A stretch of 64,000 nt of DNA from Microbacterium sp. LWH11-1.2 (GTDB taxonomy: Bacteria > Actinomycetota > Actinomycetes > Actinomycetales > Microbacteriaceae). Where the stretch lies: assembly GCF_038397745.1 (NCBI RefSeq), contig NZ_CP151636.1, forward strand, positions 4,154,001 through 4,218,000, written 5' to 3'. The translations under genes and the position numbers were made by a program. Position 1 is the first letter of the stretch, and each line of letters begins with the position of its first letter. Shown here in pieces: positions 1-64,000 of the stretch. A model generated the notes under the pieces. That model saw only the letters and a program-made list of their open reading frames with translations. It had not been told where the DNA came from and ran no database searches.

Positions 1-496
1 GGTTCGGCACCGACAGGATGATGTCGACGACGCGCATGATGACGGTGTCGACCCATCCCCCGAACGTGCCGGCGAGCAGGCCGAGAACCATGCCGCCCAC
101 CAGGCCGAGGGCCGTGGAGATCACGCCGACCAGAAGCGATGCCTGCGCTCCCCAGATGAGCTTCGAGAGCACATCACCGCCGAAGCGGTCGAGACCGAGC
201 GGGAACTCCGGCAGCTCACCGGGACCGGGGATGTGCGTCGGGGTGATGAACTTCGCACCGGGCAGCGCCGTCTCCGGATAGGGAGCGAGCAGGGGTGCGA
301 GTGCCGAGACGAGCAGGAAGGCGAGCACGATGGCCGCGCCGATCCACGCCGTCGGGTTGCGGCGGAGTCGGCGGAAGACGTCGCGCCAGAACCCTCCGGA
401 TCCGTCCTTGAGACCGGCCTGGGCGATCGCGACGGTGTCGATGACGCCGCCGCTCTCCGCCGACGGTCCCTGTGCGGGTGGGAGTGCGACGCTCAT
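1..496 (-). CDS. Peptide ABC transporter permease, DppC/OppC type (partial)
   Basis: Inner-membrane subunit of a family-5 peptide (or nickel) importer; 165 codons are visible and the 3' part runs off the left edge. A cytoplasmic N-terminus of about 48 residues (OppC_N-like) leads into a membrane segment at residues 50-71. The motif DRFGGDVLSKLIWGAQASL at 103-121 matches the D-x-x-G-x-D-x-x-S conserved stretch of DppC proteins. The ATG is chosen because GGAGG sits 7 nt upstream. It follows the DppB gene by 34 nt on the same strand, and the ATPase genes are presumably beyond the edge. Confidence 0.88.
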   Translation of the reverse strand, partial: MSVALPPAQGPSAESGGVIDTVAIAQAGLKDGSGGFWRDVFRRLRRNPTAWIGAAIVLAFLLVSALAPLLAPYPETALPGAKFITPTHIPGPGELPEFPLGLDRFGGDVLSKLIWGAQASLLVGVISTALGLVGGMVLGLLAGTFGGWVDTVIMRVVDIILSVPN

Positions 497-531
497 GATG
501 CGGCCTCCGTGCGGACGATGGTGAGGGACAT
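494..531 (-). other. 12-codon overlapping frame between dppB-type and dppC-type genes
   Basis: An ATG overlapping the permease stop (TGATG) opens a frame reading MSLTIVRTEAAS, whose TGA overlaps the ATG of the next permease (ATGA). It contains the GGAGG ribosome site of the downstream gene. It may be chance, or it may help ribosomes re-initiate; no product is claimed. Confidence 0.3.
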
Positions 532-1535
532 CACTGCACTCTCACTCTCGGATCGATGAAGCTGTAGGAGACATCCACCGCCAGGTTGATCAGCGCGTAC
601 GCGATCGCGATGAAGATGATGAATCCCTGGAGCACGGGGAAGTCCCGCGTGAAGATCGCTCTCGCGAGGAACGAGCCGATCCCGGGGAAGGCGAACACGG
701 TCTCGGTGAGCACCGCGCCCGAGATGAGCAGACCGGTCTGGAGGCCGATCGTGGTGATCACCGGGAGCATCGCGTTGCGCAGGATGAAGCGGCTGCGCAG
801 CGTCGACGACCCCACGCCCTTCGCCCGACCGGTGCGCACGTAGTCCGCGTTCTGCACCTCCAGGACGCTGGCCCTGGTGATGCGGACGATGATGGCGAGC
901 GGGATCGTGCCGAGAGCGAGCGCCGGCAGGATGAGATGCAGGATCGCATCCCAGGACGCGTCGAACTCGCCGGTGATGAGGCCGTCCCACACGTAGAAGC
1001 CCGTGGGATGGGTGGCGTCTATTCGCGGATCCTGCCTGCCGTCGGACGGCAGCCAGCCCAGCTGCACCGCGAAGACGTACTTCAGGATGAAGGCCAGGAA
1101 GAACACCGGGATGGTGATGCCGACGAGGCTCAGCACGACGGACGCGTGGTCCGTGAGCTTCCCGTGACGGCGCGCGGCCCAGTAGCCGAGCGGGATGCCG
1201 ACGCCGACGGCGAAGATGAGCGCCATGACGCTCAGCTCGAGCGTCGCAGGGAAGCGGCGGAAGAACTCCTCCACCACGGGACGGTTGGTCTGGATCGACG
1301 TGCCGAAGTCTCCCTGGAGGAGGCGTCCGATCCAGATGAAGTACTGCTCGAGCAGCGGCCTGTCGAAGCCGTAGAGCTCGTTGACTCTGGCGATGGCGTC
1401 GGGAGTCGCCTTCTCACCGAGAAGAGCGACGGCGGGGCCGCCGGGGAGGGCCCTGACCCAGGCGAACAGCAGGATGCTGAGCCCGAACAGGGTGGGGATG
1501 AGGAACAGCAGTCGCCTGCCGATGGTGCGCAGCAA
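531..1535 (-). CDS. Peptide ABC transporter permease, DppB/OppB type
   Basis: Partner membrane subunit of the same peptide importer, 334 residues, the usual size. It opens with a hydrophobic segment (RRLLFLIPTLFGLSILLF), followed by the typical VRALPGGPA stretch of DppB proteins, and has a binding-protein-dependent transport domain with about six membrane helices. I chose the TTG at 1535 because GGAG lies 6 nt upstream and homologues begin at this point. A longer in-frame reading upstream passes through a strong hairpin and is unlikely. The stop TGA touches the ATG of a 12-codon frame that ends on the DppC start. Confidence 0.87.
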   Translation of the reverse strand: MLRTIGRRLLFLIPTLFGLSILLFAWVRALPGGPAVALLGEKATPDAIARVNELYGFDRPLLEQYFIWIGRLLQGDFGTSIQTNRPVVEEFFRRFPATLELSVMALIFAVGVGIPLGYWAARRHGKLTDHASVVLSLVGITIPVFFLAFILKYVFAVQLGWLPSDGRQDPRIDATHPTGFYVWDGLITGEFDASWDAILHLILPALALGTIPLAIIVRITRASVLEVQNADYVRTGRAKGVGSSTLRSRFILRNAMLPVITTIGLQTGLLISGAVLTETVFAFPGIGSFLARAIFTRDFPVLQGFIIFIAIAYALINLAVDVSYSFIDPRVRVQ

Positions 1536-1561
1536 AGAGATCTCCGATGATCGGAAGGTAC

Positions 1562-1604
1562 GCCGTGTTCCGGTTCTCGCGATGCGCGAGAACCGGAACA
1601 CGGC
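1562..1604 (-). terminator. Strong hairpin between the peptide-binding protein and permease genes
   Basis: A perfect 20-bp inverted repeat (1562-1581 with 1585-1604, 3-nt loop) lies in the 86-nt gap between the binding-protein stop and the permease TTG. No clear T-run follows. Such hairpins often stabilise the upstream message or terminate partially, giving more binding protein than permease. Confidence 0.8.
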
Positions 1605-1621
1605 TCCTCAGATGGTCAGAC

Positions 1622-3295
1622 CTACTTGGTGAGGACGATGTCGGTGAAGACCTCGTCGTTCACGGGGCTGGCCGGGTAGCTCTTCACGCGCGGGTCGAAC
1701 GCCAGGGTCGGCGCCGGGTGCGCGAGCGGGACACCGGGGATGAACTGCGCGACATCCTCGTTGATCTGCTCGTAGAGCGGGGTCTGCTCGTCGAGGCTGG
1801 AGACACCGCGTGCCTCGGCCAGCTTCTGGAACAGCTCCGGGTTGTTGAAGCCCCACTCGGAGCTCTCCTGACCGAAGAAGACGCCGACGAAGTTGTCGGT
1901 GTCGTTGTAGTCACCGGTCCAGCCGAGCAGGTGGATGCCGTGGTCCGGCGTTCCGGTGGTGCGGTCGAGGTACTCGACCCACTCCTCCGAGACCGGGGTG
2001 GTCTCGACGCCGACCTCGGCGAGCTGCGAGGACAGCACGGTGAAGATCTGCTCGGGGTCCGGCATGTAGGGGCGCGACACGTTGACCGGGTAGTTGAAGT
2101 CCAGCTTCAGCGGGTTGGCCTCGGTGTAGCCCGCCTCGGCGAGAAGCGACTTGGCCTTCTCCGGGTCGAACTCGTAGGTCGTGACGTCGGGGTTGTAGCC
2201 GTTGACGACCTCGGGAACGAACTCGATCGCCTTCTTGGTGCCCTCGGGGAGGACCTGGCTGATCAGCGCATCCTTGTCGATCGCGTACGACAGCGCCTCA
2301 CGGACCTTGGGGTCCTGGAGCGCCGGCACGGCCTGGTTGAACGCCAGGTACAGGATCGTGAACGGCGGGCGCGACACCATGGTGAAGCCGTCGTCCTCGA
2401 GTGCCTTGGTGTCGGCGGGGCCGACGAGGTCGTAGCCGTCGATCGAACCGGACTCCAGCGCCTGGCGGCGGGCGGTCGGGTCGTCGATGGTGCGGAAGAT
2501 GATCTCGTCGACCTGTCCGGCGTCGCCCCAGTAGTCGCCATAGGCCTTCAGGGTGACCTGCTCACCCGGCGCCCACTCGTCGAACTGGTAGGGGCCGGTG
2601 CCGACCGGGTGCCCCATGGCGTACTCGGAGAGCTGCGGGGCCTCGGCCGAGCCGCCGACCTCGTCTGCACCGAACTCGGCGAGCGCCGACGGGCTCTGCA
2701 TGCCGAACGACGGCAGCGACAGCGAGGCGACGAAGCCGGCGAACGGCTTGTTCAGCTCGATCGTGACCTTGCCCTCGCCGTCCGGGGTGCAGGACTTGTA
2801 GACCGCTTCCTCGGGGTTGGACGAATAGCCCTTGAAGAGCTTGTTGTAGTAGTACCCGAACGCCTCGGACGCGGCCAGACCGGTCCAGTTGTACCAGCGG
2901 TCGAAGTTGAAGCACACGGCCTCGGCGTTGAACGGCGTGCCGTCGTGGAAGGTCACGCCCTCCTTGAGGGTGAAGGTGTGGGACATGCCGTCCTCGGACG
3001 ACTCCCACGACTCGGCGAGGAGCGGTGCGGGGTCTGCGGTGCCGGGCTCCGTGCCCACGAGGCCCTCGAAGATCTGGCGGGAGACGCGGAAGGTCTCACC
3101 GTCCTGAGCGAACGCGGGGTCGAGGCTGGCCGGATCGGACGATGCCGCGAAGACGAAGGTGCCGTCGACATCTCCGGATCCTTCTCCACCGTCGTCTCCC
3201 CGCTCGCTGGCGACGCATCCCGCCAGGACGAGAGCGGCGAGCGCTGCTCCGGTGACGGCGATGAGACCTCGCCGACGTGTGACTGTGTGGTGCAT
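1622..3295 (-). CDS. Peptide ABC transporter substrate-binding lipoprotein (family 5)
   Basis: Extracellular solute-binding protein, 557 residues, delivering oligopeptides or related ligands to the downstream permeases. A lipoprotein signal (MHHTVTRRRG..., lipobox LAGC with Cys27) would anchor it to the outer face of the membrane. The body matches family 5 (DppA/OppA), with motifs such as VTFHDGTPFNAEAV and GTGPYQFDEWAPGEQ. The ATG at 3295 has GAAGG 7 nt upstream and starts directly at the signal peptide; the open frame extends further upstream but lacks such support. The ligand cannot be told from sequence. Confidence 0.9.
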   Translation of the reverse strand: MHHTVTRRRGLIAVTGAALAALVLAGCVASERGDDGGEGSGDVDGTFVFAASSDPASLDPAFAQDGETFRVSRQIFEGLVGTEPGTADPAPLLAESWESSEDGMSHTFTLKEGVTFHDGTPFNAEAVCFNFDRWYNWTGLAASEAFGYYYNKLFKGYSSNPEEAVYKSCTPDGEGKVTIELNKPFAGFVASLSLPSFGMQSPSALAEFGADEVGGSAEAPQLSEYAMGHPVGTGPYQFDEWAPGEQVTLKAYGDYWGDAGQVDEIIFRTIDDPTARRQALESGSIDGYDLVGPADTKALEDDGFTMVSRPPFTILYLAFNQAVPALQDPKVREALSYAIDKDALISQVLPEGTKKAIEFVPEVVNGYNPDVTTYEFDPEKAKSLLAEAGYTEANPLKLDFNYPVNVSRPYMPDPEQIFTVLSSQLAEVGVETTPVSEEWVEYLDRTTGTPDHGIHLLGWTGDYNDTDNFVGVFFGQESSEWGFNNPELFQKLAEARGVSSLDEQTPLYEQINEDVAQFIPGVPLAHPAPTLAFDPRVKSYPASPVNDEVFTDIVLTK

Positions 3296-3330
3296 TCTGT
3301 GACCTTCCCTGTAGGGCGCTTCTGCACGTT

Positions 3331-3350
3331 CCGGGGCCTCTTCGCCCCGG
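3331..3350 (-). promoter_or_regulatory. Hairpin in the 5' leader of the peptide-binding protein gene
   Basis: CCGGGGC and GCCCCGG arms with a 6-nt loop lie in the predicted leader, about 35 nt before the start codon. Possible mRNA-stability or regulatory element; no known riboswitch was recognised. Confidence 0.4.
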
Positions 3351-3366
3351 ACACGGTGATTCCTCG

Positions 3367-3395
3367 ACGCTACCCAGTGAATTCTCAGATACCAA
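3367..3395 (-). promoter_or_regulatory. Promoter of the peptide transporter operon
   Basis: Reading on the minus strand, TTGGTA (3395-3390) and TAGCGT (3372-3367) are separated by 17 nt, a good -35/-10 pair, giving a leader of about 65 nt. An inverted pair GATACC (3388-3393) and GGTATC (3416-3421) overlaps and flanks the -35 and could be an operator. Confidence 0.55.
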
Positions 3396-3448
3396 ACACC
3401 CGCATGTTGCGATCCGGTATCGACATCTCGCGACTCGGTGTCATCCGG

Positions 3449-3454
3449 TAGTGT
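3449..3454 (+). promoter_or_regulatory. Leaderless -10 box of the PfkB kinase
   Basis: TAGTGT ends 7 nt before the GTG at 3462, so transcription probably starts on the start codon. Confidence 0.55.
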
Positions 3455-3461
3455 CCACATC

Positions 3462-4382
3462 GTGCCCGACTCCTCCCCTCTCGTCGTCTGCTTCGGTGAG
3501 GGCATGGTCTCCCTCGTCCCCGCCCTCGCGGCCCCGCTCGAGGACAACCGCACCTTCCACCGCTCGCTCGCGGGCGCGGAGTGGAACACCGCGATCGCGC
3601 TGGCATCGGCCGGCATCCGCACCGCTGTGGTCTCACGCGTGGGCGACGACGGGTTCGGGCGGTTCCTGACGGCGGAGCTGCGCCGACACGGCGTCGACGA
3701 CTCCGCGGTGGAGATCGATCCGGATGCTCCGACCGGACTCTACGTGAAAGAGCTCGCGCCTCGACCCGACGGCGCCGTGGACGGGACGATGCACTACTAC
3801 CGTGCGGGGTCCGCCGCGGCAGACCTGTCGCCCCAGACGCTGGAATCGCCCGCGGCATCCGCTCTCCTCGCCGAGGCGGCGCTCGTGCACACGTCCGGGA
3901 TCACCCCGGCCCTCTCGCCGTCGGCCCGTGCCGCGCAGGAGTCGCTGTTCGCGGATCGTCGCCCCGATCGACTGCTCAGCTTCGACGTGAACTGGCGTCC
4001 GGCGCTGTGGCGCGCCCGCGAGGAGGAGGGCAGGGCGCTGATCAGCGAGTTCGCCCGCCGGTCCGATGTCGTGTTCTGCTCGCGCCCCGACGCCGAGGCC
4101 GTGTTCGGGGCCGGCGATCCGGATCGGCTGCGCGCACTGTTCCCGCAGCCCCGGTACCTCCTGGTCACGGATGCGAACGGCGCGGTGGCGTTCGACGGCG
4201 CCGAACGCGCCGAGAGCTCCGCACTGGAGGTACCGGTCGTGGAGACCATCGGTGCCGGAGACGCCTTCGCCGCCGGCTTCCTCGCCGGGGTGCTGACCGG
4301 TCTCTCGCTCGCGGGGAGCCTCGCGCGAGGCCACCGCATCGCCACGCGCGCTCTCGCCAGCACCCGCGACCACGTCGACTGA
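3462..4382 (+). CDS. PfkB-family carbohydrate kinase
   Basis: ATP-dependent sugar kinase of the ribokinase/PfkB fold, 306 residues, phosphorylating a sugar such as 2-keto-3-deoxygluconate, fructose or a related compound; the substrate is not clear. It shows the N-terminal family signature region (GAEWNTAIALASAGI) and the C-terminal signature VVETIGAGDAFAAGF near residues 260-275, with the catalytic Asp in GAGD. The GTG at 3462 is preferred because a -10 box lies exactly 7 nt before it; another in-frame GTG occurs at 3438. It diverges from the peptide importer and converges on the RpiR-type regulator. Confidence 0.85.
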   Translation: MPDSSPLVVCFGEGMVSLVPALAAPLEDNRTFHRSLAGAEWNTAIALASAGIRTAVVSRVGDDGFGRFLTAELRRHGVDDSAVEIDPDAPTGLYVKELAPRPDGAVDGTMHYYRAGSAAADLSPQTLESPAASALLAEAALVHTSGITPALSPSARAAQESLFADRRPDRLLSFDVNWRPALWRAREEEGRALISEFARRSDVVFCSRPDAEAVFGAGDPDRLRALFPQPRYLLVTDANGAVAFDGAERAESSALEVPVVETIGAGDAFAAGFLAGVLTGLSLAGSLARGHRIATRALASTRDHVD

Positions 4383-4395
4383 CCCGCCGTCGACC

Positions 4396-4531
4396 GGTCG
4401 TTGAGCGAGCGCCAGCGAGACGAAACGCCCACCGCCCGCCTCATCGCGTTTCGTCTCGTCGCTGGCGCTCCTCGCTCAACGACCGAGACGGGGCACGTTT
4501 CGTCTCGTCGCCGACGCTCCTCGCTCGACGC
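4396..4531. repeat. Three copies of a GGTCGTTGAGCGAG-type intergenic repeat
   Basis: Copies at 4396-4428 (+), 4446-4484 (-) and 4496-4531 (-) share the pattern GGTCGTTGAGCGAG...GCGA...GACGAAACG. The first two face each other and can form a long hairpin between the convergent kinase and regulator genes, so they may also act as a bidirectional terminator. A fourth copy lies at 45351-45388. Confidence 0.8.
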
Positions 4532-4541
4532 CCGGGATCTG

Positions 4542-5408
4542 TCAGCGACGGCGGCGCGGGGCTGCGGCGTCGTGCGTGAGCTGGAGAGACACGGCGACGG
4601 GCTCGCCGCGGTGCTGCACCACCCGTACGAACAGCACATCGACGAGCGCGAGCTGGGCGATGCGGCTCGACATCGCCGCCATCCGGAACGGCGACTCGTG
4701 CGCATGGGTGAGCAGCACCACGTCGGCGACCTGGGCGAGGGTCGAGTCGGCCACGCTCGTGACGGCGACGACGAGCGCGCCCGCGTCTCGCGCGACCTCG
4801 AGGGCCCGCACCGTCTCCAGGGTCTCCCCGCCGTGGGAGAACGCGATGGCCACGTCGTCGCTCGTACGCAGCGACGCCGTCGTCACGGCGAGATGCGGGT
4901 CGGGCGAATGCGACACCGAGCAGCCGATGCGGGACAGCTTCAACTGCAGATCCTGCGCGGTCAGGGACGAGGCGGCCTGCCCGAAGAGGTCGATGTGCCG
5001 GGCCGCAACCACGGCCCTCGCGACGCGATCGATTCCGGCCGCGTCGATCGCCAGCGCGGTCTTCTCGATCGCGTCGATCTCCATCGCGGCGAGCTTGGCG
5101 GCGATGGCGGGAGGCTCGTCCTCGGGGTCGATCGTCGTGCTGTCGAGCCCGAACCGCGCCTGCTGAGCCTGCGCGAGCGTGACGGTGCGCGCGACGGCGA
5201 CCCGCAGCTCGCGATACCCGCTGTAGCCGAGCGTCTGCGCGAAGCGCGCGACCGTCGACAGCGACGTGCGGCAGAGCTTCGCGAGATCGTTGATCGCGAG
5301 GTCGATCACGAGCGTCGGGTCGCCCAGGATGGTCTCCGCGACGCGCGCCTCGGCCGCGCTCAGCTTCGGCAGCGAGCGTCGCACCAGTGCGAGAACGTCG
5401 GCGTCCAT
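4542..5408 (-). CDS. RpiR/MurR-family transcriptional regulator with SIS domain
   Basis: DNA-binding regulator of 288 residues that senses a phosphosugar. An N-terminal HTH_6 domain (about residues 1-77, with DLAINDLAKLCRTSLSTVARF as the helix-turn-helix) is followed by a SIS sugar-isomerase-fold domain (about 120-260, with AFSHGGETLETVRAL). The family includes MurR, which responds to MurNAc-6-phosphate. It is the last gene of the sugar importer operon, 14 nt after the glycosidase, which suggests it controls that operon. Its effector is not determined by the sequence. Confidence 0.85.
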   Translation of the reverse strand: MDADVLALVRRSLPKLSAAEARVAETILGDPTLVIDLAINDLAKLCRTSLSTVARFAQTLGYSGYRELRVAVARTVTLAQAQQARFGLDSTTIDPEDEPPAIAAKLAAMEIDAIEKTALAIDAAGIDRVARAVVAARHIDLFGQAASSLTAQDLQLKLSRIGCSVSHSPDPHLAVTTASLRTSDDVAIAFSHGGETLETVRALEVARDAGALVVAVTSVADSTLAQVADVVLLTHAHESPFRMAAMSSRIAQLALVDVLFVRVVQHRGEPVAVSLQLTHDAAAPRRRR

Positions 5409-5422
5409 CGGCGGATCCCGCC

Positions 5423-6934
5423 TCAGCCGGCGGCGTCGACCCTCTCGGGCGGGGCGGAGCGACCCAGCAGGGTCTCCCTCGCGACCTGGGCGCCGAGTCG
5501 ACTGGCCGCCGCGACCTCGACGGTCGGCAGAGGCAGCGGATGCCGAGCGGGCAGGCCGACGTTCACGACGACCGCCTGCGGGTCGCGGACCGCCGCACGT
5601 TCCACGAGCGCGCGCTGCGCGGCATCCGCGTCGGGCCGATCGATCAGGACCACGGTGGTCCCGGCCGCCGTGGCGGCCTCGTCGAGGACTCGGTCCTGCT
5701 CGGCCACCGGATTGCTCGCGACGTCGAGCCGCACGCGGAAGCCGTCCGCGGCGAGCGCGTTGGAGACGTAGCCCGCGGCGCTGTCGACCGCCAGCGACGA
5801 TCGGCGCCGCGCGTCGATCACCGCGAGTCCGGATGCCGCCGCCGGGGCGTGACCTGTGAACGAGACGACGCGACGGACGATCTCGGCCGCGTCGAACTCC
5901 TCGGTCGTCTCGTGCTGCCCGTCCGCGGCGATCCGGAGCCGTGCAGCGAGCACGGCGACCCGCCGAGCGGCCTCTTCGACCCGCTCCCGTGAGAGCGATC
6001 CGTCGCGCAGGGCGTCGACGATGCCGTCGCGGGCGGCGAGGAAGTCGCGTCGGTCCTGGTCGGGGAACGCGGCCGCGCCGGGGTTGGTCGGATTGCCGAT
6101 GCAGAGGAGGTCCGCGCCGGCGGCGAGCGCGAGAGCCGCCCCGCCTCCGATGCCGACGGTCTCGCGGATGGCGGCCATGTCGAGCGCATCGGTGATGATC
6201 ACGCCGTCGAAGCCCCACTCGCGCAGCATCCCCAGGACTCGGGGATTCAGGGTCGCCGGCGCCTCACCCCAGGCGGGGACGACGATGTGCGCCGTCATGA
6301 CGGCATCCACTCCGGCGTCGATCGCGGCACGGAAGGGCTCCAGGTGCACGCGCTCGAACTCCTCGATGTCGAGGGAGATCTCGGGCAGCGCATGATGCGA
6401 GTCGACGTGCGTGTCGCCGTGACCCGGGAAGTGCTTGACGCACGCGGCGACCGCGCCGTCCTGGATGCCGTCGACCGTCGCGACGACGTGCCGGGAGACC
6501 AGGTCCTCATCGGCCCCGAACGCGCGCACGCCGATGACCGGATTGCTGGGGTCGGTGTTGACGTCGGCGACCGGCCCGAGGATCACGTTCGCGCCGACGG
6601 CACGCACGCGCCGAGCGAGCTCGGCGCCGGTCCGCTCGGTGGCGACGAGATCGTCGAGCAGGCCCAGCTGCGCGGCGCCGGGGACGGTCGAGCCGGAGGC
6701 GGACTCCAGCCGGGTGACGCTTCCGCCCTCCTCGTCGATGCCGATCAGGGCATCGGGGTTGGCGGCGAGGATCTCGTCGCTCAGGTCTGCGAGCCCGTCG
6801 CCGACGTTCTGCCCGAAGTAGACCACCCCGGCGAGACCGTCGCGCAGCTCGTCGAGGAGCCAGGACGGCGCCTCCGTCCCGAGGAACCCGGGCCAGAGCA
6901 CACCGTTGGCGAGACGTTCGAGTTCGATGCTCAT
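5423..6934 (-). CDS. nagZ: Beta-N-acetylhexosaminidase-type glycoside hydrolase family 3 (NagZ-like)
   Basis: Hydrolase of 503 residues expected to remove terminal N-acetylglucosamine from muropeptides or chitin fragments. It contains the NagZ hallmark KHFPGHGDTHVDSH at residues 167-180 (His180 in the acid/base loop) and the nucleophile region IITDALDM with Asp249. A C-terminal domain of about 130 residues follows the catalytic barrel. No signal peptide is seen, so it should act in the cytoplasm on imported sugars. Its ATG overlaps the stop of the MalG-type permease by 4 nt. Confidence 0.88.
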   Translation of the reverse strand: MSIELERLANGVLWPGFLGTEAPSWLLDELRDGLAGVVYFGQNVGDGLADLSDEILAANPDALIGIDEEGGSVTRLESASGSTVPGAAQLGLLDDLVATERTGAELARRVRAVGANVILGPVADVNTDPSNPVIGVRAFGADEDLVSRHVVATVDGIQDGAVAACVKHFPGHGDTHVDSHHALPEISLDIEEFERVHLEPFRAAIDAGVDAVMTAHIVVPAWGEAPATLNPRVLGMLREWGFDGVIITDALDMAAIRETVGIGGGAALALAAGADLLCIGNPTNPGAAAFPDQDRRDFLAARDGIVDALRDGSLSRERVEEAARRVAVLAARLRIAADGQHETTEEFDAAEIVRRVVSFTGHAPAAASGLAVIDARRRSSLAVDSAAGYVSNALAADGFRVRLDVASNPVAEQDRVLDEAATAAGTTVVLIDRPDADAAQRALVERAAVRDPQAVVVNVGLPARHPLPLPTVEVAAASRLGAQVARETLLGRSAPPERVDAAG

Positions 6935-7764
6935 CCCTTCACCGCTCCCGCGACCATGCCGGAGGCGAGGCGGCGCTGAACGATCACGAAGAAGATCATG
7001 ACAGGAACCGTGATGATCGTCGAGGCGGCCATGATGCTGCCCCAGTCGTTCGAGAACAGTCCGAAGAAGGACTTCAGGCCGATCGAGACGGTGTACTGGT
7101 CGGTCTCGGCGCCGAGGATCGTCATCGCGAAGATGAACTCGTTCCAGGCCGTGATGAAGCTGAAGATGCTGGTCGCGACGAGGCCGGGCATGACCAGCGG
7201 CAGCAGGATCGAGCGGAACATGCGCCACCAGCTCGCGCCGTCGATGTACGCGGCCTCCTCGAGCTCGACGGGGACGGCGGCGACGAAGCCGCGCAGCATC
7301 CAGATGCCGAACGCGAGCGACAGGGCGATGTAGACGATCATCAGGCCGAGGATGCTGTTCAGCAGTCCGAGGCTCTTCACCTGGAGGAACAACGGGATCA
7401 CGAGGGCCTCGAGCGGCACCATCTGCACGACGAGGATCATCATGAGGACGGTGGTGCGGAACTTGAAGCGGAAGCGCGCGACGGCGACCGCCGCCAGCAG
7501 GCAGACGAGGGCGCTGACGAGGACGGTCACGAGGGCGACGATCGCGGAGTTGCGCAGGAAGGTTCCGAAGCCGCCCTCGTTGAGCACGAACGCGAAGTTG
7601 TCGAACGTGAACTCCTGCGGGAGCAGCGACTGCCCACCGCTGGACGCCTTCTTGTCGAAGGCGCTCGACACCATCCAGTAGACCGGGAACAGCGTGAAGA
7701 TCAGGACCGCGGCGACCGCGATGCCGAGTCCGATGCGGGACCGGAGCGAAGCGCGGGGATTCAC
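6931..7764 (-). CDS. Sugar ABC transporter permease, MalG type
   Basis: Membrane subunit of a CUT1-type carbohydrate importer, 277 residues with about six helices. The cytoplasmic EAA loop (VELEEAAYIDGASWWRMF) that docks onto the ATPase is intact. The GTG start overlaps the upstream permease stop (GTGA), and its own stop overlaps the glycosidase start (ATGA), so the three genes are probably coupled in translation. No ATPase gene is in the operon; such importers commonly share a genome-encoded MsiK-type ATPase. Confidence 0.9.
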   Translation of the reverse strand: MNPRASLRSRIGLGIAVAAVLIFTLFPVYWMVSSAFDKKASSGGQSLLPQEFTFDNFAFVLNEGGFGTFLRNSAIVALVTVLVSALVCLLAAVAVARFRFKFRTTVLMMILVVQMVPLEALVIPLFLQVKSLGLLNSILGLMIVYIALSLAFGIWMLRGFVAAVPVELEEAAYIDGASWWRMFRSILLPLVMPGLVATSIFSFITAWNEFIFAMTILGAETDQYTVSIGLKSFFGLFSNDWGSIMAASTIITVPVMIFFVIVQRRLASGMVAGAVKG

Positions 7765-8735
7765 AGCTCGTCCTCCTTCATGAGGGAGCGGATGTAGACG
7801 ATCGTGATGCCGATCAGGACGAGCGTCAGCAGCACCGCGAGAGCGGCGCCGAAGCCGTACCGGTTCTGGCCGAACGACTCGACATACGACCAGACGCCGA
7901 GGTTGAGCACGGAGCGGTTGCCTCCGCTGCCGCCGGGCATCAGATAGACCTGCGCGAACACCTTGAAGTCCCAGATGGTCGACAGGATGATCACGACCGA
8001 GAACACCGGCTTGAGCGTCGGGAAGATGATCTTCCAGAAGCGGCGCCAGGCGCCGGCGCCGTCGAGGGCCGCCGCCTCGAGCATCTCCTTCGAGACGCCG
8101 AGGAGACCGGCGAGCACCGTGATCGCGACGAACGGGAATCCGTGGTGCACGACGTTGAGGAGAACGATGGCATAGAACGACCACTGGTTCGTGAACCAGT
8201 TGACCGAGCCGTCCATGAGACCCAGGTCCTTGAGCACGGTGTTGAAGATGCCGCGGTCGGCATCGAAGATGAAGGTCCAGACATAGGTGCCGGTCACGGC
8301 GGGCATCGCCCACGCGACCATGATGCAGCTCGACACGATGACGCGCCACGTGGTGCCGAGGCGGGCGAGCAGCAGGGCGACGAGCGTGCCGACCGCCACG
8401 GTGACGAAGACGGCGACGGCCGCGAAGCCGACCGTGTTCGGCAGCACCACCGTCCAGAGCGTCGGGTTGGTGAGCGCCTCGGCGTAGTTCTCGAGGCCGA
8501 TCCAGTTGTTCTCGCCCGTGTTGATCTCGCGCAGGCCGTAGTCCTGCAGAGAGTAGATGACGACCTGGACGAGCGGCCAGAGCATGAGCACCGCGAGGAT
8601 GATCAGCCCGGGAGCGAGGAGGAGCCAGGGGCGGGCCTTGAGGAGCGAGACGCCCCGCTTCGGCCGGCCGCCGACCACGGAGGCGGAGGTGGACTCCGCC
8701 TTCGTGGTCGGCAGTGGCGCTTGCACCATCGACAT
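7761..8735 (-). CDS. Sugar ABC transporter permease, MalF type
   Basis: Partner permease of the CUT1 sugar importer, 324 residues. A hydrophilic N-terminus of about 35 residues precedes the first helix (PWLLLAPGLIILAVLMLWPL); the EAA-type loop reads EMLEAAALDGAGAWRRFW. Starts at ATG 8735, 15 nt after the binding-protein stop; a second in-frame ATG follows two codons later. Confidence 0.9.
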   Translation of the reverse strand: MSMVQAPLPTTKAESTSASVVGGRPKRGVSLLKARPWLLLAPGLIILAVLMLWPLVQVVIYSLQDYGLREINTGENNWIGLENYAEALTNPTLWTVVLPNTVGFAAVAVFVTVAVGTLVALLLARLGTTWRVIVSSCIMVAWAMPAVTGTYVWTFIFDADRGIFNTVLKDLGLMDGSVNWFTNQWSFYAIVLLNVVHHGFPFVAITVLAGLLGVSKEMLEAAALDGAGAWRRFWKIIFPTLKPVFSVVIILSTIWDFKVFAQVYLMPGGSGGNRSVLNLGVWSYVESFGQNRYGFGAALAVLLTLVLIGITIVYIRSLMKEDEL

Positions 8736-8750
8736 GGAAGGGATGCTTCC

Positions 8751-10037
8751 TTACTGGTTGAGCAGTTCGGTCATCTCGGCGGCGGCGTCCTTCGTCGCGG
8801 TCGCGACGTCCTTCTGCCCGCTGAGGATGGCCTGGATCATGGCGTTGGTCGTCTTCTTCGCCTGGACGGCTCCGAAGTTCGGCGTGACCGGGACGGATGC
8901 TCCGCCGTCGACCATCTGCTCGGCGAACGGCGCGACGAGCGGGTCGGTCGAGGCCAGGGCCTCCTCCATGGCCGACTGGACGCCCGGGAAGTAGCCGGTC
9001 TCGTTGGACCACTGCTCGGCGAACTCGCCGGTGGTCATGAGCTTGACGAACTCCCACGCGAGGTCGGCGTTCTTCGTGGTGTTGAACACGGAGAGGTGCG
9101 ACCCGCCGAGCACGGACGGAGCGATGCCGCCGTCTTCGCCGGGGATGACCGCCGCGCCGATCTTGCCCTCGAGGTCGGGGTTCGCCTCGATGAGCGCCTT
9201 CGGGGTCCACGAGCCCGAGAGCATCATGGCGACGTTGCCCTGCGTGAACGCGTCACGGAGGTCGGTCTCCTTCCAGGTGGTGGCACCGGCCGACGAGAAC
9301 CCGTGCTGCGTCGCGAGGCCCGTGTAGAACTCGATGCCGGCCTGCGACTCCTTGCTGTCGAGCTCGCTGGTCCACTCGCCGCCGTCCTGCGTGGCGATCT
9401 CTCCGCCTGCGCCCCAGACCCAGGGGTAGACCTGGAACTCGGCGTCGCCGGCGACGGGGAACGGGAGCATCTCGGGCTTCGCGGCCTTGATGGCCTCGCC
9501 TGCGGTGACGATGTCGTCCCACGTCTTCGGAGCCTCGAGACCGAGCTCCTCGAACACGTCGGTGCGGTAGACGATCGAGCGGACGCCCGCGTACCACGGC
9601 ATGCCGTAGAGCGCGTCGTCGTAGGTGCCGGCGACCGCGAGGCCCTCGACGAGGTCGTCGCGCAGACCCTTCTCCGCGTCGACGTACTCGTCGAGCGGCT
9701 CGAGCGCGCCGGCGTCGGCGAACTCGGCGGTCCAGGTGGTGCCGGTCTCGGCGATGTCGGGGGTGGTGCCGCCGGCGATGGAGGTCACGAAGCGATCGTG
9801 GGCGTCGGCCCACTGGATCTCCTCGATCGTCACCGTCGCGCCAGTCTCATCTTCGAAGGCCTCGGAGACCTTGTCGTAGAAGGCGGTCGCGTCGGGGTTG
9901 GTGCCCTTCATGATCCAGACGGTGAGCTCCTGGCCCTCTCCGTCGGTGCCGCTCTCGGTGGCACCGCCGGCGCAGGCCGCCAGGCCGAGCGTGGCCGCGG
10001 CGCCCAGCGCCACGACCGGAAGAATGCGCTTGTGCAT
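8751..10037 (-). CDS. Sugar-binding lipoprotein of a CUT1 ABC transporter
   Basis: Extracellular solute-binding protein family 1, 428 residues, first gene of the sugar importer operon. The signal peptide ends in a lipobox (GLAAC, Cys22), so the mature protein should be tethered outside the membrane. The start ATG follows GAGGAG with 8 nt spacing. The neighbouring glycosidase and RpiR-type regulator point to an amino-sugar ligand such as GlcNAc, chitobiose or a muropeptide sugar; this is inference from context. Confidence 0.9.
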   Translation of the reverse strand: MHKRILPVVALGAAATLGLAACAGGATESGTDGEGQELTVWIMKGTNPDATAFYDKVSEAFEDETGATVTIEEIQWADAHDRFVTSIAGGTTPDIAETGTTWTAEFADAGALEPLDEYVDAEKGLRDDLVEGLAVAGTYDDALYGMPWYAGVRSIVYRTDVFEELGLEAPKTWDDIVTAGEAIKAAKPEMLPFPVAGDAEFQVYPWVWGAGGEIATQDGGEWTSELDSKESQAGIEFYTGLATQHGFSSAGATTWKETDLRDAFTQGNVAMMLSGSWTPKALIEANPDLEGKIGAAVIPGEDGGIAPSVLGGSHLSVFNTTKNADLAWEFVKLMTTGEFAEQWSNETGYFPGVQSAMEEALASTDPLVAPFAEQMVDGGASVPVTPNFGAVQAKKTTNAMIQAILSGQKDVATATKDAAAEMTELLNQ

Positions 10038-10204
10038 CAGGGGATCTCCTCTTCGAAATTTCTCCTGGCGGGCATCGGGTGCTCACCGGATAGGAAAAAG
10101 TATCCACGACTAACTAATTCGCTGCAAGTTACTCTCACAATCGTCACGCGCCCGTAACATCGGTCTTCCCTGCACCTTCTCGGCTGGTCGTGCACTGCCG
10201 TGGG

Positions 10205-10210
10205 TATGCT
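10205..10210 (+). promoter_or_regulatory. Leaderless -10 box of the LCP gene
   Basis: TATGCT with a 6-nt gap to the ATG at 10217. Confidence 0.6.
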
Positions 10211-10216
10211 CACCGG

Positions 10217-11473
10217 ATGCCCAGACGCTCCCGAGACGACGACCGATCCACCGCCGCTCGCCACGCGGACACGCGCACACGCGGCGCCGCCCCGCGGTTC
10301 CTGAAGATCACCGGCATCGTGCTGGCGATCGTCCTCACGTCGGCGCTCGCCGTCGTCGCATTCGTCGTCGTGGACCTCGTCAACCGCATGGGCGACGGCG
10401 CCGTGACCCTGGAGGATGCCCCCGAGGTCGAGCCGCCGACGATCGACGCCTACCCCGGTGAGTTCAGCATGCTCATCATCGGCACCGACGAGTGCGGCGA
10501 GGTCTCGACCGGCCTGCTCGGCGAGCGCTGCTCGGAAGCGGACGGGGGCGTGCTCAACGACGTCAACCTGCTCGTGCATGTCTCCGCCGAGCCGCGGAAC
10601 GTCACCGTGGTGTCCTTCCCCCGCGACCTCATGATGTCGACGCCGGAGTGCACCCTGGCGGATGGATCGGTCGCCTCGGCCACCGACTACTCCGCCATCA
10701 ACGAGATCTACCAGCGCGCCGGCCTCTCCTGCGTCGCGAAGAGCGTCACCGATCTGACCGGCATCGAGATCCCCTTCGCGGCCAAGATCGGTTTCGACGG
10801 CGTGATGGAGGTCACCGATGCGATCGGGGGCGTCGAGGTCTGCATCGGCGGCGAAGGCATCCGCGACGAGCAGACCGGCATCGACTGGCCCGCCGGCATG
10901 CGCTCGGTGTCCGGCATCGAGGCACTGCAGTTCATCCGCACGCGACACGGTGTCGGCGACGGCAGCGATCTCGCCCGCATCTCCAACCAGCAGCAGTACA
11001 TGTCGCGACTGGTCCAGAAGATCATGAGCGACGAGGTCCTCACCGACCCGGCGAAGCTGCTCGGCCTCGCCAACACCGTGGTCGACAACATCGAGCCGAG
11101 CGATGAGCTCTCCAACCCGATCCGCCTGGCCCAGCTGGCCCTCTCGGTCAAGGACGTGCCCTTCTCGGACTTCGCGTTCCTGCAGTATCCGGTGTTCGTG
11201 GACCCGGATGACGAGGACAGACGAGTGCCCGACTACGACGCGGCCGAGACGATCTGGGCCGCGCTGCGCGCCGGACAGGCCGTGCAGATCACGGGCGACG
11301 TGACGACCAATGAGGGCGTCGAGCTCGTGGATCCGGCGCCCGGGACCGAGGAGGAGACTCCGGAGGGCGAGACACCCTCGACCGACGCCCCGGCCACCCG
11401 CGCCCCGCTCGCCCCGAGCGTCTCGGGCCAGACCGCGGATCAGGAGACCTGCGCGAACGGCAGGCAGAACTGA
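10217..11473 (+). CDS. LytR-CpsA-Psr (LCP) family cell-wall glycopolymer transferase
   Basis: Membrane-anchored phosphotransferase of 418 residues that attaches secondary polymers (teichoic-acid-like or arabinogalactan-type) to peptidoglycan from undecaprenyl carriers. After a basic N-terminus there is one membrane helix (about 30-55), then an extracellular LCP domain (about 83-300) with SFPRDLMM and FIRTRHGVGDGSDLARISN, holding the conserved Asp and Arg residues. A Pro/Thr-rich tail of about 50 residues closes the protein and four or more cysteines lie in the extracellular part. The ATG is placed by a -10 box 6 nt upstream. Confidence 0.9.
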   Translation: MPRRSRDDDRSTAARHADTRTRGAAPRFLKITGIVLAIVLTSALAVVAFVVVDLVNRMGDGAVTLEDAPEVEPPTIDAYPGEFSMLIIGTDECGEVSTGLLGERCSEADGGVLNDVNLLVHVSAEPRNVTVVSFPRDLMMSTPECTLADGSVASATDYSAINEIYQRAGLSCVAKSVTDLTGIEIPFAAKIGFDGVMEVTDAIGGVEVCIGGEGIRDEQTGIDWPAGMRSVSGIEALQFIRTRHGVGDGSDLARISNQQQYMSRLVQKIMSDEVLTDPAKLLGLANTVVDNIEPSDELSNPIRLAQLALSVKDVPFSDFAFLQYPVFVDPDDEDRRVPDYDAAETIWAALRAGQAVQITGDVTTNEGVELVDPAPGTEEETPEGETPSTDAPATRAPLAPSVSGQTADQETCANGRQN

Positions 11474-11489
11474 CCGCAGCGCCCGGGCG

Positions 11490-11495
11490 TAGGCT
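11490..11495 (+). promoter_or_regulatory. Leaderless -10 box of the spermidine-synthase-like gene
   Basis: TAGGCT with a 7-nt gap to the ATG at 11503, lying 16 nt after the LCP stop codon. Confidence 0.55.
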
Positions 11496-11502
11496 CGTGC
11501 GC

Positions 11503-12363
11503 ATGGGACGGATGCGATCGCGGGACACCGAGCACCCCCAGGCCCGCCTCGATCACGGCGGAATCGCCCGCATCGTGCCGAGCGAGTTCACCACCGGATT
11601 CGAGCTCGTCGTCGACGAGACTCCACAGTCGCATGTCGATCTGGACGACCCCACCCACCTGCACTTCGAGTACATCGTGCGCATGGGCGCGGTGATCGAT
11701 CAGCTGCCTCCCGGCCCTCTCACCGCGGTGCACCTCGGCGCGGGAGCGCTGACGATCCCCCGCTACATCGATGCCACGCGTCCCGGTTCGCGACAGCAGG
11801 TGATCGAGCTCGAGGCGCCGCTCGCGCAGCTCGTCCGAGAGCATCTGCCTCTCCCGAAGGGCGCCGGCATCCGCATCCGCATCGGCGACGCACGGGAAGG
11901 GGTCCGCCGGCTCCCCGCCGCCCTGCAGGAGAACTGCGACCTCGTCGTCTCCGATGTCTACTCCGGCGCGCAGACGCCTGCGCACCTCACCAGCATCGAG
12001 TTCTACCGCGAGCTCGCCGCACTCCTCGCTCCGGCCGGTGTGCTGTTGGTGAACGTCGCGGACGGGCCGGGCCTCGCGTTCGCCCGGCGTCAGGCCGCCA
12101 CGATCGCCGAGGTGCTCCCCGAGATCGGCATCCTCGCCGACACGCAGGTGCTGAAGGGGCGGCGATTCGGGAACCTCGTGATCGCGGCATCCGCTGCTCC
12201 GCTCCCGACCGAGTGGCTTCCGCGGATGCTGGCGGCCGGTCCGCATCCCGCGAAGATCGCTCAGGGCGCCGAAGTCGACGCCTTCGTGCAGGGCGCGCGC
12301 GTGGTCACGGATGCCGACGCCGTGGCATCCCCGCGCCCTGACGCGTCGCTCTTCCTGCGCTGA
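11503..12363 (+). CDS. Spermidine-synthase-like protein (Rossmann methyltransferase fold)
   Basis: 286-residue cytoplasmic protein with the nucleotide-binding fold of spermidine synthases and SAM methyltransferases. TAVHLGAGALTIPRYI matches motif I, followed by an acidic residue after the second strand (QVIELEAPL) and the segment CDLVVSDVYSGAQTP, which resembles the active-site region of the spermidine synthase family. Actinobacterial proteins of this kind (fused or free) have no proven polyamine role. No upstream polyamine genes are present, so the function is unassigned. Confidence 0.75.
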   Translation: MGRMRSRDTEHPQARLDHGGIARIVPSEFTTGFELVVDETPQSHVDLDDPTHLHFEYIVRMGAVIDQLPPGPLTAVHLGAGALTIPRYIDATRPGSRQQVIELEAPLAQLVREHLPLPKGAGIRIRIGDAREGVRRLPAALQENCDLVVSDVYSGAQTPAHLTSIEFYRELAALLAPAGVLLVNVADGPGLAFARRQAATIAEVLPEIGILADTQVLKGRRFGNLVIAASAAPLPTEWLPRMLAAGPHPAKIAQGAEVDAFVQGARVVTDADAVASPRPDASLFLR

Positions 12364-12399
12364 GCGCCCACCGGTGCCGCCGCGTGGATCGGCGGCGTC

Positions 12400-12481
12400 C
12401 CGATCTGCGGATGGTGGCACGATCTGCGGATGTTCTCGCCCGGAACGTCCGCGAATCGGGACAGGCTCCGCAGATCGTGCC
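12400..12481. repeat. Intergenic inverted repeat with GGCACGATCTGCGGA arms
   Basis: Perfect 15-bp arms at 12416-12430 and 12467-12481 face each other across 36 nt; an extra direct copy of CGATCTGCGGATG lies at 12400-12412. It sits downstream of the methyltransferase-fold gene and may form a cruciform or act as a terminator. Confidence 0.7.
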
Positions 12482-12586
12482 CGAGAAGGACATCCCGGAG
12501 AGCGGATGCCGACGTGCGGGGCGCGCCGCCCCGGGGAGCGCGCGACCGCCAGGCAGACTGAACGGGGACGCTGCGGAAGGAGAGCA

Positions 12587-13114
12587 ATGAGTTTGATCCA
12601 GGGATACGACCAGGAGACCCTCCGCGAGCTGGTCGATCTCGACGAGTGCGCGGTGCGCCTCGCGGAGATCGAATCGCAGCGCAGCCTCCCCGCGCTGCTC
12701 GAGCGCGTGTGGCTGCTGAAGGTGCTCGATCGGCTCGACGAGGCACTGCGACTGGCCGACGAGACGGTGCGGCAGGCGCGCATGGCGGGCACCCGGAAGG
12801 ACGTGCTGCGTGCGCGGGTGCTGCACGCGACGATCCTCCAGTACCGGGGCGCGTACGCCGCCGCCGAGCAGGAGCTGGCGACCTGCGCCGATGAGGCGGA
12901 GGGTCAGCGCTGGGTGTCGATCGCGGCGTTCGCGCATCACCACCACGGCAAGAACGCCTATGACGCGGAAGACTACGAGACGGCTCGCGAGAGCTTCAAG
13001 CGCTCGCTGTTCCTGCGGCGGGAGTCCGGCGCGGAGGATCGCGATCTGGAGACCGCGCTGCTCGCGATCGAGGCGGCCGAGCGGCGCCGCTCCACGCAGC
13101 TCGTCGCGGGCTGA
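12587..13114 (+). CDS. TPR-like hypothetical protein
   Basis: Function not recognised. The 175-residue, cytoplasmic, mostly helical protein has several helix pairs resembling tetratricopeptide repeats (for example LLKVLDRLDEALRLADETVRQA, about residues 44-65, and YDAEDYETARESFKRSLFLRR near 124-144), suggesting protein-protein binding. The ATG is supported by AAGGAG 6 nt upstream, and CAGACT at 12554-12559 is a possible -10 box, so unlike its neighbours it has a leader. It stands alone between an intergenic palindrome and the SprT-like gene. Confidence 0.65.
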   Translation: MSLIQGYDQETLRELVDLDECAVRLAEIESQRSLPALLERVWLLKVLDRLDEALRLADETVRQARMAGTRKDVLRARVLHATILQYRGAYAAAEQELATCADEAEGQRWVSIAAFAHHHHGKNAYDAEDYETARESFKRSLFLRRESGAEDRDLETALLAIEAAERRRSTQLVAG

Positions 13115-13147
13115 GCAGGCCTCGGCCCCGATGTCCGCGGCATGGCT

Positions 13148-13153
13148 TACCCT
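13148..13153 (+). promoter_or_regulatory. Leaderless -10 box of the SprT-like gene
   Basis: TACCCT with a 6-nt gap to the ATG at 13160. Confidence 0.55.
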
Positions 13154-13159
13154 GGGCGC

Positions 13160-13648
13160 ATGGCCGAACTTGACCGTGTGCGCATCTGGGGCGAGGCACT
13201 GATCAGGCTGCATCTGGATGACAGCTGGTCCTTCGGCTTCGACAACGCCAAGCGCCGTGCCGGACTGTGCGATTACACGAAGAAGCGCATCACCGTGTCG
13301 CGGTATCTCGCCGCCCGCTTCGAGGACGACGAGATCCATCAGGTGCTTCTGCACGAGGTCGCGCATGCCCTCGCCGGGCACACCGCGGCGCACGGCCCGG
13401 CCTGGAAGGGCGTCGCACGCGACCTCGGCTACGTCGGCGGCACCACGCACCGCGGCGAGACCGCCGTCGAGCTCGCCCCGTGGGTCGGCCGCTGCCCGGC
13501 CGGACACGTCACGTATCGCCACCGCCGCCCCACGAGAGCGACCTCGTGCGCGCGGTGCTCGCGCACCTTCGACCCGCGGTACGTGTTCTCCTGGACGCGC
13601 CGCGAGATCACGACCGACGCACGCCTGTCCGCCCAGATGCCGCGCTGA
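13160..13648 (+). CDS. SprT-like zinc metalloprotease-fold protein
   Basis: 162-residue protein with a zincin core. The HEVAHALAGH motif at residues 65-74 supplies His65, Glu66 and His69, and a C-terminal zinc ribbon is suggested by Cys112, Cys130 and Cys133. SprT-like domains in eukaryotes (Spartan) cut DNA-protein crosslinks; the role of bacterial members is little known. An in-frame ATG lies six codons upstream, but the -10 box supports 13160. Its stop codon forms one arm of a small inverted repeat with the stop of the convergent gene. Confidence 0.8.
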   Translation: MAELDRVRIWGEALIRLHLDDSWSFGFDNAKRRAGLCDYTKKRITVSRYLAARFEDDEIHQVLLHEVAHALAGHTAAHGPAWKGVARDLGYVGGTTHRGETAVELAPWVGRCPAGHVTYRHRRPTRATSCARCSRTFDPRYVFSWTRREITTDARLSAQMPR

Positions 13649-13675
13649 CCGCGCTGCTCCTCCGAGAGCCGGTCA
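13646..13675. terminator. Inverted repeat spanning two convergent stop codons
   Basis: TGACCG (13646-13651) and CGGTCA (13670-13675) pair across 18 nt. Each arm contains the stop codon of one of the convergent genes. Weak bidirectional terminator candidate. Confidence 0.35.
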
Positions 13676-14086
13676 GTCGATCGGCTCGGCGGGGTCGTCG
13701 GCCACGGCCGCGTCACCGGTGGGCTGAGAGCCGCGGACGCGCCGCACGAGCGCCGCGATCCCGCGCCAGCCGACGAGGAAGACGCCGAGCACGATCGTCG
13801 CGACGATGATGAACGGCACCTCCGCGGTGTCGCCGGCGAGGACGCGCACGAGCATCCCGCCCGCGACCGTCACCACCCAGACGATCGCACCCCACATCAG
13901 GGACCACGGTCGGCGGGGCCTGCCCGGCAGCAGTGCGGCCGCGAGGTGCCCGATCACCAGAGCGACCAGGAACGGCCAGGCCGTCAGCAGGAATCCCGCC
14001 GGGTCCTCCTGATGCGACGCGCGACCGATCGCGGCGAAGATCAGTACGAAGAGGGCGTCGACGATGACTGCGGGGAGGAACCTCAT
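13673..14086 (-). CDS. DUF3054-family membrane protein
   Basis: Small integral membrane protein of 137 residues with four predicted helices (about residues 5-22, 32-53, 61-84 and 92-113) and an acidic C-terminal tail. The pattern FLPAVIVDALFVLIFAAIGRASH with a later HLAA and W-rich segment matches DUF3054 proteins, common in actinomycetes and of unknown role. It has its own predicted promoter and is not in an operon. Confidence 0.75.
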   Translation of the reverse strand: MRFLPAVIVDALFVLIFAAIGRASHQEDPAGFLLTAWPFLVALVIGHLAAALLPGRPRRPWSLMWGAIVWVVTVAGGMLVRVLAGDTAEVPFIIVATIVLGVFLVGWRGIAALVRRVRGSQPTGDAAVADDPAEPID

Positions 14087-14092
14087 GCCACG

Positions 14093-14098
14093 ACCCTA
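14093..14098 (-). promoter_or_regulatory. Leaderless -10 box of the DUF3054 gene
   Basis: TAGGGT on the minus strand, 6-nt gap to the ATG at 14086. Confidence 0.5.
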
Positions 14099-14222
14099 CG
14101 TGTCGACCGCTGAGGCCGCGCGCGCCCCGCGGCCCGGGGCGGAGATCACCCCGACGGGCGGAGGACGCGACGCGGAGGCTCCTCCCATCGCCGAGAAGTC
14201 CTCCCGTCGGAGGCGCGGCCCC

Positions 14223-14882
14223 TCACTCGAAACGCGTGAACAGCCCGTCGCGCAGCACCGGCACGGCGTCGACCGCGTCGAGCACGGCCGCATCCCCCGG
14301 CGCGGTCGGCACCACGCCGGATGCCGCCATCCGCTCGGTCGACGGCACGCCGACCTCGAGCTCGCGGGCCGAGCCGCTCGCGCTCAGCAGATGACGGAGG
14401 GCCCTCCGCAGCGCGCGGAACCCCTCTGCCGCGACCGCCGCGTCCGGTGCCGTGTGGTCGATGCCCAGATCCGTGAGCGCCGCGATGATCGCTCCCGCGC
14501 CGAGGTGATCCTCGACCGCGAACCGGGGACGCCCCGCCTCGTCCCACTCCCCCGCCGCGATGACGGCGACCGAGGTCCGCTCCTGCCGGCGCTCCTGCAC
14601 CGTCTGCACGGCCCGGGCCACCGCGGAGGCGTTGCGGATGCCGCCGACGAACACCGTGGCGTCGGCACTCGCGGCCGCCGCCACGGCTGCGCCGTTGGTC
14701 GACCACTCCACCGCGTCGGACAGGTCGATCTCGTGGCCACCGGCGACGGCATCCGCCACCGTCGAGGAGAACCGCAGCACGTCGACGACCACGACGATGT
14801 CGGCCGGGGCCAGACGGGCGAGGCCCGCGGTCCCCCAGTCGAGACGGACCTGATACGTGGACTGATCGAACGGCGACGACAT
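14223..14882 (-). CDS. 2-phosphosulfolactate phosphatase (ComB) family protein
   Basis: 219-residue cytoplasmic hydrolase of the ComB fold. The signatures VVVDVLRFSSTV near residue 32 and AAGEWDEAGRPRFAVEDHLG near 130-150 match the family. In archaea ComB makes sulfolactate during coenzyme M synthesis, but actinomycetes lack that pathway, so the true substrate here is unknown and the family name should not be read as a function. It is a single gene with its own -10 box, downstream of the ABC permease. Confidence 0.8.
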   Translation of the reverse strand: MSSPFDQSTYQVRLDWGTAGLARLAPADIVVVVDVLRFSSTVADAVAGGHEIDLSDAVEWSTNGAAVAAAASADATVFVGGIRNASAVARAVQTVQERRQERTSVAVIAAGEWDEAGRPRFAVEDHLGAGAIIAALTDLGIDHTAPDAAVAAEGFRALRRALRHLLSASGSARELEVGVPSTERMAASGVVPTAPGDAAVLDAVDAVPVLRDGLFTRFE

Positions 14883-14888
14883 CCGTCC

Positions 14889-14894
14889 AGCCTA
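14889..14894 (-). promoter_or_regulatory. Leaderless -10 box of the ComB-like gene
   Basis: TAGGCT on the minus strand, 6-nt gap to the ATG at 14882, 6 nt after the permease stop codon. Confidence 0.6.
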
Positions 14895-14900
14895 GAGGCG

Positions 14901-16357
14901 TCAGTCGGCGGCGAGCGCCTCGACCGGGGCCACTCGTGTCGCCAGTCGGGTGGGCGTCGCGGCGGCGACGAGAGTGAGCACGGCGGTGGCCACGACGATG
15001 ATCGCCACCGGGATCCACGGGATCTGCGGCGCCACGAGTCCGGCCGGCGTGAAGTCCGGCAGGGTCGGCACGGAGCCGAGCAGCGACTGCGCTGCGATCC
15101 AGCCGTAGACGACGCCCAGGACGAGCCCGGTCAGGGTCGCGGTGACCGTGATGTGCGTCGCCTCGAGGAGCACCATCGTCCGCACCTGGGCGTTCGACAG
15201 TCCGATCGAACGCAGGAGTCCGAGCTCGCGGCGACGCTGCACCACGCCGATCGTGAGGAGGTTGACGAGTCCGACGGCCGCGATCACCGCCGAGACCGCC
15301 ACGAGCACCATCATGATCGCGGCGAACGCGTCGAACGGCGCGAAGAACTCCTCCGGGATCTCTCCGGTCACCTGGCTCATCATGAGCCGCTTCGCCGACT
15401 CCAGCGCGACCGCGAACATCGTCACCAGCGTCACGCCCATGACAACGCCGATCGCCATGCGCGACGACCGCTCCGGATACCGCAGCGCGTTCTCCGCCGC
15501 GAGACGGGCGGTCGCACTCGACCCGAACATCCGCCCGACCAGGCGCAGCACCGGCGGCATGAACATCACCGACCCGAGGACGAGTCCGGTGAACGAGAGG
15601 ATGCCGCCGAAGAACGCCACGACGACCCCGAGCGGACTCACCAGACCGATCACGACGCCGCCGAGGAGCAGCACCGCTCCCGAGATCAGCAGGATCCAGG
15701 AGCCGATGTGCCGCGCCGGCTTCCCGGACACCTCGTCGTGCGTGCGCTCGACCGAGCCGCCGAGAGCCTGCAGCGGGGTGACCGAGAGCACCCGACGCGA
15801 CCCGGCCCACGCCGCGGCCCAGGTGGTGAGGGCGACGCCGACGACCGGCAGCACGATGAACGGCTGCGCGAGCGAGAACCCGGTCGGGTCGTTGTCGAGG
15901 AGCTGGGACCCGATCTGCACGCCCATTACCGCCAGCAGCAGTCCCGCGAGCAGCCCGATCCCCGCTCCGAGCACGCCGACGAGGAAGCCCTGCCTGCCGA
16001 CCTGCGCGCGCTGCGAGCGCGCGGTCGCGCCGATGAGGCGCATCAGAGCGATCTGCCGGGTGCGTCCGGCGATGATCGTCGCGAAGGTGTTGGCCGTGAC
16101 GATCGCGGCGACATACATCGCGACCGCGGTCAGCAGGATCGACAGCATCCCCACGATGAAGGCGAGGGTGCCGCTGTCGCCGATGAGCGGATCGGCCTGC
16201 AGCACCGCGCCGATGTACGCCGTGACCTCGACGAGGATCACGCCGAACGCCGCCGACAGGGCGGCCACGAGGATGCTCGCCCCCATGCCCCGGTCGCGGA
16301 GCCACGCGAGGCGCGGACCGGTGGCGGCGGTCTCGGGGACGACCGTGGCGACGGCGG

Positions 16358-16361
<4 letters not shown>
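14901..16361 (-). CDS. FtsX/MacB-type ABC transporter permease
   Basis: 486-residue membrane subunit of an ABC exporter or mechanotransmission system, with two FtsX-like blocks. The first begins after the opening helix near residue 30 and includes ARTRQIALMRLIGAT-type sequence (TRQIALMRLIGATARSQRAQ); the second repeats it as RRRELGLLRSIGLSNAQVRT before the last helices. Its ATG overlaps the ATPase stop by 4 nt. Such pairs next to a histidine kinase-response regulator often respond to envelope-active antibiotics; the substrate is unknown. Confidence 0.88.
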
Positions 16362-17119
<758 letters not shown>

Positions 17120-17125
17120 GCTTCG

Positions 17126-17131
17126 ACGCTA
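17126..17131 (-). promoter_or_regulatory. Leaderless -10 box of the ABC ATPase gene
   Basis: TAGCGT on the minus strand, 6-nt gap to the ATG at 17119. Confidence 0.5.
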
Positions 17132-17203
17132 TTTTCCGCGTCCATCCCGGCGCGTCGCCCGGAGGGGGCATCCGTGTACATCGCAAGGATGATCACCACG
17201 CCT

Positions 17204-17231
17204 CGCCGAGCGCCGAAAGGGTGGCTCGGCG
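17204..17231 (-). terminator. Hairpin after the response regulator gene
   Basis: CGCCGAGC (17204-17211) and GCTCGGCG (17224-17231) pair immediately after the regulator stop codon, 12-nt loop. Likely separates the two-component pair from the ABC genes. Confidence 0.5.
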
Positions 17232-17867
17232 TCAGGCGAGGCCGTGCTCGAACGCGAAGACGACGAGCTGCACCCGATCGCGCAGGGCGAGCTTGGTCAG
17301 GATGCGGCTGATGTGTGTCTTCACCGTCGCCTCGCTGAGGTACTCGCGTCCGGCGATCTCGGCGTTGGACAGACCTCGTGCGGCGAGCGCGAAGATCTCC
17401 TTCTCGCGGTCGGTGAGATCGGCGAACTGCGGCGGCACCGGCTTCGGCGCCTCGGAGAAGTGCTCGAACAGGTCGCGGGTGGCGGATGCCGCGATGACAC
17501 TGGACCCTGCATGCACCGTGCGGATCGCCGCGAGCAGGAACTCCGGGTCGGCGTCCTTCAGGAGGAAGCCGCTCGCCCCCTGACGGATCGCCCGGGCCGC
17601 GGCCTCGTCGAGGTCGAAGGTCGTGAGCATGACGATGCGCGGCGGCTCCGGCCGATTCAGGATCTCCGCGGTGGCGGTCAGCCCGTCCATGACCGGCATC
17701 CGGATGTCCATCAGCACCACGTCCGGACGGCTGGTGCGCACGATCTCGAGCGCCTCCTTTCCGTTGCCGGCCTCTCCGACCACCTCGAGGTCGGGCTGCG
17801 AGGCGACGAGCATGCGGATGCCGGCGCGGAACAGGGCCTGATCGTCGACGAGGACGACTCTGATCAT
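17232..17867 (-). CDS. NarL/LuxR-family response regulator
   Basis: 211-residue DNA-binding regulator. The receiver domain (1-120) has the acidic pair Asp8-Asp9, the phosphoacceptor Asp54 in VVLMDIRMP and Lys near LLKDAD; the C-terminal LuxR-type helix-turn-helix (about 145-205) includes LTDREKEIFALAARGLSNAE. It is phosphorylated by the kinase whose stop overlaps its start (ATGA). The adjacent ABC exporter pair is its probable target. Confidence 0.92.
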   Translation of the reverse strand: MIRVVLVDDQALFRAGIRMLVASQPDLEVVGEAGNGKEALEIVRTSRPDVVLMDIRMPVMDGLTATAEILNRPEPPRIVMLTTFDLDEAAARAIRQGASGFLLKDADPEFLLAAIRTVHAGSSVIAASATRDLFEHFSEAPKPVPPQFADLTDREKEIFALAARGLSNAEIAGREYLSEATVKTHISRILTKLALRDRVQLVVFAFEHGLA

Positions 17868-19072
17868 GCGTGCTCTCGTTCCTGGGTCTCTGCGGCTGTC
17901 GACGGGCCGATCGGGAGCGAGCCGCGGACGACGAACTGCGCCCCTCGGCGTTCGGCTTGCAGACTACCGCCGACGAGCTGCGCCCGTTCGCGCATGCCGA
18001 TGAGCCCGTGCCCGCCGGGGGCCGCGGATGCTCCTCCGGACACCGTGTTGCGCACCTCGATGTCGACGCGCTCCGGCAGCCACGCCAGGTGCACATGGAC
18101 GCTGCCGTCGCCGTGGCGGATCGCGTTCGTCAGCGCCTCCTGGAGGATGCGGTAGACCGCCAGCTGAATCGACCCCGGCGGCTCGCCCGGGGGCATCGGG
18201 TCGACCGTGACGAGCGGCTCCACCCCGGCCTGACGCACCTGCGCGAACAGCGCCTCGAGGTCGGCGAGCGTCGGCTGCGGCCCGTCGCCCTGACGGTGGC
18301 GGAGCTGCGTGAGCAGCATCCGCACGTCGCTCAGGGCTCCGCGAGCCGTCGAGGCGATCGTGCCGAGCGCCTCGGTCGCCATCTCGGGCTTCGTCGCGGC
18401 TGCATATCGAGCACCGTCGGCCTGCGCGATGACGACCGCCAGCGAGTGGGCGACGATGTCGTGCATGTCGCGCGCGATGCGCACGCGCTCCTGCTCCTCG
18501 GCGGCGAGCGACTCCGCCTGCAGCTGCGCGGAGCGGGTGCGCCGAGCGCGCAGCACGACACGCCAGAGCAGACCGCAGACCCACGCGAAGCCCAGGGCGA
18601 GCACCGAGACGATCAGCAGCAGGGTCCCCGCGGTCAGCTTCTCCCAGCCGGTGCCGGGCCCGAGCGCGACGCCGTTGACGAAGACCATGTACAGGGCGGC
18701 GATGAGTCCGCCGCCGAGCGCCGATCCGAACCCCCACCAGAGCACGCGCCTGGTCCCCCAGGCAGACGTCGCGTAGAGCACGAGCAGGATCGCGAAGTCG
18801 ATCGGAAGCGGGCCGAAGCCCGCCAGCATCTGCACGACCGCACCCGCCCAGGCGGCGGCGAGTGCGAGTCCCGGGGCGAGTCGGCCGATCGCGACGCCGC
18901 CGAACATCAGGAAGCCCGAGACGGCGACGGCGCCGACCGCGACGCCGTTGATCGCCTGGTTGCCCGTGCCGGGGCCGTAGAACACGACCGACATGGGCGT
19001 CAGGACGAGGAATAGCAGCGCTGCCCCGACGATGTCGAGGATCAGCGCCGTACGGGAGAGCGGGCGGATCAC
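17864..19072 (-). CDS. Sensor histidine kinase (HisKA_3, NarX/DesK-like)
   Basis: 402-residue membrane kinase. About five to six helices fill residues 8-175 with almost no extracellular loop, typical of sensors that read the membrane or a partner ABC protein. The dimerisation domain carries RIARDMHDIVAHS with phosphoacceptor His204, then an HATPase_c domain with LQEALTNAIRHG and GHGLIGMRERA. Start GTG at 19072 has a -10 box 6 nt upstream and also a G-rich stretch that could serve as a ribosome site. Confidence 0.9.
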   Translation of the reverse strand: MIRPLSRTALILDIVGAALLFLVLTPMSVVFYGPGTGNQAINGVAVGAVAVSGFLMFGGVAIGRLAPGLALAAAWAGAVVQMLAGFGPLPIDFAILLVLYATSAWGTRRVLWWGFGSALGGGLIAALYMVFVNGVALGPGTGWEKLTAGTLLLIVSVLALGFAWVCGLLWRVVLRARRTRSAQLQAESLAAEEQERVRIARDMHDIVAHSLAVVIAQADGARYAAATKPEMATEALGTIASTARGALSDVRMLLTQLRHRQGDGPQPTLADLEALFAQVRQAGVEPLVTVDPMPPGEPPGSIQLAVYRILQEALTNAIRHGDGSVHVHLAWLPERVDIEVRNTVSGGASAAPGGHGLIGMRERAQLVGGSLQAERRGAQFVVRGSLPIGPSTAAETQEREHA

Positions 19073-19078
19073 TCCCCC

Positions 19079-19084
19079 ACGCTA
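19079..19084 (-). promoter_or_regulatory. -10 box of the histidine kinase-response regulator operon
   Basis: TAGCGT on the minus strand, 6-nt gap to the GTG at 19072. Confidence 0.5.
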
Positions 19085-19131
19085 CGCGAGCGCCTCAGCG
19101 CCGGCATCCGCCTCGAGATGTATCCGTGCGC

Positions 19132-19923
19132 CTATGCGCGGCAGAGGATCTCGCCGTGCGGAACCAGGTACCACCCGTCGCCGTCATCGGCCCAGCGCTT
19201 CCAGGCGTCGCTGATGGCGCGGAGGTCTTCCGGCGTCGCCATCCCGCTGTCGACGAGCTGGCGCGCGAGCGCGGACTCGAGGATCCGGTCGGCCCACATG
19301 CCTCCCCACCATGCCCGTTCGGCGGGTGACGCGTAGCACCACGTGGATGCCGTCGCCGTGACGTCGTCGAACCCTGCTGCCCGCGCCCAGGACAGCAGAC
19401 GACGGCCGGCATCCGGCTCCCCGCCGTTGGCCCGAGCGGCCTCGCGGTACAGGGTGAGCCAGCGGTCGAGTTCAGGAAGCACGGGGAACGACAGGAAACC
19501 GGCGTAGTCCGCATCGCGGGCCGCGACGATCCCGCCGGGGACGGTGACGCGACGCATCTCGCGGAGCGCCTGCACGGGATCGCCGACATGCTGCAGCACC
19601 TGGTGCGCGTGCACGACGTCGAAGGAGTCGTCCGGGAAGCTCAGCGCGTGGACGTCCTCCACCGAGAAGTCGACATTCGTGAGGCTGCGCTCGGTGACGA
19701 GGCCCCGCGACAGGGACAGCGCGGACTCGTCGATCTCCGTGGCCGTGACGTGGGCGACGACGCCCGCGAAGTCGACCGTGATCGATCCGGGGCCGGCGCC
19801 GACGTCGAGGAGGCGGGTCGTCTTCTCGAGGTGAGGGCGGAGATAGGCGGCGGAGTTCGCGATGTTCCGGATGTTGTGCGAGCGCAGGACGGACTCGTGA
19901 TGTCCGTGGGTGTACAGGGCCAT
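19132..19923 (-). CDS. Class I SAM-dependent methyltransferase
   Basis: 263-residue methyltransferase of the UbiE/Methyltransf_11 type. Motif I LLDVGAGPGSIT (about residues 38-49), acidic TEIDESAL, and motif SFDVVHAHQVLQH are all present. The opening MALYTHGHHESVLRSH resembles a common actinobacterial group acting on small molecules. The substrate is unknown. Its promoter overlaps the stop codon of the upstream P-loop gene. Confidence 0.88.
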   Translation of the reverse strand: MALYTHGHHESVLRSHNIRNIANSAAYLRPHLEKTTRLLDVGAGPGSITVDFAGVVAHVTATEIDESALSLSRGLVTERSLTNVDFSVEDVHALSFPDDSFDVVHAHQVLQHVGDPVQALREMRRVTVPGGIVAARDADYAGFLSFPVLPELDRWLTLYREAARANGGEPDAGRRLLSWARAAGFDDVTATASTWCYASPAERAWWGGMWADRILESALARQLVDSGMATPEDLRAISDAWKRWADDGDGWYLVPHGEILCRA

Positions 19924-19928
19924 GCGGA

Positions 19929-20990
19929 TCAGTCTGGCAGGTGCGCCCGCACCTGCTCGGCGACCTCGGACGCCGACATCCCGGCCCTGCCGATGAGAAG
20001 CTCTCCCGCGCGCACAGGCGTCTGCCGCTGACGCGCACCCAGGGCGACGATGTCGTCGACGGCCTGCGGGGAAGCCCCGATCAGATCGTCACCGGCCAGC
20101 AGCGGACCGGTACCCGCGGCCCCCTGCAGCGCGCGAGCGCGGCGGGTGTCGTCGTCGGCATCCAGCCGGAAGAACCGGATGTCGGAGCCGGGGAAGGCAT
20201 CCCGCACGGCCGCCGGGCTCGTCTCGAAGGGGGCCACCGCGACGAGGGTCCGCGCTCCGGCTCCGGCGAACAGCCGCTGCAGCGAGGTCGTGTTGCGCAG
20301 CCCCACGGTGCGGTCGACGTTCCATACGAACCCGAGCTGGGCGACATCGACGAATCCCGTGCGCTGCCCGGCCCTCCACGACTCGGCGGCGATCTCCCAG
20401 CCGACACTGGACGCTCCGGCGCATCGTGGCCCCGTGATCCAGATGATTCTTCCCGCCACGTCGGGCTCCCTCCGCGGGAACTCCGCGGGTGTCGCGACGG
20501 ATCCGGGAGACGGCCGTTCGAGCACGATGCGCACGGTCTCCTCGACGGCGCTGCCGTCTGTGGCGACCCTCGCCCACGCCGGATGAGCCGCCGCGGCCTC
20601 CGCCGTGCCGACCGCGAGCACATCGTCGACCTGCTTCTGCGGCCAGCCCCGGGGAGCGAGACGCACTCGCCTCGTCGCCTCATCCGCATCCAGCCAGAGC
20701 GAGACCGTGGGGTGACCGTTCGCCCGGGGCGGGTCCGCCGGATCAGCGACTCCCGAGACGACGAGCCGCTCGACACCGGCAGCGGCGAAGGACCGGGCGA
20801 CGCGTCGGAGCGCGTTCTCCTTGAGATCCCAGCGGTCGGGATCCTCAGACGGGGCGGGATAGCACATGCCGAGCTGGTCGATGTCGACGTATCCGACGCG
20901 CACGCCGTCGGCCGTCAGCTGGCGGGCGACGGCCCACGCGACGGTGCTCTTGCCCACGCCGGGCACTCCGGCCAACCGCAGTATGTCCAT
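19929..20990 (-). CDS. Protein with two P-loop NTPase (AAA/kinase-like) domains, the second degenerate
   Basis: 353-residue cytoplasmic protein of unknown role. The N-terminal half has a good Walker A, GVPGVGKST at residues 8-16, followed by GYVDIDQLGM. The C-terminal half repeats the layout with GPRCAGASS at 187-195 and GFVDVAQLGF near 212-221, but the essential Lys of the loop is replaced by Ala, so it probably does not hydrolyse ATP normally. The two halves look like an internal duplication. Nucleotide-kinase-like proteins are the nearest fold; no substrate is proposed. Confidence 0.75.
   Translation of the reverse strand: MDILRLAGVPGVGKSTVAWAVARQLTADGVRVGYVDIDQLGMCYPAPSEDPDRWDLKENALRRVARSFAAAGVERLVVSGVADPADPPRANGHPTVSLWLDADEATRRVRLAPRGWPQKQVDDVLAVGTAEAAAAHPAWARVATDGSAVEETVRIVLERPSPGSVATPAEFPRREPDVAGRIIWITGPRCAGASSVGWEIAAESWRAGQRTGFVDVAQLGFVWNVDRTVGLRNTTSLQRLFAGAGARTLVAVAPFETSPAAVRDAFPGSDIRFFRLDADDDTRRARALQGAAGTGPLLAGDDLIGASPQAVDDIVALGARQRQTPVRAGELLIGRAGMSASEVAEQVRAHLPD
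19931..19936 (-). promoter_or_regulatory. Leaderless -10 box fused to the P-loop gene stop codon
   Basis: CAGACT on the minus strand, 7-nt gap to the ATG at 19923; the last bases CT plus the following nucleotides belong to the upstream GAC TGA end. Confidence 0.5.
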
Positions 20991-20996
20991 CCGACG

Positions 20997-21002
20997 AGTC
21001 TG
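20997..21002 (-). promoter_or_regulatory. Leaderless -10 box of the tandem P-loop gene
   Basis: CAGACT on the minus strand, 6-nt gap to the ATG at 20990. Confidence 0.5.
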
Positions 21003-21018
21003 GCAGGAGCCCCGGGTG

Positions 21019-22179
21019 TCAGTGGAGCTCGGCGGCCACGCGCCGGATCGCCTCGCGGTCGGGCTTGCCGGAGGCGAGCGCCGCCAGCTCGTCGACCACG
21101 ATCATCCGGGCCGGCCGTGCGTGCTTGCCGATCTCCTCGCCCACGGCGTCGCGTGCCTGCGCGAGCTGCTCCCCCTCGCTGCGCCGCAGGACCTCGCCGC
21201 GTGCGACGACGATCACCGAGGCCTCCCCCCAGCGTTCATCCTCGACGCCGACGACGACAGCCTGGTGCAGGCCGGGGATGCGCCGCACGATCCGCTCGAC
21301 GCGGTCAAGCGAGATGTTGATCCCCCCGGACACGATGACGTTGTCGGCGCGCCCGTGCACACGGACGACGCCGTCCTCCACGAGTCCGAGATCACCCGTG
21401 CGATACCAGCGGATGCCGTGCTCGTCGCGCACGAATGTGCGCGCGGTCAGGGCCGCGTCCCCGAGGTAGCCCTCGGCGAGCATCGGGCCCGCGATCCGCA
21501 GTTCGCCGTCGACCGATCGCACCGTGACCGTCTCGAGCGGCACCCCGTCGTACACGCAGCCGCCGCTCGTCTCGGTCGAACCGTAGGTGCGGACGAGACG
21601 GATGCCGAGGTCGGCGGCGCGCTCTCGCAGCGGTTCGGGCAGCGACTGGCCGCCGACGAGGATCGCCCGATACGCCTGCAGGGCGGCACGCACGGCCGTG
21701 TCCCCGGCCGCGTCGAGCAGCGTCGCGACCTGGGCGGGCACGAGGGATGTGAACAGGTCCGGGAGGCCGGCGCTCGACCCTGGCGCCGGTCGCAGCATCT
21801 CGAACGTCGCCTCGGCGAACGAATTCGGCGAGAAGCGGCCGTCGATCACCGCCGGCTCCGTGCCGGCGAGAATCGATCGCACCAGGACCTGGAGCCCCGC
21901 CACGTAGCCGGCGGGCAGTGCGAGCAGCCACCGCCCGCTGCCGATGCGGCTCGCTGTCGCCTCGGCACTCGCCCGCAGCGCCTCCGCGCTCAGGGAGACG
22001 CGCTTCGGGATGCCGCTCGACCCGGAGGTCGCGATGACCGCCGCGATACCGTCCGGCACCTCGTCCGGTGCACCCGCGAGCATTCCGAAGCCCAGGGCCG
22101 GCCCGTCGTCGAGAGCGCGCTGCAGCGCGTCGCGGAGCTGCCCCGGGTCTTCGGCATCCGTCGCGATCAGGGCGGTCAT
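21019..22179 (-). CDS. menE: o-Succinylbenzoate-CoA ligase (MenE)
   Basis: Adenylate-forming ligase of menaquinone synthesis, converting o-succinylbenzoate to its CoA ester. It shows the AMP-binding loop TSGSSGIPK, the core YGSTETSGG, the hinge aspartate in WYRTGDLGLVEDG, GRADNVIVSGGINIS, and the C-terminal catalytic Lys in SGKPDREAI. At 386 residues it is short for the superfamily, as usual for actinobacterial MenE. The ATG at 22179 lies 16 nt after the menB stop, so the two are co-transcribed. Confidence 0.92.
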   Translation of the reverse strand: MTALIATDAEDPGQLRDALQRALDDGPALGFGMLAGAPDEVPDGIAAVIATSGSSGIPKRVSLSAEALRASAEATASRIGSGRWLLALPAGYVAGLQVLVRSILAGTEPAVIDGRFSPNSFAEATFEMLRPAPGSSAGLPDLFTSLVPAQVATLLDAAGDTAVRAALQAYRAILVGGQSLPEPLRERAADLGIRLVRTYGSTETSGGCVYDGVPLETVTVRSVDGELRIAGPMLAEGYLGDAALTARTFVRDEHGIRWYRTGDLGLVEDGVVRVHGRADNVIVSGGINISLDRVERIVRRIPGLHQAVVVGVEDERWGEASVIVVARGEVLRRSEGEQLAQARDAVGEEIGKHARPARMIVVDELAALASGKPDREAIRRVAAELH

Positions 22180-22195
22180 GGCAGGTCCGCGGGCT

Positions 22196-23140
22196 TCAGT
22201 AGTGCCAGGGGAACGACGACCAGTCGGGGTCGCGCTTCTCGAGGAACGAGTCGCGTCCCTCGACGGCCTCGTCGGTGCCGTAGGCCAGGCGGGTCGCCTC
22301 ACCGGCGAACACCTGCTGTCCGACGAGCCCGTCGTCGACCGCGTTGAACGCGAACTTCAGCATCCGGATCGCCGTGGGCGACTTGGTCAGCACGGTCCGT
22401 GCCATCTTCAGCGCCTCGACCTCGAGCTCGGCATGCGGCACGACGCGGTTCACCGCGCCGGCCTCGTAGGCGCGCTGCGCGGAGTACTCCTCCGCCAGGA
22501 AGAACACCTCCCGCGCGAACTTCTGCCCGGTCTGGCGGGCCATGTAGGCGGAGCCGTATCCGGCGTCGAAGCTGCCGACGTCGGCATCCGTCTGCTTGAA
22601 ACGCGCCTCTTCCGCCGAGGCGATCGTCAGGTCGCACACCACGTGCAGCGAGTGCCCGCCGCCGGCTGCCCATCCCGGGACGACGGCGATGACGACCTTC
22701 GGCATGAAGCGGATGAGACGCTGCACCTCGAGGATGTGGAGACGTCCCACGCGAGCGGAGGAACCCTCGGCCTCTGAGCCCGTCGCCCCTTGGGCCCCTG
22801 AGCCTGTCGAAGCGTCGGAGTACTTGTACCCGTCGCGTCCGCGGATGCGCTGGTCGCCGCCGGAGCAGAACGCCCACCCGCCGTCCTTCGGGCTCGGGCC
22901 GTTGCCGGTCAGCAGCACCGCGCCGATGCGAGGGTCCTGACGCGCGATGTCGAGAGCGCGGTACAGCTCGTCGACCGTGTGGGGGCGGAAGGCGTTGCGC
23001 ACCTCCGGCCGGTCGAACGCGATGCGGGCGACGCCCCCGTCGTGCGTCACGTGGGCGGTGATGTCCGTGTAGTCCTCGGCTCCGGGCGCGAGCACCCATT
23101 CGGCGGGGTCGAACAGATCGGAGACGAATGCGGTGGTCAC
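22196..23140 (-). CDS. menB: 1,4-Dihydroxy-2-naphthoyl-CoA synthase (MenB)
   Basis: Crotonase-fold enzyme closing the naphthoate ring in menaquinone synthesis, 314 residues. The oxyanion-hole region CSGGDQRIRGRDGY (residues 92-105), GWAAGGGHSLHVVCD and the terminal WSSFPWHY are classic MenB features. A Gly/Ser-rich loop after residue 108 (DASTGSGAQG) is encoded by a copy of the dispersed palindromic repeat and lies where other MenB proteins vary. The GTG start has a -10 box 7 nt upstream. Confidence 0.95.
   Translation of the reverse strand: MTTAFVSDLFDPAEWVLAPGAEDYTDITAHVTHDGGVARIAFDRPEVRNAFRPHTVDELYRALDIARQDPRIGAVLLTGNGPSPKDGGWAFCSGGDQRIRGRDGYKYSDASTGSGAQGATGSEAEGSSARVGRLHILEVQRLIRFMPKVVIAVVPGWAAGGGHSLHVVCDLTIASAEEARFKQTDADVGSFDAGYGSAYMARQTGQKFAREVFFLAEEYSAQRAYEAGAVNRVVPHAELEVEALKMARTVLTKSPTAIRMLKFAFNAVDDGLVGQQVFAGEATRLAYGTDEAVEGRDSFLEKRDPDWSSFPWHY
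22770..22813. repeat. CCTGAGCCTGTCGAAG repeat inside menB
   Basis: One good copy (22795-22813) and a degenerate copy just before it (about 22770-22788) lie within the coding sequence and add an in-frame Gly/Ser-rich loop. Confidence 0.75.
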
Positions 23141-23147
23141 GGGATCC

Positions 23148-23153
23148 AGCCTA
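23148..23153 (-). promoter_or_regulatory. Leaderless -10 box of menB-menE
   Basis: TAGGCT on the minus strand, 7-nt gap to the GTG at 23140. Confidence 0.6.
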
Positions 23154-23178
23154 TTCCCGCCCTCCCCGAGAACGACGA

Positions 23179-23204
23179 AACGCCGCCCCGAAGAGGGCGG
23201 CGTT
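23179..23204 (-). terminator. Intrinsic terminator of the PadR-membrane protein operon
   Basis: AACGCCGCCC and GGGCGGCGTT arms (10 bp, 6-nt loop CGAAGA) lie 16 nt after the membrane protein stop; on the minus strand the stem is followed by TTTCGTCGTTCT. Confidence 0.8.
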
Positions 23205-23219
23205 CCGTCTGCCGGGAGT

Positions 23220-24212
23220 TCAGCTCCGGCGCGCGCGCGAGGCCTTCAGCCAGCCGTCGATGATGTCCCACACGACGATCCCTGCCGTGACGACGCCGAG
23301 GACGACGCTGACCACACGCAGCACCCCGCCCTGCTCGGCGGCACCGGCGTTCGCATTCGCGAGGTCGTCTGCGTGGTTCGTCGCGAGGTAGTCGAGGAAC
23401 TCCGGGTTGACCAGCTGACCCGAGGCGAGCAGGTACAGCGCGGGAACGGCGAAGGCGATGGCCAGTACGGTGTTCACCACGGCGAAGCCGGCGTTCCAGC
23501 GTCCGGCGCGGTAGACGGCGATCGCGAGCAGCAGCTCCGCCGCCATCAGGACGAGCAGCGCCGTCATCCACCACGGCCACAGCTCCGGGTTCAGGATGGG
23601 CAGCGCCTCGCCGTCCGTGCGGACGAAGCCTCGCAGCGCATCCCACAGGATCGCGGCACCCGCTAGCACGAGGAAGATGATCGAGCCGATCATCTCGGAG
23701 AAGCCGGCACGGGTCTCGTAGATCTCCGGCAGCTGGTCGACGCTCCACTCGGTCTCCGGCACCGGCACCGTCCGCTCCAGGATCGCGAAGACGAGCGTGG
23801 TCCAGAAGCCCACGTTCACGATCACCTGGATGATCACGACGACGACCGCGCCGATGGTCTCGCCGATCGTCGCGAATTCCAGGATCTTGGCGATCGTGAC
23901 GCCGAATGCCGCACAGGCGGGAACGATCCAGAGGAGCAGCTTCAGCAGTCGCCACCAGACGAGGAAGTAGCGCGGGCCGATCAGGTGCAGCGGGCGATCG
24001 GCGTAGCCGGCGGCGAGGACGCCCGGGTCGCCGAGCTCCGTGAGCACGGAGTGCTCGGCGGCCTCGCGCGGCTCGCCCTGCTCGACGCGGGCCTCGACGG
24101 CGTCGGCGATCGATGCCTCGAGCTCGGCCCGCACATCGGCCTGCGCCGTCGCGGGCAGGCTGCGGATGGTGGCGGTGATGTACCGCTCGGTGAGGGTGGT
24201 CTTGGTAGGCAT
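23220..24212 (-). CDS. Membrane protein with cytoplasmic HAAS-type N-terminal domain
   Basis: 330-residue membrane protein of unknown job. Residues 1-75 form a helical cytoplasmic domain (ITATIRSLPATAQADVRAELEASIADA and a GDPGVLAAGYADRP turn) typical of the HAAS/DUF1700 modules that accompany PadR regulators. About six to seven helices follow from residue 85. It starts 1 nt after the PadR stop, so the pair is a regulator-effector operon, commonly linked to envelope or antibiotic stress. No enzymatic motif is seen. Confidence 0.75.
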   Translation of the reverse strand: MPTKTTLTERYITATIRSLPATAQADVRAELEASIADAVEARVEQGEPREAAEHSVLTELGDPGVLAAGYADRPLHLIGPRYFLVWWRLLKLLLWIVPACAAFGVTIAKILEFATIGETIGAVVVVIIQVIVNVGFWTTLVFAILERTVPVPETEWSVDQLPEIYETRAGFSEMIGSIIFLVLAGAAILWDALRGFVRTDGEALPILNPELWPWWMTALLVLMAAELLLAIAVYRAGRWNAGFAVVNTVLAIAFAVPALYLLASGQLVNPEFLDYLATNHADDLANANAGAAEQGGVLRVVSVVLGVVTAGIVVWDIIDGWLKASRARRS

Positions 24213-24213
24213 G

Positions 24214-24546
24214 TCAGTTCTCCTCTGAGGTGAGGGATGCGATCGCCGTCGTGAGAGATCGCCATTCGTCGGTGAGGGTGTCGGCCAGCCGGACGCCGGT
24301 CTCCGAGGTGCGGTAGAACTTGCGGGGCCTGGCCTCGTCGGTGTTCCACTCGCTCGTCAGGTACTCCTGCTTCTCCAGTCGGCGAAGCAGCGGGTACAGC
24401 GTGTTCGCGTCGGTGGCGAAGCCGCGGCGCTCGAGGTCCTCGAGCAGTCCGTAGCCGTACCCCGCCGTGCGCAGCAGCTGCAGGCAGGCGAGCACGATGG
24501 TGCCGCGCCTGAGCTCCTGCAGATGTGTGTCGAGCGTCTCGTTCAT
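24214..24546 (-). CDS. PadR-family transcriptional repressor
   Basis: 110-residue winged-helix regulator of the short PadR subfamily 2. The winged helix (about residues 8-85) includes GTIVLACLQLLRTAGYGYGLLEDLE and NTLYPLLRRLEKQEYL, followed by a dimerising C-terminal helix. It precedes a HAAS membrane protein and probably represses its own promoter, where three TGTGTGA repeats lie between -35 and the start codon. Confidence 0.9.
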   Translation of the reverse strand: MNETLDTHLQELRRGTIVLACLQLLRTAGYGYGLLEDLERRGFATDANTLYPLLRRLEKQEYLTSEWNTDEARPRKFYRTSETGVRLADTLTDEWRSLTTAIASLTSEEN

Positions 24547-24599
24547 GAATCACACGTTACTGTGCGTCACACACCATTGTCAATCACACATTTATGTGA
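24547..24599. promoter_or_regulatory. Candidate PadR operator
   Basis: Within and around the promoter are GTGTGATT copies near 24547 and 24583, a TGTGTGA copy between them, and the near-palindrome ACATTTATGT at 24588-24597, which fits the ATGT/ACAT half-sites described for PadR proteins. Confidence 0.45.
24554..24583 (-). promoter_or_regulatory. Promoter of the PadR operon
   Basis: On the minus strand TTGACA (24583-24578) and TAACGT (24559-24554) are 18 nt apart, and the -10 ends 7 nt before the ATG at 24546, predicting a leaderless transcript with a full consensus -35. Confidence 0.65.
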
Positions 24600-24676
24600 G
24601 GGCTCCCGTGACAGTTCTGGCGGGTGTCTCCATCCACGACCCGCCACAGCTGCCACGGGAACGAGAAGCATGGGGG

Positions 24677-24682
24677 CACAAT
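24677..24682 (+). promoter_or_regulatory. Leaderless -10 box of menC
   Basis: CACAAT with a 6-nt gap to the ATG at 24689. Confidence 0.45.
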
Positions 24683-24688
24683 GGGGTC

Positions 24689-25666
24689 ATGCTCCCCCCG
24701 CTCGCAGACCTCCTCGCTTCCGCCCGCGTCGCCTCGCTCCCGATGCACACCCGCTTCCGCGGCGTCGACACGCGGGAGGCGCTCCTGTTCGAGGGGCCGG
24801 AGGGGTGGGCCGAGTTCTCCCCCTTCGTGGAGTACGACGATGCGGAGGCCGCGAGCTGGCTCGCCGCCGCCATCGATTTCGGCTGGCATCCCCAGCCCGC
24901 GCCGCTGCGCGATCGAGTACGCGTGAACGCGACGATCCCCGCGATCCCGGCGGAGCGCGTCGCCGAGGTCCTGGCGCGCTTCGCCGGATGCCGGACGGCG
25001 AAGGTGAAGGTCGCCGAGCCCGGCCAGACGCTCGCGGACGACGTCGCCCGGGTGCGCGCAGTGCGGGAGGCGATGGGCCCGGAGGGTCGCATCCGCGTGG
25101 ACGCGAACGGGATGTGGAACGTCGACGAGGCCGAGCACGCGGTGCACGCCCTGAACGAATTCGACCTCGAGTACGTCGAGCAGCCGTGCGCGACCGTGCC
25201 GGAGCTCGCCGACCTGCGCAAGCGGGTGAAGTACATGGGCATCCCGGTCGCCGCTGACGAGAGCGTGCGAAAGTCGTCCGATCCGCTCGCCGTCGCCCGC
25301 GCCCGCGCCGCAGACATCCTGGTGATCAAGGCGCAACCGCTGGGCGGAGTGACGCACGCACTGCAGATCGTGACGGCCGCCGGTCTCCCCGTCGTCGTGT
25401 CGAGCGCACTCGACACCGCGATCGGCCTGTCACAGGGCGCCGCCCTCGCGGCTGCTCTCCCGAACCTGGACTACGACTGCGGACTCGGCACCTCGTCGCT
25501 CTTCCTCGATGATGTCGCCGACCTGCGCCCTGTCGATGGCGCGATCCCCGTCGGCCGGGTGACGCCGGATGCCGCAGCGCTCACGCGCCTGGCCGCCTCG
25601 GCCGAGCGCCGCGACTGGTGGCTGGCCCGACTCGAGCGCTGCCACGGAGTGCTCGCCGAGGCCTGA
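24689..25666 (+). CDS. menC: o-Succinylbenzoate synthase (MenC)
   Basis: Enolase-superfamily dehydratase of menaquinone synthesis, 325 residues, using Mg2+. The catalytic Lys pair is in AKVKVAE, metal ligands follow in RIRVDANGMWN, VEQPCA and VAADESVRK, and the second catalytic Lys is in LVIKAQPLGG. The short actinobacterial form lacks most of the capping domain found in longer homologues. It diverges from the PadR operon and belongs to the pathway of menB and menE nearby. Confidence 0.92.
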   Translation: MLPPLADLLASARVASLPMHTRFRGVDTREALLFEGPEGWAEFSPFVEYDDAEAASWLAAAIDFGWHPQPAPLRDRVRVNATIPAIPAERVAEVLARFAGCRTAKVKVAEPGQTLADDVARVRAVREAMGPEGRIRVDANGMWNVDEAEHAVHALNEFDLEYVEQPCATVPELADLRKRVKYMGIPVAADESVRKSSDPLAVARARAADILVIKAQPLGGVTHALQIVTAAGLPVVVSSALDTAIGLSQGAALAAALPNLDYDCGLGTSSLFLDDVADLRPVDGAIPVGRVTPDAAALTRLAASAERRDWWLARLERCHGVLAEA

Positions 25667-25676
25667 GCCGGCTCAG
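25663..25676. terminator. Palindrome spanning convergent stop codons of menC and tetR
   Basis: CTGAGCCGGCTCAG is a perfect 14-bp palindrome whose two ends contain the TGA of menC and the TGA of the TetR gene. It is short for a terminator, but nothing else separates the genes. Confidence 0.35.
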
Positions 25677-26296
25677 CCCTCGATGAGCAGCTGCACCAGC
25701 CGGCCGAGCTCTTCGCTCCCGGAGTGGCGGAGCTTCTCGTCGTCCTGGCCGGCCATCGCACCGCGGACGGTCATGCCCTCCCAGACGATCATGAGCATGC
25801 GGGCCGCGACGTCGGCCGGCAGTCGCAGCTTCAGCCGCCCCGCCGCGACGATGTCCTCGACGATCTGCGCGATGCTCGCGACCATCTCGCGCTCCTGCGC
25901 CAGGTAGGCGATGCCGAACTGCTCGTCGCGCAGGGCACGGATGCGGATCTCGCTCATCAGCATCACCCCGAGGCGATCATCGCCCCCGAGCTCCATGACC
26001 TGCTGCACCAGGTCGATGGGGTCGCAGCCTTCGGCGAGCGCGCCCTCTGCCGTCATCTCCTCGACCCGGGTGCGGACCGCGTTCACGCGCACCTCGGCCA
26101 CACTGGCCGTGAGCATGAGGAACAGCTCGTCCTTCGACTCGAAGTTGGAGTAGAAAGCGCCGCGAGTGAAACCGGCGCGCTCGCAGACGGCCTCGACGGA
26201 GGCGCCGTCGAGGCCGACCTCGGCGAAGACCTGTGCCGCCGCCTCGAGGAGTCGGGCACGCGTGTTCTCCCGACTGCGGGTTGCGGGTGTCGTCAT
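25673..26296 (-). CDS. TetR-family repressor of the MMPL transporter
   Basis: 207-residue regulator. The N-terminal helix-turn-helix (about residues 10-55) reads LLEAAAQVFAEVGLDGASVE...GAFYSNFESKDELF; the C-terminal ligand domain has no assigned ligand. The ATG at 26296 follows a perfect AGGAGG by 5 nt. It diverges from the MMPL gene across a 131-nt gap that holds two tandem palindromes, so it most likely represses both promoters. Confidence 0.9.
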   Translation of the reverse strand: MTTPATRSRENTRARLLEAAAQVFAEVGLDGASVEAVCERAGFTRGAFYSNFESKDELFLMLTASVAEVRVNAVRTRVEEMTAEGALAEGCDPIDLVQQVMELGGDDRLGVMLMSEIRIRALRDEQFGIAYLAQEREMVASIAQIVEDIVAAGRLKLRLPADVAARMLMIVWEGMTVRGAMAGQDDEKLRHSGSEELGRLVQLLIEG

Positions 26297-26370
26297 CGAA
26301 ACCTCCTGACCCTTCACTCTCGCATGATTCACACCCCGCACACAGACTCCAGCGGGCGGGTCACTTTACG

Positions 26371-26400
26371 ATACATCTATGTATTGAGTACACCTGTGTA
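26371..26400. promoter_or_regulatory. Tandem palindromic operator for the TetR regulator
   Basis: Two palindromes with 17-bp centre spacing: ATACATCTATGTAT (26371-26384) and TACACCTGTGTA (26389-26400), both of the form TACAY-CT-RTGTA. They sit between the divergent TetR and MMPL genes, 28 nt before the MMPL GTG. Confidence 0.7.
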
Positions 26401-26427
26401 TCCAATCGGCATCTCTCGGAGGAACGC

Positions 26428-29199
26428 GTGTCCACTCTCCTGTCCTCGCTCGGTCGCTGGTCCTATCGGCATCCGTGGCGTGTCCTCGTCTCCTGGCTCC
26501 TCGCGCTCGGCATCGCCGGGGCGGGCGCCCTGGTCCTCGGTGCCGGAACGGACAACTCGTTCTCGATCCCCGGCACCGAATCGCAGGCCGGTCTCGAGCA
26601 GCTGTCGCGCTCGTTCCCCCAGGTGAGCGGCACCAGCGCGCAGATCATCGTGGTCGCCGCCGACGGCGACAAGGTCACCGACGACGACTATCGCGACGAG
26701 ATCGAGCAGTCCATCGGCGAGATGGAAGACCTCGACGGCGTGCTCGCGGCCAACTCGCCCTACGACGAGATGGTCAGCGGCATGATCAACGACGACGAGA
26801 CCGCCGCGATCGTGCGGCTGCAGTTCGACGGCGAATCCACCGACGTCTCGGACGAGACGAAGGACTCCCTGCGGGCGGTGTCCGATGAGCTCGGCGAAGC
26901 GCTCCCCGACGGCGCGCAGACAGCGCTCGGCGGCGACCTCTTCGCCACATCGATCCCCGGCCTGACGCTCACCGAGGCGGTCGGGCTGCTGATCGCGCTG
27001 CTCGTGCTGATCGTGACGTTCCGCTCCTTCGTCGTCGCCGGGCTCCCCCTCCTCACGGCGGTCCTCGGCGTCGGCATCTCGATGGCCGGCATCTTCGCGG
27101 CCACCGCGTTCGCCACCGTCTCCTCCACCACCCCGCTTCTGGCACTCATGCTCGGCCTCGCGGTCGGCATCGACTACGCGCTGTTCATCATGGCCCGGCA
27201 TCAGGACCAGGTGCGCGACGGCGTCGATCCCGAGGAATCCGCGGCCAGAGCCGTCGGCACGGCCGGATCTGCTGTCGTTTTCGCCGGCGTCACGGTGCTC
27301 ATCGCCCTGATCGGTCTCGGATTCGCGGGCATTCCGTTCCTCACGACCATGGGCATCGCGGCATCCGTCGCGGTGGCCATCGCGGTCGCGATCGCGGTCA
27401 CTCTCACTCCGGCACTGCTCGGCTTCATGAAGGGCAAGGTCGTCGGCCGCCCGCGCCGCGCACCCAAGCCCAAGAAGGGACAGAAGGTCGCCGCTCCGCG
27501 TCGCGGGTTCAGCGACCGCTGGGTCGGCGGCGTCACCAAGCATCCCGTCCTGGTCTCGCTCGCCGTGGTGATCGGGCTCGGCATCGTGGCAGTGCCCGCG
27601 CTCAGCCTGAACCTGGCCCTCCCCAACGCCGGCGTGCTGCCGAAGGACTCCGAGGCGCGCCAGAGCTACGATCTCGTCGGCGAGGAGTTCGGGCCCGGTT
27701 TCAACGGTCCCCTGATCCTCACCGGAACCATCGTCACCTCGACCGATCCGCTCACGCTCATGGAGGATCTCGGGGACGCCGTCGCCGACATCCCCGGCGT
27801 CAAGGAAGTCGCCCTCGCGACCCCCAATGAGACCGCCGACACCGGCATCGTGCAGATCATCCCGGAGACGGCACCCGACGATCCTGCGACGGCCGACCTC
27901 GTGCGCGAACTCCGGTCTCACCACGACGAGTGGCTCGACGAATTCGGGATCGACCTCAAGGTCACCGGCTTCACGGCCGTCGGCATCGACATCTCCGATC
28001 AGCTCGGCAACGCCCTCCTGCCGTTCGGCATCTTCGTGATCGGGCTCTCGCTGATCCTGCTCACGATCGTGTTCCGCTCGCTCTGGGTGCCGATCACCGC
28101 CGCCCTCGGCTACCTGCTCTCGATCGTCGCCGCATTCGGCGTCGTCGGCGCGGTCTTCGAATGGGGCTGGTTCGCCGATCTCCTCCATGTCGCCAAGGTC
28201 GGCCCCATCATCAGCTTCATGCCGATCATCCTGATGGGCGTGCTGTTCGGCCTGGCCATGGACTACCAGGTGTTCCTCGTCTCCCGCATGCGCGAGGACT
28301 TCGTGCACGATCCCGCCTCGAAAAGCCCCGATCGCGCGACCCGTCGTGCCGCCGCCCTCCGCGCCGTGCGCAGCGGATTCACCGGCTCGGCGAAGGTCGT
28401 CACGGCCGCAGGGCTCATCATGTTCGCGGTGTTCGTCGCATTCGTCCCCGAGGGCGACTCGTCACTCAAGCCCATCGCCCTCGGCCTCGCGGCCGGCATC
28501 GCGATCGACGCCTTCCTCGTGCGCATGACCCTGATCCCCGCGCTGATGGCCATCCTCGGCGAGCGCGCCTGGGAGATCCCGACCTGGCTGGAGAAGATCC
28601 TCCCCCGCGTCGACATCGAGGGCGAGGCCGTCGAACGCGAGCGCCACCTGTCCGAGTGGCCCGGCGACGGCTCCGTCGTGGCAGCGGACGACCTGGTGAT
28701 CAGCGCGGACGCGCCGGTCATCGAAGGCCTGACGGTGCGCATCCTCGAGGGCGGCGCCGTGGTCGCGACCGGAAGCGACGCGCGCACCCGCCGCGCTCTG
28801 GCGCTCACGATCGCCGGCCGCATCGCCCCGAGCGACGGGCGTCTCCGGGTCGGCGGCCACCTGCTCCCCGGCCGCGCGGCCTGGGTGCGCTCGCACGTCG
28901 GGTGCGTGCTCGTCGACGATGCGGATGCCGCGCTCGACGATCTCGCCGAAGCCCTGCGGGGCACCTCCGCGGTCGTGGTGATCGACGGCCTCGACCGGCT
29001 CACGGGCGGCCAGCGCGACCAGGCGGCAGCGATGCTCCGGGATGCCGCGGCCTCACGGCCCCTCGCCGTCTTCGCGACCGCTGCCGATGCCGCATCGGCC
29101 CGCACGACTCTCGCCGAGGCCGGCTGGCCCGACGCCGACACACTCGACACGCGCGCTCCGCGCCGAATCGCCGCAGAATCCACCGAGGTGACCGCATGA
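26428..29199 (+). CDS. MMPL-family (RND-like) transporter with degenerate ABC-ATPase-like C-terminal domain
   Basis: 923-residue inner-membrane transporter, probably for lipids or hydrophobic compounds. Two MMPL halves are visible, each with an opening helix, a large extracellular loop and five more helices (first half about 18-350, second about 390-725); the GxxxDY motifs are GLAVGIDYALFIMARHQ and GLAMDYQVFLVSRMRE. An unusual tail from about residue 735 resembles an ABC ATPase: a loop ATGSDARTRRALALT where Walker A would be, without the GxGKS core, and hydrophobic SAVVVIDGLDRLTGGQRDQ like a Walker B. The GTG has GGAGG upstream, and the stop overlaps the next gene (ATGA). Confidence 0.88.
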   Translation: MSTLLSSLGRWSYRHPWRVLVSWLLALGIAGAGALVLGAGTDNSFSIPGTESQAGLEQLSRSFPQVSGTSAQIIVVAADGDKVTDDDYRDEIEQSIGEMEDLDGVLAANSPYDEMVSGMINDDETAAIVRLQFDGESTDVSDETKDSLRAVSDELGEALPDGAQTALGGDLFATSIPGLTLTEAVGLLIALLVLIVTFRSFVVAGLPLLTAVLGVGISMAGIFAATAFATVSSTTPLLALMLGLAVGIDYALFIMARHQDQVRDGVDPEESAARAVGTAGSAVVFAGVTVLIALIGLGFAGIPFLTTMGIAASVAVAIAVAIAVTLTPALLGFMKGKVVGRPRRAPKPKKGQKVAAPRRGFSDRWVGGVTKHPVLVSLAVVIGLGIVAVPALSLNLALPNAGVLPKDSEARQSYDLVGEEFGPGFNGPLILTGTIVTSTDPLTLMEDLGDAVADIPGVKEVALATPNETADTGIVQIIPETAPDDPATADLVRELRSHHDEWLDEFGIDLKVTGFTAVGIDISDQLGNALLPFGIFVIGLSLILLTIVFRSLWVPITAALGYLLSIVAAFGVVGAVFEWGWFADLLHVAKVGPIISFMPIILMGVLFGLAMDYQVFLVSRMREDFVHDPASKSPDRATRRAAALRAVRSGFTGSAKVVTAAGLIMFAVFVAFVPEGDSSLKPIALGLAAGIAIDAFLVRMTLIPALMAILGERAWEIPTWLEKILPRVDIEGEAVERERHLSEWPGDGSVVAADDLVISADAPVIEGLTVRILEGGAVVATGSDARTRRALALTIAGRIAPSDGRLRVGGHLLPGRAAWVRSHVGCVLVDDADAALDDLAEALRGTSAVVVIDGLDRLTGGQRDQAAAMLRDAAASRPLAVFATAADAASARTTLAEAGWPDADTLDTRAPRRIAAESTEVTA

Positions 29200-31166
29200 C
29201 ACTCCCCATCGAGCGCGCCCGCTCCCGCAAGCCGGTCACGTGGCTGACCATCCTCGGCATCCTGCTCCTGCCGGCGGCCGTCGGCGGCATCCTCGTCGCG
29301 GCGCTGCAGAACCCGACCGAGCGGCTCGACTCCATGACGGCGGCGATCGTGAACCTGGATGAGCCTGTCACGATCGACGACCAGCTCACGCCCCTCGGGC
29401 GTCAGCTGGCCTCGGGACTCGTGGAGGGCTCTGACGAGCTCGACTCGAACCTCACCTGGGTCATCTCGAACGAGGACGACGCGAAGGAAGGGCTGGCCGA
29501 CGGCACCTACCAGGCCGTCATCACGATTCCCGAGGACTTCTCCGCGGCGGCGACCTCCGCGGGGCAGGCCGTCGCCGACGGCGGAGGGGATGCCGAGAAG
29601 GCCACCATCACGGTGACCACCCCCGACGACGGCCTCGTCGCCGACGACCTCATCACCGGTCAGATCGCGAACGTCGCCGCATCGACCATGGGAACCATGC
29701 TCACCGAGGCGACGACCGACAACATCCTCGTCGGCTTCACCACGATCGGCGATCAGATCGGCGAGGCAGCCGACGGCGCCGTCGAACTCGCCACCGGCGC
29801 CCGATCGGCCGCCGACGGCGCGGCCGCCATCCCCGACGGCGCCACGCAGCTCGCCTCCGGGGCGAGCCAGCTCGCGACGGGGGCGTCGTCGTTGGCCTCC
29901 GGGCTCGACACCATCGCGGGCAAGACGCGCGAAGCGGCCACCGGCGCCGGGCAGATCGGCGCCGGACTCACGAGCGGAGCTGCAGCTCTGGAGCAGAACG
30001 TCGGAGGCATGAACCAGCTCGTCGGAGCGATCCAGGCAGGTTCCGCTTCCGCGGGATCGGCGGCGACGCAGTCGGCCGATCTGGCCCAGCGTCTCGGCGA
30101 GATGGCGGCTGCCTGCGTCCCCGCCACGAACGGACAGGCGATGTGCGATGAGCTCTCCGCGGCAGCCGCGGATGCCGGCGTCGCCGCGGAGTCCGCCGGC
30201 ACCGCATCCGGAGTGCTGAACAGCGACCTGGTCGCCCCCGGTGTCGCCGCGATTCCCGGAACCTTCAGCACTCTCGCGGCGAGCATGTCTCAGGCCGGCG
30301 CCGGCGCCACGCAGCTCGCGGGCGGGTTGAACCAGCTCGCCGGTGAGGGCATCGACCAGTCCGCGGCCGGTGCGCGCTCGCTGTCGTCCGGTGCGACCCA
30401 GCTGTCGGGCGGCGCGACCGAGCTCGCCACCGGCACGTCCGAGCTCGCCACAGGACTGGACACCCTCGCGACCGGCACCGGCGATCTCGCCGGCGGCCTG
30501 CGCACCGCGGCCGAGTCCCTCCCCTCGTTCAGCGATGAGGAGTCGACGTCGCTCGCCTCGGTGATCGCCGACCCGGTGTCGACGAACTCGTCGATGAACA
30601 CCATCTTCGGCCCGACCGCGATCCCGCTGCTCGCGGCCGTGGTGCTGTGGTTCGGCGGATTCGCGTCGTTCCTGGTGATGCGCGCGCACACGGCCCGCAC
30701 TCTGACCTCGCGGCGTCCGTCGGCCGCCCTGACGCTGCGCGCGTTCGCTCCGGCCGCACTGATCGGTGCGGGCCAGGGCCTGCTCGTCTCGCTGGTCGTG
30801 CAGATCATCGCCAGCTACGACGCCGCCGCGTGGTGGGCGTTCGCGGGCACCGCGGTGCTCGCCGGGATCGTGTTCGCCGCCGTGAACCAGGCGCTCGTCG
30901 CGCTCTTCGGCGGCACGGGGCGCTGGATCGCCGCCCTGGTCGGCGTCCTCGCGGTCGCGACGGGACTCATCTCCACGGTTCCCGACTGGCTCGCCGGTCT
31001 CGGAGCCGCCCTGCCGACGGCTCCGGCCTTCGCGGGCCTGATCGCGGGCAACGGCTCGGCGATCGCGGCGCTGGTCGTGTGGGGCGTGCTGTCCCTCGTC
31101 GCGACGACGCTCGCGGTGACCCTGCGCCGCACGACCTCGGCGAAGGCGGTCCTCGCCACCGCTTAG
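29196..31166 (+). CDS. YhgE/Pip-family membrane protein
   Basis: 656-residue ABC-2-like membrane protein. One N-terminal helix (about 16-38) leads into a long extracellular region of roughly 400 residues, much of it a repeating coiled-coil-like pattern (TQLASGASQLATGASSLASG and similar), then five C-terminal helices (about 470-650). Family members include phage infection protein Pip and type VII secretion-associated EsaA. ATGA overlap with the MMPL gene suggests the two form one export system under the TetR regulator. Confidence 0.88.
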   Translation: MTLPIERARSRKPVTWLTILGILLLPAAVGGILVAALQNPTERLDSMTAAIVNLDEPVTIDDQLTPLGRQLASGLVEGSDELDSNLTWVISNEDDAKEGLADGTYQAVITIPEDFSAAATSAGQAVADGGGDAEKATITVTTPDDGLVADDLITGQIANVAASTMGTMLTEATTDNILVGFTTIGDQIGEAADGAVELATGARSAADGAAAIPDGATQLASGASQLATGASSLASGLDTIAGKTREAATGAGQIGAGLTSGAAALEQNVGGMNQLVGAIQAGSASAGSAATQSADLAQRLGEMAAACVPATNGQAMCDELSAAAADAGVAAESAGTASGVLNSDLVAPGVAAIPGTFSTLAASMSQAGAGATQLAGGLNQLAGEGIDQSAAGARSLSSGATQLSGGATELATGTSELATGLDTLATGTGDLAGGLRTAAESLPSFSDEESTSLASVIADPVSTNSSMNTIFGPTAIPLLAAVVLWFGGFASFLVMRAHTARTLTSRRPSAALTLRAFAPAALIGAGQGLLVSLVVQIIASYDAAAWWAFAGTAVLAGIVFAAVNQALVALFGGTGRWIAALVGVLAVATGLISTVPDWLAGLGAALPTAPAFAGLIAGNGSAIAALVVWGVLSLVATTLAVTLRRTTSAKAVLATA

Positions 31167-31182
31167 CCCCGGCACCCCCACC

Positions 31183-31264
31183 GCACGACTTCGGAGATCG
31201 GCCTCGACTCGCCGAGAATCGCCCCTCGAACACGGCGAGTCGGGCCGCAGCTCCGAAGCCGTGC
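31183..31264. repeat. 82-bp imperfect intergenic palindrome
   Basis: Arms 31183-31216 and 31231-31264 match at 27 of 34 positions with a 14-nt loop; the outer part GCACG-CTTCGGAG and inner part CGACTCGCCG are best conserved. It lies after the YhgE/Pip gene and may terminate its transcript. Confidence 0.8.
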
Positions 31265-31286
31265 CCGGGATCGCACGTGTTCGGCG

Positions 31287-31292
31287 TACGCT
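31287..31292 (+). promoter_or_regulatory. Leaderless -10 box of the 2H phosphoesterase gene
   Basis: TACGCT with a 6-nt gap to the ATG at 31299. Confidence 0.5.
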
Positions 31293-31298
31293 CGCGTC

Positions 31299-31889
31299 AT
31301 GCGCCGACCGTTCATGGACACGCCCGACCAGCTCGCCTCACTGGAGGGTCAGCAGTACCTCGTGCTGCGTCCGACGCTCGGCGTCGCCTCCCTCTTCCGA
31401 GAGGTGCAGGATGCCGCGCTCGCGCGTTTCGGCGGTGAGATCCGGCATCCGCACACCGAGCATGCGACGCTGCGCGCGTTCTTCGAGCCGGACCGTCGGG
31501 CGGAGCTCGGCGCGCTGATCCGCCGGTGGGCGGCGGACCAGCCCCCGATCGAGGTCACGGCCGAGGCGATCGACGCGTTCCCCGCACCGTGGCAGGTTCT
31601 GATCGTGCGTCTCGCACGCACACCCTCCCTCGTCGCGGCCTATGCGAGCCTCTCCGCGGCCCTGGCGGGCACCGACTTCCGACGGCTCGACGAGCTCAGC
31701 GTCGACGACTGGACGTTCCATCTCTCCGTCGTCTACGGCAGGTCACTCGAGCCTGCGGTGTGGGAGGAGTTCCGTCAGACGTCGGTGAGCGAGCTCGGAC
31801 GCACACCCACCGAGACGATCGCCGAGGCGGAACTGGTCTGGTACCAGGACGGCGCCGAGCACGCGGAGCTCATCCCCCTCGGCGGCTGA
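31299..31889 (+). CDS. 2H phosphoesterase (2'-5' RNA ligase-like) family protein
   Basis: 196-residue protein of the LigT/2H fold. The two histidine motifs are HATLRAFF (near residue 55) and FHLSVVYG (near residue 145), matching the H-x-T/S-h pattern that forms the active site. Members act on 2',3'-cyclic phosphates or ADP-ribose derivatives; the biological substrate here is unknown. It is a single gene converging on ccsB. Confidence 0.75.
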   Translation: MRRPFMDTPDQLASLEGQQYLVLRPTLGVASLFREVQDAALARFGGEIRHPHTEHATLRAFFEPDRRAELGALIRRWAADQPPIEVTAEAIDAFPAPWQVLIVRLARTPSLVAAYASLSAALAGTDFRRLDELSVDDWTFHLSVVYGRSLEPAVWEEFRQTSVSELGRTPTETIAEAELVWYQDGAEHAELIPLGG

Positions 31890-31920
31890 AGCCTGGGAAC
31901 CCCAGACCCTTCGCGGAGCA

Positions 31921-31949
31921 CTCGGCGCGTCCCCGCTCGACACGCCGAG
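31921..31949. terminator. Hairpin between convergent 2H phosphoesterase and ccsB genes
   Basis: CTCGGCG (31921-31927) and CGCCGAG (31943-31949) pair across 15 nt. Likely a bidirectional terminator. Confidence 0.45.
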
Positions 31950-31990
31950 GCGACGGCATCCGCTCTCCGTTCTCCGAGAGCGAGCCGGAC

Positions 31991-32965
31991 TCAGCTGAGG
32001 CCGGAGTACGCGTGCAGGCCCTTGAAGAAGACGTTGACGATCGTGAAGTTGAAGATCACGGCCGAGAAGCCGACGATGGCGAGCCATGCCGAGGGGTTGC
32101 CCCGCCAGCCACGGGTCGCCCGCGCGTGGATGTAGCCGGCGTAGATGACCCAGATCACGAAGGTCCAGGTCTCCTTCACGTCGAAGCCCCAGAAGCGGCT
32201 CCACGCGTAGTACGCCCAGATGGATCCGGCGATGAGCGTGAAGGTCCAGAGGATGAACCCGATGATCGTGAACCGGTACGCCATGCTCTCGAGCCGCTCG
32301 GCGGAGGGGAACGTGCGGAGGAAGCCGGGGCCCGTCTTCTGCGCGTCCTCGGAGATGAGGCGCTCGCGTCGCGACTGCATGAGCTGGATGACCGAGAGCG
32401 CGAAGGCGAGCGCGAAGAAGGCGGTCGCGAGCGACGCCACGAAGACGTGGATGATGAGCCACACGCTCTTCAGCGGGTCCATCAGCGGCGAGACCTCGAC
32501 GTAGAAGTTCGTCGCCGCGAGCCCGAGGAGCACGACGACGAGACCCGTGATGAACGTGCCGAGGAAGCGCAGATCGATGCGGGTGAGCACCACGAGGAAG
32601 ACAGCCACGATGAGCAGCGTGCCGATCATCGCGAACTCGTAGAGGTTCGCCCACGGCACGCGACCGGCCGCGATGCCGCGGGTCAGCGTCGCCCCGAGAT
32701 GGAAGAGGAACGCGAGCACGGTGAGCGAGGTGCCGATCCGCGCCATCACGAACCGCTGCGGCTTCGCGTCGGTGACGGATGCCGTACCGGAGGCCTTGAC
32801 GGCGCCTCCCCCTGCGCCGACGAGGGCGGACTCGCGCACGGTCTGCGCATCCGCAGACACCTCGGAGCGGCGCGCGAGATCGAAGGCGTAGGCCACGAAG
32901 GCCGCCGCATAGATCGCGATCGCCGTCCACAGCAGGATCGGCGAGATCTCGTTGAGCTCGAGCAT
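31991..32965 (-). CDS. ccsB: Cytochrome c biogenesis protein CcsB/ResC
   Basis: 324-residue membrane protein of system II cytochrome c maturation; with ResB it carries heme across the membrane and joins it to apocytochromes. About eight helices are visible; the tryptophan-rich heme-handling motif appears as WAYYAWSRFWGFDVKETWTF near residues 248-267, with the family Asp replaced in context by the usual DxKET form. A charged loop near residues 35-70 is longer than in some relatives. It has its own -10 box overlapping the resB stop. Confidence 0.92.
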   Translation of the reverse strand: MLELNEISPILLWTAIAIYAAAFVAYAFDLARRSEVSADAQTVRESALVGAGGGAVKASGTASVTDAKPQRFVMARIGTSLTVLAFLFHLGATLTRGIAAGRVPWANLYEFAMIGTLLIVAVFLVVLTRIDLRFLGTFITGLVVVLLGLAATNFYVEVSPLMDPLKSVWLIIHVFVASLATAFFALAFALSVIQLMQSRRERLISEDAQKTGPGFLRTFPSAERLESMAYRFTIIGFILWTFTLIAGSIWAYYAWSRFWGFDVKETWTFVIWVIYAGYIHARATRGWRGNPSAWLAIVGFSAVIFNFTIVNVFFKGLHAYSGLS

Positions 32966-32969
32966 GGTG

Positions 32970-34775
32970 TCAGTCTACTTTCGGGGAATCGGATGCCGGG
33001 GCCTGCTGCGCCGTGGACGGATCGGCGTCGGCCTGGGGTTCGCGGGCGGTGGTGCCCCCCGCTGCATCGAGCAGACGCGCGTGCCCGGCGACGAGGTCGT
33101 CGACGGCAGCGGCGAGGGTCGGGTCCTCACCGCGGGCGAGCGCGGCGTACTCGATGGTCACGGCGCCACCGTCGGCGGTCGCCTTGACCCAGACGCGGCG
33201 TCGGGGGACGAACAGCGCGATCATGAGGCCCGCGAGGGCGAGCAGCGCGAAGCCGAGCACCCAGGGGCCGGAGTCGTCGCGGTGGATCTGCAGCGACGCG
33301 AACCGCTTGACGGACTCCGAGGCGTCGGTCGCCCCCGCGGGGGACTCGTCGTCGAACGTCACGCTGCCGAGGCCGTTCGGCAGCTGGGCGGTCTCCCCCG
33401 GCGTGAGCTCGATCGACTCGACGTCGGTGGTGCGTCCGGTCAGCTTCGTCATGCCGGTGGTGTCGAGCACGTAGACCGAGCGGGGGACGCCGTCGTTGAT
33501 GCCCAGGTCGCCGGTGTAGACGTCGAGGGTGAGCGTCGGGTTGATGAGGTCGCCGTAGGCCGAGAAGAACGCGCCGCTCTCGAGGATGCTGGTGGTCGGG
33601 TAGAAGAAACCGACCAGGCCGACCTGCTCGGCGAGTCCGTCGGGGATCTTGAGGACGCCGAGCGACGTCATGTTGTTGTCCTGCGGGAGGAACGGCGTGC
33701 TGTTGGTGAAGACGACGTCGCCGTCGGGGTCGCGCACCGTGACGGTCGGGGCGTACCCGTTGCCGAGCAGGAAGACGTCGTCGTCGGCGACCGCGAGGGG
33801 CTCGTTGACCTTGACCGCGCCGGTGCGCTCCTCGCCCTTCTCCTGCACGGTCATGTTCGCGGAGAAGTCCCCGGCCTGCCCGGATCCGGGCTCGCCGAAC
33901 GGCTGGTACGACACATCGAACGAGTCGAGGCGCATCGAGTAGGGCGCCAGCGCATCGTCGCCGACGAAGCGCCCGCGGTTCATCGAGTCGTAGTCGACCA
34001 GCGTGTTCGCGAAGGTCTCGCCCTCGACCAGCACGCGCTGGCCGGTGTACGAGAAGCCGCCGCCGATGCCGACCGTGACGAGCACGCCGACGAGCGCCAG
34101 GTGGAAGAGCAGGTTGCCCGTCTCGCGCCAGTAGCCGCGTTCGGCCGAGACCGAGAAGGTCCGTCCGCGGTCATAGCGCTCGACGCGGTATCCGAGTGCC
34201 TTGAGCTGCGTGGTCGCGACGTCGACGGAGGCGGATGCCGCGGCCTCGGCCTCGGCATCCGTCCCTGAGCTTGTCGAAGGGTCCCGCACCACCGACCGGT
34301 AGTCCTCGAGACGCTGCAGACGGGCGGGTGTGCGCGGCGGACGCGCGCGCAGCGCCTTCGCGTGGTGCTTGATGCGCGGGATGACGCAGCCGACCAGCGA
34401 GGCGAACAGCAGCAGGTAGATGGCCGAGAACCACGGCGACAGGTAGACGTCGAACAGCTTCAGGGCGTCGAGCACCGGGAAGAGGTCGGGGTTGTCGCGC
34501 TGCCACTGCGTGACGCCGTTCGGGTCGGCCATCCGCTGCGGGAAGATCGAGCCGGGGATCGCGGCGATCGCGAGCACGAGCAGCAGGATGAGCGCGGTGC
34601 GCATCGAGGTGAGCTGTCGCCACCCCCACCGGAGCCAGCCGACGAGGCCGAGGCGCGGCTGCGAGATCGAGTCGTCGCCGTCGACATGGTCGGACGGGCG
34701 CAGGGGGTCGCTGATGTCGCTGTTCACAGCATCCTTGTTCTTCGTGGCGTCGGTCTCAGAGCGGGAGGATGACAC
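32970..34775 (-). CDS. resB: Cytochrome c biogenesis protein ResB
   Basis: Partner of CcsB in system II maturation, about 601 residues. Membrane helices occur near residues 60-80, 115-135, 215-240 and 510-530, with a large extracytoplasmic domain between the last two; GSIFPQR and the conserved YWRETGNLLFHLALVG are typical. A dispersed palindromic repeat is translated as RDPSTSSGT near residue 163. The start is uncertain: GTG 34775 overlaps ccdA, while GTG 34727, 16 codons in, has AAGGA upstream. Confidence 0.9.
   Translation of the reverse strand: MSSSRSETDATKNKDAVNSDISDPLRPSDHVDGDDSISQPRLGLVGWLRWGWRQLTSMRTALILLLVLAIAAIPGSIFPQRMADPNGVTQWQRDNPDLFPVLDALKLFDVYLSPWFSAIYLLLFASLVGCVIPRIKHHAKALRARPPRTPARLQRLEDYRSVVRDPSTSSGTDAEAEAAASASVDVATTQLKALGYRVERYDRGRTFSVSAERGYWRETGNLLFHLALVGVLVTVGIGGGFSYTGQRVLVEGETFANTLVDYDSMNRGRFVGDDALAPYSMRLDSFDVSYQPFGEPGSGQAGDFSANMTVQEKGEERTGAVKVNEPLAVADDDVFLLGNGYAPTVTVRDPDGDVVFTNSTPFLPQDNNMTSLGVLKIPDGLAEQVGLVGFFYPTTSILESGAFFSAYGDLINPTLTLDVYTGDLGINDGVPRSVYVLDTTGMTKLTGRTTDVESIELTPGETAQLPNGLGSVTFDDESPAGATDASESVKRFASLQIHRDDSGPWVLGFALLALAGLMIALFVPRRRVWVKATADGGAVTIEYAALARGEDPTLAAAVDDLVAGHARLLDAAGGTTAREPQADADPSTAQQAPASDSPKVD
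32972..32977 (-). promoter_or_regulatory. Leaderless -10 box of ccsB fused to the resB stop codon
   Basis: TAGACT on the minus strand, 6-nt gap to the ATG at 32965; its last base lies within the TGA that ends resB. Confidence 0.5.
34261..34284. repeat. CCTGAGCTTGTCGAAGG repeat inside resB
   Basis: Palindromic repeat copy with one change from the usual core, read in frame as a short Ser/Thr-rich insertion in a cytoplasmic loop. Confidence 0.75.
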
Positions 34776-35562
34776 TGCCGATCACCGCCGTCAGCCGGGA
34801 CATGATGTCGGTCCAGAGTCCGGTCACCATCAGGATGCCGAGGACGACGAGCAGCACGCCCCCGATGATGTTCACGACGCGGATGTGGCGGCGCAGGAAG
34901 CCGATCGCCTTGGTGGCCCAGCCGAATCCGAGAGCGACCAGCAGGAACGGGATGCCGAGGCCGAGCGAGTAGGCGAGTCCGAGGAAGCCCGCGCGCACGG
35001 GGTCACCGGCGTTGAACGACAGCGCGACGATCGCGGCCAGCGTCGGCCCCATGCAGGGCGCCCAGCCGATGCCGAGCGCGATGCCGAGGAGCGGGGCTCC
35101 GACGACGCCGTACTTCGAGTCGACGTGGAACCGGAACTCGCGCTGCGCGAATCCGAACAGCCCGAGGAACACCAGGCCCATCGCGATGATGACCACACCG
35201 AGGATGCGGGTGATCAGATCGCCCCACTGCAGCAGGAAGACGCCCGCCGTGCCGCCGAGCACCGTGTAGAGGATGAAGACGATGCTGAACCCGAGGATGA
35301 ACAGCAGCACCCCGAGCACGAGCCGCCCCCGCGTGGCCGTGGCCGTGGCCGTCGCGTCGGTCGCACCGCTGGGTCCCTGAGCCTGTCGAAGGGCGCCATC
35401 CGACGAAACCGACCGAGGCGCGACCGCACCCCCGAGGAATCCGAGGTACCCGGGCACGAGCGGCAGCACGCACGGGGACAGGAACGACACGAGCCCGGCC
35501 AGCATGGCGACAGGGATAGCGAGCCAGAGGGCGCCGGATCCGATGATCGTCTCGGTGTTCAC
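34756..35562 (-). CDS. ccdA: Cytochrome c biogenesis thiol-disulfide carrier CcdA
   Basis: 268-residue membrane protein that passes reducing electrons from cytoplasmic thioredoxin to TlpA/ResA. Six helices are expected; the two redox cysteines are in FLSPCVLPLVPGY (about residue 31) and GWAPCMGPTL. A loop reading ALRQAQGPSG comes from the dispersed palindromic repeat, and an adjacent TATATATA stretch lies in the same loop. The GTG has GGGAG upstream. The stop overlaps the longest reading of resB. Confidence 0.92.
   Translation of the reverse strand: MNTETIIGSGALWLAIPVAMLAGLVSFLSPCVLPLVPGYLGFLGGAVAPRSVSSDGALRQAQGPSGATDATATATATRGRLVLGVLLFILGFSIVFILYTVLGGTAGVFLLQWGDLITRILGVVIIAMGLVFLGLFGFAQREFRFHVDSKYGVVGAPLLGIALGIGWAPCMGPTLAAIVALSFNAGDPVRAGFLGLAYSLGLGIPFLLVALGFGWATKAIGFLRRHIRVVNIIGGVLLVVLGILMVTGLWTDIMSRLTAVIGSVILPL
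35371..35394. repeat. CCTGAGCCTGTCGAAGG repeat inside ccdA
   Basis: Full copy of the palindromic repeat within the coding sequence, translated as LRQAQGP. Confidence 0.8.
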
Positions 35563-35578
35563 AGCGCTCCCGTGGCGG

Positions 35579-36244
35579 TCACGAGGACTCCGCGAGCGCG
35601 TCCCCCACGAGCGTGGAGAGGATCGAGGTGCCGTCGATCGGCCCGATGATGCGAGCGGCGACACGGCCCTGCTTGTCGAGGACCAGCGTCGTCGGGGTGG
35701 CGGCGATCGGGGTGACCTCGGCGAAGGCGAGCTTGGCCTCGGCCGTGTCGACGTCGATCAGGCTCGGGTACGTGATGCCGTACTCCTCGGCGAACGCGAC
35801 CGCCGTGTCGGCCTGGTCGCGGGTGTTGATGCCGACGAACGAGACGCCGTCTCCCTCGTACTCCTGCCAGACGCTCTCCAGAGCGGCGGCCTCCACACGG
35901 CACGGTGCGCACCCGGCGTACCAGAAGTTGACGACCGTGACCTGCCCGGCGAGGTCGGCGCTGTCGAGCTTCTCCCCGGTCTCGGTGACTCCGCCGAAGT
36001 CCACCGGCTCACCACGCTCGGCCTCGGGGATCTCGACGATCGCGCCGTCGGCGGCAACGTAGCCGGTGTTGTCACCGCTCAGGAACGACTCGCTCACCGG
36101 ATCCGGGGCGCACGCGCTCAAGCCGACGGCGAAGAGCGCGGCGAGCGCGACTCCGAGCGCACGCCGCGGGAGGCGGGTGCGGGAGGGGCGGCCGCTGCGG
36201 ATCGGCCCTTCGACAGGCTCAGGGACCCAGCTGGTCTGTGGCAC
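35579..36244 (-). CDS. TlpA/ResA-like thioredoxin lipoprotein
   Basis: 221-residue extracytoplasmic redoxin that keeps apocytochrome cysteines reduced. The active site is CAPC (Cys112 and Cys115) within VVNFWYAGCAPCRVE, and the cis-Pro loop ATPTTLVLD follows. A hydrophobic signal (about 29-44) with lipobox LSAC (Cys45) anchors it outside the membrane. The extended N-terminus WVPEPVEGP is encoded by the dispersed palindromic repeat. First gene of the tlpA-ccdA-resB-ccsB set. Confidence 0.9.
   Translation of the reverse strand: MPQTSWVPEPVEGPIRSGRPSRTRLPRRALGVALAALFAVGLSACAPDPVSESFLSGDNTGYVAADGAIVEIPEAERGEPVDFGGVTETGEKLDSADLAGQVTVVNFWYAGCAPCRVEAAALESVWQEYEGDGVSFVGINTRDQADTAVAFAEEYGITYPSLIDVDTAEAKLAFAEVTPIAATPTTLVLDKQGRVAARIIGPIDGTSILSTLVGDALAESS
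36205..36228. repeat. CCTTCGACAGGCTCAGGG repeat at the start of the tlpA-type gene
   Basis: Inverse-orientation copy of the palindromic repeat immediately after the start codon region; it supplies residues 6-13 of the protein. Confidence 0.8.
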
Positions 36245-36251
36245 GATTCCC

Positions 36252-36257
36252 AGTTTA
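36252..36257 (-). promoter_or_regulatory. Leaderless -10 box of the cytochrome c maturation operon
   Basis: TAAACT on the minus strand, 7-nt gap to the GTG at 36244. Confidence 0.5.
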
Positions 36258-36296
36258 CGTGCGGGTTCCTATGCATGGGGTGGACGAGGCTGCCGG

Positions 36297-36926
36297 TCAG
36301 ACCGCCCCGACGTCGACCGCGCCGTCGGTCGCTGCGGGCTCCGCGTAGGCGACCTCGCGCCAGACATCGCCGACCCTCTCGAACGAGGTGACGCTCGACA
36401 GCGCACAGCGCCGTGTGCGCGGATCGTGGCGGAGCGGAAGACCCGCCACCCGAAGGTGGGTGATCCAGATCGGCGCCTGGTGCGAGACCATGACCACGTC
36501 GCCGCCGTCGGCGGCATCCCACGCCTCGTCCATGATGCCCAGCATCCGCTCGGCGATCGACGCGTACGGCTCGCCCCAGCTCGGCAGCGCCGGCTGACGC
36601 AGGTGCCACCAGTTGAGCGGGTTCATCAGGGATCGCCGCATCTGGGTTCCCTCGAACACGTTGGTCGGCTCGATCACGCGCACGTCGATCTCCGGCACCA
36701 GGTCGAAGCGCTCGGCGAACGGCTCGGCCGACTCCTGCGCGCGTTCCAGCGGCGAGGAGTAGAGCGCGGCGATCGGGCGGTCGAGGGAGGCGACGTGGTC
36801 CGCCGCCGCCCTCGCCATGCGCCGGCCGGCTTCACTCAGGTGATAGTCCGGGAGTCGCCCGTAGAGCACACGATGAGGATTGTGCACCTCACCGTGTCTG
36901 ACGAGATGCAGGCGCTCTCGCGACAT
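36297..36926 (-). CDS. Histidine phosphatase (phosphoglycerate mutase-like) family protein
   Basis: 209-residue cytoplasmic phosphatase. The RHG motif LHLVRHGEVHNP at residues 7-18 carries the phospho-accepting His; SSPLERAQESAEPF and VVMVSHQAPI supply the other conserved Arg, Glu and His. The substrate is unknown. Its ATG shares one base with the stop of the upstream small membrane protein (TGATG), indicating coupling. Confidence 0.88.
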   Translation of the reverse strand: MSRERLHLVRHGEVHNPHRVLYGRLPDYHLSEAGRRMARAAADHVASLDRPIAALYSSPLERAQESAEPFAERFDLVPEIDVRVIEPTNVFEGTQMRRSLMNPLNWWHLRQPALPSWGEPYASIAERMLGIMDEAWDAADGGDVVMVSHQAPIWITHLRVAGLPLRHDPRTRRCALSSVTSFERVGDVWREVAYAEPAATDGAVDVGAV

Positions 36927-37291
36927 CAGACCTTGTTGTACTGGGCCGAGCCGAAGCCGATGATCAGGTGGCCGATGAAGGGGAACAGCCAGAGCAGGAA
37001 GAAGGAGAAGACCCCGCCCTTGCCGAAGTTCTTGCCCTCCTTGATGGCGACGACGATCGCGAAGATGACGTTCACGATCGGGATGAGGTAGAGCAGCGCC
37101 GCCCAGCCCGACATGCCGGCGATCTTGACCAGGAACACCCAGTTGACGATCGGGATCAGCGCGAGGATTCCCGGGTATCCGGCCTTGGAGAAGACCTTCC
37201 ACATCGTGATCGCGTAGATCAGGTAGTAGATCACCGAGATGACGACCGAGCTCGTGCTGAAGACCTGCTCGCTCAGCATGTTGGAATCCAT
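36926..37291 (-). CDS. Small DUF5684-like membrane protein
   Basis: 121-residue membrane protein with three to four helices and the sequence AGYPGILALIPIVNWVFLVKIAG, typical of DUF5684 (formerly grouped with signal-peptidase-like small membrane proteins). No catalytic residues are evident. The ATG is preceded by GGAGA. It forms a two-gene unit with the downstream phosphatase. Confidence 0.75.
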   Translation of the reverse strand: MDSNMLSEQVFSTSSVVISVIYYLIYAITMWKVFSKAGYPGILALIPIVNWVFLVKIAGMSGWAALLYLIPIVNVIFAIVVAIKEGKNFGKGGVFSFFLLWLFPFIGHLIIGFGSAQYNKV

Positions 37292-37418
37292 GGGTTCTCC
37301 TTCGTTGTTCGCCCGCCGGCCCCTCGTACCGTCGTGGCTTCGGCGTGAGTCTAGCGACTGCCCTCGTCGCGTCGTGGCGTCGTGGCCGACCCCGCATCGT
37401 TCCGGGTTCCCGCGCCCG

Positions 37419-37424
37419 TAGACT
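37419..37424 (+). promoter_or_regulatory. -10 box of aspS
   Basis: TAGACT, 39 nt before the GTG at 37464; unlike the leaderless genes, aspS keeps a ribosome site (GAAGGA) in its short leader. Confidence 0.5.
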
Positions 37425-37463
37425 GGGCGGGTTCGCCATTTCCCAGATCAGAAGGAATCCTCC

Positions 37464-39248
37464 GTGCTTCGCACCCACTCGGCAGGCTCTCTGCGAGCCG
37501 AGCACATCGGTCAGACCGTCACCCTCACGGGTTGGGTCGATCGCCGTCGTGATCACGGAGGAGTCGCCTTCATCGATCTTCGGGATGCGTCGGGCATCGC
37601 CCAGGTCGTCATCCGCGACGAGGAGATCGCCCACCCGCTGCGCAACGAGTTCGTGCTGAAGGTGACCGGCGAGGTCTCGCAGCGCCCCGAGGGCAACGCG
37701 AACCCCAACCTGCCGACCGGCGAGATCGAGCTCATCGCGAGCGACGTCGAGGTGCTCAACGAGTCCGCTCCGCTGCCGTTCCAGGTGTCGACGGCTGTCG
37801 CCGACACCGAGACCGTCGGCGAGGAGGCACGCCTCAAGTACCGCTACCTCGACCTTCGTCGTCCGGCTCAGGCGTCGAACCTGCGCCTGCGCTCGAACGT
37901 CTACAAGGCGATCCGCGACGTGCTGCACGCCGAGGACTTCACCGAGGTCGAGACGCCGACGCTCACTCGCTCCACGCCCGAGGGCGCCCGCGACTTCCTC
38001 GTGCCCGCGCGCCTCAGCCCCGGCAGCTGGTACGCGCTGCCGCAGTCCCCGCAGCTGTTCAAGCAGCTGCTGATGGTCGGCGGCGTCGAGAAGTACTTCC
38101 AGATCGCGCGCTGCTACCGCGATGAGGACTTCCGCGCCGACCGCCAGCCGGAGTTCACGCAGCTCGACATCGAGATGAGCTTCGTCGACCAGGAAGACGT
38201 CATCGCGCTGATGGAGTCGCTCGTCGTCGCGATGTGGAAGACGATCGGCGTCGAGGTCGCGACCCCGCTGCCGCGCCTGACCTACGCCGACGCGATGGCG
38301 AAGTACGGCTCCGACAAGCCCGACCTGCGCTTCGGACTCGAGCTCGTCGAGGCGACCGAGTACTTCGCCGAGACGCCGTTCCGCGTCTTCCAGGCCGAGT
38401 ACGTCGGCGCCGTGCGGATGCCCGGCGGCGCGAGCCAGCCGCGCAAGCAGCTCGACGCGTGGCAGGACTGGGCCAAGCAGCGCGGTGCCCGCGGTCTCGC
38501 CTATGTGCTCTTCAACGACGACGGCTCGCTCGGCGGCCCTGCCGCGAAGAACCTGTCCGAGGCGGAGCAGGCGGGCCTCGCGGCCTTCGTCGGCGCCGAG
38601 CCGGGCGACTGCGTCTTCTTCGCCGCGGGTTCCACCAAGGAGAGCCGTGCGCTCCTCGGCGCCGCGCGCGTCGAGATCGGCCGCCGCCTCGGCTACCTGA
38701 ACCCGGACGAGTTCGCGTTCACCTGGGTCGTCGACGCCCCGATGTTCGAGCCTGCGGCGGATGCCGTGGCCTCGGGCGACGTCGCCGTCGGCGCCGGCGC
38801 CTGGACCGCCGTGCACCACGCGTTCACCGGCCCGAAGCCGGAGTTCGCCGACACGTTCGACACCGACCCCGGCTCGGCCCTCGCCTACGCGTACGACATC
38901 GTGTGCAACGGCTCCGAGCTCGGCGGCGGCTCGATCCGCATCCACCGCGAAGACGTGCAGAAGCGCGTGTTCGAGGTCATGGGGATCAGCGACGAGCAGG
39001 CCGACGAGCAGTTCGGGTTCCTCCTCGACGCGTTCAAGTTCGGCGCTCCGCCGCACGGCGGCATCGCGCTCGGCATGGACCGCGTGCTGCAGCACCTGTC
39101 GAAGACCGAGTCGATCCGCGAGGTCATCGCGTTCCCGAAGTCCGGCAACGGCTTCGACCCGCTGACCGCCGCACCTGCGCCGATCACGCCGGCGCAGCGC
39201 GCCGAGGCCGGGGTCGACTTCGAGCCCGAGGACGACGACGCGGCCTGA
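37464..39248 (+). CDS. aspS: Aspartyl-tRNA synthetase
   Basis: Class II synthetase of 594 residues, the usual bacterial size, charging tRNA-Asp (in many actinomycetes also tRNA-Asn). An OB-fold anticodon domain (about 1-105, [19 protein letters not shown]) is followed by the catalytic core with motif 2 [20 protein letters not shown] and motif 3 [11 protein letters not shown], plus the bacterial GAD insert between them. The GTG start is preceded by AAGGA. Intact and unremarkable. Confidence 0.97.
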
Positions 39249-39289
39249 TCCGCGCGTCTCGTCTCGCGGCGTTGCGTCTCGCTTCGATC

Positions 39290-39321
39290 GCTCGACGACC
39301 GGGCTCCTCCGGTCGTCGAGC
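39290..39321 (+). terminator. Terminator hairpin after aspS
   Basis: GCTCGACGACCGG and CCGGTCGTCGAGC arms (13 bp, perfect) with a 6-nt loop begin 41 nt after the aspS stop. Confidence 0.65.
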
Positions 39322-39333
39322 CTGCCGCCGCTT

Positions 39334-39432
39334 GGGCCCCTGAGTCTGTCGAAGCGCCTGGGCCCCCGAGCCCTGGGTCCCTGAGCCTGTCGAAGGGCCC
39401 CGTCGCTGGTGCTTCGACAGGCTCAGCAACCC
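39334..39432. repeat. Cluster of three CCTGAGCCTGTCGAAG palindromic repeats
   Basis: Copies at 39334-39358 (+), 39375-39400 (+) and 39411-39432 (-) lie between aspS and the TauE gene. The last two face each other across a 10-nt loop and can form a strong hairpin. Confidence 0.85.
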
Positions 39433-39525
39433 AGAAGGCACGCTCAGCAACCCAGAAGGCAGGCTCAGCAACCCAGAGGGTGGTCTCAGCAACCCAGAGG
39501 GCGGGCTCAGCACTCGGGGTGATGG
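39421..39525. repeat. 21-bp tandem repeat array
   Basis: Four full units of 21 bp (core GCTCAGCAACCCAGA) start at 39421, 39442, 39463 and 39484, with a partial fifth at 39505. The array grows out of the end of the last palindromic repeat, so it was probably formed by local duplication of its flank. Confidence 0.85.
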
Positions 39526-40350
39526 TCAGGCCGCGGCCAGCGCCGGCGCGATGTTCTCGTTCCAGACGTCGACGCCGAGCTTGCCGATGAGCCCGATCAC
39601 CACGACGAGGAACACGACGCGGATGAACGTCGTGCCGCGCGAGATCGCCATCCGCGACCCGAGGTAGCTGCCGCCGACGTTCGCCACCGCGAGGATGCCG
39701 CCGAGCAGCCACAGCACCGATCCGTTCGGGATGAACAGCAGCAGGGCACCCGCGTTCGTCGCGAAGTTCACGATCTTGGCCTTGGCGCTCGCCTGCAGGA
39801 AGTCGTAGCCGAGCAGCGCCACCAGGGTGATGACGAGGAAGGTGCCGGTTCCCGGGCCGATCATCCCGTCGTAGAAGCCGATCGCGAGACCCGCGAGACC
39901 GGCCATGACGTGGTGCTTATGCCCGTGGAACCGCAGCTTCGTCGCCGCCCCCATCTGCGGTCGGAACGCGGTGAAGAGCGCGACGGCCAGCAGCGCGACC
40001 ACGATGATGGGCTTGAAGGCGGCGGGCGGCAGGATCGTCGCCACCGCCGCCCCGCCGAAGGACCCGGCGAGCGCGATCCCCGCCATGGGCAGGGCCGTGC
40101 GGATGTCGGGTTTCGCGCGCCGGTAGTACGTGACACTGCTGGTCGCCGTGCCGAAGACCGAGGCGAGCTTGTTCGTCGCGAGGGCCTGGATGGGCGCCAT
40201 CCCGGGGATCAGCAGGAGGGCAGGAAGCTGGAGCAGACCTCCCCCGCCGACGACCGCGTCGATCCAACCGGCTGCGAAAGCCGCCACGATGACGAGGATC
40301 AGCATCCCCCAGGTGAGCTGCTCGAGCCCGAGGAGTGCGCCGATGTCCAT
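39526..40350 (-). CDS. TauE/SafE (TSUP) family membrane permease
   Basis: 274-residue permease with seven to eight helices, related to exporters of sulfite, sulfonates and similar anions. The two repeat signatures AAFAAGWIDAVVGGGGLLQLPALLL and GFYDGMIGPGTGTFLVI, both glycine-rich, are present. The transported substrate is unknown. Its end is next to the tandem repeat array, and it diverges from a GNAT gene. Confidence 0.85.
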   Translation of the reverse strand: MDIGALLGLEQLTWGMLILVIVAAFAAGWIDAVVGGGGLLQLPALLLIPGMAPIQALATNKLASVFGTATSSVTYYRRAKPDIRTALPMAGIALAGSFGGAAVATILPPAAFKPIIVVALLAVALFTAFRPQMGAATKLRFHGHKHHVMAGLAGLAIGFYDGMIGPGTGTFLVITLVALLGYDFLQASAKAKIVNFATNAGALLLFIPNGSVLWLLGGILAVANVGGSYLGSRMAISRGTTFIRVVFLVVVIGLIGKLGVDVWNENIAPALAAA

Positions 40351-40363
40351 CCCCTCAGGATGT

Positions 40364-40369
40364 CAGACT
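40364..40369 (+). promoter_or_regulatory. Leaderless -10 box of the GNAT gene at 40376
   Basis: CAGACT with a 6-nt gap to the ATG. Confidence 0.5.
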
Positions 40370-40375
40370 GGACGC

Positions 40376-40891
40376 ATGCTCGATGCCCTCGCCCTGCCGC
40401 ATCCGATCGACTCCCGCGCCGGCGCCGCCGTCCTGCGTCGGGCGACGATCGACGACGCGGATGCCGTCATCGCCCTGCTCGCCGACGACGCGATCAGCGC
40501 TGCCCGCGGTGACGTGGCATCCGACGACGATCGCCCCGCGTACACCGCCGGACTCGTCGAGATCCTCGCCGACGCCTCGAACGATCTGCTCGTCGTCGAA
40601 CTCGACGGCGCCATCGTCGGAACCCTGCAGCTCACCTCGATCCCCGGCATGTCGCGACGGGGCGCCCGTCGGCTTCTCGTCGAGGCCGTACGGGTGCGCA
40701 GCGACCTGCGCTCTTCCGGCATCGGCTCCGCACTGATGCGCTGGGTCTCCGACGACGCTGCACCGGCCCTCGGCGCCGCCATGGTCCAGCTCACCTCGGA
40801 CGCGAGCCGCATCGACGCGCACCGCTTCTACGAGCACCTCGGGTACGTCGGCTCGCACAAGGGCTTCAAGTACGCGGTCCCGCAGGGCTGA
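40376..40891 (+). CDS. GNAT-family N-acetyltransferase
   Basis: 171-residue acetyltransferase. The acetyl-CoA site (motif A) reads VEAVRVRSDLRSSGIGSALM near residues 102-121, followed by AHRFYEHLGYVGSHKGFK, which closes the fold. The acceptor substrate is not recognisable. Single gene with its own -10 box, diverging from the TauE/SafE permease and ending before a 71-bp palindrome. Confidence 0.88.
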   Translation: MLDALALPHPIDSRAGAAVLRRATIDDADAVIALLADDAISAARGDVASDDDRPAYTAGLVEILADASNDLLVVELDGAIVGTLQLTSIPGMSRRGARRLLVEAVRVRSDLRSSGIGSALMRWVSDDAAPALGAAMVQLTSDASRIDAHRFYEHLGYVGSHKGFKYAVPQG

Positions 40892-40914
40892 ACGCCACCG
40901 GCATCCGCTCCGCA

Positions 40915-40985
40915 GCGCAGGAGTAGCGCGCTTCCGAAGGATGAATCGTCCGGATTCGTCCTCCCGTAGCGCACTTCTCCTCCGC
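40915..40985. repeat. 71-bp imperfect intergenic palindrome
   Basis: The left half (40915-40949) and right half (40950-40985) are near-complementary over about 34 positions with eight mismatches; GCG-AGGAG-AG-GCGCT is the conserved outer part. Likely a hairpin element or terminator after the GNAT gene. Confidence 0.7.
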
Positions 40986-41066
40986 AGGCGCTCGCGAGCG
41001 CGTTCTCGCCACGACCCGGTCACCTGACGTTCACCCTCGCCGGCACAATCGGCAACCTCGCCCTCA

Positions 41067-41072
41067 TAGTGT
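41067..41072 (+). promoter_or_regulatory. Candidate -10 box of the Fe/polyamine-type ABC operon
   Basis: TAGTGT about 50 nt before the start codon at 41122; overlapping CATAGT is an alternative. Confidence 0.35.
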
Positions 41073-41115
41073 CCTCTCGCAACCCCGAACCGGCCTTCGC
41101 CGGTCACCCGAGAGG
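41073..41115 (+). promoter_or_regulatory. Nested inverted repeat covering the ribosome site of the ABC operon
   Basis: CCTCTCG (41073-41079) and CGAGAGG (41109-41115) flank an inner hairpin ACCGGC-CTTC-GCCGGT (41089-41104). The right outer arm is the ribosome site of the gene at 41122, so pairing would hide it; alternatively it is a DNA operator. Confidence 0.4.
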
Positions 41116-41121
41116 AATCAC

Positions 41122-42264
41122 ATGGCTCGCAACATCCGCCGCGCGCGCATCGGCGCCGGCATCGCCCTGGCCACCACGGCCGTACTCGCGCTCACCGCGT
41201 GCTCCGGCGCCGCTGACGCCTCCGCCGGTGGCGGCGACTCCGCCGTCGATGCGGCATCCGCGACGTCGGTCGCCGACTTCGGCACGTTCGCCGACCTCGA
41301 GGCTGCAGCGAAGGCGGAAGGCCAGCTCAACGTCATCGCACTCCCCCGCGACTGGGCGAACTACGGCGAGATCCTCGATCTGTTCGCCGAGAAGTACCCG
41401 GAGATCACGATCAACGAGGCGTCGCCCGACGTCTCCAGCGCCGAGGAGATCCAGGCCGCCGAGACCAACCAGGGCCTCGACACCGCCCCCGACGTGTTCG
41501 ACCTCGGTCTGACCGTCGCCCTGCAGAACACCGACGTCTTCGCGCCGTACAAGGTCGAGACCTGGGACGACATCCCCGACGCCCTCAAGGAGCCGACCGG
41601 CCTGTTCGTCGGCGACTACGGCGGATACATGTCGATCGGCTACGACTCCTCGAAGTTCGATGCCCCCGAGTCGCTCGACGACCTGAAGAGCGCCGACTAC
41701 AAGGGCGCGGTCGCGATCAACGGCGACCCGACCCAGGCCGGTGCGGCGTTCGCCGCGGTGGGCCTCGCAACGGTCCAGTCCGACGGCACGCTCGACGACT
41801 TCCAGCCCGGCATCGACTTCTTCTCGGAGCTGCAGAAGGCCGGCAACCTGCTCAAGGTCGACGTCACGACCGCGACCGTCACGAGCGGCGAGACCCCCGT
41901 CGTCTTCGACTGGGACTACCTGAACGCGTCGCACGTGGCCGACAACGAGAACTGGAAGGTCGTCGTGCTCGACGGCACCGGCTACGCGGGCTACTACAAC
42001 CAGGCGATCAACAAGGATGCCCCGAACCCGGCCGCCGCGCGCCTGTGGCAGGAGTTCCTCTACAGCGACGAGGTCCAGAACCTGTGGCTCAAGGGCGGCG
42101 CACGTCCGGCCCGCATGGAGGCCATGACCGAGGCGGGCACGATCGACGCCGACCTGGCCGCGGCCCTTCCCGAGGTTCCGGCCGAGACCGTCGTGCCGAC
42201 CGAGGAGCAGTCCACGAACGCCGGTACCCTGCTCGGCGAGAAGTGGGCCGCGGCCGTCCAGTGA
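41122..42264 (+). CDS. Substrate-binding lipoprotein of an Fe3+/polyamine-type ABC importer
   Basis: 380-residue extracellular binding protein of the family that includes PotD, FbpA and phosphonate-binding proteins. Signal peptide with lipobox LTAC near residue 27, then a conserved segment LNVIALPRDWANYGEILDLF and GYYNQAINKDAPNP. The ligand cannot be assigned; Fe3+, polyamines, thiamine or an organophosphonate are possible. Starts at ATG with GAGAGG upstream; stop overlaps the permease GTG. Confidence 0.85.
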   Translation: MARNIRRARIGAGIALATTAVLALTACSGAADASAGGGDSAVDAASATSVADFGTFADLEAAAKAEGQLNVIALPRDWANYGEILDLFAEKYPEITINEASPDVSSAEEIQAAETNQGLDTAPDVFDLGLTVALQNTDVFAPYKVETWDDIPDALKEPTGLFVGDYGGYMSIGYDSSKFDAPESLDDLKSADYKGAVAINGDPTQAGAAFAAVGLATVQSDGTLDDFQPGIDFFSELQKAGNLLKVDVTTATVTSGETPVVFDWDYLNASHVADNENWKVVVLDGTGYAGYYNQAINKDAPNPAAARLWQEFLYSDEVQNLWLKGGARPARMEAMTEAGTIDADLAAALPEVPAETVVPTEEQSTNAGTLLGEKWAAAVQ

Positions 42265-43199
42265 CGACCCTCACCCGAACGGGGGCGGATGCCGCGGCAT
42301 CCGCCCCCGTCACCGCCGCCGGGACCTCGCATGACGCGAGGGCCCGGCGGTCCGCGCCCTCGTGGGCCTGGCTGGGCCTCGTGCCCTTCGCCGCCTACGT
42401 CGTCCTCTTCCTGGCGGTCCCGACAGCCCTCGCGATCGGCTCCGGCTTCTTCACCGAGAGCGGCGCCTTCACATGGACCAACGTGTCGGCGCTCGGTGAT
42501 CCGGTCGTGCTGACCACGTTCGCCAACTCCGCCGGCCTGTCGCTGCTCACCGCCGTCGTCGGGGCGCTCGTCGGCGCCCTCGTCTGCTACGCGCTGCTCG
42601 GCATGAACCCCGAGGGGGCCATCCGGTCGATGGTGGATGCCGCGGCCGGCGTGCTCGCGCAGTTCGGCGGTGTCATGCTGGCGTTCGCGTTCATCGCGAC
42701 GATCGGCATCCAGGGCGTCCTCAAGCTCTTCCTCCAGGACTCCTTCGGCATCGACATCTACGCGAACGGCACCTGGCTGTACGAGCTTCCCGGCCTGATC
42801 CTGCCCTACATCTACTTCCAGATCCCGCTGATGGTGATCACGTTCATGCCCGCACTCGCCGCGCTCAAGCCGCAGTGGTCCGAGGCGAACCTCACGCTCG
42901 GCGGCACCCGCGCGAGCTTCTGGCTGCGCATCGGCATCCCTGTGCTCGCCCCCTCGTTCCTCGCCAGCCTGCTGCTGCTGTTCGCGAACGCGTTCTCGTC
43001 CTATGCGACCGCGGCCGCACTCGCCAGCCAGGGCTCGCAGATCGTGCCGCTGCAGATCCGCACCGCCCTCACGAGTGAGACCGTGCTCGGCCGGGAGAAC
43101 CTCGCCGGGGCGCTCGCCCTCGGCATGATCGTCATCGTCGGAGTCGTGATGGCCCTGTACTCGCTCATCCAGCGTCGAGCCGCGCGGTGGCAGTCGTGA
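42261..43199 (+). CDS. ABC transporter permease (PotB/FbpB-like), first subunit
   Basis: 312-residue membrane subunit with about six helices after a 35-residue hydrophilic N-terminus. The ATPase-docking EAA region reads EANLTLGGTRASFWLRIGIPVLAPS. GTGA overlaps with the binding protein upstream and the second permease downstream show a tightly coupled operon. Confidence 0.88.
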   Translation: MTTLTRTGADAAASAPVTAAGTSHDARARRSAPSWAWLGLVPFAAYVVLFLAVPTALAIGSGFFTESGAFTWTNVSALGDPVVLTTFANSAGLSLLTAVVGALVGALVCYALLGMNPEGAIRSMVDAAAGVLAQFGGVMLAFAFIATIGIQGVLKLFLQDSFGIDIYANGTWLYELPGLILPYIYFQIPLMVITFMPALAALKPQWSEANLTLGGTRASFWLRIGIPVLAPSFLASLLLLFANAFSSYATAAALASQGSQIVPLQIRTALTSETVLGRENLAGALALGMIVIVGVVMALYSLIQRRAARWQS

Positions 43200-43986
43200 A
43201 CCGCCTCGGCCCCTCGCTCGCGACCCGCTGGGTCATCGGCATCCTGGTCGGCGCCTTCTTCGCGATCCCGCTGGTGTCGACGCTGCTCTTCACCCTGCGC
43301 GATCCGTCCGGCGGGATGTCCCTCATCCACTGGACGGCGCTGTTCGACCCCGCCGCATCCGCCGCCATCAAGCCGATCTGGATCGGACTCGGCAACTCGC
43401 TCATCCTCGCCGTCGTCACGGTCGCGATCGTGCTCTTCCTGCTGGCACCGACGATGATCCTGGTGAACCTGCGCTTCCCCCAGCTCAAGCCGGCGTTCGA
43501 GTTCGCGGTGCTGCTGCCGATCTCGATCCCCGCGATCGTGCTCGTCGTCGGCCTCGCGCCGATCTACCTGCAGATCGGCCGCTCCCTCGGCACCGGGACC
43601 TGGACGCTCGCGTTCGCGTACGGCATCACGGTGCTGCCGTTCGCGTTCCGCTCCATCCAGGCCTCGATCGACGCCGCAGATCTCAAGACCCTCGCCGAGG
43701 CCGCCCGCTCCCTCGGGGCGAGCTGGCCGACCGTCGTGCTGAAGGTGCTCGCTCCGAACATCCGTCAGGGCCTGCTCGCCGCATCCCTGATCTCGATCGC
43801 CGTCGTGCTCGGCGAGTTCACGATCGCCTCTCTCCTGAACCGCCAGGTCTTCCAGACCGCGATGGTGGTCGTCCAGAAGCAGGACCCCTACGCACCCGCG
43901 ATCTTCACCCTGCTGGCCCTGGTCTTCGTCTTCGTCCTGCTCCTCGTCATCGGCCGCGTCGCCCGCGGCACCGGAAAGGCCCGCTC

Positions 43987-43990
<4 letters not shown>
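43196..43990 (+). CDS. ABC transporter permease (PotC/FbpB-like), second subunit
   Basis: 264-residue permease partner with six helices. Docking loop: LAEAARSLGASWPTVVLKVLAPN, matching the EAA consensus. The GTG at 43196 overlaps the preceding stop; its own stop overlaps the ATPase ATG. Confidence 0.88.
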
Positions 43991-45078
<1,088 letters not shown>

Positions 45079-45109
45079 CCGGCTCTTCCCTCCGATATAT
45101 GGGTGGGGA

Positions 45110-45115
45110 TAGCGT
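45110..45115 (+). promoter_or_regulatory. Candidate -10 box of the YegP-like gene
   Basis: TAGCGT, 48 nt before the ATG at 45163. Confidence 0.35.
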
Positions 45116-45162
45116 GAACGCGAAGGGTCGATCCCCCGACCCGACAGAGAAAGGACGCCTCC

Positions 45163-45339
45163 ATGGCAGGCAAGTTCGAGCTGTACACCGACAAGTCCGG
45201 CGAATACCGGTTCCGTCTGAAGGCCGGCAACGGCGAGGTCGTCGCCGTCAGCGAGGGCTACTCCTCGAAGTCGAGCGCTCTCGCCGGAATCGAGTCGGTG
45301 CGCCGCAATGCCGCGGACGCCGAGGTCGTCGAGGCCTGA
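45163..45339 (+). CDS. Single-repeat YegP/DUF1508-family protein
   Basis: 58-residue small protein, MAGKFELYTDKSGEYRFRLK at its start and later YSSKSSALAGIESVRRNA, which is one DUF1508 unit. E. coli YegP carries two such units in tandem, so this is the minimal form. Cytoplasmic, function unknown. AAAGGA supplies the ribosome site. Confidence 0.85.
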   Translation: MAGKFELYTDKSGEYRFRLKAGNGEVVAVSEGYSSKSSALAGIESVRRNAADAEVVEA

Positions 45340-45350
45340 GCGCGCTTCTC

Positions 45351-45388
45351 GGTCGTTGAGCGAGGAGCGCAGCGACGAGACGAAACGC
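45351..45388. repeat. GGTCGTTGAGCGAG-type intergenic repeat, fourth copy
   Basis: Same pattern as the three copies at 4396-4531; its GACGAAACGC end runs into the 40-bp palindrome that follows. Confidence 0.8.
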
Positions 45389-45419
45389 CTCACGTTCCGC
45401 GGAACGTGAGGCGTTTCGT
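45380..45419. terminator. 40-bp perfect palindrome, bidirectional terminator
   Basis: Arms 45380-45399 and 45400-45419 are perfectly complementary (20 bp; ends ACGAAACGCCTCACGTTCCG). It lies between the convergent YegP-like and amino-acid ATPase genes and should stop both transcripts. Confidence 0.85.
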
Positions 45420-45457
45420 GTCTCTGCTCCCGCGCGACGAGCGAGCTGGAGCCGGCG

Positions 45458-46213
45458 CTAGAGCACGCGGGACAGGAAGTCCTTCGTGCGCTGGTTCTGC
45501 GGGTTTCCGAGGACTTCGCGCGGGTCGCCCTCTTCAACGATGTGACCGCCGTCCATGAAGATGAGCCGCGAGCCGACCTCGCGGGCGAAGCCCATCTCGT
45601 GCGTGACGACCAGCATCGTCATGCCCTCGTCCGCGAGGGAGCGCATGACCTGCAGCACCTCGCCGACGAGCTCCGGGTCGAGCGCCGAGGTGGGCTCGTC
45701 GAACAGCATCATGTCGGGGTTCATGCACAGCGCCCTGGCGATCGCCACGCGCTGCTGCTGACCTCCCGAGAGGTGCCCGGGATAGGCATCAGCCTTCTCC
45801 GCCAGCCCGACGCGGGCGAGCATCGCCAGCGCGACCTGCTGCGCCTCGGTCTTGGAGCGCTTCTTCACGCGCTGCTGCGCGATCATGAGGTTGCCCATGA
45901 CATCGAGGTGCGGGAACAGGTTGAAGCTCTGGAACACCATGCCGATGCGCGTGCGCACGCGGTCGATGTCGACGTCGGGGTCGGTGATGTCGATCCCCTC
46001 GATGAGCACCTTGCCGCCCGTCGGCTCCTCGAGCAGGTTCACGGAGCGCAGCAGCGTCGACTTGCCCGACCCCGAGGGGCCGATCACGCAGACCACCTCG
46101 CCGGCTGTGACCGTGAGGTCGATGCCCTTGAGCACCTCGTTGTCGCCGAAGCTCTTCACGAGCCCCTGCAGGTCGATCGCCGGGGCGTGCACATCAATCA
46201 GGTCGGTGATCAT
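45458..46213 (-). CDS. Polar amino-acid ABC transporter ATPase (GlnQ/HisP type)
   Basis: 251-residue ATPase of a PAAT-family importer. Walker [13 protein letters not shown], signature [15 protein letters not shown], Walker [15 protein letters not shown] and switch His [11 protein letters not shown] are present, as in GlnQ. ATG 46213 is chosen for the ATGA overlap with the permease stop. Third gene of the operon. Confidence 0.92.
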
Positions 46214-47007
46214 CGCTGCTTCGCCATCCGTCGTTCCAGCCACGCACTGAAGCGTGTGAGGGGGATCGTCACGATCAGGTACAGGATCGCCGCCATGATC
46301 AGCGGCGTCGCGTTCGTGTTCTGCGTCGCCGCGTCGCGGGCGAAGTTGGTGAGCTCCTTCGACCAGATGAAGGTGCCCGCCACGAAGAGCAGCGAGGTGT
46401 CCTTCAGCAGCAGCACGAACTCGTTCGTCAGCGGCGGGATGATGATCCGGAACCCCTGCGGCACGATGATCCAGAAGGTGGTCTTCATGGGCGACATGCC
46501 GAGCGAGCGAGCCGCCTCGGTCTGGCCCTTCGGAACCGCCTGGATGCCGGCGCGGATGGTCTCCGCCATGTAGGCCGACGCCACGAGGATCAGACCGATC
46601 AGACCCAGGACGACAGGACCGCCGAGATCACGGCCCGAGATCCCGAGGGCGATCGGCAGGATGAAGGCCACCGCGAAGATCGTGAGGATCGCGGGGAGCC
46701 CGCGGAACAGCTCGATCCAGGCGGTGGCGATCCACCGGAAGGGCCCGATGCTCGAGAGCTTCAGGAGCGCCAGGACCACGCCGAGCACGAGCCCGGCGAC
46801 GAACGCCACCGCGGTGAACCACAGGGTGTTGACGAGCGCGGTCGTGATGATCCCGGGGAACATCTTCGCCGCGACCTCGGGGTTGAAGAACAGCGGACCG
46901 ATCTTCGCCCAGTCGGTGCTGACCGCCGCCCAGACGACGACGGCGATCAGCACCACATAGACGATGTACCGATAGAGCTTGCTCTTGGTGGTGCGCCTCA
47001 ACGCCAT
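46210..47007 (-). CDS. Polar amino-acid ABC transporter permease
   Basis: 265-residue membrane subunit. Four or five helices; the motif [13 protein letters not shown] and the docking loop [23 protein letters not shown] identify the His/Glu/Gln permease family. ATG at 47007 is preferred over TTG at 47013 because GGAGA is then 8 nt upstream. It may act as a homodimer because no second permease is present. Confidence 0.9.
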
Positions 47008-47041
47008 TGTCAAGGTCTCCTTGCTCTACGCTGCTCGCCGA

Positions 47042-47857
47042 TTACTTCGCGGTGAAGTAGCTGTCGTAGATCGTCTGGTAGTCGCCGCTGTCCTGCAGCT
47101 CCTTCAGCGCACCGTTGATCGCCTCGCGCAGCGCGTCCTTCTCGCCCTTGGCGAACGCGAAGCCGTAGGACTCGCCGGTCTCGTACTCCTCGACGATCTT
47201 GTAGGCACTGTCGGCCTTCTCGTGCTCGAGGTTCACGGGCTGGTCCTGCAGGATCGCGTCGATCTGACCGGCCTGCATCGCGGGCCACAGTTCGCCGTCG
47301 GACGGGTACTGCACGAGCTGGGCACCGGTCGCGTTCTCGGTCGCGTAGGCCTCACCCGTCGTTCCCTGCTGCACGCCGACGTTCTTGCCGGAGAGGTCGT
47401 CGATCGACTTGATGCCCGAGTCGGTGCGCACGAGCAGCGACTGCAGCGACTCGTAGTACGGGTCGGAGAAGTCGATGTTCGCCTTGCGCTCGTCGGTGAT
47501 CGTCATGGCCGAGGCGCCGATGTCGCAGGTGCCTGCCGCGAGGGTCGTCCCGGACTGGAGTGCGTCGAATCCGACGTCCTGCACCGAGAGCTTGAGGTCG
47601 AGCTTCTTCGCGATCGCGTCGAGCAGATCGATGTCGAACCCGGTGTAGCCGGTGCCGTTGTCGCCGCCCTCGAACTCGAAGGGCGCGTAGGGGATGTCGG
47701 AGCAGACCGTCAGCGTTCCCGCCTCGACCAGACCGTACTCGTCACCCGCGGCGGGCTCGCCGCCTCCGGAGTCTCCCGCGCCCGTGGCGCAGCCTGCGAG
47801 GGCGAGAGTGGCGGTCGCCACGAGGGCGAGGCCGGCGAGGATGTTGCGACGGGACAT
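47042..47857 (-). CDS. Amino-acid-binding lipoprotein (family 3)
   Basis: 271-residue family 3 solute-binding protein. Lipobox LAGC (Cys23) after a short signal; ligand-site hallmarks GYTGFDIDLLDAIAKKL and SAMTITDERKANIDFSDPYY follow. Glutamate, glutamine or a basic or polar amino acid is likely, the ligand is not determined. AGGAG precedes the ATG. First gene of the importer operon. Confidence 0.92.
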   Translation of the reverse strand: MSRRNILAGLALVATATLALAGCATGAGDSGGGEPAAGDEYGLVEAGTLTVCSDIPYAPFEFEGGDNGTGYTGFDIDLLDAIAKKLDLKLSVQDVGFDALQSGTTLAAGTCDIGASAMTITDERKANIDFSDPYYESLQSLLVRTDSGIKSIDDLSGKNVGVQQGTTGEAYATENATGAQLVQYPSDGELWPAMQAGQIDAILQDQPVNLEHEKADSAYKIVEEYETGESYGFAFAKGEKDALREAINGALKELQDSGDYQTIYDSYFTAK

Positions 47858-47908
47858 GTCGACTCCTGTGAGACGAGGGCGATGACGCCCACGGACTGGT
47901 AGGTGATC

Positions 47909-47914
47909 ATCTAA
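47909..47914 (-). promoter_or_regulatory. Candidate -10 box of the amino-acid importer operon
   Basis: TTAGAT on the minus strand, about 50 nt before the start at 47857. Confidence 0.35.
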
Positions 47915-48008
47915 ACATGCGGCTCGTCGCCCCGACCAACGGGAGAGGACCTCCGCGGATCACATTTGTGTTGCAAGTGTGTCCGATTGTGACGGCCGTG
48001 TTTCCGAA

Positions 48009-48311
48009 TCAGACCTCGAAGTCGACGGCGACGCGCGACGCGACGACCGAGCGCACGTAGGCGACGACCTCCTCGTGCGCGGGGTGCACCTGATACTCCT
48101 CGAGTGCGGCGATCGAGGCGAAGTCGGCGACGAGGGTCACGTCCCAGTTCGCGTCGGGGTAGGCCATGTTGGCCCCGGCGGAGATCGACAGCAGCTGCGG
48201 CACCACGCCGTCGAGCGCATTGAGACGACGGGCGACCTCGGCGGCCTGCGCGCCGCGCTCGGCGGCATCCTCGGCGGCGAGCTTCCACGTCACGACATGG
48301 CGAACGGTCAC
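48009..48311 (-). CDS. Dabb (stress-responsive alpha-beta barrel) family protein
   Basis: 100-residue ferredoxin-like-fold protein; VRHVVTWKL at the start and VTLVADFASIAALEEYQVHPAHEE in the middle are the Dabb signature. Such proteins dimerise and bind small hydrophobic molecules; no reaction is assigned. Start GTG overlaps the glutaredoxin-like gene stop (GTGA). Confidence 0.85.
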   Translation of the reverse strand: MTVRHVVTWKLAAEDAAERGAQAAEVARRLNALDGVVPQLLSISAGANMAYPDANWDVTLVADFASIAALEEYQVHPAHEEVVAYVRSVVASRVAVDFEV

Positions 48312-48604
48312 TTCGACTCCTTCTGGTCGCTCAGCGCGACGGCTCGGACGGACTCCTCGAGGGCGAGGCGCAGCCGGTCGGGCGAGAGCCGCCAGTGCGC
48401 ATGGAGCTGTCCGTCGATGAGGACGACCGGGATCTTCTCCCACCACAGCTCGTAGAGCGCCGGGTCGTCCTTGATGGAGACCTCGGTGATCTCGATCTGC
48501 TCCGCAGCGGCGTCCGGCAGCTCGGCGACGACCGCGTCGATCACCTCGGACGCGACGTCGCAGAGATGGCAGTCGGGCTTGCCGATCAGCGTCAGCGTGG
48601 TCAC
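48308..48604 (-). CDS. Glutaredoxin-like thiol protein (DUF836 type)
   Basis: 98-residue thioredoxin-fold protein. The redox motif CHLC (Cys12 and Cys15) follows LTLIGKPD, and EKIPVVLIDG is the usual cis-Pro turn. Partners are unknown. The overlapping starts and stops with a rhodanese and a Dabb protein suggest a sulfur- or redox-linked task. Confidence 0.85.
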   Translation of the reverse strand: MTTLTLIGKPDCHLCDVASEVIDAVVAELPDAAAEQIEITEVSIKDDPALYELWWEKIPVVLIDGQLHAHWRLSPDRLRLALEESVRAVALSDQKESK

Positions 48605-48903
48605 GCCGACGGCACCTCGACCTCGCGGCCCTGGGCGATCCATTCGCCGGTGCCGCCTTCGACGTTCGTCACGTCGTAGCCGCGCGCCTCGAGCGCCTCG
48701 ACGACACGGGCAGAGCGACCGCCCATCTGGCAGATCACGTCGAAGGCCTCATCGGGCAGCTCGTCGAGGCGGTTGCCGATCTCGGACATCGGGATGTTGA
48801 CAGCACCGGGAACATGGCCCGAGGCGAACTCCGCGGTCTCGCGCACGTCGATGAGCGGCGTGGCGGAGCGTTCGGCGAGTTCGGTGACGGTGATCGACTT
48901 CAT
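48601..48903 (-). CDS. Rhodanese-domain protein
   Basis: 100-residue single rhodanese domain that moves sulfane sulfur. The active-site loop is CQMGGRS with catalytic Cys58; DVRETAEFASGHVPGAVNIP is the structural signature. GAGAGGA precedes the ATG. First gene of a three-gene overlapping operon. Confidence 0.92.
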   Translation of the reverse strand: MKSITVTELAERSATPLIDVRETAEFASGHVPGAVNIPMSEIGNRLDELPDEAFDVICQMGGRSARVVEALEARGYDVTNVEGGTGEWIAQGREVEVPSA

Positions 48904-48944
48904 GACGTCCTCTCGACGGTGCAGACATGCGGGCAGAGACACAA

Positions 48945-48968
48945 AGCGCCCGTCCGAAGACAGGCGCT
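48945..48968 (-). terminator. Intrinsic terminator of the bS22-type gene
   Basis: On the minus strand the stem AGCGCCTGTC/GACGGGCGCT closes a UUCG tetraloop and is followed by TTTGTGTCT; it is 13 nt after the stop. Confidence 0.8.
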
Positions 48969-48981
48969 CGTGTCTGGCCGC

Positions 48982-49080
48982 TTACTTCTTGTTGCGGCGC
49001 TGGTGGCGAGTCTTACGAAGCAGCTTGCGGTGCTTCTTCTTCGCCATGCGCTTGCGGCGCTTCTTGATGACAGAACCCAC
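48982..49080 (-). CDS. bS22-type ribosomal protein (AURKAIP1/COX24 family)
   Basis: 32-residue, very basic protein beginning MGSVIKKRRKRMAKKKHRK and ending RRNKK. It matches the small actinobacterial 30S protein bS22, which lies near the decoding centre in mycobacterial ribosomes, and the AURKAIP1 mitochondrial domain. The GTG is preceded by GAGG with 5 nt spacing. Easily missed because of its size. Confidence 0.9.
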   Translation of the reverse strand: MGSVIKKRRKRMAKKKHRKLLRKTRHQRRNKK

Positions 49081-49160
49081 GGAAACCTCACTAAGTCAGC
49101 GGCTGGGCGTCGCGCAAAATCGGACGCCCGGGTAACGGGCACGAAAAAATGCCTCGGATC

Positions 49161-49166
49161 AGTCTA
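49161..49166 (-). promoter_or_regulatory. -10 box of the bS22-type gene
   Basis: TAGACT on the minus strand, about 80 nt before the GTG, giving a leader of about 70 nt. Confidence 0.4.
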
Positions 49167-49195
49167 GCAAACCCGAGCGGCCCCTCTGTGCGGTC

Positions 49196-49681
49196 TCACT
49201 CCGCGACGTCGTCCGTCACCAGGAACCGCCACACGAGGGCATGCCCGAGAGCCACCAGGCCGATGAGGAGCAGCGCCTCGACCTGGATTCCGGTGAGGCC
49301 GAGAGACGTCACGAGCTGTGGAGCGACGCCGATGACGGCGATCGCGATGTACACGAGCACGGTCCCGAGCTGGGTCCAGCGGATCGCCGCCGGGGTGCCG
49401 TCACGACCGGCCTGCGCGACCAGGCGCACCATGGATGCGCCGCCGACGACGGCGACGACGACGAACGACGTGCGCCACAGCAGGGGGTTCTCCGTGCCTC
49501 CGACCTGGGCGAACAGGCCCATCAGAGCCGGCAGCAGGAAGGAGAGGTAGATGCCGCCGATCGTGCGACGCATCGCCGGATCCGCGGTCCAGTCACGGCG
49601 AGCGCGGACGACGTTCCACCAGAGCCCGGTGAGCGTGAAGCACGTGGTGGAGAAGAGGGCGTAGAACGTGCTGACATCCAC
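49196..49681 (-). CDS. Hypothetical membrane protein
   Basis: Family not recognised. 161 residues with four or five helices (about 7-24, 46-63, 71-90, 106-125 and 132-150) and the opening STFYALFSTTCFTLTGLWW. No catalytic motif is visible. The GTG has GGGAGGATGTC upstream. It follows bldC on the same strand and precedes the bS22-type gene. Confidence 0.65.
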   Translation of the reverse strand: MDVSTFYALFSTTCFTLTGLWWNVVRARRDWTADPAMRRTIGGIYLSFLLPALMGLFAQVGGTENPLLWRTSFVVVAVVGGASMVRLVAQAGRDGTPAAIRWTQLGTVLVYIAIAVIGVAPQLVTSLGLTGIQVEALLLIGLVALGHALVWRFLVTDDVAE

Positions 49682-49700
49682 GACATCCTCCCGTCAGGTA

Positions 49701-49892
49701 TCAGCCGACGTCGGCGATGGGCCGCTGCAGGGCGTCGCTGACCGCTGATTCGGGCACGCGGTAGCTGCGGCCGAAGCGGATGGCAGGCAGCTCGCCGGCG
49801 TGAACGAGCCGATACACGGTCATCTTCGACACGCGCATGAGCTCGGCGACCTCGGCCACCGTGAGGAACCGGACGTCAGGTACTTCGGGCAT
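49701..49892 (-). CDS. bldC: BldC-family MerR-like DNA-binding protein
   Basis: 63-residue single winged HTH. FLTVAEVAELMRVSKMTVYRLVHAGELPAIRFGRSYRVPE closely follows Streptomyces BldC, which binds repeated sites and controls the timing of development. Here, in a non-sporulating lineage, its targets are unknown. ATG at 49892 has AAAGGGG upstream. Confidence 0.85.
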   Translation of the reverse strand: MPEVPDVRFLTVAEVAELMRVSKMTVYRLVHAGELPAIRFGRSYRVPESAVSDALQRPIADVG

Positions 49893-49919
49893 CCCACGTA
49901 CCCCTTTCTCGATGTGCAC

Positions 49920-49949
49920 ACTCTATGGGGTGGGTGGGACACCTGTAAA
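49920..49949 (-). promoter_or_regulatory. Promoter of bldC
   Basis: On the minus strand TTTACA (49949-49944) and TAGAGT (49925-49920) are 18 nt apart, giving a leader of about 20 nt. Confidence 0.5.
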
Positions 49950-49967
49950 CCCATGTGGCTCGTGTGA

Positions 49968-50900
49968 TCAGTGAGGTGCCGCGACCGTCGCGAACGCGCG
50001 GACCGGGAATGTGCCGAAGCCGCGCACCGCCGGGGGCGCGGCCGTGAACCGGGCGCCGCGCGGCGGCAGCCGGTCGAGCCCGGTCAGGTGCTCGACCACA
50101 TGGATCCCGGCGGCGAGCAGGATGCTGTGCGCCGGCCGCTCACCTCCGCTCTCGGTGTCGTCGATGTTGAGCGCATCGATGCCGACGAGCCGCACGCCGG
50201 CCTCGACGAGGAAGCGCACGGCGTCCTCGGCGAGGAACGGCGAGCCGGTACCGTACGCCGGGGTCCCGAAATGCCGGTCCCATCCGGTGTCGAGGAGGAC
50301 GGCGGCGCCGCGGAGGTCGCGATCCCCGAGCGTGATCGCCGCGATTCCGCGCCGCTCGGCCGTCCAGGCGTCCCGCAGGTGGAACACCTCGGCGGGAAGA
50401 TCGACGAGGGTCTCGAGGTCGAGCGAAGCCAGATCGCCGCCGTCCGCGTAGCGGTGGAACGGCGAGTCGATGTAGGTGCCGGTGTTCCCGATCATCGTGA
50501 TGATGTCCATCGCGAACTCGGTCCCCGGCGCGTACTTCGATCGCGAGTCCTCGCGCGTGAGGTGCGAGGTGATGGTGGGCGCGGGAAGCCCGGGGTAGGT
50601 CACCAGTCCCGCTTCGATCGGGTGGCTGAGATCGATGACGCGCATCGCCGCAGAGGCCTCGACGGGGGCCGACGTCTCGACGCCCCGACTGCCGCGATGC
50701 GCCTCGGCGACGATCCGGAGGTCGCGGATCACGACCTCGCTGACGAGCGCGAGACCCAGGTGCGCGACGAGAAGCGCGCCCACCTGATCCGACGTCATCT
50801 CCTCGCGCGGCACATCGAGACGGAATCCCTCGCCCTGCATGCCCCCGCCGTTGGCGAAGGCGATCGTGAAGTCGAGGTGCGCTCTGAAGTCGGTCGTCAT
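49968..50900 (-). CDS. Cyclase-family (kynurenine formamidase-like) metal hydrolase with N-terminal extension
   Basis: 310 residues. The C-terminal part (from about 87) has VIDLSHPIEAGLVTYPG, typical of PF04199 enzymes that use a metal to open amides or lactams. The core motif reads NTGTYIDSPFHRY (139-151) where canonical members have H-x-G-T-H-x-D-x-P-x-H: the first His is Asn and the next is Tyr. Residues 1-70 form an extra small domain not found in short relatives. Substrate unknown; next to a TetR exporter locus. Confidence 0.75.
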   Translation of the reverse strand: MTTDFRAHLDFTIAFANGGGMQGEGFRLDVPREEMTSDQVGALLVAHLGLALVSEVVIRDLRIVAEAHRGSRGVETSAPVEASAAMRVIDLSHPIEAGLVTYPGLPAPTITSHLTREDSRSKYAPGTEFAMDIITMIGNTGTYIDSPFHRYADGGDLASLDLETLVDLPAEVFHLRDAWTAERRGIAAITLGDRDLRGAAVLLDTGWDRHFGTPAYGTGSPFLAEDAVRFLVEAGVRLVGIDALNIDDTESGGERPAHSILLAAGIHVVEHLTGLDRLPPRGARFTAAPPAVRGFGTFPVRAFATVAAPH

Positions 50901-50939
50901 CCCCCTATCATCCCGGTGGCACGGCCTCCGGGGTGCACG

Positions 50940-51872
50940 TCAGGCGGACTTCGTCGCCTTCGCCAGCCGCTCTCCGGCCTCGCGCAGGGTCTGCCGCTCG
51001 ACCTTGCGCGCCGCGCGAAGCATCTTCTCGGCCTCGCGGACGGCCTTCTGCGCCTCGCGCAGCCGGCGGTCGCCGGCGAGTTCGGCGGGATCCAGAGCGA
51101 CCCACTCCTCCGAGCCGTGCTGCTCCTCCCCGCGGTCGTGAGTCGAGATGTAGGCGGCGACGCCGTCGAGCATCCGCTCCATCCCGAACCGGAACGGGTC
51201 GGCGGGAGAGAGGAACACGTCCTCCTCGATCGCGCGACGGAGGGCGGGGAATTCGTCGGCGGTGATCACCCGGTCGTAGAGGGTGGCCTCGCGCACGGCG
51301 ACCTCTTCCGGCGTCAGCCCGGAGCCGCGGGACTGGGCGGTGTACCCGGCCTGCACGATCCCGCACCACCGCGCGTCACCCGTCACCGCCAGCGCGACGG
51401 CCACCCGCTCATCGGCCGTCAGAGGTGTGCTCTCGAGGGCCGCGAGCGACGCGTCCAACCACGCCGAGCTGTTGGGCGTGATCGGCGAGCCGTTGATCGG
51501 CAGGGACAGCATCCAGGGATGCCGGAGATACAGGAGCACCTGCTCCTCGTAGAGGGCGAGCAGCCGCTCCCGCCAGCCATCCACCTCGAGGTGGCTCTCC
51601 GGCGGGAGCCCGGTCGCCTGCTCCTGCATCAGCAGCAGCAGGTCGTCCTTCGCGCTCACATAGCGATAGAGCGACATCGGTGTGAATCCGAGCTTGGCGG
51701 CGACGGCGGCCATCGACACGGCGCCGATGCCCTCGGCATCCGCCAGCTCGACGGCCGCGTCGACGATCTTCTCGACGCTCATCTCGCGCTTCGGTCCGCG
51801 CTGCGGATCGGCGGCCACGCCCCAGGCGAGCGCGATCCCCCGCGGCAGCTCCGGCGGCTCGGTCTCAGTCAT
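50940..51872 (-). CDS. TetR/AcrR-family regulator of the DrrAB-type exporter
   Basis: 310-residue repressor with a long C-terminus. The HTH is in residues 36-80 (VEKIVDAAVELADAEGIGAVSMAAVAAKLGF...SLYRYVSAKDDLL), followed by a TetR_C_1 ligand domain and an Arg/Glu/Ala-rich helical tail (about 265-310) resembling a coiled coil. It diverges from an ABC exporter; start at 51872 is placed by a -10 box 7 nt upstream, an in-frame ATG at 51881 is the alternative. Confidence 0.88.
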   Translation of the reverse strand: MTETEPPELPRGIALAWGVAADPQRGPKREMSVEKIVDAAVELADAEGIGAVSMAAVAAKLGFTPMSLYRYVSAKDDLLLLMQEQATGLPPESHLEVDGWRERLLALYEEQVLLYLRHPWMLSLPINGSPITPNSSAWLDASLAALESTPLTADERVAVALAVTGDARWCGIVQAGYTAQSRGSGLTPEEVAVREATLYDRVITADEFPALRRAIEEDVFLSPADPFRFGMERMLDGVAAYISTHDRGEEQHGSEEWVALDPAELAGDRRLREAQKAVREAEKMLRAARKVERQTLREAGERLAKATKSA

Positions 51873-51879
51873 GCGCTTC

Positions 51880-51885
51880 ATCCTA
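51880..51885 (-). promoter_or_regulatory. Leaderless -10 box of the TetR gene at 51872
   Basis: TAGGAT on the minus strand, 7-nt gap to the ATG. Confidence 0.45.
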
Positions 51886-51888
51886 CTT

Positions 51889-51907
51889 CTGTTTATTTAA
51901 TAAACAG
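51889..51907. promoter_or_regulatory. TetR operator between the regulator and the ABC exporter
   Basis: CTGTTTATTTAATAAACAG: perfect 8-bp arms with a 3-nt centre, directly behind the regulator -10 box. A looser copy (CTGTTTGTCACGTACACAG) follows near 51928. Confidence 0.75.
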
Positions 51908-51974
51908 TGTGTTACGGTCATACACAGCTGTTTGTCACGTACACAGTTTTCCCCATACACAGAGAGGATCGACC

Positions 51975-52865
51975 ATGGAGACAGCCATCGCGGTGCAGGG
52001 CCTCAGCAAGGCCTTCCAGGGCAGGGTCGTCGTCGACGACCTGGACTTCACCGTCGCGCGCGGAGAGGTGTTCGCGCTGCTGGGGCCGAACGGCGCCGGA
52101 AAGACCTCGACGATCAACATCCTCACCACGCTCACCACCGCGGATGCCGGCTCGGCCGAGGTGGCTGGGTGGGACGTGCGCACGCAGAGCGCCGAGGTGC
52201 AGCGCCGGATCAGTCTCACCGGGCAGTCCGCCGCGGTCGACGATGCGCTGACCGCCACCGAGAACGTGGTCATGTTCGCCCGACTGTCGGGCCTCGGCCG
52301 CGCTGCAGCGAAGCGCCGCGCCGCCGACCTCATCGCGCAGTTCGATCTGACGGATGCCGCGGGCCGGATCGTGCGGACCTTCTCCGGCGGCATGCGTCGC
52401 CGTCTCGACCTCGCGCTGAGCTTCGTCGTGACACCCGAGGTGCTGTTCCTCGACGAGCCGACGACGGGCCTCGACACCCGGAGCCGTCGCGACCTCTGGG
52501 ACATCATCCGCATGCTCGCGAGCGCCGGCACGACCGTCTTCCTCACGACGCAGTATCTGGAGGAGGCCGATCAGCTCGCCGACCGGATCGCCGTGCTCCA
52601 CGACGGGAGGATCGCCGCCCTCGGCACCCCCGCGGAGCTGAAGGCCCGCATCGGGGGCGACACCGTCGAGCTGCACGACGATCGCGGCGAGCTCCGCCGG
52701 GAGATCCCCACCGACGGATCCGTCGCCGACCTCCGCCGCGCACTCGACCTGCTCGACGAAGAAGGCGCGGACGGCATCGTGACCCTCCGTCGTCCGACAC
52801 TCGACGACGTGTTCCTCGCCGTCACCTCATCCCCTGCCGCCCGCTCGTCGAAGGAGCTCGCATGA
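51975..52865 (+). CDS. DrrA-type ABC exporter ATPase
   Basis: 296-residue ATPase of the daunorubicin-resistance class. Walker A GPNGAGKTST, signature FSGGMRRRLDLAL, Walker B VLFLDEPTTGLDTRSR and switch sequence LTTQYLEEADQLADR are typical, as is the C-terminal domain ending RRPTLDDVFLAVT. GAGAGGA precedes the ATG. It powers the adjacent ABC-2 permease, likely for drug or metabolite export. Confidence 0.92.
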   Translation: METAIAVQGLSKAFQGRVVVDDLDFTVARGEVFALLGPNGAGKTSTINILTTLTTADAGSAEVAGWDVRTQSAEVQRRISLTGQSAAVDDALTATENVVMFARLSGLGRAAAKRRAADLIAQFDLTDAAGRIVRTFSGGMRRRLDLALSFVVTPEVLFLDEPTTGLDTRSRRDLWDIIRMLASAGTTVFLTTQYLEEADQLADRIAVLHDGRIAALGTPAELKARIGGDTVELHDDRGELRREIPTDGSVADLRRALDLLDEEGADGIVTLRRPTLDDVFLAVTSSPAARSSKELA

Positions 52866-53689
52866 ACATCGCCATCGCCGCGCCCCGCGCCACGGCATCC
52901 GTCCCCCCGTCCCCCGTCCCGCGTCCGCGCGTGCGCGGCCTCACGGCCGAGTCCGTGTTCGTCGGCCGGAGCCTTCGCCATTCGCTGCGCGACGGCGAAT
53001 CGCTGCTGATGGCGATCATGCTCCCCGTGATGCTCATGCTCATGTTCACGTGGGTGTTCGGCGGGGCGATCGATCCCTCCGGCGCCTACGTCGACTACGT
53101 CGTCCCGGGGATCATCCTCACCTGCGCGGGCTTCGGAGCCTCGTCGACGGCCGTGTATGTCGCGAACGACATGCGCACGGGGATCATCGACCGCTTCCGC
53201 ACGATGCCGCTGCGCGCCGGCGCCGTGCTCACAGGGCATGTCGTCGCCAGCGTGCTGCGCAACCTCATCGCGACGGCGATCGTGATCGGCGTCGGCATCC
53301 TCGTCGGCTTCCGACCGACCGCGACTCCGCTGGAGTGGATCGCCCTGACGGGACTGATCGCGCTCTACATCCTCGCGATCACCTACCTGTTCGCCGCGAT
53401 CGGTCTCGCCGCCGGCAGCCCCGAGGGCGCGAACGGCTACGGCTTCGTGCTGCTGTTCCTGCCGTACCTGTCCAGCGCATTCGTCCCGGTGGCCAGCATG
53501 CCCGCCTGGTTGCAGCCGGTCGCCGCCCACCAGCCGATCACTCCCATCGTCGAGACCATCCGCGGACTGCTGACGGATGCCCCGCTGCAGAGCGAGCCCT
53601 GGTGGGCGATCGGGTGGTGCCTGGTCATCCTCCTGATCGCGGTGACCTGGGGCGCCTGGCTCTTCCGCCGCAAGGCCGCCCGTCGTTGA
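52862..53689 (+). CDS. DrrB-type ABC-2 exporter permease
   Basis: 275-residue membrane partner of the DrrA-type ATPase, with six helices after a cytoplasmic N-terminus of about 45 residues. The conserved DMRTGIIDRFRTMPLRAGAVL and the late PVASMPAWLQPVAAHQPITP stretches match ABC-2 drug permeases. ATGA overlap with the ATPase. Confidence 0.9.
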   Translation: MNIAIAAPRATASVPPSPVPRPRVRGLTAESVFVGRSLRHSLRDGESLLMAIMLPVMLMLMFTWVFGGAIDPSGAYVDYVVPGIILTCAGFGASSTAVYVANDMRTGIIDRFRTMPLRAGAVLTGHVVASVLRNLIATAIVIGVGILVGFRPTATPLEWIALTGLIALYILAITYLFAAIGLAAGSPEGANGYGFVLLFLPYLSSAFVPVASMPAWLQPVAAHQPITPIVETIRGLLTDAPLQSEPWWAIGWCLVILLIAVTWGAWLFRRKAARR

Positions 53690-53835
53690 CACCGAGGACC
53701 ACAGGTCCGGGACGGAGTCTCAGCTGAGACATAGCCGTTCCGGGCCTTCCACCCAGCCAGGCCTGCGATGGTTCTGGCAGGACTTGTGCCGGCACCGCCG
53801 AGTCCACGCGGGCTGGGGCCCGCGGATCGCCCCTG

Positions 53836-53869
53836 ATGACATGCCCCCCTGTCATCGGGGGCGTGTCAT
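53836..53869. terminator. Terminator hairpin between the exporter and the ArsR gene
   Basis: A 13-bp stem with one G-U type pair (53836-53848 with 53857-53869), centred on GCCCCC/GGGGGC, separates the convergent permease and ArsR genes. The rest of this 216-nt gap shows no gene. Confidence 0.65.
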
Positions 53870-53905
53870 GTCCAGGGCGGAATACGACGGCGGGAGCGGA
53901 TGCCG

Positions 53906-54319
53906 TCAGGCGCCGAGCCGCTTGAGCGCCGATGTCACGACGTGCTTGGCGGAGGCGGCCGCGCGTCCGACGACCTCGGCCGCGTGAGCTGCGCTGTCGG
54001 GCAGCGGGACCGGGTAGGCGATGTCGGGAGCCTCATCGCCGTACGCGTCGACGAGGAACGGCACCAGCCAGTCGTCGACGACCTCGAGGGGCTCGACGGA
54101 CAGGCTGTAGAAGCGACGCTGCCCGTCTTCGCGCACCGAGACGAGCTCGGCGTCGCGCAGGACCTTGAGGTGCTTCGACACCGTGGGCTGGCTGATGCCC
54201 AGATCGGCGACGATGTGGCTCACGCTCGTGCCCGACTCGCCTTCGGCCGTGCGTCGCAGCAGGAGCTGGAGGATGTCGCGCCTCGTACCGTCTGCGATCA
54301 CGTCGAAGATGTCCGTCAT
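53906..54319 (-). CDS. ArsR-family winged-helix regulator
   Basis: 137-residue repressor. MTDIFDVIADGTRRDILQLL and ADLGISQPTVSKHLKVLRDAELVSVREDGQRRFYSL form the winged helix; the C-terminal tail of about 50 residues is Ala- and Pro-rich. No metal-binding CVC motif is seen, so it is not an arsenic sensor. It diverges from the potassium uptake genes and may regulate them or itself. Confidence 0.88.
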   Translation of the reverse strand: MTDIFDVIADGTRRDILQLLLRRTAEGESGTSVSHIVADLGISQPTVSKHLKVLRDAELVSVREDGQRRFYSLSVEPLEVVDDWLVPFLVDAYGDEAPDIAYPVPLPDSAAHAAEVVGRAAASAKHVVTSALKRLGA

Positions 54320-54325
54320 GAGATC

Positions 54326-54331
54326 AGGGTA
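54326..54331 (-). promoter_or_regulatory. Leaderless -10 box of the ArsR gene
   Basis: TACCCT on the minus strand, 6-nt gap to the ATG at 54319. Confidence 0.5.
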
Positions 54332-54422
54332 GTCGTCCCCGGCACGGAGTACCATGACGAAGGCTCGGCGAAAGGCGCCGTGTGACCGCACCGCGGGCAG
54401 GCGCAGGACGAAGGGGGACGCG

Positions 54423-55853
54423 ATGTCGGGCATCGCTTCGGCGTCGTCCCCACGGGAGCGCCTCGAGAGCGTCGCCGGCTGGATCAAGCACATCGTCACC
54501 TCGTCCCCCTCACGATTCGCGATCGTCATCTTCGCTCTGCTGATCCTGGTCTTCACCGTCCTGCTGTCGCTGCCGATCGCCTCCGCGAGCGGCACGGTGA
54601 CTCCGCTCAGCGATGCCCTCTTCACCGCGGTCTCCACGATCTGCGTGACCGGCCTCTCGACCGTCGACATGGCGAACCACTGGTCGCCGTTCGGTCATGT
54701 GCTGGTCTTCGTCGGCGTCAACATCGGAGCCCTGGGCGTGCTCACGCTCGCCTCGCTGATGGGCATGCTCATCTCCCGGCGGCTCGGCCTGCGCGCCAAG
54801 CTCATGGCCGCCGGGGACACGAACCCCCTGCGCGCGCACGGCGGGGTCGTCAACGAGAGCCAGACCGTGCGCCTCGGCGAGGTGGGCCAGCTGCTCACCA
54901 CGGTCGCCGTCTCCGCGTTGATCATCGAGGCCTCGCTCGCGGTGCTCCTCTACCCCGCGCTCGTGATGGCGGAGGTCGACCCCATCGCCGCGCTGTGGGA
55001 GGCGCCCTACTTCGCCGCGATGGCCTTCACGAACACCGGCTTCGCGCCCAACGACGGCGGCGTCGCGGTGTTCGCCGACGACTACCTCGTGCTCTTCCTG
55101 CTGATGGTGGGCGTCTTCCTCGGAAGTATCGGGTTCCCGGTCATCTACACGCTCGCCAAGCACGTCTGGCACGTCAAGAAGTGGTCTCTGCACACGAAGC
55201 TCACCCTCGTGACCACCGTGCTGCTGTTCGTGCTCGGCGCCGCGGTCTTCCTGATCCTCGAGTACGCCAACCCGAAGACCTTCGGGTCGATGGATGCCGC
55301 AGACACCACGTTCCAAGCCTTCTTCCTGTCTGCGATGACCCGGTCCGGCGGCTTCAACGTCATCGAGATGGACGATCTGAACGGCTCGTCGCTGCTGGCG
55401 GCCAGCATGCTGATGTTCGTCGGCGGCGGCTCGGCGTCGACCGCCGGCGGCATCAAGGTCACGACGCTGGCGGTGCTGGCGATCGCCGTCTGGTCAGAGG
55501 CGAAGGGACGCCAGTCGGTCGAGGTCTTCGGCCGTCGCATCCCCAGCGACGTGCAGCGCGTCGCGCTCAGCGTCGTCGCGTGGGGCGCCACGATCGTGGC
55601 CCTGTCGACCATCATCATCGCCCAGATCACGAAGGCCGACATCAGTCATGTGCTCTTCGACGTGATCTCGGCGTTCGGCACCGTCGGGCTGTCGACCGGT
55701 CTCACGGCGGAGCTCCCCGATTCAGCGTCCTATGTGATGGCCGCGACCATCTTCATGGGGCGCGTTGGTACAGTGACTCTCGCCGCGGCAGTCGCCGCGA
55801 CATCGCGATCGCAGTATTACTCGCTGCCCGTGGAAAGGCCGATCGTTGGTTGA
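54423..55853 (+). CDS. TrkH/KtrB-type potassium uptake channel subunit
   Basis: 476-residue membrane channel with four pore loops. The selectivity-filter glycines are in VSTICVTGLST (about 70-80), AMAFTNTGFAPND, AMTRSGGFNVIEM and ISAFGTVGLSTGL. Four M1-P-M2 units fit the Trk/Ktr superfamily. I chose ATG 54423 because AAGGGGG lies 5 nt upstream; the frame opens earlier at 54354. Its stop overlaps the RCK subunit start. Confidence 0.92.
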   Translation: MSGIASASSPRERLESVAGWIKHIVTSSPSRFAIVIFALLILVFTVLLSLPIASASGTVTPLSDALFTAVSTICVTGLSTVDMANHWSPFGHVLVFVGVNIGALGVLTLASLMGMLISRRLGLRAKLMAAGDTNPLRAHGGVVNESQTVRLGEVGQLLTTVAVSALIIEASLAVLLYPALVMAEVDPIAALWEAPYFAAMAFTNTGFAPNDGGVAVFADDYLVLFLLMVGVFLGSIGFPVIYTLAKHVWHVKKWSLHTKLTLVTTVLLFVLGAAVFLILEYANPKTFGSMDAADTTFQAFFLSAMTRSGGFNVIEMDDLNGSSLLAASMLMFVGGGSASTAGGIKVTTLAVLAIAVWSEAKGRQSVEVFGRRIPSDVQRVALSVVAWGATIVALSTIIIAQITKADISHVLFDVISAFGTVGLSTGLTAELPDSASYVMAATIFMGRVGTVTLAAAVAATSRSQYYSLPVERPIVG

Positions 55854-56517
55854 AGTCCTCCGGGGCGACGCTCCCGTCCTCGTCATCGGTCTCGGTCGAT
55901 TCGGCGCCGCGTGCGCCGGTGAGCTCGATCGGCTCGACCGCGAGGTCCTCGCGATCGACGACAACCTCGAGCTCGTGCAGAAGTGGTCGGACCGCGTCAC
56001 GCACACGGTGCAGGCCGACGCGAAGAACATCGATGCACTGCGGCAGATCGGCGCCGGAGACTTCCAGGTCGCCGTGGTCGCGGTGGGCTCGTCGATCGAG
56101 GCATCCGTCCTCATCACCGCGAACCTCGTCGACCTCAAGGTGCCGCAGATCTGGGCCAAGGCCGTCTCGCAGTCGCACGGCAAGATCCTCGCCCGCGTGG
56201 GAGCGAACCACGTCATCTACCCCGAGCGTGAGGCCGGCGAGCGCGTCGCCCACCTCGTGAGCGGACGGATGCTCGACTTCATCCGCTTCGACGACGACTT
56301 CGTTCTGGCCAAGATGTACCCGCCGAAGTTCATCCGCGGCGTCGGGCTCAACGAATCGGGCGTCCGCTCGAAGTACAAGGTCACCGTCGTGGGCGTGAAG
56401 AGCCCCGGCAAGCCGTTCCGCTACGCGGAGGCGAACACGATCGTCACCAACCACGACCTCATCATCGTGTCGGGCACCAACAGCGACATCGAGCGCTTCG
56501 CCGCGCTCGACCGCTGA
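55846..56517 (+). CDS. TrkA/KtrA-type RCK subunit of potassium uptake
   Basis: 223-residue cytoplasmic gating protein with an N-terminal nucleotide-binding Rossmann domain (VIGLGRFGAACAGEL...EVLAIDDN) and a TrkA_C domain (about 140-223). A single RCK unit fits KtrA, octamerising under the KtrB-like channel. TTG 55846 overlaps the channel gene by 8 nt and has AAAGG upstream. Confidence 0.9.
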   Translation: MVEVLRGDAPVLVIGLGRFGAACAGELDRLDREVLAIDDNLELVQKWSDRVTHTVQADAKNIDALRQIGAGDFQVAVVAVGSSIEASVLITANLVDLKVPQIWAKAVSQSHGKILARVGANHVIYPEREAGERVAHLVSGRMLDFIRFDDDFVLAKMYPPKFIRGVGLNESGVRSKYKVTVVGVKSPGKPFRYAEANTIVTNHDLIIVSGTNSDIERFAALDR

Positions 56518-56533
56518 CGCGGACGGTAGCTAC

Positions 56534-56821
56534 TCAGGCGTCGATGTCGAGGGTGATCGCGACGACGTCGTCCACGGCCACTCCCTCGCGGTCCTGCAGC
56601 ACCTTCTTGATCGGCACGATGTAGCCGCCGTCCTTCGGCCAGAGCGCCGTCGTCACGGTGGTGGCGCCGATCGTGACGGACGCCGGGATCATTCCCCATC
56701 CGTAGGTCACGATCGAGGCGATCTCGTGGATCAGCTCGCTCTCCGCGGGTGGCACGGCGACGAAGTGGAACGGCGCAGGACCCCGCCAGTGGAAGATCTC
56801 CCCCTCGATCCGCAGCCGCAT
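56534..56821 (-). CDS. DUF1905-family protein
   Basis: 95-residue small beta-rich protein; FHWRGPAPFHFVAVP and GWGMIPASVTIGATTVTTALWPKDGGYIVPIKKV match DUF1905, of unknown function. It begins 3 nt after the proC stop and shares its operon. Confidence 0.85.
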   Translation of the reverse strand: MRLRIEGEIFHWRGPAPFHFVAVPPAESELIHEIASIVTYGWGMIPASVTIGATTVTTALWPKDGGYIVPIKKVLQDREGVAVDDVVAITLDIDA

Positions 56822-56824
56822 CGC

Positions 56825-57664
56825 TCAGCCTCCTGCCGCGAGCTCCTTGGAGCGGGCGAGGGCCGCCGCCGCCGCATCCGAGAAGGTGCGGTCGAGTCGA
56901 GCATCCTGCAGCACGGCGATCGCGCGCTCGGTGGTGCCCTTGGGGCTCGTGACCCGGCGGCGGAGTTCGGCGGGGTCCTCCCCCGAGGCATCGAGCAGCG
57001 CCGTCGCACCGATGAACGTGTGTTCGGCCATGAGGCGCGCATCGGCCTCGGCGAACCCCAGACCGATGGCGGCCTTCGTGAACTCCTCGATCAGCAGGTA
57101 GACGTACGCGGGCCCGGAACCCGAGATCGTGCCGAGCGCGTCGATCTGCGATTCGGGCACCTCCACGACCGCGCCGACGGTCTCGAACAGGCGGCGGACG
57201 AGGGCCAGGTCGTCTGCGGTCGCAGAGGCCCCGGCTGCGAGCCCGGCGACGCCCTTGCGCACGGTGGACGGAGTGTTCGGCATGGAGCGGATGACGCGGG
57301 CGTCGTCGCCGAGCACATCGGCGAAGGTCTGGAGGGTCACGCCCGCTGCGAGGCTCACGACGATCGCGTCGTCCGCGAGGTGCGGGGCGATCTCACGGAG
57401 CAGCTCCGGCACCATCGCCGGCTTGACGCCGACGAGCACGATGCGCGCTCCGGCGACGGCATCCGCGTTGCCCTGCGGCCGCTCGGAGAGCGCGATGCTG
57501 GTGACCCCGTCGACGTCTTCGAAGGCCGCGGCCTTCTCGGGCGTGCGGTTGGTCGCGGTGATCCCGCCGTCGATGCGGATGCCGGAAGCGACGACGCCCC
57601 GGAGGATCGCGCCTCCCATGGAACCGGCACCGAGGAACGCGAGCGAGGGAAGCGATTCAGCCAT
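56825..57664 (-). CDS. proC: Pyrroline-5-carboxylate reductase
   Basis: 279-residue NAD(P)H-dependent reductase for the last step of proline synthesis. Dinucleotide loop FLGAGSMGGAI near residues 9-19, VLVGVKPAMVPELL, VIRSMPNTPS and the C-terminal signature GSGPAYVYLLIEEFTKAAIGLG identify ProC. The start ATG has a TAGGAT -10 box 6 nt upstream. Confidence 0.97.
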   Translation of the reverse strand: MAESLPSLAFLGAGSMGGAILRGVVASGIRIDGGITATNRTPEKAAAFEDVDGVTSIALSERPQGNADAVAGARIVLVGVKPAMVPELLREIAPHLADDAIVVSLAAGVTLQTFADVLGDDARVIRSMPNTPSTVRKGVAGLAAGASATADDLALVRRLFETVGAVVEVPESQIDALGTISGSGPAYVYLLIEEFTKAAIGLGFAEADARLMAEHTFIGATALLDASGEDPAELRRRVTSPKGTTERAIAVLQDARLDRTFSDAAAAALARSKELAAGG

Positions 57665-57670
57665 GTCGTC

Positions 57671-57676
57671 ATCCTA
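57671..57676 (-). promoter_or_regulatory. Leaderless -10 box of proC
   Basis: TAGGAT on the minus strand, 6-nt gap to the ATG at 57664. Confidence 0.55.
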
Positions 57677-57711
57677 CGGCGGGCGCTCCGGAATCCATCG
57701 GCGAGCAGTTC

Positions 57712-57717
57712 TAGACT
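57712..57717 (+). promoter_or_regulatory. Leaderless -10 box of the cation diffusion facilitator gene
   Basis: TAGACT with a 6-nt gap to the ATG at 57724; the two -10 boxes of this divergent pair are 35 nt apart. Confidence 0.6.
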
Positions 57718-57723
57718 CGTGCC

Positions 57724-58695
57724 ATGAGTGCATCCGGAGGCAACAAGGCCATCGTCGCGGCGTTCCTGGCGAATCTGGGCATCGCGCTCGCGAAGTTCGT
57801 CGCCTGGGCGCTCTCCGGCTCCGCGTCGATGCTCGCCGAGGCGATCCACTCGGTCGCCGACTCCGGCAACCAGCTGCTCCTGATGCTGGGCGGACGCAAG
57901 GCCCGGCGCGAGGCCGACCGCTCCCACCCGTTCGGCTACGGGCGCGAACGCTACGTGTACGCCTTCGTCGTCTCGATCATCCTCTTCTCCGTCGGCGGCC
58001 TGTTCGCCATCTACGAGGGCGTCGACAAGCTCACCAACCCGCACGAGCTCGACAAGACGTGGTGGTGGCTGCCTCTCGTCGTCCTGGTCATCGCGATCGG
58101 CCTCGAGTCGTTCTCCCTGCGCACGGCCGTCAGGGAGAGCAATCTCGTGCGCGAGAAGGGGCAGTCGTGGGTCTCGTTCGTGCGCCGGTCGAAGGCGCCG
58201 GAGCTCCCGGTCGTGCTGCTCGAGGACGTCGGCGCGCTGACCGGTCTCACCTTCGCGCTCCTCGGCGTGGGTCTCACGCTGATCACCGGCAACCCGGTGT
58301 TCGATGCACTCGGAACGGTCATGATCGGCGTGCTGCTGGTGCTCATCGCGATCGTGCTCGGCGTCGAGACCAAGAGCCTGCTGGTCGGCGAGGGCGCGAC
58401 GCAGGCCGACTACGACCGGATCGTCGACGCGATCAACGCGGGCGATGAGATCGAGAAGATCATCCACATGAAGACCCTCTACCTCGGTCCCGACGAGCTG
58501 ATGGTGGCTGCCAAGATCGCGCTCAGCGCCGACAAACCGCTGCGCGAGGCCGCCGACGACATCGACGCGATCGAAGCCCGCATCCGCGAGGCCGTGCCGG
58601 TCGCACGAGTCGTCTACATCGAGCCGGATGTGTATCGACCGGCGATCGATCCGCAGCCCTCGACCGACGTCTTCGTGCTCAAGTCCTCGGACTGA
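57724..58695 (+). CDS. Cation diffusion facilitator transporter
   Basis: 323-residue metal/proton antiporter (Zn, Co, Cd or related). Six helices; the metal-site helix pair shows AEAIHSVADSGNQ with HSxxD and later LLEDVGALTGL. A cytoplasmic C-terminal domain (about 205-300) binds metals. Intact and of normal length. It diverges from proC. Confidence 0.92.
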   Translation: MSASGGNKAIVAAFLANLGIALAKFVAWALSGSASMLAEAIHSVADSGNQLLLMLGGRKARREADRSHPFGYGRERYVYAFVVSIILFSVGGLFAIYEGVDKLTNPHELDKTWWWLPLVVLVIAIGLESFSLRTAVRESNLVREKGQSWVSFVRRSKAPELPVVLLEDVGALTGLTFALLGVGLTLITGNPVFDALGTVMIGVLLVLIAIVLGVETKSLLVGEGATQADYDRIVDAINAGDEIEKIIHMKTLYLGPDELMVAAKIALSADKPLREAADDIDAIEARIREAVPVARVVYIEPDVYRPAIDPQPSTDVFVLKSSD

Positions 58696-58717
58696 GTCTC
58701 TCCGAAGGACGTGGAGC

Positions 58718-59173
58718 TCAGCGACGCTGCTCGAAGAAGTCGCGCAAGAGGGCCGTCGCGGCATCCGCTTCGATGCCGCCGATGACCTCCGCGCGGTACG
58801 GCAGGCGCCGGTCGCGGAGTACGTCGTACAGGGAGCCCGCCGCTCCCGCCTTGTCGTCCCACGCCCCGAAGACCACGCGGCCGATGCGCGCCTGCAGGAT
58901 CGCCCCCGCGCACATGAGACAGGGCTCGAGCGTCACCACGAGCGTGTGACCCGCGAGATTCCAGGAGCCCGCGGATGCCGCGGCACGTCGCAGCGCGTCG
59001 ATCTCGGCATGGCCGGTGGGGTCGTGCGTCTCCTCGCGGTTGTTGCGCCCCTCGGCGACGATGCGACCCTCGGCATCGAGGATCACCGCCCCCACCGGGA
59101 TCTCCGACGCGGCCGCAGCCTCCGCCGCGAGCACGAGCGCGCGTCGCATCGCGAGATCGTCGGCTTCGGTCAT
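58718..59173 (-). CDS. tadA: tRNA-specific adenosine deaminase
   Basis: 151-residue zinc deaminase that converts wobble A34 of tRNA-Arg to inosine. Zinc ligands: His55 with catalytic Glu57 in GHAEID, and Cys85 and Cys88 in EPCLMCAG. The start has a TAGGCT -10 box 6 nt upstream. Normal size, no oddities. Diverges from upp. Confidence 0.96.
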   Translation of the reverse strand: MTEADDLAMRRALVLAAEAAAASEIPVGAVILDAEGRIVAEGRNNREETHDPTGHAEIDALRRAAASAGSWNLAGHTLVVTLEPCLMCAGAILQARIGRVVFGAWDDKAGAAGSLYDVLRDRRLPYRAEVIGGIEADAATALLRDFFEQRR

Positions 59174-59179
59174 GGGTCG

Positions 59180-59185
59180 AGCCTA
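59180..59185 (-). promoter_or_regulatory. Leaderless -10 box of tadA
   Basis: TAGGCT on the minus strand, 6-nt gap to the ATG at 59173. Confidence 0.6.
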
Positions 59186-59242
59186 CGACAGCGGCCTCCG
59201 GCATCCGGCAGCATCGATGTCGTGCGGAGGGGCGCCGCGCAT

Positions 59243-59248
59243 TAGCCT
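59243..59248 (+). promoter_or_regulatory. Leaderless -10 box of upp
   Basis: TAGCCT with a 6-nt gap to the ATG at 59255. Confidence 0.6.
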
Positions 59249-59254
59249 GTATCC

Positions 59255-59887
59255 ATGCGTGTTCACGTCGCCGACCACCCCCTCATCACCCACAAGCTCT
59301 CGGTGCTGCGCGACCAGCGCACCCCGTCGCCGGTCTTCCGGCAGCTCACCGAAGAACTCGTGACGCTGCTCGCGTACGAGGCGACGCGCAACGTCAAGGT
59401 CAGCCCGATCGAGATCACGACACCGGTGACGACGACGATGGGCGTGAAGATCTCGGAGCCGCGTCCGATCGTGGTACCGATCCTGCGCGCCGGTCTCGGC
59501 ATGCTGGAGGGCCTCGTGAAGCTCCTCCCGACCGCCGAGGTCGGCTTCCTGGGCATGGTCCGCGACGAGACGACCTTCGAGCCGACGACCTACGCCGAGC
59601 GTCTTCCCGACGACCTGAGCGACCGCCAGTGCTTCGCCATCGACCCGATGCTCGCCACGGGCGGCTCGCTCGCGGCGGCGATCCAGTTCCTGTTCAACCG
59701 CGGAGCCAAGGACGTCACCGCGATCTGCCTGCTCGGCACCCCGGAGGGCGTGGCCGCGATCGAGGCCATGGCCGGCGACCGCGATGTCACGCTCGTGCTC
59801 GGCGCCCTCGACGAGCGTCTCAACGAGAAGGGGTACATCGTGCCCGGACTCGGCGACGCCGGCGACCGGCTCTACGGCACCGTCTGA
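59255..59887 (+). CDS. upp: Uracil phosphoribosyltransferase
   Basis: 210-residue salvage enzyme making UMP from uracil and PRPP. The PRPP loop is [17 protein letters not shown], and the uracil-binding tail [17 protein letters not shown] is intact. Length is standard. Divergent from tadA and followed by a tandem repeat array. Confidence 0.97.
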
Positions 59888-59903
59888 TACCCCGGTCGCG
59901 GCG

Positions 59904-59984
59904 GCTCGCCGACCGATCTAGCCCGCCGACCGATCAGCTCGCCGACCAATCAGCTCACCGACCGATCCGCTCGCCGACCGATCT
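59904..59984. repeat. 16-bp tandem repeat array after upp
   Basis: Five units of GCTCGCCGACCGATC(T/A) type start at 59904, 59921, 59937, 59953 and 59969 (the first is 17 nt). The last unit overlaps the stop codon of the convergent GNAT gene. Confidence 0.85.
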
Positions 59985-60780
59985 AGGCGAGATCCAGGCG
60001 ATACGCCCGCTCATCGCCGTAGTGCTCGAAGCCGACCCGAGTGAGGATCGGCGCCGAGGTGGCGATCCGGCCCTTCACCAGCGCGGTCGTCGCGCCGAGC
60101 TCGACGCTCGCGCGCAGCCTTTCGGCGAGGACCGCGCGGTACACGCCTCGGCCGCGGAACTCCGCGAGAGTCGCCGCGCCCCAGAGCCGTGTGAAGCCGT
60201 CGACGATCGTGCATCCACCGGTGCCGACCGCCACGCCGTCGAGGCGTCCGAGCACGCGCAGACCCTCCCCTGCCTCGCGCTCGGCGGTGAGCTCGGCCAG
60301 CTCGACGCGGAGGCCCTCGTCGTCGAGAGGCTCCTGCTCCCAGACCGGCACGTTGATCGCATCGACCTCGCGCACCTGATCGAGAGTGCGGACGACCTCT
60401 CCCGATGCCTCCGGGGGAACGTCGCCGGCGAGATCGTCGATCGCGGGCGCATCGATGGCGCGCGCGAGCACCGCGACCGTATCGATGTGCTCCGCACCGC
60501 GTCGTCGCAGCTCCGCTTCGAGGTCGGGATCGTCCGAGGGGTTGGTCCAGAACGTCAGCCGAGACTCGCCCCAGCTCCTCGCGCGCTCGACGGCGTGATC
60601 GAGCACCGCCGCGGCCTCCGAGGTCGAGTGCACCTGCGAGCCACGCACTCCGCCACCGAGTCTGGCGGGATAGCGCACGAGGCGGAGGTGGACGTTCTCC
60701 TGCTCGCCGTCTCGCGGGAACCACGACCACGCTGCCGCGGCCCGAAGGATGTCGCCTTCGGTATGGGTCGGCGCGGTCAC
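59983..60780 (-). CDS. GNAT-family N-acetyltransferase
   Basis: 265-residue acetyltransferase. The acetyl-CoA motif is AEFRGRGVYRAVLAERLRAS near residues 208-227, followed by APILTRVGFEHYGDERAYRL. An N-terminal region of about 110 residues may be a degenerate second GNAT unit. The GTG overlaps the nuclease-helicase stop (GTGA), so the two are co-expressed, but a shared role is not known. Confidence 0.85.
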   Translation of the reverse strand: MTAPTHTEGDILRAAAAWSWFPRDGEQENVHLRLVRYPARLGGGVRGSQVHSTSEAAAVLDHAVERARSWGESRLTFWTNPSDDPDLEAELRRRGAEHIDTVAVLARAIDAPAIDDLAGDVPPEASGEVVRTLDQVREVDAINVPVWEQEPLDDEGLRVELAELTAEREAGEGLRVLGRLDGVAVGTGGCTIVDGFTRLWGAATLAEFRGRGVYRAVLAERLRASVELGATTALVKGRIATSAPILTRVGFEHYGDERAYRLDLA

Positions 60781-63700
60781 GACGCGGCTCCGACCAGACG
60801 CGCGAACGCGCTGAGCCGGGCGACGCCCTCCGGCGTGTAGGGCAGGTCGTCGAGCAGTGCCGGGGAGTGGATCAGGTAGGCGACGGCCTGGGCCCGGGAG
60901 ATCGCGACATTGAGCCGATTCTGCAGCAGCAGGAACTCCGGTCCCCGAGGAGCATCCCGCCCGCTCGACGCCGCCAGAGAGGTGATCGACACGACCGCCT
61001 CCTTGCCCTGGAAGTTGTCGACCGTGCCGACGGGGACATCGGGGAGTCCGGCATCCGCGAGCGCGTCGAGGACGAGCTGGCGCTGCGCGTTGTAGGGCGT
61101 GACCACGATGATGTCGGACGGCTCGAGGGGCCGGATCGAGGCATCTGAGTCGTTGTCGGTGAAGGTGCGGCCGACGAGGTCTCGCACGAGGCGCACCACC
61201 TCGGCGGCCTCCTCGGGCGACTGGGTCGCGTTGCCGCGATGCCGGAGACGAATCACGTGGAGCCCCGGCTCGATGCCGTCGATCGAGCGGCGTTCCGTTC
61301 CCGGTGCAGAGGCGAGCTGGCCCGCGTACGCGAGCTTCGAGACAGGAGCCGCCACGAGCGGATGCATCCGCCACGACCGCGCCAGGAAGTAGCCGAACTC
61401 CGGACGCACGACCGGGTCGCCGTCCATCACCCAGCCGAGGGCCGACGTGTCGACGGGCTCGGGGTGAGCGCCCTGGCTGACCTGCGGGAGCTGCTGCGGG
61501 TCGCCGAGAAGGAGCAGCCTCTGGGCGCCCGCCGCGACCGCGATCGTCGACGCGAGCGAGAACTGCCCCGCCTCGTCGATCACGAGCAGGTCGAGCCCGC
61601 CCCGATCGACGCGCTGGGTGTTGCTGAAGTCCCAGGCGGTTCCGCCGACGACGGCGCCCTCGTCGGCGTGCTCTGCGAGGAATGCCGCCATGCCGTTCTT
61701 CGGTATCGCGGTGTACGAGGTCTCGGCCTCGCTGTCCTTCGGCGCCTTGGCGACCTGAGCCGGCGCCACGCCGTCGGAGACCACCCGCTCCAGCAGCGTC
61801 TCGATGATGGCGTGCGACTGCGCGACGACGCCGATCTTGAAGCCGTGCTCGTTCACCAGCCGCGCGATCACCCGCGACCCGGTATACGTCTTGCCGGTTC
61901 CGGGAGGGCCCTGGACCGCGAGATAGCTGCGGTCGAGATCGAGGACGCCGCGCACGATCGCGTCGATCACATCGTCTTCGGCAGGGGGAATCGGCGCACC
62001 CGATGCCGTGCGCGGCGGAAGGCGCCGCAGGATGTCGGTGGCAGGGTCGGCCGGGAAGTCCGGCGCCGCAGCGTGCACGGCATCGGCCCACTCGTCGATC
62101 GCACCCTGCAGCGACACCACCCGCGGCGGCGCGGCAGGCGTGAGTGCGAGCGGGAGCTCGTCCCATGTCTGCCCCTGCACGGCCGACTCGGTCACCAGAT
62201 AGCCGTCGTCGAGCACCTCGGACACGGTGACCGTATGCGGGACATGCACCGCCCGGGACGGCACCTCGGTGTCGAACGGCGCCGGCACCTCGTACAGCGC
62301 GAACGGCTGCGCACCGACGCCCAGCGTCGTTCCCGGTGAGACCTCGCCGCGGATCTCGATGTCGCGCGACATCGCGCGGCGTCCCTCGCCGATGCTCCAG
62401 TCCCGGCGGACCGACGAGGACGGCCGATCGACCCGCACCACGTCGCGCGTGCCGTCCCACATGGTCACGGGTTCGCGCAGACGCTGGAAGTGCGAGACCC
62501 AGAAGCTCTTGGCCTCGCGAGGGAAGTAGTCGATCGCGGCTGCCGCGATGCGGTGCACGAGCCCGTCACCGCCGGCGTCGACCGCGCGTTCCGCATCCGC
62601 GAGAAGAGCGACGGAGCGCGGGGAGGGCTCGTAGATCACCTCGTCGATCTCGTCCGGTGGCGCCGGGGTCACGCCCTCCTTCCGAGCGATGTCGATCAGC
62701 CAATTGCGCAGCCGACGCGTGGAGACGCAGTCATAGCGGTTGTAGTCCGCGAGGTCGGCGAGCACGGCATCCGCTTCGCCCCGCTCCCCCGCGGCGGCGA
62801 GCTCTCGTGCCGCGACGTACTGCACGATCGAGTCGTCGCCCTTCTGCACATCACTCGTGCGCACGTCGTCGCCCATGTAGAGCGGCTCGAGCTTCTTGAT
62901 CGAGTACGAGCGGGAGCCGACCCTGACGGTGCGCAGCACGAGCGGATACAGATCCACGAACACGCCCTCGCGCAGCAGCCGATCGACCTCGCCCTCACGC
63001 ACTCCGTGCCGTGCCGCCATCGCCACGAGGTGCGAGGTCTCGTAGGGCGCGTAGTGATAGATGTGCATGGCGGGGTGCGCGACCCGTCGCACCTTCACGA
63101 AATCGAGGAATGCTTCGAGGGCGCGACGCTCGTCGGCGAAGGTGTGCGCCCACAGCGCGGAGTACTGGTCGGCGTTGTCGACCCAGCCGAACAGGTAGTC
63201 GATGCCCCAGTGCGCCTCGCCGTCGGGGGCCGGTTCCGTGTAGAGCGGATCGCCTTCGAAGTCGAAGAAGATGTCGCCGTGGCTCGGAAGAGGAAGGGTG
63301 TGGATCGCCGGCGCGTAGTGCACGTCGTAGGTCGGCGTGCCGTCGGCATCGGCTCGGATCTGCAGACGCGCCTGCGCGCGGAGGTTCTCGAAGGAATCGA
63401 CGTTCATGCCGACAGGAGCGTCGGATGCCGTCGCGAGGGCGTCGATCGTGTCGATGCCGGAGGCCCGCAGACGTGCCCGCTGCACCGGACGCATGCGCGC
63501 GACCATCAGGAGGTCACGGTGCGCGAGGACCTGCTCCTCGCAGGTCGCGCACCGACCGCACGCCACGATCTGCAGGTCGTCACGGTCGTCGCCCCAGGCC
63601 AGCGGGGTGCCGGTCGCTCCGTCGCCGATGCGACGATCGGCGATCAGCGCTCGCAGTCGCGCTCGGCGCACCTGGAACAGCGGGAGGAGATCGTCGACGC

Positions 63701-64000
63701 GGTGCGTGCTGAGGGTGCTGTCGCCGAGGATCAGGTCGACCTCGTCGGATCGTGGGATGCCGAGACGATCGAGCTGGTCGACGTATGCCGCCAGCTGCAT
63801 GAGCGCGGTCACGCGCGCCTTGCGCGCCAGCTTCGAGTCCTGCACGCGCCAGCGGCCGTCGTCGTCCCTGCGGAGGAAGTCGGCGAATCCGACGAACTCC
63901 TCGGTCGCGAACGCTGCCTGGAAGACGACCAGCGCGTCGGACTGCAGCGCAGCGACCGTCTCCTCCGTCGCAGCGCGAAGGGCCTCGGCGTCGACGGACG
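60777..64000 (-). CDS. TM0106-type RecB-like nuclease/SF1 helicase (partial)
   Basis: More than 1070 codons visible, with the N-terminus off the right edge. Near the edge RWRVQDSKLARKARV fits the D-x-K end of a RecB-like PD-(D/E)XK nuclease; a CGRCATCEEQ cluster follows. A DEDD-type RNase H-like exonuclease (DIFFDFEGDP, YHYAPYETS, DYNRYDC) comes next, then an SF1 helicase: QGPPGTGKTYTG, LLVIDEAGQFS, GDPQQLPQV, VDNFQGKEAVVS, NVAISRAQ. Processes nucleic acids, exact pathway unknown. Stop overlaps the GNAT start. Confidence 0.88.
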   Translation of the reverse strand, partial: SVDAEALRAATEETVAALQSDALVVFQAAFATEEFVGFADFLRRDDDGRWRVQDSKLARKARVTALMQLAAYVDQLDRLGIPRSDEVDLILGDSTLSTHRVDDLLPLFQVRRARLRALIADRRIGDGATGTPLAWGDDRDDLQIVACGRCATCEEQVLAHRDLLMVARMRPVQRARLRASGIDTIDALATASDAPVGMNVDSFENLRAQARLQIRADADGTPTYDVHYAPAIHTLPLPSHGDIFFDFEGDPLYTEPAPDGEAHWGIDYLFGWVDNADQYSALWAHTFADERRALEAFLDFVKVRRVAHPAMHIYHYAPYETSHLVAMAARHGVREGEVDRLLREGVFVDLYPLVLRTVRVGSRSYSIKKLEPLYMGDDVRTSDVQKGDDSIVQYVAARELAAAGERGEADAVLADLADYNRYDCVSTRRLRNWLIDIARKEGVTPAPPDEIDEVIYEPSPRSVALLADAERAVDAGGDGLVHRIAAAAIDYFPREAKSFWVSHFQRLREPVTMWDGTRDVVRVDRPSSSVRRDWSIGEGRRAMSRDIEIRGEVSPGTTLGVGAQPFALYEVPAPFDTEVPSRAVHVPHTVTVSEVLDDGYLVTESAVQGQTWDELPLALTPAAPPRVVSLQGAIDEWADAVHAAAPDFPADPATDILRRLPPRTASGAPIPPAEDDVIDAIVRGVLDLDRSYLAVQGPPGTGKTYTGSRVIARLVNEHGFKIGVVAQSHAIIETLLERVVSDGVAPAQVAKAPKDSEAETSYTAIPKNGMAAFLAEHADEGAVVGGTAWDFSNTQRVDRGGLDLLVIDEAGQFSLASTIAVAAGAQRLLLLGDPQQLPQVSQGAHPEPVDTSALGWVMDGDPVVRPEFGYFLARSWRMHPLVAAPVSKLAYAGQLASAPGTERRSIDGIEPGLHVIRLRHRGNATQSPEEAAEVVRLVRDLVGRTFTDNDSDASIRPLEPSDIIVVTPYNAQRQLVLDALADAGLPDVPVGTVDNFQGKEAVVSITSLAASSGRDAPRGPEFLLLQNRLNVAISRAQAVAYLIHSPALLDDLPYTPEGVARLSAFARLVGAAS

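Follow-up and report, generated by a model that had tools for sequence, protein, structure and literature searches.

Transporters of the RND/MMPL type run on protons and ABC exporters run on ATP, and the two are normally treated as separate machines. A hint that both kinds may serve one substrate comes from mycobacteria: as described in PMC11539658, the export of PDIM needs both MmpL7 and DrrABC, the latter of type V, and MmpL7, which lacks the proton-relay residues, is proposed to form a scaffold with DrrABC. For the YhgE/Pip family of membrane proteins (TC 9.B.74), PMC3924187 lists the ABC-2 superfamily among the homologues. In our literature search neither an MMPL-ABC fusion nor a YhgE-ATPase pair turned up, which is weak evidence, subscription journals being mostly outside its coverage.

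The window analyzed here, a stretch of 64 kb, comes from a Microbacterium genome of 4.22 Mb in a single contig. A sequence-only reading of this DNA had proposed a proton-driven MMPL transporter fused to a pseudo-ATPase that docks on an ABC-2-like YhgE/Pip partner. The finding is real, and it is more general than was stated.

Organization of the locus

The two gene families and the overlap of 4 nt reported in the sequence-only reading are borne out by the ORF calls, PF03176 and TIGR03061 (Table 1), with the MMPL stop and the YhgE start sharing a common ATGA. The first protein is a member of the MMPL/RND family, with PF03176 present twice (E 2.3e-84, 283.6 bits against a cut-off of 20.5), and it keeps both D-Y pairs, which we take to be the proton relay known from MmpL3; their retention agrees with the proposal that the MMPL part would be proton-driven. 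Every one of the 92 fused loci whose cores are long enough to judge retains both pairs; a regular expression picked up 89 per site, and inspection of six flagged loci showed the pairs there as well. The conserved junction between the MMPL core and the tail shows invariant columns W1, P7, D10, E12 and G13 in alignment A3.

Table 1. Features of the MMPL-YhgE locus, in positions of the window
Feature	Position	Strand	Basis
TetR-family regulator, divergent from MMPL	25673..26341	-	PF00440 E 5e-15
Palindrome TACATCTATGTA, likely TetR operator 1	26372..26383	.	sequence pattern
Palindrome TACACCTGTGTA, likely TetR operator 2	26389..26400	.	sequence pattern
MMPL (RND-type) transporter with C-terminal ABC-NBD-like tail, 923 aa	26428..29199	+	GTG start, stop 29199; PF03176
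D249-Y250, first presumed proton-relay D-Y pair (TM4)	27172..27177	+	sequence
D612-Y613, second presumed proton-relay D-Y pair (TM10)	28261..28266	+	sequence
Conserved MMPL-tail junction WLxxxLPxxDxEGE	28585..28641	+	alignment A3
Folded ABC-NBD-like domain, residues 749-907	28672..29148	+	structure prediction
Walker A remnant GSDARTRR, residues 782-789, GKS -> TRR	28771..28794	+	alignment to GK[ST]-bearing relatives
AGRI, Gly-Arg signature common to YhgE-linked ATPases	28813..28824	+	alignment
Walker B remnant VVVIDGLD, residues 849-856, catalytic Glu -> Gly	28972..28995	+	alignment
YhgE/Pip-type membrane protein, 656 aa	29196..31166	+	ATG start; TIGR03061 over cut-off; PF12698
YhgE C-terminal membrane domain, residues 475-644; with TM1, type V ABC exporter fold	30618..31127	+	predicted structure

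The operon is probably under the control of the divergent TetR regulator, and 68 of the 76 fused loci in the set L063-L142 have a TetR-like ORF. Two palindromes of the TACAYNNRTGTA type occupy the intergenic region between the TetR and MMPL genes (26372-26400); they were spotted by eye and by pattern, the automated repeat search not listing them, and are the only matches to TAYAY..RTRTA within the window. Of 76 related loci, in some of which the MMPL start was not located, 32 have similar palindromes no more than 160 bases ahead of its estimated position, and from its sequence the pair would likely be the TetR operator. Near the locus, a PadR regulator followed by a HAAS-like gene (under the Pfam cut-off) lies on the minus strand at 23220-24546, an ordinary pair.

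The YhgE-type partner

The downstream protein scores over the cut-off for the N-terminal domain TIGR03061 (106.7 bits vs 96.15) and under it for the C-terminal domain TIGR03062 (49.1 bits vs 102.2), so it is named here YhgE-type and not a full YhgE/Pip member. An ABC-2/type V-like nature, as foreseen in the sequence-only reading, is supported by its predicted structure, which shows the type V (ABC-2) permease fold of ABCG, Wzm and NosY in a comparison with a defined list of families only, and by PF12698 (ABC-2; E 2.2e-11), found in 51 of 51 members of the YhgE alignment A5. Foldseek gave no match at E<=1e-3 for the whole YhgE model, and a PDB sequence search with the YhgE profile returned, among the matches listed, helical or coiled-coil proteins and no transporters. 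Residues 181-441 of the model form a long helical stretch, and the protein carries xxxLxxG repeats.

A degenerate ABC ATPase fold in the tail

The last 190 or so residues of the MMPL protein had been described as ABC-like in layout, and a fold check had been suggested. Structure prediction places an ABC NBD core fold in the tail, with a folded part shorter than proposed (about residues 749-907), and supports a degenerate ABC ATPase fold. As had been noticed from the letters, the Walker A position (GSDARTRR) does not read GxxxxGK[ST] and no catalytic Glu follows Walker B (VVVIDGLD). Left unstated in that description was the absence of the helical subdomain with LSGGQ; the distance from Walker A to Walker B is 58 residues in the window tail vs 107-127 in 30 canonical ABC proteins of the same genome.

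Taken as a single sequence, the tail shows weak ABC similarity (NodI, 0.0036; two ABC proteins of its own genome, 1.5e-3 and 8.3e-3; CFTR and HlyB, 0.0018-0.004), and against Pfam it gave no match above threshold. A profile of 64 tails matched EcfA at 1.7e-8 in two blocks, the second of them weak alone, with some 55 EcfA residues between the blocks unmatched. This match, together with the predicted fold, rules out an unrelated fold or a chance layout; matches to SlmHylase (NCBIfam) and AAA_25/KAP (Pfam) were below the curated cut-offs and were set aside. Moreover, the tail can be no chance feature, given its relatives in many genera, the purifying selection on it and the presence of YhgE as the next gene in 93 of 95 loci.

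Lineage of the tail

In those 93 loci YhgE stands directly 3′ of the fused MMPL gene, and 74 of the 93 pairs overlap, mostly by 4 nt. No fused gene without YhgE was found among the 95, both misses falling at contig ends: the one in L117 is a YhgE fragment under the 300-aa filter, whereas the contig of L125 ends just after MMPL. The pairing of YhgE with an ABC-like ATPase, mentioned in the sequence-only reading as frequent, was found in 40 of 40 sampled YhgE loci, where the ORF just upstream of YhgE, in the same orientation, belongs to the ATPase lineage of the tail (separate in 39 loci and fused in one; the weakest matches at E 4e-6 to 6e-8), so that the survey of separate-gene and fused forms proposed there shows that both exist. 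These 40 loci were hand-picked from above-cut-off rows not already covered, other such rows being left aside; TIGR03061 has matches in 81 of 246 genomes of the class.

A first lineage profile was partly circular, because it was reached from the tails, and the comparison was repeated with ATPases chosen by YhgE alone. The YhgE-linked profile thus comprises 40 ATPase ORFs picked by YhgE only, with 3 of 43 aligned rows left out (L243, which is fused, and the two pieces into which an ORF of L218 is split), and the canonical profile comprises the 30 ABC proteins of the window's own genome. All short tails (131/131) score higher with the former, with medians of 45.0 vs 7.1 bits, as does the window tail with 49.9 vs 6.4 bits, and the hhalign scores are 153.7 for the YhgE-linked ATPases vs 85.6 for the canonical ones. 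As background, the profiles used for the 40 sampled loci gave 88 matches in 5,294 ORFs of 80 loci (L063-L142), eight of them outside the MMPL gene, including the frameshifted tail of L135. In that locus (Microbacterium sp. Se63.02b, 6049-6660) the rest of the tail continues in the next frame, through either decay or a sequencing error.

A Gly-Arg following the Walker A helix is present in 135 of 140 fused tails and in 20 of 20 separate ATPases, and an Arg in that column in none of the 30 canonical ABC proteins. The profile comparison and this signature rule out a generic ABC origin. The profile, the AGRI motif and the ATGA overlap with YhgE place the window tail with the YhgE-linked ATPases, and at the level of sequence its membership specifically in that lineage is supported.

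Other YhgE loci show further arrangements. The window's genome carries a second YhgE (L232, G000:C1:944500-954000) with a highly degenerate separate ATPase upstream (P-loop AETEQRPT) and no MMPL match in these 9.5 kb. Two other actinobacteria (L218, L229) have two ATPase-YhgE units in tandem with TetR genes nearby. In family f42, of the same phylum and another class, separate YhgE ATPases (L194-L196, L198) show an intact GRNGSGKT P-loop and are followed by YhgE in a long frame of 858-880 aa; they would be a useful outgroup.

Engine states and history

Among the 140 distinct fused tails, the P-loop reads GK[ST] in 7, GR[ST] in 6 and neither in 127, the gap between Walker A and B is short (49-64 residues) in 132 and long (104-131) in 8, and the catalytic column holds a Glu in two, neither preceded by Asp. 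The shifted row of L135 is included in this set, scored as lost, and was left out of alignment A3 and of the short-tail set. On the other hand, 20 separate ATPases divide into 6 with GK, 11 with GR and 3 with neither, with a long gap in all and Glu in none; they are no random sample, being L143 and L144 themselves or ATPases found by similarity to L144. The P-loop is GR or lost in 14 of these 20 and in 39 of the 40 ATPases of the YhgE-linked profile, so that the loss of catalysis is not tied to the MMPL fusion.

The locus L154 (G624:C33:100000-111000), with a 100% match to an Agilicoccus flavus protein, is not among the 140 and was read separately, the alignment of its MMPL part being too poor. 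Its MMPL half lacks both D-Y pairs (LGGAVAFAAGLGASLALLVRY and VVLPAALLAPAVAAQLLLGARVR vs LALMLGLAVGIDYALFIMARH and IILMGVLFGLAMDYQVFLVSRMR in the window) and its tail retains GPEGSGKT, the helical region and VVDDVD, a reciprocal loss (relay gone, P-loop intact) that is seen in this one genome, the sole representative of its genus in the set covered. A database search with its MMPL part gave 54 relatives, of which 52 have both D-Y pairs, the query itself has neither and P0123 has the first alone; the nearest L154 relative found (L293, 58% in the tail) keeps both engines. In the family to which the L154 genome belongs, 10 of 149 genomes have a match, that of L154 included. The ten proteins are all fused; each reads GK[ST] at the P-loop, with a long gap of 122-178 residues, and Walker B has Asp-Glu in four of them (L294, L295, L297, L298). 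Since some fused relatives keep the ATPase motifs together with both D-Y pairs, the two engines can coexist. The pseudo-ATPase of the sequence-only reading holds for the window tail, where the motifs are lost, but does not extend to fused relatives with an intact P-loop or to the four with Glu; to judge by these motifs, it is a lineage-dependent state and not the design. In P0123 (943 aa, on a 3.8-kb contig) only the first D-Y pair is present, the second being missing through a short gap, and the tail is dead too; both engines would be damaged there, if this is no assembly artefact.

The dN/dS of the tail, 0.08-0.38 in 8 pairs vs 0.07-0.15 for the MMPL core, indicates purifying selection. On a YhgE tree of 152 rows (unrooted, with SH-aLRT support only; L154 was uncounted, and L072 and L110 fell out), the fused or separate state needs 2 changes, the long or short gap 2 changes, and the presence of the P-loop among 91 fused rows at least 4. 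The starred branches are compatible with a single fusion, and the tree puts the separate group L194-L196 and L198 with the fused side, at an unresolved branching. In our reading of this history, fusion would have happened once or twice, long ago, the helical lid would have been excised once or twice, and the P-loop would have been lost repeatedly. The surveys of relatives scored the best candidates per genome (at most 10 in one survey, 7 in two others), and the order-level count of 334/396 is an upper bound, because A1 takes in the junction with MMPL and, at its low end, matches proteins of other kinds too.

A proposed hybrid exporter and its alternatives

The reading that we prefer, with somewhat better than even confidence, is that the products of the two genes make up a single hybrid exporter, with its ATP engine decayed and its proton engine still in place. 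YhgE would be a type V (ABC-2) exporter permease carrying a long extracytoplasmic coiled coil. The ATPase that belongs to it, which most sampled actinobacterial YhgE loci carry as a gene apart, would here have become the C-terminal part of a proton-driven MMPL/RND permease. Homology, fold and synteny point to the fused domain as a plug tying MMPL to YhgE, a contact that we infer. In the window lineage the ATPase has lost P-loop, catalytic Glu and helical lid, and should therefore be unable to form an ATP sandwich or to hydrolyse ATP; the MMPL proton relay would supply the power for export, and the tail would serve as a docking adaptor. Regarding the substrate, an amphipathic or envelope lipid seems likely by analogy, given the function of MmpL proteins and the induction by cholesterol in Saccharopolyspora hirsuta. 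In that species, as given in PMC9782250 (Table 2), cholesterol induces YhgE/Pip 3.82-fold and MMPL 3.33-fold, from consecutive locus tags. The MMPL of a Saccharopolyspora locus (L070) carries the tail, and for the induced MMPL of S. hirsuta, of the same genus, a tail is presumed at most.

A broader proposal, which we hold tentatively and at less than even odds, is that of a covalent RND-ABC class with two permeases and two engines, whose ancestor would have been dual-energised and whose lineages dropped either engine; the same machine would then exist in a proton-only form in the window, an ATP-only form in Agilicoccus flavus and a dual form in L293-L301. If true, these forms would be a natural series for the coupling of secondary and primary transporters.

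It is unlikely, in our view, that MMPL and YhgE work independently and share no more than their transcription, the tail being a leftover of evolution or just a cytoplasmic regulator of the MMPL pump, such as a sensor of nucleotides or proteins. In favour of this, the tail changes more quickly in sequence than the MMPL core and most of its catalytic motifs are gone; but it is still under purifying selection, it derives specifically from the YhgE-linked ATPase lineage, and YhgE follows almost without exception. Lower still would be the chance that YhgE is no pump, serving MMPL as a periplasmic adaptor or scaffold through a coiled-coil stalk anchored by the tail from inside. The helical stretch and the repeats would suit such a stalk, and YhgE/Pip and EsaA proteins act elsewhere as surface receptors or secretion parts; on the other hand, the full type V membrane core is retained, beyond the needs of an anchor. 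It is highly improbable that ATP still drives the complex through another ABC ATPase, an intact one recruited by YhgE in trans, the tail being the degenerate half of an asymmetric NBD pair. ABC exporters often have such pairs in which one site is degenerate, and the genome has 150 PF00005 matches, but the PF00005 match closest to the MMPL gene is over 9 kb away from it, and the tail, having lost the whole helical/signature subdomain (as have the 132 of 140 with a short gap), could not complete the ATP site of a partner.

For the hybrid exporter, the presence of an ABC engine domain tied to the MMPL protein makes physical coupling directly testable, and the engine states across relatives offer a ready-made panel. 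The poorly understood YhgE/Pip family also gains an ATPase partner in actinobacteria.

Comparison with known systems

Unlike canonical NBDs such as EcfA, FtsE and LolD, the window tail lacks Walker A and the catalytic Glu as well as LSGGQ and the helical subdomain. The MMPL protein resembles MmpL3-type exporters in having PF03176 twice and both D-Y pairs, and differs in its C-terminal extension, which is low-complexity in MmpL3 and predicted to be an ABC-NBD fold here. The partner resembles the YhgE/Pip family in its TIGR03061 domain over the cut-off, its ABC-2 membrane domain and its heptad repeats, and departs from it in having its cognate ATPase fused to an MMPL permease and TIGR03062 under the cut-off. 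The closest published system is MmpL7/DrrABC, in which an MmpL/RND protein and a type V ABC exporter are likewise paired, both being needed to export one lipid. There the genes are separate and the ATPase is live, whereas the window has a fusion, a dead ATPase and an intact relay, a mirror image; the dead-RND/live-ABC state of MmpL7/DrrABC is instead the one suggested for L154. The partnership of RND and type V exporters is thus already known, and the MMPL-ABC fusion would form a class of its own if a two-engine complex is shown.
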